Positions 1 through 35,680 of a stretch of DNA of 35,680 bases are shown piece by piece. Under the pieces are notes generated by a model. It made no database searches and had not been told where the DNA came from. It worked only from the letters and a program-made list of their open reading frames with translations. The stretch's first letter is position 1. Every line of letters begins with the position of its first letter. Position numbers and translations under genes: made by a program. Source of the DNA: Actinomycetota bacterium (GTDB taxonomy: Bacteria; Actinomycetota; Actinomycetes; S36-B12; UBA5976); the NCBI GenBank assembly GCA_027730605.1, contig JAQCGN010000006.1, forward strand, positions 1-35,680. Reading direction: 5' to 3'.

Positions 1-390
1 AAGATTTCCGAATTTGAGAAGACAAATATTCCAGTTGGCTCTCTTGATATCACAATGTATCGAGATGATCTAAGGCTCAAACCACCAAGGGCTCTTGCCC
101 CTACCAAGATTCCTGAAGGTGGCATTGACCACAAAGTCGTAATTTTAGTTGATGATGTTTTGTTTTCGGGAAGAACAATAAGAGCAGCACTTGATGCGTT
201 AAATGACATTGGTAGACCAGCCATGGTGCAGGTGGCTGTTTTGATAGATCGCGGTCACCGAGAATTACCAATCAGAGCAGATTATGTAGGTAAAAATATT
301 CCTACTTCTATGAATGAATCTGTACAAGTCTTCTTGGTAGATACCGATGAAAATCAAGAATCAGTAATTATTTCGGCAGGTGAACAATGA
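1..390 (+). CDS. pyrR: PyrR, bifunctional pyr operon regulator / uracil phosphoribosyltransferase (5' end outside window)
   Basis: The reading frame is open from base 1, so the N-terminus is missing; 129 residues are visible (the ORF track starts only at the internal ATG at 55). The PRPP-binding loop [18 protein letters not shown] and the upstream [10 protein letters not shown] segment are typical of PyrR, a type I phosphoribosyltransferase-fold protein. Members of the family bind pyr mRNA in a UMP-dependent way and attenuate the operon, and some also make UMP from uracil and PRPP. The gene heads the pyrimidine cluster and its stop overlaps the pyrB start (ATGA), which fits a regulator of the operon. 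The RNA target would lie upstream of the window, so regulation cannot be read here. Confidence 0.95.
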
Positions 391-1340
391 AAAAGCACCT
401 AGTTTCAGCTCATGACTTAACCGCAGAAGACGCTGTGCTTGTTCTTGATACAGCTAAAGAATTAGCACAAGTTTCTGATCGCCCTGTTAAAAAACTTCCT
501 ACTTTAAGAGGCAGGACAGTTGTTAATTTATTCTTCGAAGATAGCACTAGAACAAGAATCTCATTTGAGGCTGCGTCTAAAAGATTAAGTGCTGATGTTA
601 TTAATTTTAGCGCTAAAGGTTCAAGTGTTTCGAAAGGCGAAAGTTTAAAGGATACAGCACAAACTTTGCAATCAATGGGTGCAGATGCTGTTGTAATCAG
701 ACATGGATCTTCAGGGGCACCTTATTTATTGGCGACAAAAAACTGGATTGATGCAATCGTGATTAACGCTGGTGATGGTACCCATGAACATCCCACCCAA
801 GCTTTACTTGACGCCTACACAATAAGGAAACATTTAAAAAATAATGAAGGTGATTTAAAAGGTTTAAAGATTGCCATAGTGGGAGATATTTTGCACAGCA
901 GGGTAGCAAGAAGTAATGCAATATTATTGAAAACTTTAGGCGCAACTCCAATCATGGTTGCCCCACCAACTTTGTTGCCTGTTGGTATTGATTCTTGGAA
1001 TGGTGAATATTCCTATGACCTAGATGAAGTTTTACCAAAAGTTGATGCAGTAATGATGTTAAGAGTTCAACAAGAAAGAATGAATGCTGCCTATTTCCCC
1101 ACCACCAGAGAGTATTCAAGAAATTTTGGTTTAAATGCACAAAGATTAAAAACTATGCAAAAACATGCTCTAGTTTTACATCCTGGACCTATGAATAGAG
1201 GAATGGAAATAACTGCAGAAGTTGCTGATAGTACTAATTCTGTGGTGATTGAACAAGTGGCCAATGGAGTAAGTGTTCGAATGGCAGTTTTGTATCTATT
1301 ACTTGGGGGAACTAATAATGAGAGTGGTGAAAATAACTAG
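387..1340 (+). CDS. pyrB: Aspartate carbamoyltransferase catalytic subunit
   Basis: Condenses carbamoyl phosphate with aspartate to N-carbamoyl-aspartate, the committed step of pyrimidine synthesis, in the cytoplasm. The 317-residue protein has the usual length. It carries the carbamoyl-phosphate loop STRTR (about residues 53-57), the [11 protein letters not shown] loop that supplies the neighbouring-subunit contact, HEHPTQ (about 133-138), and the late LHPGPMNRG motif that distinguishes ATCase from ornithine transcarbamylase. The start ATG overlaps the pyrR stop by 4 bases, and the stop TAG is followed directly by the pyrC ATG, so translation is probably coupled. No pyrI regulatory subunit gene is present, as expected outside Gammaproteobacteria and archaea. 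Confidence 0.97.
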
Positions 1341-2633
1341 ATGAGTATTTTACTTAAGAATGGGTCATTGAAAGGTGAAAAAAACGTTGACATTTTGATT
1401 GAGAAGGATCTAATTGTAAAAGTTGCGCCAGGAAATTCAATTAAAGATGACAAAGCAGAAGTTTTTGATTTAACAGGTTTAATCGTTTTGCCAGGTTTAG
1501 TTGATTTGCACACTCACTTAAGAGAGCCTGGTAGAGAAGATGCTGAAACTGTTGCAACCGGAAGTGCCGCAGCTGCGCGAGGTGGATTTACTGCGGTCCA
1601 TGCCATGGCAAATACTTTGCCCGTAGCAGATACAGCAGGAGTTGTTGAACAGGTTTGGAATTTGGGAAGAAAAGTTGGATTAGTTGATGTTTATCCCGTT
1701 GGGGCGGTAACTGTTGGCTTAAAAGGAGAAAACTTGGCAGAACTTTCTGCCATGGCAGAGTCGACTGCTCGTGTCAGAATTTTTAGCGATGATGGGTTTT
1801 GTGTTTCAGATTCCATACTTATGCGCAGAGCCCTGGAATACGTTAAAGCATTTGACGGAGTTATTGCCCAACATGCACAAGACCCAAGACTTACTCAAAA
1901 TGCACAAATGAATGAATCTGAACTATCTGGCAAATTAGGACTAACAGGCTGGCCGGCTGTTGCTGAAGAAGCAATTGTAGCTAGAGATGTTTTGTTAACT
2001 GAACATGTCAAGTCAAAGTTGCATATCTGTCATGCTTCGACTGCGGGAACTGTTGAAATTTTACGATGGGCAAAAGAGAAGAAAGTTAATGTCACTGCCG
2101 AGGTTACTCCTCACCATTTATTCTTAAGTGAAGTTCATTGTCAAAGCTATGATGCAAAATTTAAAGTCAATCCACCACTTAGAACAGATAAAGATATTCA
2201 AGAATTAAGAAAGGCTTTAGCGCAAGGTGTAATTGATGTTGTGGCAACAGATCATGCACCTCATCCAACAGAAGATAAAGAAGGTGAATGGAGTTCTTCT
2301 AGTTTTGGAATGACTGGTTTAGAAACAGCACTTTCAGTGGTGGCAACTGCCATGGTTGAGACAAAACTTATGAGTTGGTCAGATGTGGCCCGAGTAATGA
2401 GTGAGAAACCAGCTGAAATTGGCCAGTTAAGTGATCATGGTCGACCAATAGCTGAAAATGAGTTGGCAAACTTGTGCATTGTTGACCCAAAGGCTTCATG
2501 GAAAGTTGATGCTCACGATACGCATTCTTTGAGCTCAAATAACCCGTTTCATGACATGACCTTAAAAAGTAAAGTGGTTCATACAATCTTTCGTGGAAAA
2601 TTTACAATGAAAAGTGGTCAAGTACAAAAATGA
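1341..2633 (+). CDS. pyrC: Dihydroorotase, type I
   Basis: Cyclises N-carbamoyl-aspartate to dihydroorotate. The 430-residue length and the metal-binding HTHLREPG motif (about residues 57-64) mark a class I amidohydrolase-fold DHOase of the Bacillus/actinobacterial kind. Further metal and substrate motifs are [26 protein letters not shown] and the catalytic ATDHAPH (Asp about 304). The start is the ATG directly after the pyrB stop, and the 3' end overlaps carA by 4 bases. Many actinobacteria have a small membrane-protein gene between pyrC and carA; here there is none, in keeping with the compact layout. All motif residues look intact, so an active enzyme is expected. Confidence 0.97.
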
Positions 2634-3754
2634 TTTTTACACCGGCACTTCTGGTTCTAGAAGATGGAGCGATATTTAGAGGCAGAGCATTTGGTGCGGT
2701 TGGTGAGACATTTGGGGAAGCCGTTTTCACAACTGGAATGACAGGTTATCAAGAAACACTTACTGATCCTTCTTATTATCAACAAATTGTTATTCAAACA
2801 GCACCGCACATTGGAAATACTGGAATAAATGATGAGGATGATGAATCATCGAGAATTTGGGTTTCAGGTTATGTAGTACGAGATCCTTCTCGAATTGCAT
2901 CTAATTGGAGAGCTAAGAGATCACTTGATCAAGAGTTAGAAAATCAAAAAATAATTGGAATTGCCGGTATTGACACTCGTGCATTAACCAGACACTTAAG
3001 AGATAAAGGTGCAATGAGAGCAGGTATTTTTTCACAAAATATTCAGGAGAAATCAAATGAGTATTTTCTAAATAAAGTAAAGAATTCACCCCTTATGAAA
3101 GGGGCTGATTTGTGTGGGATGGTTTCAACCAAAGAGTCATTTGTAGTCCCGGCGATGGGAAAGAAAAAGTATCAAGTAGCAGCAATTGATTTAGGAATGA
3201 AAAATGGAATCCTCAAAAACCTAACAAAAAGAGGAGTGGAATTAACAGTTGTTCCAGTTAGCGCATCAGCTGATGAAGTTTTAGCAGCAGGAATAGATGG
3301 GGTGTTTATCAGCAATGGTCCTGGGGATCCTGAAACTGCTAAACATTCAATTGCGGTTACCCAAGAGATATTAAAAGCAAATAGAGCACTATTTGGTATC
3401 TGTTTTGGAAATCAAATACTTGGAAGAGCTGTTGGTTTTGAAACATATAAATTAACATTTGGTCACAGGGGAATAAATCAACCAGTGTTGGATCGATCGA
3501 CTGGAAAAGTTGAGATAACAACACACAATCATGGGTTTGCTGTTAAAGCACCAATTGATCAAATAACTGACACAGATTTTGGGCGAGTAGAAGTAAGCCA
3601 CATTTGTTTAAACGACAATGTTGTTGAAGGACTTGTCCTTAAAGATAAGCCTGCTTTTAGTGTGCAGTATCACCCTGAAGCAGCAGCAGGTCCACATGAT
3701 GCTGAGTACTTATTTGACAGGTTCACCCAGTTGATGGATAAAAATAATGCCTAA
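2630..3754 (+). CDS. carA: Carbamoyl-phosphate synthase small (glutaminase) subunit
   Basis: Hydrolyses glutamine and passes ammonia to CarB for carbamoyl phosphate, which serves both pyrimidine and arginine synthesis. The N-terminal CPSase small-chain domain ([16 protein letters not shown]) occupies roughly residues 1-150. It is followed by a class I glutamine amidotransferase domain with the nucleophile in GICFGNQ (Cys about 258), HNHGFAV, and the His/Glu pair in [10 protein letters not shown]. The usual His after the nucleophile (GICLGHQ) is Asn here; I recall GICFGNQ as common in actinobacterial CarA, so I do not read it as a defect. The gene overlaps pyrC by 4 bases and carB by 8 bases. 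Length (374 residues) is normal. Confidence 0.97.
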
Positions 3755-6700
3755 AAGAAAAGATATTAACTCAGTTTTGGTAATCGGTTCTGGCCCAATA
3801 GTTATTGGGCAGGCTTGCGAATTTGATTACTCGGGAACTCAAGCTTGTCGTGTTCTCAAAGCAGAGGGCATAAGAGTAATTCTTTTAAACAGTAATCCTG
3901 CAACCATAATGACTGATCCTGAATTTGCTGATGCGACATATGTCGAACCAATTTCCACAGACATTTTAGAAAAAATAATTATTAAAGAGAAGCCTGATGC
4001 GATATTGCCAACACTAGGTGGTCAAACTGCACTAAATGCCGCAATGGCACTTCATCATGAAGGAATATTGAAAAAATATAATGTTGAATTAATTGGCGCC
4101 AAAGTTGAAGCAATAGAACGAGGTGAAAATAGGGAAAAATTTAAACAAATTGTGGCAAAAATTGGTGCACAATCTGCGCAGAGTGAAATATGTCATTCAC
4201 TTGAAGAGTGTTTGAAGTCTGCTGAAGTTTTGGGTTATCCACTTGTAGTAAGACCTTCTTTCACAATGGGAGGGGCAGGCTCAGGCATTGCCTATAACCA
4301 AGAAGACTTAATCAGATTTGTTGCATCAGGTTTGCAAGCTTCACCAACCAGCGAAGTCTTATTAGAAGAAAGCATCATTGGTTGGAAAGAATTCGAACTT
4401 GAATTAATGCGAGATCATCATGACAATGTGGTAATTATTTGTTCAATAGAAAATTTTGACCCAATGGGCGTTCACACTGGAGATTCCATAACAGTTGCTC
4501 CTGCAATGACTTTGACAGACAGAGAGTTTCAACACATGCGAGATGTCGCAATTGACGTTATTAGAGAAGTTGGTGTTGACACAGGTGGTTGCAATATACA
4601 ATTTGCCATAAATCCTGAAGATGGTCGCATGATTGTGATCGAAATGAATCCACGAGTCTCACGTTCCTCAGCATTAGCGTCTAAAGCAACAGGATTTCCA
4701 ATTGCAAAAATTGCTGCAAAACTTGCTATTGGTTACACACTTAACGAAATACCAAATGACATCACCAAGGAGACTCCAGCTTCTTTTGAGCCCACACTTG
4801 ACTATGTGGTTGTGAAAATTCCCAGATTTGCTTTCGAAAAATTTCCAGGAGCTGATACAACTTTGACAACACACATGAAAAGTGTTGGCGAAGCTATGGC
4901 TATTGGCAGAAATTTCTCGGAAGCTTTGCAGAAGTCTTTGCGAAGTTTAGAGAAAAAAGATGCAAATTTTGATTTTTCACCAGTGAAAGAAAAAATTGAA
5001 GAGCTGATTAAAAAATCTAAAAGGCCAACTGATGGACGAATTAACACAATTCAAAGAGCAATGTGGGCAGGAGCAACAGTTTCTCAGATGCATTCAAGTA
5101 CTGAAATTGACCCGTGGTTACTAGATCAAATCCAATTAATAAATGAAATTGCAAAAGAATTAGCTGCCACTAAGGATATTGGTGCAGATTACTTAAAATA
5201 TGTGAAGCAACATGGTTTTTCTGATATACAAATCGCTCAAATTACAAACACTTCAGAGACAAAAATAAGGCAATTGCGTCATGATTTAAATGTAAGACCA
5301 GTTTATAAAACTGTTGATACCTGTGCTGCAGAATTTGAAGCCAAAACTCCTTACCATTATTCAAGCTACGATCAAGAATCCGAAGTTGTGAAATCAAGTA
5401 AAGACAAAGTAATAATTCTAGGCTCTGGACCAAACCGAATAGGTCAAGGAATTGAGTTTGATTATTCCTGTGTTCACGCCGCCCAGACACTTAAAATGGC
5501 TGGATATGAAACTATCATGATTAATTGCAACCCAGAAACTGTTTCAACAGATTACGACACATCAGATCGTCTCTATTTCGAACCATTAACACTTGAAGAT
5601 GTTTTGGAAATAGTTCACGCCGAACAAAAGTCTGGCAATGTTTTAGGTGTCATTGTTCAATTAGGCGGACAAACTCCGCTTGGTTTAGCACAGAAACTAA
5701 AAGATAATGGTGTGCCAATAGTAGGAACTAGCCCTGAAGCAATCCATTTAGCTGAAGAACGTGGTGCATTTGGAAAAGTATTAGACAAAGCAAATCTGAT
5801 CTCTCCAGCTCACGGAATGGCTGCATCGTTTGAGGAAGCAAAAGAAATAGCTTCAAGAATTAGCTATCCCGTATTGGTTCGACCTTCATATGTGCTCGGT
5901 GGACGGGGTATGGAAATTGTTTATGATGAAAAAAATCTGGCGCAATATATTGAAAGAGCAACTGAAATAACACCAGATCACCCTGTGTTGGTCGATCGAT
6001 TTCTTGACGAAGCTTTAGAAATTGACGTTGATGCATTATTTGACGGCAACGAGATGTTTCTAGGTGGCATTATGGAACACATCGAAGAAGCAGGTATTCA
6101 TTCTGGAGATAGTGCTTGTTCACTTCCACCGATTTCACTTTCTAAAGCACAAATTGAAGAAATAAGAAAAAGTACTTTTGCGATAGGAACCGGTGTTGGT
6201 GTTATTGGGTTACTAAATGTGCAGTACGCAATTTCTGAAAACGTTTTGTATGTGTTGGAAGCAAATCCAAGAGCATCTAGAACTGTGCCGTTTGTTTCAA
6301 AAGCAACAGGTATTTCCCTTGCAAAAGCCTGTTCGCGCATCATGCTTGGAACAAGCATTAAACAGTTAAGAGCAGAAGGAGTGCTACCTAAATTTGGTGA
6401 TGGAGCAGACCAAATAAAGGGCGCACCAATTGCTGTTAAAGAAGCAGTTTTACCTTTTGGAAGATTTACAGGAGTGGATTCTGTACTAGGTCCTGAGATG
6501 AAATCAACTGGTGAAGTAATGGGAATAGATTCAAGTTTTGGTATGGCATTTGCCAAATCTCAAAGTGGAGCATATGCAGGGGGATTGCCTCTCAAAGGCA
6601 ACGTTTTTGTATCTGCTGCAGATAAAGATAAAGAAAACATGATTATTGCCATAAAGAAACTTGAACAACTAGGTTTCAATTTTTATGCCACGAAGGGAAC

Positions 6701-7046
6701 AGCAGATTTTATTTCCCGACATGGAATTAAGTCAAAGGTTTTACGAAAAGTTCAAGACGGACCAATAGCAGGTGAAATCACCACAACTCAAGCAATCATG
6801 AATGGTGATATTGATTTGGTTGTTAACACTCCTCATGGAGGGGGAACCAGAACCGATGGATATGAGATAAGAACTGCTGCGACCAAGAGAAGTGTTCCTT
6901 GTATAACAACATCTCAAGGACTCAAAGCTGCGGTAGCAGGAATTGAGGCACTGCAAAAGACTGGATTTAGTGTGAAATCGTTGCAAGAATGGGCACAAGA
7001 ATTGTCAAAACTACGAATTGATTTTTATAAAGAAAATGGTAATTGA
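3747..7046 (+). CDS. carB: Carbamoyl-phosphate synthase large subunit
   Basis: The 1099-residue synthetase subunit makes carbamoyl phosphate from bicarbonate, ammonia and two ATP. The two homologous ATP-grasp halves are both visible. The first begins [20 protein letters not shown] near the N-terminus and the second repeats as [20 protein letters not shown] near residue 555. Each has its own ATP-grasp core, with [18 protein letters not shown] in the first and [18 protein letters not shown] in the second. The last about 140 residues form the MGS-like allosteric domain ([16 protein letters not shown]), which in this family binds UMP or ornithine. The start lies 8 bases inside carA, and the stop TGA is part of a TGATG junction with pyrK. 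Confidence 0.98.
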
Positions 7047-7900
7047 TGCCAATTGTTCATAAAGGAACTGTTGTCGACAATAAAAAAGTTGGCAATTACT
7101 TTGTCTTAACAGCAACAGCTGCTGATATGCCTAAAGAATTTAAACCAGGCAATTTTGTAGCAGTAGCAATTGGTGATGAGAGAAGTTCCTTGATACTTCG
7201 AAGAGCGTTTAGCATTTATCAAGTTAATGATCGCGGTGTTTATGGTGGAACTGTAGATATTGTAATTTCACCACACGGTCCAGGCACAGATTACTTAGCA
7301 AATTTGAAGCGAAATGATGCAATAAATTTAGTAGGTCCACTTGGAAAACCATTTAGTTTACCTAAAGATCCTGTTCCTTGTGTATTAGTAGGAGGAGGCT
7401 ATGGCGCAGCACCTTTGTTCACATTGGCCGAAGCTTTAACAGCACGTGGATGTCGTGTTGATTTTATTCTCGGGGCATCAACTCAAGAAAAACTATTTGG
7501 AATGTTGGAAGCAAGAAGAATAAGTACGACGTTAACTGTTACAACAGATGATGGCACTTCTGGTCAAATGGGACAAGTTACCGATGCACTTCCAGAAGTT
7601 ATAAAAAAATCAAACGCTGCAGTTATTTATGCCTGTGGTCCAATGAAGATGTTAGAAGCAGTTGCAAATGTTGCCAATATGCATGGAATTGTTTCTCAAA
7701 CAAGTGTTGAAGAATCAATGGCATGTGGAATTGGTGTCTGCATGACTTGTGTTCTTCCAATAATTGGTGATGATGGAATAACGAGAATGCTTCGTTCTTG
7801 TGTTGATGGGCCAGCTTTCAAGGGAGATAAAGTTCGTTGGGACCAAGTTGGAAAAATTCCAAGTGATACTTGGGGAGCACCAGTTGAGGGTGTTAATTGA
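7046..7900 (+). CDS. pyrK: Dihydroorotate dehydrogenase B electron-transfer subunit
   Basis: PyrK carries FAD and a [2Fe-2S] cluster and moves electrons from the PyrD flavin to NAD+. The N-terminal ferredoxin-reductase-like FAD domain shows RRAFSIY and GPHGPGTDYL. It is followed by an NAD-binding part (CVLVGGGYGAAPL, ACGPMKML) and a C-terminal cluster loop CGIGVCMTC with a fourth Cys about 20 residues on (RSCVDGP). This Cys pattern separates PyrK from ordinary flavodoxin reductases. The ORF track begins at TTG 7043; I prefer ATG 7046, which gives a TGATG coupling with carB and 284 residues. The gene sits directly before pyrD, which supports a class 1B enzyme complex. Confidence 0.93.
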   Translation: MPIVHKGTVVDNKKVGNYFVLTATAADMPKEFKPGNFVAVAIGDERSSLILRRAFSIYQVNDRGVYGGTVDIVISPHGPGTDYLANLKRNDAINLVGPLGKPFSLPKDPVPCVLVGGGYGAAPLFTLAEALTARGCRVDFILGASTQEKLFGMLEARRISTTLTVTTDDGTSGQMGQVTDALPEVIKKSNAAVIYACGPMKMLEAVANVANMHGIVSQTSVEESMACGIGVCMTCVLPIIGDDGITRMLRSCVDGPAFKGDKVRWDQVGKIPSDTWGAPVEGVN

Positions 7901-8853
7901 TGAAAAGAGTTCCCAAAAGAACATCAGTTGATATGTCTATTGAGTTAGCTAAATTAAGACTTGAGTCCCCAGTTTTAACTGCCTCTGGATGTGCTGCTGC
8001 AGGTAAAGAACTAGATCAATTTATTGATATCTCAACTATTGGTGCTGTGGTAACAAAAAGTGTGATGTTAGAACCCAGATCTGGGCGAGCAACTCCCAGA
8101 ATGGCAGAAACACCAAGTGGGATGTTAAACGGAATTGGATTACAAGGCCCGGGGATTGATGATTTTATTGAGAAAGATTTGGCTTGGTTAAATCAAAAAG
8201 GTGCCAAAACTATTGTTTCCATAGCGGGAAATAATGTTGAAGAATTTGGCAAAGTTGCAGATAAGTTAAGAGACATTCCAGGTGTGATAGGAATTGAAGT
8301 AAACATCTCTTGTCCTAATGTTGAAAATAGAGGTCAAGTATTTGCGTGCGATCCTTATGCAGCAGCTGATGTGATAAATAATGTGAGAAGAAATGTTTCA
8401 GCAAGTATGCCATTGTTTGCAAAACTCTCACCTGATGTAACAGATATAACCGAAATTGCCAAATCAGTTGTCAAAGCAGGTGCTGATGGATTAAGTGTCA
8501 TTAACACGTTATTGGGAATGGTGATAGACACCGACACTTTGTTACCTCGTTTAAGTGGCAAGACTGGGGGATTATCAGGTCCAGCTATCAGACCTGTTGC
8601 TGTGAGATGCGTTTATCAAATTAGGAAAGCGTTACCAAATATTCCAATAATTGGTATGGGTGGAATTCGAAGCGGGCGAGATGCAGTTGAATTTTTTGCC
8701 GCAGGAGCAAATGCGGTAAGTGTGGGCACAACAGTATTTAACGATCCTGAAGCGTGTGTCAGAGTTCATGATGAAGTTGCCCAAATTTTGCAAGATAAGG
8801 GACTAAGAAGCCTTGCAGAAATAATTAATGCAGCCCACGAAGAGTTAATTTAA
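7900..8853 (+). CDS. pyrD: Dihydroorotate dehydrogenase B, catalytic subunit
   Basis: FMN-dependent oxidation of dihydroorotate to orotate. Class 1 features are the short soluble TIM barrel with no N-terminal membrane helix, the NISCPNV loop with the catalytic Cys, the FMN phosphate motifs GMGGIRSGRDAVEFFAAGA, and LSGPAIRPVAVR. Pairing with pyrK makes it class 1B (NAD-linked). The start ATG 7900 forms TGATG with the pyrK stop; the track's TTG at 7897 is less likely. A second in-frame ATG at 7933 (MSIELAKLRL) also fits family N-termini, so the first 11 residues are uncertain. The stop is followed immediately by the pyrF ATG. Confidence 0.95.
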   Translation: MKRVPKRTSVDMSIELAKLRLESPVLTASGCAAAGKELDQFIDISTIGAVVTKSVMLEPRSGRATPRMAETPSGMLNGIGLQGPGIDDFIEKDLAWLNQKGAKTIVSIAGNNVEEFGKVADKLRDIPGVIGIEVNISCPNVENRGQVFACDPYAAADVINNVRRNVSASMPLFAKLSPDVTDITEIAKSVVKAGADGLSVINTLLGMVIDTDTLLPRLSGKTGGLSGPAIRPVAVRCVYQIRKALPNIPIIGMGGIRSGRDAVEFFAAGANAVSVGTTVFNDPEACVRVHDEVAQILQDKGLRSLAEIINAAHEELI

Positions 8854-9546
8854 ATGAAAGCACCGATTGCTTTAGCTCTAGATGCTCCCGATTTAGATAC
8901 TGCTTGTGATTGGGCTTTAAAGGTTACCCCTTTTGTTTCAACTTTAAAAATAGGACTAGAAACCTATCTAAGAGATGGTAAATCTGCTATTTCAAAAATA
9001 AAAGCAAATACTGATTGTGAAATATTCCTAGACCTTAAATTACATGACATCCCAGCAACAGTCAGAGGTGCTTGCAAATCGATTAAGGATTTAAATCCAA
9101 AGTATTTAACTGTACATGCATCTGGTGGAACCGAAATGATAAAGGTAGCATCGCAAGAAGTTCCAGAAACGTTAATAGTTGCGGTAACAATATTAACCTC
9201 AATTGATCAAAAGAATTTATCCCAAATTGGGTTTAAAGATGACCCAATTACTGCGGCGGTAAATCTGGCAAAACTATCTGTGGCAGCAGGGGCAAGAGCC
9301 ATAGTTTGTAGTCCTCAAGAAGTAAGTGAAATAAGAAAAAGTGTTGGAAGCGAGATAATTTTAATTACCCCTGGCATCAGGCCATTAGGCATCGAGGCAA
9401 ACGATCAGCAAAGAACTGCCACACCAGAAGATGCTATTAAAGCTGGTGCAGATTTATTAGTGATTGGCAGACCCATAACTGGGGCTAAAGATATTGTGTT
9501 AGCGGCAAAAACTATAAGCGAGCAAGTAAATAAAATTTTGTCATGA
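8854..9546 (+). CDS. pyrF: Orotidine 5'-phosphate decarboxylase (compact type 1)
   Basis: Decarboxylates OMP to UMP, the last step of de novo pyrimidine synthesis. The 230-residue TIM-barrel protein contains the catalytic DLKLHDIPATVRGA (Lys/Asp array) and the phosphate-binding ITPGIRPLG and VIGRPIT motifs. This is the short E. coli/Bacillus-like form. The Streptomyces and Mycobacterium enzymes I recall at this position are longer (about 275 residues) with a different motif set. The start ATG abuts the pyrD stop. pyrE, needed to make OMP, is not in the window. pyrF ends the tightly coupled pyr block; 45 bases separate it from the chosen mihF start. Confidence 0.95.
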   Translation: MKAPIALALDAPDLDTACDWALKVTPFVSTLKIGLETYLRDGKSAISKIKANTDCEIFLDLKLHDIPATVRGACKSIKDLNPKYLTVHASGGTEMIKVASQEVPETLIVAVTILTSIDQKNLSQIGFKDDPITAAVNLAKLSVAAGARAIVCSPQEVSEIRKSVGSEIILITPGIRPLGIEANDQQRTATPEDAIKAGADLLVIGRPITGAKDIVLAAKTISEQVNKILS

Positions 9547-9591
9547 CTACCTGTGTTGCTTCCAAGTCTTAGAACGTGCCAAGATAACGCC

Positions 9592-9906
9592 ATGGCCTTA
9601 CCAACCCTTACCAAAGAAGAACGTGCCGCAGCGCTTTTAAAGGCAGCAGCAGCTCGAAAAGTAAGGGCCGAGTTAAGGGAGAAACTCAAATCAGGACAGT
9701 TGACTTTATCTGATGCATTTAATCGCATTCATAGCGATGAAGCGGTAAGTAAAATGAAAGTTATAGCGTTACTGGAATCAATGCCTGGGGTTGGCAAAAT
9801 AAGAGCAGAAAATTTGATGGATCGAATTGGGATTGCTCAAAGCAGAAGATTACGTGGACTTGGTCCACATCAAATAAGTGCTCTGCTTGCGGAATTTAGT
9901 TCGTGA
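9592..9906 (+). CDS. mihF: Integration host factor, actinobacterial type (mIHF)
   Basis: A small basic nucleoid-associated DNA-binding protein unrelated to the HU/IHF fold of E. coli. The N-terminal alpha-helical part MALPTLTKEERAAALLKAA and the S13-like helix-two-turn-helix end LLESMPGVGKIRAENLM...SRRLRGLGPHQISALL match the mycobacterial/Streptomyces family. Known family members bend DNA and assist phage integration, and they are important for growth in mycobacteria. I start it at ATG 9592 because homologues begin MALP; this gives 104 residues. The track's GTG at 9553 adds 13 residues with no family similarity. No clear Shine-Dalgarno sequence precedes it. Its stop overlaps the gmk start as GTGA. 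Confidence 0.93.
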   Translation: MALPTLTKEERAAALLKAAAARKVRAELREKLKSGQLTLSDAFNRIHSDEAVSKMKVIALLESMPGVGKIRAENLMDRIGIAQSRRLRGLGPHQISALLAEFSS

Positions 9907-10454
9907 AATCAAAACTTGTTGTCCTAGCAGGACCATCAGGAGTTGGTAAGGGAACAGTTGTAAGAGAACTAGTAAGACAAAAGCCGCAAGTATTTTTATC
10001 AGTATCTGCCACTACAAGAAAACCAAGACCAGAAGAGAAACATGATGATCATTACGTTTTTTTAAGTGATAAAGAATTTAAAAACGAGGCAACCAATGGG
10101 AATCTGCTTGAATATGCAGAGTTTGCGGGTGCTTGGTATGGTACACCCAGAAAACCAGTTGAAGACAGATTAAATAAAAATCAAGTTGTGATCTTAGAAA
10201 TTGACCTGCAAGGTGCAAGACAAGTAAAAGAATCAATGCCAGATGCGTTCATGATTTTTCTTAAACCTCCATCAATTGATGAGTTGAAGCGTCGCCTTAT
10301 CGAGAGGGGCACAGAAAAACCTGAGGAGTTGGAACTAAGGCTAAAAGTGGCAACAAGTGAGATTGAGGCTGAAAATGAGTTCGATGCTGTGGTAATTAAC
10401 GAGGATGTTCAATCCGCGGTGGAGCAACTGATAAGGTTATTAAATCTCACCTAA
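9903..10454 (+). CDS. gmk: Guanylate kinase
   Basis: Phosphorylates GMP to GDP with ATP. The 183-residue protein has the P-loop GPSGVGKGTV at the N-terminus. It also has the GMP-binding SVSATTRKPRP and HYVFLSDKEF stretch, LEYAEFAGAWYGTP, and the VILEIDLQGARQVK strand. The start is GTG 9903, overlapping the mihF stop as GTGA, which implies translational coupling. Genes for gmk and omega (rpoZ) are neighbours in many bacteria, and here the order mihF-gmk-rpoZ is the actinobacterial one. All expected motifs are present. Confidence 0.97.
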   Translation: MKSKLVVLAGPSGVGKGTVVRELVRQKPQVFLSVSATTRKPRPEEKHDDHYVFLSDKEFKNEATNGNLLEYAEFAGAWYGTPRKPVEDRLNKNQVVILEIDLQGARQVKESMPDAFMIFLKPPSIDELKRRLIERGTEKPEELELRLKVATSEIEAENEFDAVVINEDVQSAVEQLIRLLNLT

Positions 10455-10490
10455 GAGATATCAAATTCATTTGAAAGGTTCTAATTAACT

Positions 10491-10958
10491 GTGGCAACTA
10501 GTCTTCGTCCAGAAGGAATCACAAATCCTCCTATTGATGATTTGTTAGAGACAGCAGGATCTAAATATCAATTAGTAATCTATGCCGCCAAGCGTGCAAG
10601 ACAAATCAATGCTTATTATTCTCAACTTGGAGAAGGATTACTTGAATATGTTGGACCTTTGGTGGACACCCAACTTCAAGAAAAACCATTATCAATAGCT
10701 TTACGTGAAATTAACTCAAAATTATTAAAAACAGAACATGTTGATCCAGAAGTTCTTGCCCAGGAAGAAGCTGAACTAGAGCAAAGAAGACTTGCTGCGA
10801 TTCAAGCTCAACAAAGATATGACGCAGGTTATGACAATTCTTTTGCTGGAGTTTACCAAGATTCATTTGACGAAACTGCAGAAATTACTTCTGAAGAAGT
10901 TCAAGTAGAAGCGATTCAAGATGGGGAAGCAAACCCAACTGAAGAAACCCCCGCTTAA
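10491..10958 (+). CDS. rpoZ: RNA polymerase omega subunit with long acidic C-terminal tail
   Basis: Omega helps assemble and stabilise the RNA polymerase beta' subunit. Residues 10-80 hold the actinobacterial core ([34 protein letters not shown]). Residues about 84-155 are an extension rich in Glu, Gln and Asp, beginning with a probable helix ([20 protein letters not shown]) and ending in a low-complexity acidic tail. Actinobacterial omegas are usually about 90-110 residues, so 155 is long. The start is GTG 10491; GAAAGG lies about 12 bases upstream, a wide spacing. The 36-base gap after gmk holds a small inverted repeat (TCAAA-ttca-TTTGA, 10461-10474). The tail's function is unknown. Confidence 0.94.
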
Positions 10959-10989
10959 GAAACATCCAATCAGTTAAGTCGGAGAAACA

Positions 10990-12207
10990 ATGTCTCGACC
11001 TTTGGTTGTGTTAGGTGTTACTGGTGGAATAGCTGCTTACAAGTCAGCAGATCTTATTAGAAGATTAAGAGATCAAGATTTAGACGTTCAGGTAATTGCA
11101 ACAAGTAGTGCATTAAAATTCGTTGGTGAAACAACTTTTGCAGCACTAAGTGCAAAACCGGTGATAACAGATATTTGGGACCAAGCACACAATGTTGAAC
11201 ATGTTCAGTTAGCAAAAAGCGCTGACACTATTGTGGTCGCACCTGCTACAGCAGATTTCTTAGCTCATTTGGTTTACGGATTTGCCAATGATGCTTTGTT
11301 AGCAACTCTCTTAGTAGCAAAATGTCCTGTTATTTTGTGTCCTGCGATGCATACTGAAATGTGGGACAACGCTGCGACAAGAGAAAATGTTGCCACATTA
11401 AGAAAAAGAGGATACTTAGTTTTAGAACCAGGAGTTGGACACTTAACTGGTGAAGATCAAGGGGTGGGAAGACTACCTGAGCCAATTGAAATTGCTCGAG
11501 TTGTAAAACAGGTAATAAATAGAAAATCAGCTGAGTTACCAAAAGATTTATCTGGTTTTAATGTTTTAATCTCTGCTGGTGGAACAAGAGAATCTATTGA
11601 TCCAATTCGTTTCATTGGAAATCGAGCTAGCGGCAAACAAGGTGTTGCTTTGGCGATTTCAGCTCTGAGCAGAGGTGCGAAGGTCACTCTTGTTGGTGCC
11701 AATTTGACGGTACCGATTCCTGCAGGAGTTGAATTTATTTCGGCCAACTCAACCCATGAAATGTCTGAAGTTATGCAATTACGGGCTGCCTCAAATGATG
11801 TTGTGATTATGAATGCTGCTGTGGCAGATTATTACGTGAAGAACCCTACTGATAAAAAAATAAAAAAGAACACAAACCAACTAAATCTAGTATTAGAAGA
11901 AACTGAAGATATCCTTTCAACACTTGGCAAAAAACGAACAAGCAAACAGTATTTAGTGGGCTTTGCAGCTGAAACTGTTTCAAATAGCGATGAATTAATT
12001 TCAATGGCAATGGAGAAATTAACTAGAAAAAATGTAGATCTGATTATTGCTAATAGTGTTTCTGAACATCAAGGGATAGGAACCGATGACAATCAAGCGA
12101 TTTTGGTCACTCATAAAACAACGATTAATTTGCCAAAATCAGATAAATTAACACTCGCCGATGGTATCTGGGACTTCATTGTCAAGGACTTGGCTAAAGT
12201 AGCCTAG
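10990..12207 (+). CDS. coaBC: Phosphopantothenoylcysteine decarboxylase / phosphopantothenate-cysteine ligase (CoaBC)
   Basis: Bifunctional enzyme of coenzyme A synthesis. The CoaC half (about residues 1-180) is an FMN flavoprotein with GVTGGIAAYK, the active-site His in EHVQLAKSADTIVVAPATA, and the substrate clamp PAMHTEMW; many bacteria have PxMNxxMW, and I recall His as the common actinobacterial form. The CoaB half (about 185-405) has the CTP-binding ISAGGTRESIDPIRFIGN with SGKQG, MNAAVADY, and the catalytic KKIKK lysines. Length 405 is standard. GGAG is positioned a few bases before the ATG. Placement between rpoZ and metK matches Streptomyces and mycobacteria. A GC-rich palindrome follows the stop. 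Confidence 0.97.
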   Translation: MSRPLVVLGVTGGIAAYKSADLIRRLRDQDLDVQVIATSSALKFVGETTFAALSAKPVITDIWDQAHNVEHVQLAKSADTIVVAPATADFLAHLVYGFANDALLATLLVAKCPVILCPAMHTEMWDNAATRENVATLRKRGYLVLEPGVGHLTGEDQGVGRLPEPIEIARVVKQVINRKSAELPKDLSGFNVLISAGGTRESIDPIRFIGNRASGKQGVALAISALSRGAKVTLVGANLTVPIPAGVEFISANSTHEMSEVMQLRAASNDVVIMNAAVADYYVKNPTDKKIKKNTNQLNLVLEETEDILSTLGKKRTSKQYLVGFAAETVSNSDELISMAMEKLTRKNVDLIIANSVSEHQGIGTDDNQAILVTHKTTINLPKSDKLTLADGIWDFIVKDLAKVA

Positions 12208-12221
12208 GTACGAATAAGTCC

Positions 12222-12235
12222 GGTCGGGCCCGACC
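12222..12235 (+). terminator. GC-rich perfect palindrome between coaBC and metK (possible terminator or regulatory hairpin)
   Basis: GGTCGGGCCCGACC is a perfect 14-nt palindrome in otherwise AT-rich sequence, 14 bases after the coaBC stop. It can fold as a 5-bp stem with a GGCC loop. There is no clear U-tract (TTGTGTGACT follows), so intrinsic termination would be weak or of the tailless type proposed for actinobacteria. It could instead be a protein-binding site. The remaining 47 bases to metK contain a good SD (AGGAAAGG) but no motif I recognise as a SAM riboswitch and no convincing promoter. Confidence 0.4.
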
Positions 12236-12282
12236 TTGTGTGACTCAAACAAAATATTTTCAAACAGGAAAGGTTACTTTAA

Positions 12283-13479
12283 ATGAGTGGTCGCTTGTTT
12301 ACTTCTGAATCTGTGACAGAAGGACACCCGGACAAAATTGCGGACCAGATTAGTGACTCAATTCTTGATGACATGCTCAGACAAGACTCTAATAGTCGCG
12401 TTGCCGTTGAAACATTAATAACTACGGGACAAGTTCATGTTGCTGGCGAAGTAACAACATCTGGTTATTCAGATGTTCCTGAAATTATCAGACAAGTTGT
12501 GACACAAATTGGTTATGACAGTTCAATTAAAGGTTTTGATGGAAATTCTTGTGGCGTTTCAGTATCCATTGGTAAGCAGTCACCAGATATTGCTCAAGGT
12601 GTTGATGACGCTCTTGAAGAAAGAACAGGATCCCAAGATCCGCTTGATCGACAAGGTGCCGGAGACCAAGGATTGATGTTTGGTTATGCCTGCACTGACA
12701 CAAAAACATTGATGCCACTTCCAATCTATTTAGCTCACCGTTTAGCAGAAAAACTAACTGAAGTAAGAAAAAATGGAACGATAAAATATTTAAGACCAGA
12801 TGGTAAAACTCAAGTAACAATTGAATATGACAAGGAAAATAGACCAATCCGCCTTGACACCATAGTTGTTTCATCACAACACGAGGCTGATATTAGTTTA
12901 GATAAACAATTATCACCAGATGTTAAGAAGTATGTTGTTGAACCTGTTCTTAAAGATTTAGACGTAAAACTAGACATATCAAATTACAAATTACTTGTGA
13001 ACCCAACTGGAAAATTTGAAATAGGTGGACCAATGGGTGATGCTGGATTAACTGGTAGAAAAATAATTGTTGACACCTATGGTGGCATGAGTAGACATGG
13101 TGGTGGTGCATTTTCTGGTAAAGATCCATCAAAGGTTGATAGATCTGCTGCCTATGCAATGAGATGGGTTGCAAAAAATGTGGTTGCAGCGGGATTAGCA
13201 ACAAGATGTGAGGTGCAAGTTGCTTACGCCATTGGCAAAGCGCAACCGGTGGGAGTTTTTGTTGAAACTTTTGGTACTGGAATCGTGAGTGATGAGAAAA
13301 TTCAACAAGCAATTTTGAAAGTTTTTGACCTTCGTCCTGCAGCAATAATTAGAGATCTTGATTTAAAAAGACCAATCTATCGAAAAACTGCGGCATATGG
13401 ACATTTTGGAAGAGAAGATAAAGACTTTACTTGGGAGAAAACAGATAGAGCAGAAGCACTTAAATCTGCGATATCTTAA
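12283..13479 (+). CDS. metK: S-adenosylmethionine synthetase
   Basis: Makes S-adenosylmethionine from methionine and ATP, releasing phosphate and pyrophosphate. The 398-residue protein has all family signatures: [17 protein letters not shown] at the N-terminus, [16 protein letters not shown] around residues 125-140, and the phosphate-binding [19 protein letters not shown] around residue 270. The start ATG is preceded by an AGGAAAGG Shine-Dalgarno. A 75-base gap separates it from coaBC, one of the larger gaps in the window, and metK could have its own promoter there, though I see no clear consensus. SAM made here would serve, for example, the RNA methyltransferase encoded at 24100. Confidence 0.98.
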
Positions 13480-13509
13480 AAATCAAAGCTCAAGGAGTGT
13501 AGGCGCTAT

Positions 13510-15372
13510 ATGTCGCGACACTTAAATATTGCTCGAGTTGTAATTGATAGTCCATTGCCACACCTTGACAGATTATTTGATTATGAGATTCCAGAAGAAC
13601 TTTCCGAAAGTTGTCAGCCTGGAACTAAAGTAAAGGTAAAGTTCTCGAATCGAAATATGGAAGCTTGGGTTGTAGACAGAACCCAACTTACAAGTCATCA
13701 TAAAAAGTTAGCTCCCATATCAAAAGTCATATCAAATTATCCGGTGTTAACACCAGATGTATTAGCTCTGTGCCAAGTCGTGGCTGATCATTTCTTAGGA
13801 AATTTATGTGATGTTTTGAGATTTGCAATACCTCCACGACAAGCAAAAATTGAAAAAAATCATACAGAAATTTTAAAGATCACTAAGAACGAACCAAATG
13901 ATAATTTTAGTTTTTCCTCTATTACTTTCCCCCCAAGATTATCTTTTGAGCAAGAAATTATGCAAAAAATTGAAAATCAAAAAAAAGCAAATAAGCAAAG
14001 TTTGGTTATGTTTCCCAACATAACCTCAGTTGAAGATTTTGTTCAAAAGATTAAGAATAGTAATTCAGATATAAATGTAAGAATCTTAAGTGCCGAACAA
14101 GAAGCAGGAGTTCGATACCAGGCATTTCTAGACATTCTGAGACAAAATATTGATGTTGTAGTAGGAACTAGAAATGCAGTTTTTTCTCCACTTTCAAATC
14201 TTGGGCTCATTGCCATTTGGGATGATGCTGATGAGAATTATTTTTCTCCACAATCTCCTTATTGGAATGCCCGTGAAGTGGCAATAACTAGAGCAAAAAT
14301 ATGTAAATGTGAATTTATTGCTTTTGGAAAATCAGAAAGCATTGCAGTTAACGAACTAATAAACCAAAAACAAATTGATAGAATTTCAATTCAAGATTAT
14401 CAATCCAACAAGTATTGGCCACAAGTTTTAACGTTAGATAATTCAACTTCTGATCCAACTGAACGCGTTAAACGAATACCTAGTAAAGCATGGCAGGTAA
14501 TCAAAGACGGCCTGGAAAATGGAAACGTACTCATTCAAGTTCCAAGACTGGGATATTCGAGCAACCTGCAATGCTCAAATTGCAAGGAAAGTGCACGATG
14601 TGTTGATTGCAATGGACCACTTATTTTGAAACAAAAAAATAGTGCTCCAGAATGTAAGTGGTGTGCAAGAATTGCCAGTAAGTGGAAATGCAAATTCTGT
14701 GATTCTAAAGATTTTAGAATCACTGTAATTGGTCAGACAAAGACAGTTGAAGAGCTAGGTAAATCATTTCCTGGTGTAAAAATCCTAACTTCGGGTGGCA
14801 GTTCGATACTGCGACAAGTTGACACTAATAATTCAATAATCGTGGCAACACCGGGGGCCGAACCAAAAGAAATTACTGGTTACAGTGCCGCAGTTCTACT
14901 TGATGCTTATTTACTACTCGGTGTTCCATCTTTGGCTGCAACTGAGGAATGCTTAAGGAAATGGATCAACTTATTTAGTCTTGTCAAGCCTCAATCTGAA
15001 GGTGGAAAAGTATATATAACTAGTGATTCAACAAATAGAGTTGTGCAATGTTTAATAAAACGAGATCCTAACTGGTTGATAAATAGTGAACGAAAACTAA
15101 GACACGACACAAAACTGCACCCAAGCCTTCAAACCATATCCCTCAAAGGTGATTTAGTTGAGATTTCTCAGTTGAACGAGTTGTTTAAAAGCGATGAGCA
15201 GATTTCGATTCTAGGACCAAGAATTTTTGAGAAAGAAGAACTAGCTCAAATCGTTATAGCCACGCCCAAAGTATCTGACACACTCAATAAAATTCGAGCA
15301 GAAATCATTAAGTTTAGCGCTGCTAGAACCAAACCTGTGCGCGCTCATGTTAATGCTTACGATATCGATTAG
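13510..15372 (+). CDS. priA: PriA-like probable replication restart protein lacking helicase motifs
   Basis: The 620-residue protein matches the actinobacterial PriA (primosomal protein N') family. It has the N-terminal 3'-DNA-binding domain (PHLDRLFDYEIPEEL, GTKVKVKF), a helicase-like core, and a Cys-rich zinc-binding insertion from about residue 355 to 395 (CSNCKESARCVDC, CKWCARI, CKFC). The Walker A GxTGSGKT is absent, and the DEEH Walker B position reads IWDDADE after VVGTRNAVFSPLSNLGLI. Loss of helicase motifs is known for actinobacterial PriA, so this is probably a structural or DNA-binding restart factor, not an ATP-driven helicase. AAGGAG lies about 12 bases before the ATG. Its position between metK and def is conserved in actinobacteria. 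Confidence 0.92.
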   Translation: MSRHLNIARVVIDSPLPHLDRLFDYEIPEELSESCQPGTKVKVKFSNRNMEAWVVDRTQLTSHHKKLAPISKVISNYPVLTPDVLALCQVVADHFLGNLCDVLRFAIPPRQAKIEKNHTEILKITKNEPNDNFSFSSITFPPRLSFEQEIMQKIENQKKANKQSLVMFPNITSVEDFVQKIKNSNSDINVRILSAEQEAGVRYQAFLDILRQNIDVVVGTRNAVFSPLSNLGLIAIWDDADENYFSPQSPYWNAREVAITRAKICKCEFIAFGKSESIAVNELINQKQIDRISIQDYQSNKYWPQVLTLDNSTSDPTERVKRIPSKAWQVIKDGLENGNVLIQVPRLGYSSNLQCSNCKESARCVDCNGPLILKQKNSAPECKWCARIASKWKCKFCDSKDFRITVIGQTKTVEELGKSFPGVKILTSGGSSILRQVDTNNSIIVATPGAEPKEITGYSAAVLLDAYLLLGVPSLAATEECLRKWINLFSLVKPQSEGGKVYITSDSTNRVVQCLIKRDPNWLINSERKLRHDTKLHPSLQTISLKGDLVEISQLNELFKSDEQISILGPRIFEKEELAQIVIATPKVSDTLNKIRAEIIKFSAARTKPVRAHVNAYDID

Positions 15373-15405
15373 TATTTAAGTAATCGCCAAAAAGAAAGAT
15401 TAACT

Positions 15406-15954
15406 ATGAGTGTAAAAAACATAAGGCTTTTTGGTGATCCCGTGTTAACGAAAAAAGCAGATGAAGTCAAAGAATTTGATAAAGAAATCCGCCAACTTGT
15501 CAAAGATTTAACTGAAACGATGCTTGAGGCCCCTGGAGTTGGTTTAGCTGCACCACAAGTTGGAGTTTCTTTAAGAGTTTTTACTTATTGTGTAGAAGAA
15601 GATAGACCAGGTCACTTGATAAATCCTGTGCTTCATCTTTCTGATAACACTCAAGATGGAGATGAGGGCTGTTTATCTGTTCCAGGAATGGCATTTAATA
15701 CACATCGATCTTATGGAGTTATTGCCAGAGGAAAAAATATGTATGGAGAAGACGTCGTGATTGAAGGATCAGAATTATTAGCAAGATGTATTCAACATGA
15801 AACCGATCATCTTGACGGAATCTTATTCGTCGACAGATTAGATACAGAAACACGAAAGATGGCAATGAAAGCAATCAGAGAAGCAGAATGGTTTGGACTC
15901 GATAAACCAGTTGTGAAAATAAGTCCGCACGAAACCTTTGGATTATCGCTCTAA
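15406..15954 (+). CDS. def: Peptide deformylase
   Basis: Removes the formyl group from the N-terminal Met of new proteins. All three family motifs are present: GVGLAAPQVG (motif 1), EGCLSVPG (motif 2, with the metal-binding Cys), and QHETDHLDG (motif 3, HExxH with two metal-binding His and the catalytic Glu). Length is 182 residues, normal. The next gene, fmt, adds the formyl group to initiator tRNA and starts two bases after the def stop, so the pair forms the formylation/deformylation cycle. An AAAGAAAGA stretch upstream of the ATG is a weak ribosome-binding site. Confidence 0.97.
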   Translation: MSVKNIRLFGDPVLTKKADEVKEFDKEIRQLVKDLTETMLEAPGVGLAAPQVGVSLRVFTYCVEEDRPGHLINPVLHLSDNTQDGDEGCLSVPGMAFNTHRSYGVIARGKNMYGEDVVIEGSELLARCIQHETDHLDGILFVDRLDTETRKMAMKAIREAEWFGLDKPVVKISPHETFGLSL

Positions 15955-15956
15955 AG

Positions 15957-16880
15957 ATGAAGATATTGTTTTTAGGGACACCACAAAGTGCAGTACGAAT
16001 CTTAGAGACCCTAAACAACTCTGATCACCAAGTTGTAGGAGTCGTAAGCCAACCCGCTCGAAAAAAAGGTAGAGGCCAAGATTTAACTGAATCAGAAGTT
16101 TCAGCTTATGCTAAATCCAATAAGTTACCGATTTTCACTCCTGCGAAAATAACAAAAGAATATTTTGATAAACATTTAGTTGAATTAAAAGCCGATATTG
16201 CAATCGTGGTTGCATTTGGTCAAATTTTGCCCCAGAATATTTTGGATAAAATTAAGTTTGGATGGGTAAATATTCATTTTTCTGTATTGCCTGATTTACG
16301 GGGAGCCGCACCCATACAAAGAGCAATAATGCAGGGAAAGACTGATCTTGGAGTAACAATTTTTAAAATAGATGAAGGCCTTGATACTGGACCAATAATT
16401 AGTCAAATCTTCTATAAAAGAGAATCCTCAACAAACTATCAAAAAACCCTTCATGATTTAACAGAAATCTCTGCAAATTATATTGTTTCAATTCTGAAAA
16501 AATATGAATCAGGGCAACTGAAAACTACAAAACAAACTGGACACTCCAGTACAGCGGCAAAAATTGATGATAAAGAAATGCAAATCAAATGGTCGGATAG
16601 ATCAGAAAACATTATCAACTTAGTAAATGCTGGATCCTATAATCTCTGTGCTTGGACAAATTTAGAACTATCGAAAATAAAAATACTTGAAATTGATAAA
16701 TCTGGCGAGATTGTTGATTTAAAACCAGGTAAAATTTTAGTCAAAAATAAGATGGTTCTTGTAGGTTGTGGTGAGGGTGTGATTGTTTTAAAGCAAATCA
16801 TTCCTGAGGGAAAGAAACAGATGGATGCATTTTCTTGGATCAATGGAATTCAAGATAAATCCATCTTGCAGTTCTCCTAA
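15957..16880 (+). CDS. fmt: Methionyl-tRNA formyltransferase
   Basis: Formylates Met-tRNAi using 10-formyltetrahydrofolate. The N-terminal formyltransferase domain (about residues 1-200) begins MKILFLGTPQSAV. It contains the catalytic Asn/His region NIHFSVLPDLRGAAPIQRAI and the later Asp in GLDTGPII. The C-terminal tRNA-binding domain is less conserved and ends ILQFS. The family usually has SLLPRWRGAAPIQ; here it is SVLPDLRGAAPIQ, a tolerated change. Length 307 is typical. In Streptomyces I expect the 16S rRNA methyltransferase gene rsmB to follow; here it is absent and rpe follows after 59 bases. Confidence 0.96.
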   Translation: MKILFLGTPQSAVRILETLNNSDHQVVGVVSQPARKKGRGQDLTESEVSAYAKSNKLPIFTPAKITKEYFDKHLVELKADIAIVVAFGQILPQNILDKIKFGWVNIHFSVLPDLRGAAPIQRAIMQGKTDLGVTIFKIDEGLDTGPIISQIFYKRESSTNYQKTLHDLTEISANYIVSILKKYESGQLKTTKQTGHSSTAAKIDDKEMQIKWSDRSENIINLVNAGSYNLCAWTNLELSKIKILEIDKSGEIVDLKPGKILVKNKMVLVGCGEGVIVLKQIIPEGKKQMDAFSWINGIQDKSILQFS

Positions 16881-16939
16881 AGTTGATAAAATACCTATGA
16901 CTTGCATTGAAATTACCTAATAGGAAGTATTCTTAAGCC

Positions 16940-17608
16940 ATGGAAGTAAAAATTGCGGCGAGTATATTAAATGCTGATATAAATAAACTAGAGGAAGAGA
17001 TTAAATCTGTCAGTGCCTCAGCTGACTGGATTCATGTTGATATCATGGATAACCATTTTGTTCCCAATTTAGGTTTTGGGTTAAATGTTTTAGATAGTTT
17101 GTCGAAAAAAAAGGTCAGACCTTTAGATGCACATCTAATGATCGAAAATCCTGACAAATGGGCACCTCAATATGTTGAAGCTGGCGCAGATTCGGTTACT
17201 TTTCATTATGAGGCGGCTAAGGATTCAGCGAGATTAATAAAGGAATTACACGCAATGAAATCTAGAGTTGGTTTAGCTATCAAACCCAAAACTCCTTTAT
17301 CTGACGTAAAAGAATTTTTAAACGATATAGATGTTTTGTTAGTAATGACTGTTGAACCTGGATTTGGTGGTCAATCTTTTATGGACGATATGTTAGATAA
17401 AGTAAGGCAAGCAAGATCGATCATTAATTCCGAAAAACTTAAATTGTGGGTTCAAGTTGATGGTGGCATTGGATATAAAACTATTAAAGATTCTGCACGG
17501 GCAGGAGCAGATTTCTTAGTTGTGGGTTCTGCAGCGTTTTCTGCAGCAGACCCAAGTTTTGCTATGAAAGAACTTCGAGAACTAGCGATGAAAGGTGCTA
17601 AGTCTTAA
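16940..17608 (+). CDS. rpe: Ribulose-phosphate 3-epimerase
   Basis: Interconverts ribulose 5-phosphate and xylulose 5-phosphate in the pentose phosphate pathway. The 222-residue TIM barrel shows the metal and catalytic motifs HVDIMDNHFVPN, DAHLMIENP, VEPGFGGQSF and VDGGI. It leads the riboflavin genes and would share the ribulose 5-phosphate pool used by RibB. The 59-base upstream gap contains AT-rich promoter-like stretches (TAAAAT, TATTCT) and a weak imperfect inverted repeat around 16890-16931, but nothing strong enough to call. The stop lies 3 bases before the ribD ATG. Confidence 0.96.
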   Translation: MEVKIAASILNADINKLEEEIKSVSASADWIHVDIMDNHFVPNLGFGLNVLDSLSKKKVRPLDAHLMIENPDKWAPQYVEAGADSVTFHYEAAKDSARLIKELHAMKSRVGLAIKPKTPLSDVKEFLNDIDVLLVMTVEPGFGGQSFMDDMLDKVRQARSIINSEKLKLWVQVDGGIGYKTIKDSARAGADFLVVGSAAFSAADPSFAMKELRELAMKGAKS

Positions 17609-17611
17609 AGT

Positions 17612-18616
17612 ATGGCGCATCAATCTGATATTTATTGGCTAAGTGTTGCCGCGGAACAGTCATTGATTCCTATCAGTGTGAAAAAAAATCCTAGAGTAGG
17701 TGCAGTAATTGTAGATAAATCCGGTTTAGCAGTTGCTAAATCATTTCATGAAGGTTATGCAAGTCCTCATGCCGAAAAAGTTGCTCTAGACAAAGCCAGA
17801 GGAAAAGCCAAAGGTGCAACAATGTTTGTAAGTCTTTGCCCATGTAACCATATTGGAAAGAATCCGTCATGTTGCGTTGAAATCATAAATAGAGGTATCA
17901 AGCGTGTGGTTTACTCCCAAGTCGATCCAAATCCGATTGCTCAGGGTGGTGTTGAATTTTTAAAATCAAATGGTGTGGAAGTTAATTTTGTTAAAACACC
18001 AAAGAAATTTGAGAACATAAATAATCGATGGCTAAAATCTTTTGAACTGAACCGACCATTTGTGACAGCTAAAATTGCCATGACCTTAGATGGCAAAATT
18101 GATGATAAGACAAATAAACGCTTCAGAATCACTGGTAAAGATGTTGAATTGGAAGTGCATCAAATAAGAAATGGATGCGACGCAATTATTAGTGGAACAG
18201 GAACTGTTCTATTGGATAACCCTAGGTTGACTGTTAGATACCCGAAAAGACTAAAAAATGCTTATCAACCAATAAGATACATTGTTGGCGATAGAGAAAT
18301 ACCCCAAGATTATTTCATTCATGATAATTCAGCTCCAACAATGTTTACTGGTAAACGTACACCTAGATTAATTTTGGAGGACTTACTTAGACTCGATGTC
18401 AGAACTGTTCTGTTAGAGACTGGCTCGAAATTACTCAAAGATTTTCTCGATCATGACTTAGTGGATGAAATGGTCTTATATGTGGCACCAACCATAATCG
18501 GCCAAGGAAAAGCACTTGTCGAAGAAATTTTGCAGGCGAATTCAAATCGCGAATATAAGATAAGTAGTGTTGGATTAGTAGGTAAAGATCTTCGGATAAA
18601 GGTTTCTTTGCGCTAA
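17612..18616 (+). CDS. ribD: RibD, bifunctional riboflavin deaminase/reductase
   Basis: Deaminates the pyrimidine from GTP cyclohydrolase II and then reduces its ribose. The N-terminal cytidine-deaminase-like domain (about residues 1-145) has the zinc site SPHAEK with PCNHIGKNPSC. The family consensus EPCxHxGxTPPC is altered to CPCNHIGKNPSC, but the His, Glu and both zinc Cys remain. The C-terminal reductase domain begins FVTAKIAMTLDGKI and includes AIISGTGTVLLDNPRLTVR. Length is 334. The start is ATG 17612, three bases after rpe. No FMN riboswitch can fit in that gap, and I see no conserved RFN core nearby. Confidence 0.95.
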   Translation: MAHQSDIYWLSVAAEQSLIPISVKKNPRVGAVIVDKSGLAVAKSFHEGYASPHAEKVALDKARGKAKGATMFVSLCPCNHIGKNPSCCVEIINRGIKRVVYSQVDPNPIAQGGVEFLKSNGVEVNFVKTPKKFENINNRWLKSFELNRPFVTAKIAMTLDGKIDDKTNKRFRITGKDVELEVHQIRNGCDAIISGTGTVLLDNPRLTVRYPKRLKNAYQPIRYIVGDREIPQDYFIHDNSAPTMFTGKRTPRLILEDLLRLDVRTVLLETGSKLLKDFLDHDLVDEMVLYVAPTIIGQGKALVEEILQANSNREYKISSVGLVGKDLRIKVSLR

Positions 18617-18633
18617 AAGGCTAAGTTGGGGTT

Positions 18634-19236
18634 ATGTTCACTGGAATTGTTCAGTCAGTTGGAACTGTGGTACAAGTCCACAAATTGTCAGATAATTCTG
18701 TTCAATTGCAAGTTGATTGTAATGACTTAAATTCAAATTCTAAGATCGGCGACAGCATAGCAATTGCTGGTATTTGTTTGACTGTTGAGAAAGTTAATCA
18801 AGATTCTTTAACTTTCACAGCAATTTCTGAAACGTTAGATAAGACCAAAATAAGTAAAATTATTAAAGGATCATCTGTAAATATTGAGCAATCAGCCAAG
18901 CTGCAGGATTTAGTAGGCGGACATCAAGTTTCAGGACATATTGATACAACAGGTAAAGTTGTAAAAATAGCAAAATCTGATAACTGGTCAGTATTAAGAG
19001 TCGCAATCGATGAAAAATTTGCCAATTTAGTTGTCAGTAAGGGATCTATTTCCATAGATGGAGTTTCTTTAACCATCAGTAACATCATGAATAAGGATGG
19101 TGAGAATTGGGTTGAAGTATCCTTAATCCCAATTACTATGGCTCACACAACTTTAGGTTCTTTAGTAGAGGGAAATCTAGTTAATATCGAATTTGATCTA
19201 GTTGCTAAATATGTCGCACAGAATACAAAAAAATGA
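18634..19236 (+). CDS. ribE: Riboflavin synthase alpha subunit
   Basis: Dismutates two 6,7-dimethyl-8-ribityllumazine molecules to riboflavin and its pyrimidine precursor. The 200-residue protein has two tandem lumazine-binding domains: one beginning MFTGIVQSVG with GDSIAIAGICLTV, the second beginning near GGHQVSGHID with GSISIDGVSLTI. The MFTGI N-terminus is diagnostic and fixes the start at ATG 18634. The 3' end overlaps ribBA by 4 bases (ATGA), so the two are translationally coupled. Also called ribC in some nomenclatures. Confidence 0.97.
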   Translation: MFTGIVQSVGTVVQVHKLSDNSVQLQVDCNDLNSNSKIGDSIAIAGICLTVEKVNQDSLTFTAISETLDKTKISKIIKGSSVNIEQSAKLQDLVGGHQVSGHIDTTGKVVKIAKSDNWSVLRVAIDEKFANLVVSKGSISIDGVSLTISNIMNKDGENWVEVSLIPITMAHTTLGSLVEGNLVNIEFDLVAKYVAQNTKK

Positions 19237-20471
19237 ACCTCCCAGATATCAGATTTGATTCAATAGAAAGTGCGATTGAAGATTTCAAAAAAGGAAACGC
19301 CTTAGTTGTCGTTGATGACGAGGACAGGGAAAACGAAGGAAATCTCATTATCGCTGGATCTCTTGTCACAGATGATGCTATAAATTTTATGATAAAAAAT
19401 ACGACTGGTGTGATATCTGTTCCAATGCTGACCGAGGACCTTGATCGATTAGAGGTTCATCCCGTAACTATTGCGAAAGAAAATGAGAAAATTATTTCAT
19501 TAGCTGTTTCTGTGAGCGCTTCAAAAGCAAGGGGCTCTAAAAATTCCGCGGGAGATTTATGTACGACAATTAAAGTTTTGGCTGATAGAAATTCTAAGTC
19601 GAAAGATTTAGTTCAGCCCGGCACTGTTTTTCCACTTCGAGCTGCACAAGGTGGGGTATTAAGAAGAGCAGGTCATACAGAAGCCGGGGTTGACTTAGCT
19701 AAATTAGCTGGACTTAATTGTGTTGCAGTTCTTGCTGAATTAATCGAAGAGAATAAATCTATTAGGAAATTTGATTCAAGCTATAAATTTGCAAAAGAAA
19801 ATAATCTAAAGTTTATTTCTATCGCAGATCTTATTGCCTATCGTAGTAAGCACGAAAAACAGGTGGAATTAAAATCACAAAGTGATTTGCCGACTAAATT
19901 TGGAAATTTTAGAGCTTATGGTTATCGCTCACATATTGATGGTATTTCTCACCTGGCATTAACCGTGGGAGAAATAGGTAATGGCGAAGATGTTTTGGTA
20001 AGGGTTCATTCAGAGTGTCTCACTGGTGATGTATTAGGTTCACTTCGCTGTGATTGCGGTGACCAATTGCAGTTAGCTATGAAAACAATTGCCAATCACG
20101 GTCGTGGAATAGTTCTATATGTCCGAGGCCACGAAGGACGAAGTATTGGATTATTGAATAAAATTGCTGCATATGGATTACAAGATGAAGGCATGGACAC
20201 AGTGCAAGCAAATGTCGAATTAGGACTTCCTGCAGATGCTAGAGATTATGGAACAGGCGCACAAATTCTTGTCGATCTTGGTGTGAAAACTATGCGACTT
20301 TTAACAAATAACCCGTCTAAGCGAGCAGGACTTGAAGGATATGGATTAAAAATTGTTGAACGTGTACCGTTGCTGGCACAAGCTAATGAGAAAAACATTG
20401 ACTATTTATCTACAAAAAAGAACAAAATGGGTCATGATCTTCCAAACGAATCGTTGAGGTCTAGTAAATGA
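19233..20471 (+). CDS. ribBA: RibBA: DHBP synthase domain (divergent) fused to GTP cyclohydrolase II
   Basis: The fusion supplies both riboflavin precursors. Residues about 1-205 are the RibB (3,4-dihydroxy-2-butanone 4-phosphate synthase) domain and about 207-400 the RibA domain. RibA is well conserved: SECLTGDVLGSLRCDCGDQL (zinc Cys), LLNKIAAYGLQDEG, ARDYGTGAQIL, LLTNNPSKRAGLEGYGL; EGRGIGL reads EGRSIGL. RibB keeps VVDDEDRENEG and RRAGHTEA (metal Glu and His) but differs at normally strict positions: EGD is EGN, the GLIC Cys is Ser (GVIS), and TGISAADR reads SKNSAGDL. RibB may be weakened or altered; this is inference. It overlaps ribE and ribH by 4 bases each. Confidence 0.93.
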   Translation: MNLPDIRFDSIESAIEDFKKGNALVVVDDEDRENEGNLIIAGSLVTDDAINFMIKNTTGVISVPMLTEDLDRLEVHPVTIAKENEKIISLAVSVSASKARGSKNSAGDLCTTIKVLADRNSKSKDLVQPGTVFPLRAAQGGVLRRAGHTEAGVDLAKLAGLNCVAVLAELIEENKSIRKFDSSYKFAKENNLKFISIADLIAYRSKHEKQVELKSQSDLPTKFGNFRAYGYRSHIDGISHLALTVGEIGNGEDVLVRVHSECLTGDVLGSLRCDCGDQLQLAMKTIANHGRGIVLYVRGHEGRSIGLLNKIAAYGLQDEGMDTVQANVELGLPADARDYGTGAQILVDLGVKTMRLLTNNPSKRAGLEGYGLKIVERVPLLAQANEKNIDYLSTKKNKMGHDLPNESLRSSK

Positions 20472-20941
20472 CAAGTCAAAGAATTCCTCAAATCAAGTTG
20501 GAAAAAGTTAAGAAATCATCAAAGATTGCTGTGATCACCGCAATTTGGAATCGTGACTTAACTGAAAAAATGGAAGAGCAATGCCTTAAAACTTTGAAAG
20601 GCTATGGAATCAAGCCAACCTCAATCCAAGTATCTGGATCATTTGAACTAATAGCAGCAGCAAGAAATGCGATTTTAAAAAAATATGATGCGGTTATCGT
20701 TCTTGGAGTTGTGTTACGTGGAGAGACCCCTCATTTTGAATACATCTCTGTGGCTGTAACAAATGGAATTACTCAAATTACTGCTGAGAGTGGAAAACCA
20801 ATAGGTTTTGGTGTTTTGACTTGTGATAACTACGAACAGGCTAAAGCCAGGGCAGGTTTTGAAGGATCAATTGAAAATAAAGGTCAAGAGTGTGCCATTG
20901 CTGTCTTGCTCAGTCTCAGCGAACATAAGAAGTTGGGTTAA
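20468..20941 (+). CDS. ribH: 6,7-dimethyl-8-ribityllumazine synthase
   Basis: Condenses DHBP with the ribitylamino-pyrimidine to form lumazine, the substrate of RibE; the family forms pentamers or 60-mer capsids. The 157-residue protein has the substrate-binding VSGSFELIAAAR, LGVVLRGETPHFEYI with the catalytic His, GFGVLTCDNYEQA, and NKGQECA. The start overlaps the ribBA stop (ATGA). It closes the riboflavin group; a 59-base AT-rich gap separates it from hisE. Confidence 0.97.
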   Translation: MTSQRIPQIKLEKVKKSSKIAVITAIWNRDLTEKMEEQCLKTLKGYGIKPTSIQVSGSFELIAAARNAILKKYDAVIVLGVVLRGETPHFEYISVAVTNGITQITAESGKPIGFGVLTCDNYEQAKARAGFEGSIENKGQECAIAVLLSLSEHKKLG

Positions 20942-21000
20942 TAACTTTCTTCGATATTCATTGCGTTATCCTTTATTTATAGATATTGGGAAGAGGAATA

Positions 21001-21264
21001 ATGAAATCATTTGATCAATTATGGATGGAACTTAATACCAAAGCTGCTGCAAATGATGAGACCTCAGCAAGTGTAAAATTAGTTAACCAAGGTGTTCATG
21101 CAGTTGGGAAAAAGGTTGTGGAAGAAGCAAGTGAAGCGTGGATGGCTTGTGAACATGAAGATAAAGACAGAGCAGCAACAGAGATTTCTCAGTTGCTTTA
21201 CCAAACACAATTATTAATGATTGCCTCAAAGGTAAGTCTTGACGATGTATATAAGAAATTGTAA
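21001..21264 (+). CDS. hisE: Phosphoribosyl-ATP pyrophosphohydrolase
   Basis: Second step of histidine synthesis, hydrolysing PR-ATP to PR-AMP. The 87-residue protein has the MazG-like all-alpha motif GKKVVEEASEAWMA and EISQLLYQTQLLM. I start it at ATG 21001, which has GAGG a few bases upstream; the track's TTG 20986 would place that ribosome-binding site inside the gene. It is followed after 6 bases by hisG. The ribH-hisE-hisG junction is conserved in actinobacteria. The upstream gap has TATAGA-like sequence but no convincing -35. Confidence 0.95.
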   Translation: MKSFDQLWMELNTKAAANDETSASVKLVNQGVHAVGKKVVEEASEAWMACEHEDKDRAATEISQLLYQTQLLMIASKVSLDDVYKKL

Positions 21265-21270
21265 ATAATT

Positions 21271-22119
21271 ATGTTAAAAATTGCGATTCCTAATAAAGGC
21301 CAACTAGCTGATCCCACACAAAAATTATTAAGAGAAGCAGGTTATTTAAGAAGTCATCACCCTCGTGATTTAGTGGTAAGTGACCCAGAAAATGATGTTG
21401 AATTTTTCTTTCTTAGACCACGCGATGTTGCAACATATGTGGGAGAGGGAACCTTAGATTTTGGGATTACCGGAAAAGATTTATTGCTGGATTCCAAATC
21501 TAAAGCCAATTCAATCATGGATTTAGGATTTGGACAGTCAAGTTTTAGAATTGCCATGCCATCAATTAAAGACACAAAAGATATTTCATCGTTAAATAAT
21601 TTGAGAATAGCCACAAGTTATCCAAATATACTTAAAGATTGGTTAACTAAATCAGGCCTCAAGGCAGAAATAGTTGTGTTAGATGGAGCTGTAGAAAATG
21701 CAGTTCGATTAGGTGTTGCTGATGCAGTAGCTGATGTAGTCGATACTGGGACAACTTTGAAGCAGGCAGGTTTAGTGATTCTTGGTGAACCAATCTTACA
21801 AAGTCAAGCCGTGTTGTTAAAAGGAAAAAATACGAAAGACTCAATTGAGACTGATAACTTTATTCGAAGAGTTTCAAGTGTGTTAGTTGCAAGAGAATAC
21901 GTGATGGTAGATTACGACATTGAGCAATTTAAAGTCGAGCAAGCTTCAAAAATAACTCCTGGTATTGAATCACCAACGATTTCTCCTTTGCATGAATCTG
22001 GTTGGGTCGCAGTGCGAGCCATGACAAAAAGAAAAGAAATGCATAAAGTCATGGATGAGCTTTACGCAATTGGGGCAAAGGGAGTAATAGTCACAGAAAT
22101 AATGGCTTGTCGTCTCTAG
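21271..22119 (+). CDS. hisG: ATP phosphoribosyltransferase, long form
   Basis: Commits PRPP and ATP to histidine synthesis. The 282-residue length and a C-terminal ACT-like regulatory domain (about residues 210-282) mark the HisZ-independent long form, usually inhibited by histidine. Motifs are MLKIAIPNKGQL at the N-terminus, DFGITGKDLL, and the PRPP loop DVVDTGTTLKQAGL. The C-terminus reads AKGVIVTEIMACRL, typical of the family. The ribosome-binding site is weak. The 3' end overlaps the TTG start of the following SseB-like gene by 13 bases. Confidence 0.96.
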   Translation: MLKIAIPNKGQLADPTQKLLREAGYLRSHHPRDLVVSDPENDVEFFFLRPRDVATYVGEGTLDFGITGKDLLLDSKSKANSIMDLGFGQSSFRIAMPSIKDTKDISSLNNLRIATSYPNILKDWLTKSGLKAEIVVLDGAVENAVRLGVADAVADVVDTGTTLKQAGLVILGEPILQSQAVLLKGKNTKDSIETDNFIRRVSSVLVAREYVMVDYDIEQFKVEQASKITPGIESPTISPLHESGWVAVRAMTKRKEMHKVMDELYAIGAKGVIVTEIMACRL

Positions 22120-22739
22120 ATTTAACAAAAGACAAGGGCGATGCAGACCCAGTCTTAATTCAATTTCTCAATTCTAAGCAGTCAACCAGAGAACAAGTGT
22201 TCAATTATCTGACCACTTGCCGCTTAATAGGTGCGATAGTAGCCGAAAAAAAAGACGAAGTAGAAATGATGCAAGCACTTTTTAAATCAAATGATGGCAG
22301 AGTCGCCATGCCTGTTTTCACCAGTTTGCATCAGTTATCTATTTGGAATAAGGATGCTCGAGCTTTACCCAAGAAAATGACAGATTTTGTAAAATCTGCA
22401 CTTGAACAGAATATTGACGCGGTCATTATCGATATTTCTGCTACACACCGGTATGTAATTGAACAGCATGAGTTCTTTTTGTTGTTGCAAGATGAATTCT
22501 CACTAGTTCATCAGAATGAGAAAGTGATAGAGGCAATACAAAGTATTTGCAAAATCTATCCACAAATCAAAGATGTAATCATTGAGCAAGGGCAAGACTG
22601 TGACCTAAAAATAACCCTTCAAGCACAACAGATGAAACCAGAAGTAGTCGTGGAAATAGCAAACTTAATCAGCAACCACGAGGTAATCAGACAAAAAGCC
22701 CCCCGAGGTGCTGATTTATTTCTCAGTCCTGCGCTCTGA
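22107..22739 (+). CDS. SseB family N-terminal domain protein, function unknown
   Basis: The 210-residue protein resembles the SseB N-terminal domain proteins that actinobacteria often encode just before infC. The match is in the middle: GRVAMPVFTSLHQLSIWNKDARALP, followed by NIDAVIIDISATHRYVIEQHEFFLLL. The N-terminal part has CRLIGAIVAEKKDE, also usual for the family. There is no signal peptide, membrane segment or recognisable catalytic motif. The C-terminal 60 residues (VVVEIANLISNHEVIRQ) are alpha/beta and unassigned. The only good upstream start is TTG 22107, inside hisG; the next in-frame candidate, a GTG about 30 codons on, would cut the domain. SseB in Salmonella is an unrelated effector-system name for some proteins, so the name implies no role here. 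Confidence 0.75.
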   Translation: MSSLDLTKDKGDADPVLIQFLNSKQSTREQVFNYLTTCRLIGAIVAEKKDEVEMMQALFKSNDGRVAMPVFTSLHQLSIWNKDARALPKKMTDFVKSALEQNIDAVIIDISATHRYVIEQHEFFLLLQDEFSLVHQNEKVIEAIQSICKIYPQIKDVIIEQGQDCDLKITLQAQQMKPEVVVEIANLISNHEVIRQKAPRGADLFLSPAL

Positions 22740-22925
22740 TAATCTGTGAAATAACCAATCGCCAACCGGCGAAGCACAAGCGGAGACATCTCCCACCTGC
22801 TAGATCGCTTGAAAGATCTTTCGGGTAAGAAGACGATAGTGATTGTTAGAAAAACTAGAGTCGCAGTTCTTTAGCGTGTGCCACTTTAAATATTTAAAGT
22901 GGGGACAGCAAACAAAGGAGTAGGT
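22737..22925 (+). promoter_or_regulatory. Probable structured 5' leader of infC-rpmI-rplT
   Basis: At 186 bases this is the largest gap without a gene in the window, and it is rich in short inverted repeats. In order: TCGCC-aacc-GGCGA (22759-22772), GGAG-acat-CTCC (22782-22793), AGATC-gcttgaaa-GATCT (22802-22819), which competes with the palindrome GAAAGATCTTTC (22811-22822), and a perfect 22-nt palindrome at 22881-22902. GATAAT at 22738 is a possible -10 but has no -35. IF3 and L20 operons are autoregulated in other bacteria, so a leader is plausible; that this one is regulatory is inference. I recognise no named Rfam leader. Confidence 0.5.
22881..22902 (+). repeat. Perfect 22-nt palindrome upstream of infC ribosome-binding site
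   Basis: The left arm CCACTTTAAAT is exactly mirrored, giving an 11-bp dyad with no mismatch. As RNA it folds to a 9-bp stem with an AUAU loop, ending 11 bases before the AAAGGAG of infC. The alternative GTG start in the ORF track lies inside this palindrome, which argues against that start. No U-tract follows, so it is not a classical terminator. It could be a protein-binding site or an mRNA structure controlling infC translation. Confidence 0.7.
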
Positions 22926-23510
22926 ATCAGCGTAGAACCACGGATCAATGATCGGATCCGCGTACCTGAAGTGCGCTTAGTTGGACCAAACGGAGAACAA
23001 ATTGGTGTTACTCGAATTGAAGATGCAATTCGAATGGCAATGGAAAATGATTTGGATCTTGTAGAAGTAGCACCAGAAGCTAGGCCACCAGTGGCAAAGA
23101 TTATGGACTACGGAAAGTTCAAATATCAAGAAGCACTAAAGGCTCGCGAAAACAGACGCAGTCAGGTTAATGCGGTTGTTAAAGAAATGAAACTTCGTCC
23201 GAGAATTGAAAGTCACGACTACGACACCAAGAAGAATCATATAGAAAGATTTCTTTTAGGTGGCGACAAAGTCAAAGTGACAATCATGTTTCGTGGTCGT
23301 GAACAATCTCGTCCAGAAATGGGATACAAATTGCTGGCTCGTTTAGCAGAAGACCTCGCTGAAGTAAGCATTGTCGAATTTGCCCCCAAACAAGATGGTC
23401 GAAACATGGTCATGGTTTTAGCGCCTAACAGAAGAAAATCTGATGCAGTCCGAGCCAAGCAAGTGGCAAAAGACAAATCAGATAAAAAACTTGATACTGA
23501 AAAACTTTAG
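22926..23510 (+). CDS. infC: Translation initiation factor IF-3 with ATC start codon
   Basis: IF3 prevents premature 30S-50S joining and proofreads the start codon and initiator tRNA. The N-domain ([41 protein letters not shown]) and C-domain ([45 protein letters not shown]) are complete; the last about 25 residues are a charged tail. The track begins at GTG 22899, but AAAGGAG (22914-22920) sits 5 bases before ATC 22926, and the protein from there ([10 protein letters not shown]) matches actinobacterial IF3 N-termini. Rare AUU/AUC starts are a known infC trait, because IF3 discriminates against them and so limits its own synthesis. From ATC the protein has 194 residues. Confidence 0.92.
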
Positions 23511-23525
23511 GGAATAGGAATAGTT

Positions 23526-23723
23526 ATGCCGAAGATGAAAACACACAGTGGCGCTAAAAAGCGTTTCAAAAGAACTGGTACAGGAAAGATCACCCATGAA
23601 AGAGCTGGTCGAAGACACTTACTTGAGTCAAAATCAAGTAAAAGAACAAGACGTTTAGCTAACGAGCAACAGTTGGCACCCGGAGATAGCAAAAAAGCAG
23701 AACGCATGTTGGGTTTGCGTTAA
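23526..23723 (+). CDS. rpmI: 50S ribosomal protein L35
   Basis: The 65-residue basic protein of the large subunit begins [20 protein letters not shown] and contains the [16 protein letters not shown] core. GGGAATAGGAA provides a ribosome-binding site before ATG 23526. It lies between infC and rplT in the conserved infC-rpmI-rplT order. In Bacillus and E. coli the trio is controlled by L20 or IF3; whether that applies here cannot be seen beyond the leader described upstream. Confidence 0.98.
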
Positions 23724-23750
23724 AAACTTTAATAAGAAAGGAAGAGAAAA

Positions 23751-24116
23751 ATGGCACGTGTAAAAAGAGCTGTTAACGCGCATAAGAAACGTCGCGTCGT
23801 TATGGAAGAGGCGAAAGGTTACAGAGGTCAGCGTTCTCGTCTGTACCGAAAAGCTAAAGAACAAATCCTTCATTCACGCGTTTATTCTTTCAATGACCGT
23901 CGTGAGAAAAAAGGTGACTTTAGACGACTTTGGATTACAAGAATCAATGCAGCAGTTAGAGACAACGGATTGACTTACAATCGATTCATCCAAGGTTTAA
24001 ACGTTGCCGGAATAGAAGTTGATCGTCGCATGTTAAGTGAGATGGCAACCAATGATCCTCAGGCTTTCAAAGCAATAGTTGATGTAGCACGCTCCGCAAT
24101 TGTCAAAGCGTCCTAA
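23751..24116 (+). CDS. rplT: 50S ribosomal protein L20
   Basis: The 121-residue early-assembly protein binds 23S rRNA and, in other bacteria, represses its own operon. It has the basic N-terminal extension [15 protein letters not shown], the [15 protein letters not shown] helix, and the C-terminal [24 protein letters not shown] domain. GGAAGAG supplies a ribosome-binding site. Its 3' end overlaps the TTG-started methyltransferase frame by up to 17 bases, and a long hairpin begins 12 bases after the stop. Confidence 0.98.
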
Positions 24117-24930
24117 CAACGAAAATTCTTTGTCGGCCGAATCAAGTGCCTTAACGATTCGGTCGACAAAAGTGTCAAATGCTTTAGAGCTTTTAAATAA
24201 ACGAGATCGCGAATTAAGTTCAGAGTTCCTAGTTGAGGGAGCTCATGGCGTAGAAGAAGTTATCGCCGCTAATTTGGCTACGCAAATTTTTGTCACTAAG
24301 GAATTCGCACTCGCAAATAATGTTTTGATGAGTAAAGCTGCAAATGCTAGAATTTCTATTTTTGAAACTGACCCAATTGCAATTGAAAAACTAAGTGAAA
24401 CCTTAAGTCCACAAGGAATTGTGGCAGTAGCAGCATATGTTGCAAAGGATCTAGAAAAAGAAGATTTATTGAATGCTAATTTTGTAGTTGTTTTATCCAA
24501 TGTGAGAGAACCAGGAAACGCTGGATCTATCATCAGAGTTGCCGATGCTGCAGGAGCAGATCTTGTAATTTTTGCAGGAACTTGTGTTGATCCCCACAAT
24601 GGCAAAGTAGTGCGGTCAAGTGCGGGAAGCATTTTTAATGTCAAAGTAAGACAAGCAGATGATGTTGCTGAAACTCTTCGCGCCTTAACCCAAACAAATC
24701 ACAATATTTATATCGCCGATGGAAATGCGCAGATGTCTTGGAGTGATATTGACTTGAAAAATCCAGTTGCCTGGGTGTTAGGAAATGAAGCTTGGGGTGT
24801 GTCAAACGAGGATGCACCCGTTGGGCAAAGGGTTGCCATCCCAATTTATGGCAAGGCTGAATCACTCAATGTCGCCACAGCAGCAGCTTTGTGTCTGTAT
24901 GAGACCGCAAAAAGTCGTGCTGGCAATTAG
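24100..24930 (+). CDS. TrmH/SpoU-family RNA 2'-O-methyltransferase
   Basis: A SPOUT (knotted) RNA ribose methyltransferase like those found between rplT and pheS in actinobacteria. The N-terminal substrate-binding domain carries [15 protein letters not shown] and [12 protein letters not shown]. The SPOUT motifs are [21 protein letters not shown] (motif 1), [12 protein letters not shown] (motif 2) and [21 protein letters not shown] (motif 3), the last binding SAM in the knot. The exact RNA target is unknown. The start is uncertain: TTG 24100 overlaps rplT, TTG 24130 lies within a 15-bp hairpin, and GTG 24172 directly follows it but would remove conserved residues. No clear ribosome-binding site precedes any of them. 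Confidence 0.88.
24129..24170 (+). promoter_or_regulatory. 15-bp stem hairpin across the 5' end of the RNA methyltransferase gene
   Basis: Left arm TTTGTCGGCCGAATC (24129-24143) and right arm GATTCGGTCGACAAA (24156-24170) pair over 15 positions, 14 Watson-Crick and one G-U in RNA, around a 12-base loop. It starts 12 bases after the rplT stop. The following sequence is not T-rich, so a standard intrinsic terminator is unlikely; a tailless terminator, an mRNA processing site, or a structure masking the TTG 24130 start are options. The stem also encodes residues [14 protein letters not shown] of the methyltransferase. Confidence 0.7.
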
Positions 24931-24994
24931 AATAAAAAAGACTTAACTGCAAGAAAGCAAACAAGTTTTTCACTTTGAGGAGTTTGGATAAGAA

Positions 24995-26092
24995 ATGTCG
25001 GATATAAATTCCACTGCTCTTAGCCATGAATCTATTGCCACTGCACTAGCCAAAGCGCTGTCGGAGATTGAATCAGCAAAAAATCTTGATGAATTAAAGA
25101 CAGTTCGAATAAATCATGCTGGAGATAAATCCGAAATTGCACTCGCTAATAGAACAATAGGAAGTTTGCAGGGGGCCGAAAAGGCAGAAGTTGGAAAAAG
25201 AATTGGTGAGGCCCGAAATCAAATAAGAATTGCACTTGATCAAAGAACTGATGAACTTCAAAGTGAACGCGAAGAAAGCATTCTGATTGAGGAAAAAGTT
25301 GATGTTACTCAAGTCCTTGCTAGTGGTAGAAGGAACTCACAAGCAGTAGGAGCAAGACATCCTTTAACAACAATTGCCGAACATATCTCTGATGTCTTTA
25401 TAGCAATGGGATACGAAGTTGCGGAAGGTCCAGAAGCTGAAGCTGAATGGTTTAATTTTGACGCTTTAAATATTTCTGAAGATCATCCTTCTAGAAGTTC
25501 AACTGACACATTTTACTTAGAATCACTTGATTCTGGTGTGGTTTTAAGAACCCAAACTTCACCTGTGCAAATGAGAGCCATGCTGGAAAGCAAACCACCA
25601 ATTTATGTTATTGCACCAGGAAAAGTTTTCAGAACAGATGAGTTAGATGCAACTCACACACCCGTATTTCATCAAGTTGAAGGACTAGCCGTTGACAAAA
25701 ACTTAACGATGTCAGACTTGAAAGGGACTCTTGATCATTTTGCTAAATCAATGTTTGGTCCTGGTATTGAAACAAGATTTAGGCCGTCATTTTTTCCATT
25801 TACTGAACCCAGCGCAGAACTAGATTTAAAGTGTTTTGTTTGCAAGGGTAAATCAAATAAAAAGAATAATTGCAAAACTTGTCGGAATGAAGGTTGGATT
25901 GAATGGGGCGGTTGTGGAATGGTCAACCCTAATGTTTTAGAAACAGCTGGCATAGATTCAACTAAATTCTCAGGTTTTGCTTTTGGAATTGGTTTAGAAA
26001 GAACTCTGATGTTTAGATATGGAATTACCGATATGCATGATTTAGTTGAGGCCGACATTCGCTTCACTTCAAGATTTGGTTTAGGCATATAG
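24995..26092 (+). CDS. pheS: Phenylalanyl-tRNA synthetase alpha subunit
   Basis: Catalytic alpha chain of the (alpha-beta)2 enzyme that charges tRNA-Phe. Residues about 1-95 form the helical coiled-coil arm, followed by the class II core with motif 2 (FRTDELDATHTPVFHQVEGL), SFFPFTEPSAELDLKC, and motif 3 (GFAFGIGLERTLMFRYGI). The insertion CFVCKGKSNKKNNCKTC has the CxxC...CxxC pattern I recall from actinobacterial PheS. Length is 365. An in-frame TAA just upstream fixes ATG 24995; AGGAG lies about 12 bases before it. The 64-base gap upstream shows no Phe-rich leader peptide or T-box that I can see. Confidence 0.97.
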   Translation: MSDINSTALSHESIATALAKALSEIESAKNLDELKTVRINHAGDKSEIALANRTIGSLQGAEKAEVGKRIGEARNQIRIALDQRTDELQSEREESILIEEKVDVTQVLASGRRNSQAVGARHPLTTIAEHISDVFIAMGYEVAEGPEAEAEWFNFDALNISEDHPSRSSTDTFYLESLDSGVVLRTQTSPVQMRAMLESKPPIYVIAPGKVFRTDELDATHTPVFHQVEGLAVDKNLTMSDLKGTLDHFAKSMFGPGIETRFRPSFFPFTEPSAELDLKCFVCKGKSNKKNNCKTCRNEGWIEWGGCGMVNPNVLETAGIDSTKFSGFAFGIGLERTLMFRYGITDMHDLVEADIRFTSRFGLGI

Positions 26093-28549
26093 ATGAAACT
26101 TCCTATCTCCTGGATTAGTCAATTCGTGAAGTTTCCTAAAAATACAAAAACAAAGATAATAGTTGATCATTTAGTCAAACTTGGTTATGAAGTTGAGGCA
26201 GTAGAGACTTTTGGTGATGTTTCAGGTTCAATTGTGGTCGGTAGAGTTGAAAAAATCGAAACGCTTACTGAATTTAAGAAATCGATACGCTATTGCAAGG
26301 TGAATATTGGGAAAAAAGTAAATGGAATAATTTGTGGGGCAACTAATTTTAAAGAGGGAGACCTTGTAGTTGTGGCACTACCAGGCTGTGTTCTTCCTGG
26401 TGATTTTAAGATTTCCGAGCGAGAGACTTACGGCAAGATTTCCCAAGGAATGATTTGCTCAGCAAAAGAATTAGGCTTTAGTGATAATCACGAGGGAATT
26501 ATAGTTTTACCCAAAAACTTAAAAATTGGATCAAGTGCCAAAGAATTGCTGGGCTTAGGCGAAACGGTTTTGGACATCGCTGTTCTTCCAGATCGAGGTT
26601 ACGCGATGAGCATCAGGGGAATAGGTCGAGAGCTAGCACTTTCCATGGGTGTCAAATTCATTGATCCAGCATCACAAAAAATACCAAAAGTTAAAAAGTC
26701 CACCAAGTTGAAAACCAAAATAAAGACAAAAAATGCGTCCAAAATTGCTTTAGTGACCTTGTCAAATTTTGATTCTCAATCACCAACACCACTATTTATG
26801 CAAGCCAGGTTGGCACAAGCTGGTATGAGACCAATATCTCTTCCAGTAGATATAACAAACTATTTAATGCTAGAGATTGGTCAGCCTTTACATGCTTTTG
26901 ATGCAGATAAAATAAATGGTGCCATTCAAATAAGAAATGCTACCAACGGCGAATTATTAGAGACACTTGATCACGTGAAGCGAAAGCTAGTATCCGATGA
27001 TTTAGTTATTGCTGATTCAAAAAAAGCCTTATCAGTGGCAGGCATAATGGGTGGCTTGGAAAGTGAGATCTCAAAAACAACAAAAAATATTGTTATAGAG
27101 TCAGCAATCTTTAATAGAGCTTCAATTAGTAAAACTTCTCGTAGCCACAAATTACCCAGTGAGGCTAGTAAAAGATTTGAACGTGGGACCGATCCAGAAA
27201 TGAATGAAATTGCGGCAATTCTTGCAGCACAATATCTTTCCAAGTACGGCCAGGCAAAGATAACTGGTATTGCTCTAGACAAAAAACCTATTAAGCGACA
27301 TAAAATTTCTTTTAATAAATCAGAATTTAAAAGATTGATTGGCTTTGAGATAGACACAAAAAAAATTAAAAGTATTTTCGCAAATTTGGGTATAAGGATT
27401 TCCCAGAATGGTAAAAATTGGAACGTTACACCTCCATCATGGAGAAACGATTTAACAAATCAAGCAGATCTAGTTGAAGAATTAATTAGAATATGGGGTT
27501 ATCACAAGATTCCAAGTAGACTCCCACAGACAAAAATCGGTTTAGGTTTATCCGCTTCCCAAAAAGCTTTTAAAGCGTTATCAATCAAAATGGCTTCTTT
27601 AGGATCCAATGAAGTTTATAACTATCCGTTTCTTTCAGGTAAACAAATCGGTGATTTGGGTATTAAAAACTCAGATGAACGACACAAACTTGTTCAACTA
27701 GCAAATCCTTTATCTGAGGATCAGCCGTTCTTAAGAACCACGTTGTTACCAGGTTTGTTTGATGCGGCTTTAAGAAATATTTCTCGAGGACAAGATGACC
27801 TTTCGTTATTTGAAATGGGAAGTATTTATATAAAGAAATCAAACACTGCAAAGAAGAGCACCCCCTCATTGCTTGCCCGTCCGACTTTAAAAGAGATTCA
27901 AAAATTAGATGACTTGCTGCCCAAACAACCAAAATTAATGTCTGCAATTTTTATTGGTAAGCAAATTCAACCAGGATGGTGGAATTATGACATTGATTAT
28001 CAATGGAGTCATCCCATTGAATATGTCAAGGAATTATGTTTTGACCTGGGACTAAATATTGATATTAGGAATACAAATCATGCTCCATTTCATCCTGGGC
28101 GTTGTGCTGAAATAGGTGTCAACAACAAAGTAATAGGCCATGCTGGCCAAATAACTCCAAGTGTCGTCGAAAAATATGATTTGCCAAGAATGGTTTTTGC
28201 CTTTGAGATAAATGTAGACATTTTGATTGCCTCTTTGGGTAACAAAATTGCTCCCGTTTTTTCATCAATGCCCGTTGTAAAAGAAGACTTAGCATTTGTT
28301 TTTGAAAGTGAAATTCAATCTTTTGCAGTAATTAAGACAATCCAAGAATCTGCCGGATCACTTTTAGAAGAAGTTCGTCTGTTTGATGTTTACCAAGGGG
28401 CAAACTTAGGAGAGGGTAAAAAGTCATTGGCATTTAATCTGAGATTTCGAGCCCCAAATCGAACCCTCGAGACTGAGGAAATATCAAGTATGAGAAGCAA
28501 AGTGATCCAAGCTGTGGCGAAGTCCCATGGAGGAGTCCTCCGAGCATAG
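26093..28549 (+). CDS. pheT: Phenylalanyl-tRNA synthetase beta subunit
   Basis: The 818-residue beta chain contains the domains in normal order. The EMAPII-like tRNA-binding domain (about residues 40-150; ICGATNFKEGDLVVVALPG) comes first, then the B3/B4 editing region (LPVDITNYLMLEIGQPLHAFD, RSHKLPSEASKRFERGTDP) and the B5 domain. A catalytic-core-like region (FLRTTLLPGLFDAALRNI, FHPGRCAEI) and the C-terminal FDX-ACB anticodon-binding domain (PVVKEDLAFVFE, LRFRAPNRTLETEEI) follow. The linker at about residues 200-217 is strikingly Lys-rich (KVKKSTKLKTKIKTKNASK). The start ATG directly follows the pheS stop. Its last bases overlap the first palindrome upstream of argC. Confidence 0.97.
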   Translation: MKLPISWISQFVKFPKNTKTKIIVDHLVKLGYEVEAVETFGDVSGSIVVGRVEKIETLTEFKKSIRYCKVNIGKKVNGIICGATNFKEGDLVVVALPGCVLPGDFKISERETYGKISQGMICSAKELGFSDNHEGIIVLPKNLKIGSSAKELLGLGETVLDIAVLPDRGYAMSIRGIGRELALSMGVKFIDPASQKIPKVKKSTKLKTKIKTKNASKIALVTLSNFDSQSPTPLFMQARLAQAGMRPISLPVDITNYLMLEIGQPLHAFDADKINGAIQIRNATNGELLETLDHVKRKLVSDDLVIADSKKALSVAGIMGGLESEISKTTKNIVIESAIFNRASISKTSRSHKLPSEASKRFERGTDPEMNEIAAILAAQYLSKYGQAKITGIALDKKPIKRHKISFNKSEFKRLIGFEIDTKKIKSIFANLGIRISQNGKNWNVTPPSWRNDLTNQADLVEELIRIWGYHKIPSRLPQTKIGLGLSASQKAFKALSIKMASLGSNEVYNYPFLSGKQIGDLGIKNSDERHKLVQLANPLSEDQPFLRTTLLPGLFDAALRNISRGQDDLSLFEMGSIYIKKSNTAKKSTPSLLARPTLKEIQKLDDLLPKQPKLMSAIFIGKQIQPGWWNYDIDYQWSHPIEYVKELCFDLGLNIDIRNTNHAPFHPGRCAEIGVNNKVIGHAGQITPSVVEKYDLPRMVFAFEINVDILIASLGNKIAPVFSSMPVVKEDLAFVFESEIQSFAVIKTIQESAGSLLEEVRLFDVYQGANLGEGKKSLAFNLRFRAPNRTLETEEISSMRSKVIQAVAKSHGGVLRA

Positions 28550-28578
28550 ATTTATGCGCATATGCGTATAATGTGTCT
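28544..28578 (+). promoter_or_regulatory. argC promoter with nested-palindrome operator (candidate ArgR site)
   Basis: A perfect TATAAT -10 lies at 28567-28572, so transcription should begin near 28579, the A of the argC ATG; the mRNA would be leaderless. No TTGACA-like -35 is seen. Overlapping it are three palindromes: GCATA-gatt-TATGC (28544-28557), TATGCGCATA (28553-28562), and CGCATATGCG, which extends to TTATGCGCATATGCGTATAA (28552-28571, arms 9 of 10). An operator covering the -10 ahead of an operon that encodes ArgR is most simply an ARG box pair, but the half-sites only loosely resemble published actinobacterial ARG boxes. Confidence 0.6.
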
Positions 28579-29592
28579 ATGGACATAGTTGTCATTGGGG
28601 CTTCCGGTTATGCCGGAGGTCAACTCTTGCGCCTTATTGCTCAGCATCCCAAAGTGAAATTGAAATCTGCCATTGCCCACTCCAAGGCCAATGTTTCAAT
28701 TGCTCAAGAACATGGATTTTTAACTGGTATTTATGATTCTAAGTTTGAAGAATTTGATGCACAAAAAATTAGCAAAGAAGATTTTGTTTTCATGGCATTG
28801 CCTCATGGTGAGTCAGCAGCACTAGCCTCACAGCTTGACGCTGGCACAAAAGTAGTTGATCTGGGTGCTGACTTTAGATTAAGTGATTCATCTCAGTGGA
28901 AGAAATACTACGGTGGAAACCACGCAGGTCAATGGACCTATGGATTGCCTGAGATAAAACCTAATAGAAAACTGATAAGTGATTCTAAAAGAGTTGCTAA
29001 TCCAGGTTGCTATGCAACAGCAATATCCTTGGCTTTTGCACCTTTAATAACACATAAATTAATTGATTTGGACTTTTTAACAGTTGTAGCAGCTAGTGGT
29101 ACCACTGGGGCCGGTAAAAAACCAACACAGAATTTATTAGCCAGTGAGGTAATAAATTCACTCGTTAATTATAAAACCGGTGGCGTTCACCAACATATTC
29201 CTGAAATTGAACAAACGTTGAATCAAGTATCAAACGATAAGATTACTATTTCTTTTAATCCGATTCTTGCTCCCATGCCCAGAGGCATATTAGCAAACTG
29301 CATCAGTAAGTTGAAAAAATCGATGAATGAAGATGAGATTAATGGCATATTTAGTGATTATTATAAAGATGAATCATTTGTGAAAATCATTAAAGAAAAT
29401 TCAGTTTCTACAACTTCCGTAACTGATACCAATAATTGTCATCTGCAACTTAAAATTGACCAAAATACAAATCAAATAACAGTAATTAGTGTTATAGATA
29501 ATTTGATCAAAGGGGCTAGTGGTCAGGCCATTCAAAATATGAATCTGATGTGTGGATGGCAAGAAAATCTTGGACTGAGTGTGAATTTATGA
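28579..29592 (+). CDS. argC: N-acetyl-gamma-glutamyl-phosphate reductase
   Basis: NADPH-dependent reduction of N-acetylglutamyl phosphate in arginine synthesis. The Rossmann motif IGASGYAGGQLLRLI, the catalytic Cys in RVANPGCYATA, GTTGAGKKP, and the catalytic His region HQHIPEIEQ are all present. The track begins at GTG 28573, but that codon directly follows the TATAAT -10 and would lie upstream of the predicted transcript start; ATG 28579 gives 337 residues starting MDIVVIGASGYAGG, as in homologues. First gene of argCJBDRGH; its stop overlaps argJ (ATGA). Confidence 0.95.
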   Translation: MDIVVIGASGYAGGQLLRLIAQHPKVKLKSAIAHSKANVSIAQEHGFLTGIYDSKFEEFDAQKISKEDFVFMALPHGESAALASQLDAGTKVVDLGADFRLSDSSQWKKYYGGNHAGQWTYGLPEIKPNRKLISDSKRVANPGCYATAISLAFAPLITHKLIDLDFLTVVAASGTTGAGKKPTQNLLASEVINSLVNYKTGGVHQHIPEIEQTLNQVSNDKITISFNPILAPMPRGILANCISKLKKSMNEDEINGIFSDYYKDESFVKIIKENSVSTTSVTDTNNCHLQLKIDQNTNQITVISVIDNLIKGASGQAIQNMNLMCGWQENLGLSVNL

Positions 29593-30740
29593 GTGTGACA
29601 TTTCCAAAAGGATTCACTGCAAGTGGTGTTGCTGCTGGTCTTAAAAAGACTGAAAAAAAAGATGTAGCAGTAGTTGTAAACGAAGGTCCAAATTTCGATG
29701 CTGCAGCAGTCTTTACAAAAAACAAAGTTAAAGCCGCACCTGTTATATGGACCCAACAAGTGATAAAAAATAGAAAACTAAAGGCAATATTGCTCAACAG
29801 TGGGGGAGCAAATGCCTGTACTGGACAAGAAGGATTTGCAGATACCCACAAATCCGCTGAACATATGGCGCAAAAACTTTCAATCGGCGCAGTTGAAATA
29901 GGCGTTTGCTCAACTGGAATAATTGGCAATCGACTTGATATGCCAAATTTAATTAGTGGCATTAATAAGGCAATTGAATCTTTGAATCAAGATGGCGGCA
30001 ATGATGCAGCTGAAGCAATTTTAACAACGGATTCGTACGCCAAACAAAGTATTTTTGAGATCAATGGCTGGCGTATAGGTTCAATGATTAAAGGTGCGGG
30101 GATGTTAGCCCCCGATATGGCTACCATGTTGTGTGTAATAACAACCGATGCAGACTTATCAGATATTGACCTTGATTCCGCTTTAAAACACGTTACAGAT
30201 AAAACTCTTAATAGGATTGATTCGGATGGTTGCACTTCCACTAACGACACAGTAATTTTAATGGCATCAGGTGCATCAAAGATAAAACCATCAATAAAAG
30301 ATTTTCAACACGCTCTTATGGTTGTGATGTCAGATTTAAGTTTGCAATTGATAAATGATGCTGAAGGCGCATCAAAAGTAATCAAAATAGAAGTTATAAA
30401 CACTGTTTCAGAAAATGATGCAGTAAATGTGGGTCGATCAATCGCTAGAAACAATTTGCTCAAATGTGCAATGTTTGGCGAGGATCCAAACTGGGGAAGA
30501 ATATTGGCTGCTATTGGTAATTCCGAAGCACATCTTGATTCCAATTTAATTGATGTAAAACTAAATTCGGTTTTAGTTTGCAAAAATGGGTCATCTTTAA
30601 GTAAAGAAATTTTGGTTGATCTATCTAAGCGTGAAATTGACATATTGGTAGATCTTCACATGGGTGATGAATCTGCGGTTATTTACACCAATGATTTATC
30701 AAATCAGTACGTACATGAAAATTCGGCTTACTCAACATGA
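29589..30740 (+). CDS. argJ: Ornithine acetyltransferase / amino-acid acetyltransferase
   Basis: Transfers the acetyl group from N-acetylornithine to glutamate, which makes the acetyl cycle in arginine synthesis; bifunctional members also use acetyl-CoA. The protein is an Ntn hydrolase that self-cleaves at the Thr of PDMATML (KGAGMLAPDMATML is clear). NSGGANACTGQEG and ARNNLLKCAMFGEDPNWGRI (near the C-terminus) are typical. The track starts at ATG 29550, inside argC; I prefer ATG 29589, which forms ATGA with the argC stop and gives MSVTFPKGFTASG, 383 residues. It overlaps argB by 4 bases. Confidence 0.96.
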   Translation: MSVTFPKGFTASGVAAGLKKTEKKDVAVVVNEGPNFDAAAVFTKNKVKAAPVIWTQQVIKNRKLKAILLNSGGANACTGQEGFADTHKSAEHMAQKLSIGAVEIGVCSTGIIGNRLDMPNLISGINKAIESLNQDGGNDAAEAILTTDSYAKQSIFEINGWRIGSMIKGAGMLAPDMATMLCVITTDADLSDIDLDSALKHVTDKTLNRIDSDGCTSTNDTVILMASGASKIKPSIKDFQHALMVVMSDLSLQLINDAEGASKVIKIEVINTVSENDAVNVGRSIARNNLLKCAMFGEDPNWGRILAAIGNSEAHLDSNLIDVKLNSVLVCKNGSSLSKEILVDLSKREIDILVDLHMGDESAVIYTNDLSNQYVHENSAYST

Positions 30741-31639
30741 AAACAAATAACATCAGGCAAGAAGATGCCTTGAAAAAAGCTGCTGTCCTTGCAGAAGCAT
30801 TGCCTTGGTTGCTGAGATTTCAAGAGACAATCGTGGTAATCAAGTTTGGGGGTCACGCTATGACTAGCCCAGAGTTGACAAAACAATTCGCACAAGACGT
30901 TGTATTTTTAAAATTGGCAGGATTAAAACCAATTGTTGTCCACGGCGGTGGACCACAAATCACAAAAGCCTTAGATAAAGCTGGAATCAAATCTGAATTC
31001 AAGTCAGGTTTCAGAGTAACCACTAAAGAGTCTGTATTGATTGTACGAGAGGTTTTAGTAAATGAGATTCAAAATGATTTAGTGCAAATGATAAATTCAA
31101 ACTCAAAACTTGCTGTTGGTATGAGTGGTGATTCCAAATCCTTAATACAGGTCGAAAAGATGATAATTCAGGAAAAGGGGGAATCAGTTGACATAGGATT
31201 TGTAGGAAATGTCAAAAAAATTGATGTAAAACAAATCATTGATGTTATTGATTCAGGACAAATTCCAGTTATCTCCACAGTTGGTGTTGATAATGATCAA
31301 AACATCTATAATGTGAATGCAGATATTGCAGCCTCAGCAATAGCAAAATCGATAAAGGCTCATAAGTTTGTTGTTTTAACAGATGTAGCAGGACTAATGG
31401 AAAATTATCCAGATGAAACAACGTTAATTCCAACAATTGATATTGACCAACTCAAAAGACTTATTCCTAATTTGGACGAGGGAATGAAACCTAAAATGAT
31501 GGCGTGTTTAGAAGCAGTTGAATCAGGAGTTACCAGAGCCCACGTCATAGACGGGCGTTTACCTCATGCCGTCTTAGTTGAAGTATTCACAAACGCAGGA
31601 ACTGGAACGATGATAATCGAGAGCATGGACAAAGAATGA
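30737..31639 (+). CDS. argB: Acetylglutamate kinase
   Basis: Phosphorylates N-acetylglutamate. The amino-acid-kinase fold shows VVIKFGGHAM at the phosphate-binding N-terminus, VVHGGGPQI, a substrate loop SGFRVTTKE, and NVNADIAASAIA with the late KPKMMACLEAVESG. Length is 300. The N-terminal helix before the core (about 25 residues) is the kind found in arginine-inhibited hexameric forms, which suggests feedback control. Start and stop overlap argJ and argD by 4 bases each. Confidence 0.96.
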   Translation: MKTNNIRQEDALKKAAVLAEALPWLLRFQETIVVIKFGGHAMTSPELTKQFAQDVVFLKLAGLKPIVVHGGGPQITKALDKAGIKSEFKSGFRVTTKESVLIVREVLVNEIQNDLVQMINSNSKLAVGMSGDSKSLIQVEKMIIQEKGESVDIGFVGNVKKIDVKQIIDVIDSGQIPVISTVGVDNDQNIYNVNADIAASAIAKSIKAHKFVVLTDVAGLMENYPDETTLIPTIDIDQLKRLIPNLDEGMKPKMMACLEAVESGVTRAHVIDGRLPHAVLVEVFTNAGTGTMIIESMDKE

Positions 31640-32805
31640 ACAACTTTAACTGGGATAAATTCTTTTTAAATAACTATGGCACACCAAAAATTGAATTAGT
31701 AGAAGGCGAAGGAGTGGTAGTTAAGGATTCTCAGGGAAACATTCATTTGGACTTTCTTTCAGGAATCGCTGTTAATTCTTTAGGGCATGCCCACCCAGTC
31801 ATCGTTGAAGCAGTCAACAAGCAGATTTCCCAGCTTTCACATACCAGTAATTTTTATGCCAATAAACCCGCACTCGATTTGGCAGAAAAACTCATCGAGA
31901 TTTCGGGGTTAGATGCAAAAGTTTTCTTTTGCAATTCAGGTGCCGAAGCAAATGAAGCAGCCCTTAAACTAACTCGTCGCACAGGGAAAAAGAATTTGTT
32001 ATCTGCAAATGGATCTTTTCACGGTCGAACAATAGGTGCACTAAGCATCACCGGTCAATTAGCAAAGCAAAAACCATTCAAACCTTTGTTAAGTGGAATT
32101 AAATTTATTGATATCAACACCAAAAGCGCGGTGAGAAAAATAAAGAGAAATACTGCTGCGATTTTTCTGGAATCCATTCAAGGAGAAGGTGGAGTTGTGC
32201 CTTGTACCGATGAATTTTTGACAAATATAAGACAGAAAACTTTGAAAACAAAAACATTAATGATTATGGATGAAGTCCAAACTGGTATGGGTAGAACCGG
32301 CGATTGGTTTGGGTATGAACAATCAAAAATCAAACCAGATGTGATAACACTTGCTAAAGGTTTAGGTGCAGGACTACCAATGGGTGCCCTATTGGTGGCT
32401 GGAGATGCAAAAGATTTATTTGAGCCGGGTCAGCATGGATCAACATTTGGAGGAAATCCCGTAGTAGCTAGTGCTGCATTAGCGACTATAAAATTTATTG
32501 AAAAAGAGAATTTGTTAATGAATGTGGCAAATATGGGAAAATTATTAGGAGAATTACTAGGTCAAGTACAAGGAGTAAAAGAAGTAAGAGGAAGAGGACT
32601 TCTATTGGGAGTTTGTTTAGATAATCTTTCTGCCGAAGATGTTGAGGCAGAGTGTAAAAATTTGGGATTGCTTATTAATGCTGTAACCGAGGATACCCTA
32701 AGAATTGCCCCTGCTTTCATTGTCAATATTGAACAAGTTCAAAGGTGTGCTGAGATTATTGAAGATGCCATAAAAAATGTATCTAAGCTGGTGCAACAAA
32801 AATGA
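31636..32805 (+). CDS. argD: Acetylornithine aminotransferase
   Basis: PLP enzyme converting N-acetylglutamate semialdehyde to N-acetylornithine. Class III aminotransferase features are FFCNSGAEANEAALKLTRR, SFHGRTIGALSITG, MDEVQTGMGRTG, the PLP lysine in TLAKGLGAGLPMGALL, and GSTFGGNPVV. Length is 389. It overlaps argB and argR by 4 bases. In mycobacteria argF separates argD from argR; here argD runs straight into argR, as I recall for Streptomyces. Confidence 0.96.
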   Translation: MNNFNWDKFFLNNYGTPKIELVEGEGVVVKDSQGNIHLDFLSGIAVNSLGHAHPVIVEAVNKQISQLSHTSNFYANKPALDLAEKLIEISGLDAKVFFCNSGAEANEAALKLTRRTGKKNLLSANGSFHGRTIGALSITGQLAKQKPFKPLLSGIKFIDINTKSAVRKIKRNTAAIFLESIQGEGGVVPCTDEFLTNIRQKTLKTKTLMIMDEVQTGMGRTGDWFGYEQSKIKPDVITLAKGLGAGLPMGALLVAGDAKDLFEPGQHGSTFGGNPVVASAALATIKFIEKENLLMNVANMGKLLGELLGQVQGVKEVRGRGLLLGVCLDNLSAEDVEAECKNLGLLINAVTEDTLRIAPAFIVNIEQVQRCAEIIEDAIKNVSKLVQQK

Positions 32806-33293
32806 AATACGCTGAATCAAGAGCAGCAAGACAACATCTCATTCAAGAGATCATTGCCAATAAAAATATTGCATCCCAGGCTGAATTATTGGTTGAACTA
32901 AAAAAGAAGGGCTTTGAAGTTACTCAAACGACTCTTTCAAGAGATCTTGATGAATTAGGAGCTAAAAAGGTTGATAACAAAAAAGGGCAAACAAAGTATT
33001 TAGTTCCAGAAACAGATCCAGATCGAATATCAGATACGAGTGCTGCTCGAAACAGGCTTGAAAAACTTGCAAGTGATCTAGTCATTGGAGTTGATCATTC
33101 ATCAAATTTAGCGGTGATTCATACTCCTGCTGGTGCTGCACAGTTTGTGGCTTCAATTGTGGATCATGCGGCATTAGAAAACGTGATAGGAACAATTGCA
33201 GGTGATAACACAGTTTTAGTAATAACAAAAGGTTTGAAAGACGGAAAGTCCGTCGCAGGTCAAATATGGGAATACGTTCAGTTTCGCCGATAG
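32802..33293 (+). CDS. argR: Arginine repressor
   Basis: Hexameric arginine-responsive repressor. The N-terminal winged helix-turn-helix (about residues 5-75) contains FEVTQTTLSRDLDELGAKKV. The C-terminal oligomerisation/arginine-binding domain has PAGAAQFVASIVDH and GTIAGDNTVLVITK. The usual arginine-contacting GDDT motif reads GDNT, so one of two acidic contacts is amidated; corepressor affinity may differ. Length 163 is normal. It overlaps argD by 4 bases, so it is co-expressed with the operon it probably represses through the argC operator. Confidence 0.96.
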   Translation: MKYAESRAARQHLIQEIIANKNIASQAELLVELKKKGFEVTQTTLSRDLDELGAKKVDNKKGQTKYLVPETDPDRISDTSAARNRLEKLASDLVIGVDHSSNLAVIHTPAGAAQFVASIVDHAALENVIGTIAGDNTVLVITKGLKDGKSVAGQIWEYVQFRR

Positions 33294-33326
33294 GCTGGGA
33301 TTGCTACGTAAAGAAAGAGAGAACAA

Positions 33327-34526
33327 GTGAGTAAGAAAGTTGTTTTAGCGTATTCAGGTGGGCTTGATACCTCTGTGGCTATCGAATGGATAAAAGACAA
33401 AACAGGAGCCGAAGTTGTTGCAGTAGCTGCAGATGTAGGTCAAGGTGGCGAGGATTTAGAAGTAATCAAACAGAGAGCACTTGATTGTGGTGCTGTTGCT
33501 GCTGAAGTTTTAGATTTACGTGAAGAATTTGCTAACGAATATTGTGCACCAGCATTAAAAGCCAATGCTTTATATATGGACAGATATCCACTTGTTTCAT
33601 CATTGTCAAGACCAATAATTTCAAAATATTTGGTGGAAGCGGCAAAAAAGCACAACGCTTACATGGTCGGACATGGTTGTACTGGAAAAGGAAACGATCA
33701 AGTTAGATTTGAAGTAAGTATTGCTGCTCTTGATCCAGACCTAAAAGTATTTGCACCGGTAAGAGATTCTGGAATGACAAGAGATAAAGCTATTATTTTT
33801 GCGGCTGAAAAGAATTTACCAATAGATGTTAATAAGAAAAATCCCTATTCCATAGATCAAAACGTGTGGGGCAGAGCCATAGAAACAGGATTTTTAGAAG
33901 ACATCTGGAATGCACCCATAGAAGACATTTACACCTACACCAAAAACCCAGCTGAAAAACGTGACGCAGACGAAGTACTAATCACTTTCAAAAAAGGTTT
34001 ACCTACTCATATTGACGGTCAAGCGGTAACAATGCTGCAAGCAATTGAAATTCTCAACAAAAGAGCAGGAAATCAAGGAGTGGGAAGAATAGACATGGTC
34101 GAAGATCGACTTGTTGGTATTAAAAGTCGAGAGGTTTATGAAGCTCCTGGTGCTATGGCACTTATCACTGCTCATCAAGAGTTAGAAAATGTGTGTCTAG
34201 AAAGAGAGCTTTCAAGATTTAAAAGAGGAGTAGAGCAAAGATGGGGAGAACTTGTCTATGACGGGCTTTGGTTTTCACCACTAAGAAAAGCACTTGATGT
34301 ATTTATCGAAGAGACACAAAAACATGTTTCGGGAGATATACGTATGAAACTGCACGCCGGAAAAGCTGTAGTCACAGGTCGAAAGAGTGCTGATTCTTTA
34401 TACAGATATGACTTAGCAACCTATGATTCTGAAGACACCTACGATCAATCTTGGGCAAAGGGTTTCATAGAAATATTTGGTATGACTTCAAAAATTGCTG
34501 CTGATAGAGATAGAAAAAGTAAGTAA
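33327..34526 (+). CDS. argG: Argininosuccinate synthase
   Basis: Joins citrulline and aspartate using ATP. The N-terminal PP-loop [46 protein letters not shown] and [15 protein letters not shown] are diagnostic. Length is 399, normal. The start is GTG 33327 with a purine-rich AAAGAAAGAGAG upstream. A 33-base gap follows argR, without a recognisable operator or terminator; the stop is 2 bases before argH. Confidence 0.97.
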
Positions 34527-34528
34527 AA

Positions 34529-35680
34529 ATGGATCAAACTAACAAACTTTGGGGCGCTCGTTTTACAAAAAAAACTGCTTCAAGTATGTCTAATCTTTCA
34601 AAATCAACACATTTCGATTGGAGACTTGCCTCATTTGAACTGCTTCAATCAGATGTACACGTACAAGCACTAAACAACGCAGGTTTGCTAGATAAAGAAG
34701 AACTAAATCAAATTAGACAAGCGATTTTGCAACTATCTTCTGAACTTGAAAGTGGAGCGCTACAGCCTTCAACAGATGATGAAGATGTTCACACAGCCAT
34801 CGAGAGAATGATAATTGAAAAAGTTGGTGATATTGGTGGAAAAATCAGAGCGGGAAGAAGTAGAAACGACCAAACTGTGACCGATTTAAAACTTTTCTTA
34901 AGAGGCTCTGCTCGTGTTATTTGTCAAGAATTAATTAGTTTAACAACCTCAATTAATAATCAAGCAATGAAACATTTTGATCAAGCTGCACCAGGTTTTA
35001 CTCATTTACAACATGCTCAGCCAGTGACCCTAGGTCACGAACTGGCAAAACATTCGCAAGGTTTTGTAAGAGACATAGAAAGATTTATAGATTGGGATGA
35101 AAGAGTTAATTCTTGTCCACTTGGTGCAGGAGCCCTTGCTGGCTCTGGACTAATTATGGATTCGTTGTGGGTGGCCAAAAAATTAGGATTCTCCAATTCA
35201 AGTGAGAATTCGATTGATGCTGTCTCAGATCGAGATTTCGTTGCAGAATACTTGTTTATTTGCTCAATGATTGGAATTCATTTATCACGAATTGCAGAAG
35301 AAATAATTTTGTGGACATCAACAGAATTTGGCTACGCAGTGTTAGATGACGAATTTGCAACAGGTTCTTCCATCATGCCTCAAAAGAAGAATCCGGATGC
35401 TGCAGAATTAGCTAGAGGTAAAACTGGAAGATTAATTGGAAATTTGACTGGGCTTCTTGCCACTCTTAAGGCTTTACCTTTTGCATACAACAGAGATTTA
35501 CAAGAAGATAAAGAACCAGTATTTGATTCACATGATACTTTGATGCTAATTCTTCCAGCTTTCTCAGGAATGATTTCTACCATTTCTTTTAACACTAAGA
35601 AGCTTAATGATAATGCTGCAACTGGACACTCTCTAGCAACAGAGATCGCAGACTGGTTGGTTAAGAATAACGTTTCATTC
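34529..35680 (+). CDS. argH: Argininosuccinate lyase (3' end outside window)
   Basis: Absent from the ORF track because the frame runs off the window without a stop; 384 codons are visible of about 470 expected. Starting at ATG 34529 it reads MDQTNKLWGARFTKK and then follows the fumarase/aspartase superfamily pattern: GRSRNDQ near the middle of the N-domain, HLQHAQPVTLGHEL, and the signature loop GSSIMPQKKNPDAAEL that carries the catalytic Ser. It cleaves argininosuccinate to arginine and fumarate, the last arginine step. No frame disruption is seen. Confidence 0.96.
   Translation, partial: MDQTNKLWGARFTKKTASSMSNLSKSTHFDWRLASFELLQSDVHVQALNNAGLLDKEELNQIRQAILQLSSELESGALQPSTDDEDVHTAIERMIIEKVGDIGGKIRAGRSRNDQTVTDLKLFLRGSARVICQELISLTTSINNQAMKHFDQAAPGFTHLQHAQPVTLGHELAKHSQGFVRDIERFIDWDERVNSCPLGAGALAGSGLIMDSLWVAKKLGFSNSSENSIDAVSDRDFVAEYLFICSMIGIHLSRIAEEIILWTSTEFGYAVLDDEFATGSSIMPQKKNPDAAELARGKTGRLIGNLTGLLATLKALPFAYNRDLQEDKEPVFDSHDTLMLILPAFSGMISTISFNTKKLNDNAATGHSLATEIADWLVKNNVSF

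What the first reader, a model, noticed from the sequence alone, without database searches (positions are those of the whole stretch)
22737..22925. Hairpin-rich infC leader with competing stems and a perfect 22-nt dyad
Within 186 bases there are four short stems, two of which share sequence (AGATC/GATCT against GAAAGATCTTTC), plus an exact 22-nt palindrome just before the SD. Competing stems are what a conditional leader would look like, and CTCC of the second hairpin could also pair with GGAG of the infC SD. Elsewhere in this window spacers are bare and short, so retained structure suggests function. The ligand could be IF3, L20 or another ribosomal component.
Basis: partly seen in the sequence, partly recalled or inferred. 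Interest (0 to 1): 0.6.

Follow-up and report, generated by a model that had tools for sequence, protein, structure and literature searches.

The report
Actinobacterial infC leader RNA switch
The stretch before the translation-factor gene infC is part of an RNA structure found across the actinobacteria, which appears able to fold in two mutually exclusive ways and so turn this ribosome-related operon up or down, although what it senses is not known.

Summary
The stems are real (window 22759-22902) and belong to an infC 5' leader conserved across Actinomycetota. A core, AAGYGGAN..NUCCCACCYG-hairpin-CRGGU (window 22774-22829), was found in 190 of 247 class genomes. Every strong match examined lies just before infC, three divergent ones lie in other parts of the phylum, and 29 comparison infC loci, mostly from other phyla, have none. 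P1 and P2 covary. The core's 5' strand (GCACAAGCGGAG here) is complementary to, and covaries with, a downstream strand (z = -5.4; 40 composition-matched controls no lower than -2.8). That strand is usually the 5' arm of an intrinsic terminator. This gives the architecture of an antiterminator/terminator switch on infC-rpmI-rplT. A TANNNT -10 box lies 30-70 nt before the core in 65 of 71 leaders, and infC starts with AUC. In Streptomyces the element is Rfam Scr1601, filed as an sRNA. CUCC:SD pairing is not supported, and the 22-nt dyad is a local version of a variable hairpin. In the window's own genus the hairpin lacks a U-run and SD sequestration is not consistently predicted, so its output step is unresolved. 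The ligand is untested; bL20 is the best guess.

The parts
22740..22745 (+). probable -10 box (TAATCT, TANNNT type), adjacent to the stop codon of the upstream SseB-domain gene; inferred transcription start about 22752
   Evidence: TANNNT found 30-70 nt upstream of the core in 65/71 leaders versus 17.9 +/- 3.7 in shuffles; CTCTGATAATC conserved in genus relatives; no TTGACA-type promoter found
22759..22772 (+). P0 hairpin UCGCC-AACC-GGCGA near the inferred 5' end of the transcript
   Evidence: sequence and folding; similar hairpins seen by eye at this place in other lineages, not tested statistically
22774..22829 (+). conserved core of the leader (covariance model R1 match, 46.1 bits)
22774..22785 (+). 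switching strand 1 (GCACAAGCGGAG): forms the 5' side of P1 or pairs with switching strand 2
   Evidence: covaries with the downstream leader, z=-5.4 against 40 composition-matched controls of mean -0.06, sd 1.2, min -2.8
22782..22793 (+). P1 hairpin GGAG/CUCC (with G22780-C22794 beyond a bulged pyrimidine)
   Evidence: compensatory changes at the pairs for columns 11-22 and 12-21; divergent members with GGGG/CCCC and GGCC/GGCC
22795..22826 (+). P2 hairpin ACCUG/CGGGU with inner stem AGAUC/GAUCU
   Evidence: covariation at 3 of 5 outer pairs
22839..22864 (+). P3 hairpin, variable between lineages
   Evidence: alignment of genus relatives and folding
22867..22881 (+). switching strand 2 (UUCUUUAGCGUGUGC), equivalent in position to the terminator 5' arm of other lineages
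   Evidence: nearly invariant in five genus members
22881..22902 (+). P4 hairpin = the 22-nt dyad; CCAC/GUGG ends conserved in the genus, middle variable; no U-run follows
22914..22920 (+). Shine-Dalgarno sequence AAAGGAG of infC
   Evidence: sequence; conserved in relatives
22926..23510 (+). infC (IF3) with AUC start codon
   Evidence: TIGR00168 and PF00707/PF05198; AUC the only candidate start in 105 of 114 leaders
23526..23723 (+). rpmI (bL35), second gene of the probable operon
   Evidence: PF01632
23751..24116 (+). rplT (bL20), third gene of the probable operon
   Evidence: PF00453

Best explanation
[quoted passage not shown] Its core folds into P1 and P2, directly adjacent in sequence. 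The 5' strand of P1 and its flank (RCAAGYGGAG) can instead pair with the 5' arm of the downstream hairpin. If P1/P2 forms, probably when a ligand binds it, the downstream hairpin is free to form; in most lineages where it was recognised that hairpin is an intrinsic terminator and transcription would stop before infC. If the strand pairs downstream, the terminator cannot form and the operon is read. The most likely ligand is a product of the operon, first bL20, giving negative feedback as in Bacillus subtilis. In the window's genus the core, the switching strand and the hairpin are kept but the U-run is lost, so the output is presumably translational or acts on RNA stability. Shown here by sequence statistics: homology, P1/P2, covariation of the alternative helix, terminators in relatives, upstream -10 boxes, AUC start. 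Inferred: the switching itself, its direction, the ligand, and the output in this genus.
For: Core model hits 190 of 247 class genomes; all matches above about 27 bits that were examined sit 120-350 nt before infC. P1/P2: 96% of cells paired, 24 cells changed on both sides, 0 of 500 shuffles reach this, slid controls at most 57% paired; P1 pair swaps also in divergent phylum members. Alternative helix: own core x own terminator 5' arm -25.6 versus -23.4 kcal/mol permuted (0 of 2000), controls core x 3' arm and P3 x 5' arm not significant; 77 non-redundant leaders z=-5.4, 40 position-shuffled controls min -2.8. Terminator-like hairpins found in 63 of 114 leaders, 56 of them stronger than -12 kcal/mol. 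Streptomyces Scr1601, a detected transcript, coincides with the leader and ends at the terminator U-run (PMC8388888). M. tuberculosis infC has an abundant 326-nt 5' UTR, UTR/CDS 2.6-4.9 (PMC3207917). B. subtilis controls the same operon by L20-dependent attenuation (PMC6097659).
Against: No U-run follows the P4 hairpin in the window. The SD is more open than in shuffled leaders in four genus members (opening 1.1 versus 2.7 kcal/mol), and SD pairing is predicted in the window and G002 but not in G003, G006 or G005. Equilibrium folding favours P1 over the alternative helix by about 8 kcal/mol in the window (-62.1 versus -54.0). No Rfam L20 leader match, and no match of the core model to 23S rRNA or its flanks beyond chance, so nothing points specifically to L20. 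About half the leaders have no recognised terminator. The shuffle tests do not correct fully for phylogeny.
Confidence: 0.72

Rival explanations
1. The switch senses the operon product bL20 directly (an actinobacterial counterpart of the Bacillus L20 leader).
For: Same operon infC-rpmI-rplT in the window; same logic (ligand-stabilised fold permits the terminator) is established for B. subtilis L20 (PMC6097659); core is infC-specific, absent before infA in ten genomes.
Against: No Rfam L20-leader match; the core model finds no counterpart in 23S rRNA sequence.
Confidence: 0.4
2. The leader RNA is an autonomous regulatory sRNA (as Rfam files Scr1601) rather than a cis-acting leader.
For: Scr1601 is listed as an sRNA gene and was detected as a transcript in Streptomyces (PMC8388888).
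Against: Strict linkage to infC across the class, a terminator and competing helix just before the gene, and an intact SD and start downstream. The S. ambofaciens study found the scr1601 homologue in a UTR, not among its predicted sRNAs (PMC8388888).
Confidence: 0.1
3. In the window's genus the leader acts by translational control: switching strand 2 pairs with the SD (UUCUUU 22867-22872 with AAAGGA 22914-22919) unless it is held by the core.
For: Predicted in the window and G002; forcing the alternative helix frees the SD somewhat; five genus members keep the CCAC..GUGG hairpin.
Against: SD more open than in shuffled leaders; not predicted in G003, G006 or G005.
Confidence: 0.3
4. The only feedback is IF3 acting on the AUC start codon, as with the AUU start of E. 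coli infC; the leader stems merely protect the mRNA 5' end.
For: AUC is the only candidate start in 105 of 114 leaders.
Against: Does not explain the invariant core, its covariation, the terminators, or the covarying alternative helix. Both layers can coexist.
Confidence: 0.12
5. The 22-nt dyad is a DNA operator for a transcription factor.
For: Perfect palindrome, unique in the genome.
Against: The palindrome is not conserved in genus relatives, whereas the RNA hairpin is; it lies about 130 nt downstream of the inferred promoter.
Confidence: 0.03

Closest known systems
Rfam RF02830 Scr1601 (Streptomyces RNA 1601)
   Same: Same place (immediately upstream of infC), contains the same AAGUGGAG..CUCCCACC core and P2, ends at the U-run of the leader terminator.
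   Different: Filed as an sRNA gene and Streptomyces-centred; its structure model does not show the core:terminator pairing. The window scores no hit and Catenulispora only 31 bits against a 100-bit threshold. The window has no terminator.
L20-interacting leader of the Bacillus infC-rpmI-rplT operon (Firmicutes)
   Same: Same operon, leader upstream of infC, attenuation by a rho-independent terminator that forms when the regulator binds (PMC6097659).
   Different: Reported as narrowly distributed to Firmicutes (PMC6097659); no Rfam match in the window; the core motif was not found in Paenibacillus/Saccharibacillus/Cohnella infC loci; L20 binding untested here.
M. tuberculosis infC long 5' UTR
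   Same: Long, abundant 5' UTR (326 nt) with UTR reads exceeding CDS reads (PMC3207917); core model matches upstream of infC in g25, which I take to be mycobacteria.
   Different: That paper proposed shared elements between infA and infC UTRs; the core model does not match the infA loci of ten genomes.
E. coli infC start-codon autoregulation by IF3
   Same: Non-canonical infC start codon (AUU in E. coli, own knowledge; AUC here).
   Different: A start-codon mechanism with no aptamer-like core or competing helices; could act in addition.

Membership tests
Rfam RF02830 Scr1601 | scores above the family gathering threshold (100 bits) | tested here: not met
   No match in window 22000-24400 at E<=10; Streptomyces-type loci score 159-171 bits
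Rfam RF02830 Scr1601 | same position and same conserved core, i.e. homologous element | tested here: met
   Model R1 matches within the Scr1601 span in L136, L166 and L198 and in the window, always before infC
L20 leader of Firmicutes (Rfam L20_leader) | matches the family covariance model | tested here: not met
   No L20 leader match among Rfam hits in the window or in eleven related loci
L20 leader of Firmicutes (Rfam L20_leader) | controls infC-rpmI-rplT | tested here: met
   Gene order infC, rpmI, rplT directly downstream
L20 leader of Firmicutes (Rfam L20_leader) | binding by ribosomal protein L20 | not testable with these tools
   needs a binding or reporter assay
transcription attenuator (terminator/antiterminator leader) | intrinsic terminator between promoter and gene | tested here: not met
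   Not met in the window: no U-run on the + strand. Met in related leaders: 63 of 114
transcription attenuator (terminator/antiterminator leader) | mutually exclusive helix that consumes the terminator 5' arm | tested here: met
   Covariation of core 5' strand with the downstream strand; in the window the corresponding helix is 22774-22785 with 22870-22881
riboswitch (small-molecule aptamer) | direct binding of a metabolite | not testable with these tools
   ligand unknown
SD-sequestering translational leader | SD less accessible than expected in the off fold | tested here: inconclusive
   Pairing predicted in the window and G002 but ensemble SD opening energy is lower than in shuffles

The most novel reading that the evidence does not exclude
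A phylum-wide actinobacterial RNA aptamer class that controls IF3/L35/L20 synthesis by sensing something other than an operon product (for example a metabolite, a tRNA or an assembly intermediate), with an antiterminator built from the aptamer's own invariant 5' strand, and with its output changed from transcription termination to another mechanism in streamlined freshwater lineages.
Probability: 0.15. Interest if true: 0.82.

Novelty: new member of a known kind. Interest (0 to 1): 0.62.

Why it matters
Control of ribosomal-protein operons is said to be almost unstudied in actinobacteria (PMC8470358). This gives a concrete element, present in most genomes sampled including mycobacterial and Streptomyces-type ones, with named helices and a prediction of how it switches. 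It reinterprets an Rfam 'sRNA' as a premature-termination product of an operon leader, and gives a likely reason for the excess of 5' UTR reads over infC reads in M. tuberculosis. It makes the question of what senses IF3/L20 supply in actinobacteria directly testable.

Tried and rejected
(1) Shared infA/infC element, as suggested for M. tuberculosis: R1 has no match in the infA loci of ten genomes. (2) rRNA mimicry by sequence: R1 with filters off against three 23S loci and their flanks gives a best E of 0.25, and the AAGYGGA occurrences in 23S are chance-level. (3) CUCC:SD pairing: no better than permuted. (4) SD sequestration as the general platform: SD opening energies not raised in the genus, in other family members without terminators, or in other terminator-less leaders. 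(5) Leader peptide: no ATG in 22752-22925, and the GTG/TTG codons there have no SD (sequence read by eye). (6) Rfam psbJ hit at 22662-22722: sub-threshold chance match in the upstream coding sequence. (7) Second R1 copies in multi-hit genomes: weak (under 27 bits) with no infC downstream. (9) My first reading of the window hairpin as a clear SD-sequestering switch was dropped.

Full report
What is there. The finding lies between an SseB-domain gene (22107-22739, PF07179) and infC. infC is best read from an AUC codon at 22926 with the SD AAAGGAG at 22914-22920; rpmI and rplT follow. The 22-nt palindrome at 22881-22902 is the longest in the window and unique in the genome. Simulation says a palindrome this long is unusual but not astonishing: 2 of 60 simulated windows had one of 20 nt or more.

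The leader is conserved far beyond the genus. IF3 searches in the genus and family and in named genomes gave leaders whose first part shares the motif AAGYGGAN..NUCCCACCYG-hairpin-CRGGU. A covariance model of that core (R1) matched 190 of 247 genomes drawn from the class. All matches above about 27 bits that were examined lie 120-350 nt before infC. Weaker extra hits in the same genomes mostly have no infC downstream. Three matches outside the class also precede infC, with P1 rewritten as GGGG/CCCC or GGCC/GGCC. Twenty-nine further infC loci, mostly Acidobacteriota and Bacillota with three divergent actinobacterial ones (L042-L044), have no match. The infA loci of ten actinobacteria have none either.

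The core structure is supported by covariation. On the MAFFT alignment, 96% of cells pair, five of nine pairs carry changes on both sides (24 cells), no shuffle of 500 reaches this, and sliding the partners by 1-3 columns drops pairing to at most 57%. In an anchored count over 79 leaders the two variable P1 pairs both show compensatory swaps. These controls do not fully remove phylogeny. The unpaired AA, the bulged pyrimidine and CCCACC are almost invariant, which suggests recognition by something.

The competing helix. Terminator-like hairpins were found between P2 and infC in 63 of 114 leaders, 56 of them stronger than -12 kcal/mol. The core of each leader pairs better with its own terminator 5' arm than with those of other species (-25.6 versus -23.4 kcal/mol, 0 of 2000 permutations), while core x 3' arm, P3 x 5' arm and core x SD do not differ from permuted. 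The pairing strand is GCRCAAGYGGAG of the core with the terminator strand of type CYYCYGCRUGYGC. In 77 non-redundant leaders the effect has z=-5.4. When positions of the strand are shuffled, keeping each species' composition, 40 controls have mean z -0.06, sd 1.17 and minimum -2.8. The helix uses the GGAG of P1 and the 5' arm of the terminator, so it excludes both. That is the architecture of an antiterminator.

Transcription start. A TANNNT -10 box lies 30-70 nt upstream of the core AAG in 65 of 71 leaders against 17.9 +/- 3.7 in shuffles. In the window it is TAATCT at 22740-22745, so the transcript probably begins near 22752 and includes all the stems. This is inferred, not mapped.

The window's own genus. 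The core, the switching strand (UUCUUUAGCGUGUGC, 22867-22881) and a CCAC..GUGG hairpin are kept in relatives (G005's contig begins inside the core), but the hairpin middle changes freely, so it is conserved as an RNA hairpin and not as a DNA palindrome. There is no U-run. The switching strand could pair with the core, with AAGAA before P3, or with the SD. SD pairing is predicted in the window and G002 but not in G003, G006 or G005, and the SD is more open than in shuffled leaders. Forcing the alternative helix costs about 8 kcal/mol relative to the free ensemble. I therefore do not claim a mechanism for the output step here. Related genera of the same family (L093 and L098, g3; L087, g4) still have terminators, so the U-run was probably lost.

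Comparison with the known. Rfam Scr1601, filed as a Streptomyces sRNA, is this leader: it matches Streptomyces-type loci at 159-171 bits, spans the core, and ends at the terminator U-run. It was experimentally confirmed as expressed in S. coelicolor, as cited in PMC8388888, where the S. ambofaciens homologue was found in a UTR. M. tuberculosis infC has an abundant 326-nt 5' UTR (PMC3207917). In B. subtilis the same operon is controlled by L20-dependent attenuation through an RNA reported as restricted to Firmicutes (PMC6097659). Regulation of ribosomal proteins in actinobacteria is described as almost unknown (PMC8470358). I found no description of a class- or phylum-wide infC leader in the held literature, which lacks most subscription journals. 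I file it as a new member of a known kind: it works like an attenuator leader, is homologous to Scr1601, and is not a member of the Firmicutes L20 leader family by model match.

Start codon. AUC is the only candidate start in 105 of 114 leaders. By analogy with the AUU start of E. coli infC (own knowledge) this suggests a second, IF3-dependent layer of control.

Confidence. That this is a functional, conserved cis-regulatory leader: about 0.9. That it switches through the core:downstream helix: about 0.75. That the ligand is L20: about 0.4. That the window's genus uses SD sequestration: about 0.3.

Noticed in passing
L198:1375-1600 (-), Rfam RF02830: Rfam's Streptomyces sRNA Scr1601 coincides with the infC leader including its terminator, so the family is probably a cis-regulatory leader and not an independent sRNA gene.
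   Followed up: yes
window 22926: infC starts with AUC here and in nearly all relatives (105 of 114 leaders); ORF finders pick an upstream GTG (22899) that lies before the SD.
   Followed up: yes
L010 (CAMATO010000053.1): A MAG titled Bifidobacterium breve carries an IF3 93% identical to the window's and the same leader; it is a Nanopelagicales-like genome, so the record name looks wrong.
   Followed up: no
L154:1501-1546 (+), L162:1501-1551 (-) and L145:1501-1544 (-): Weak core-model hits (19-23 bits) not near infC but with a similar GGA..UCCCACC-hairpin layout; could be chance or a second site.
   Followed up: no
window 22827-22872: AAGAAGA (after P2) can also pair with UUCUU of the switching strand, extending P3 around 22839-22864; absent in G005. 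A third competitor for the same strand.
   Followed up: partly
L170, L031, L034-L041 (Microbacterium and relatives): Core variant with AAAGAGGA in place of AAGYGGA; the complementary downstream strand changes in step (for example L031 CGAAAGAGGA with CTCCTCTTCG).
   Followed up: partly
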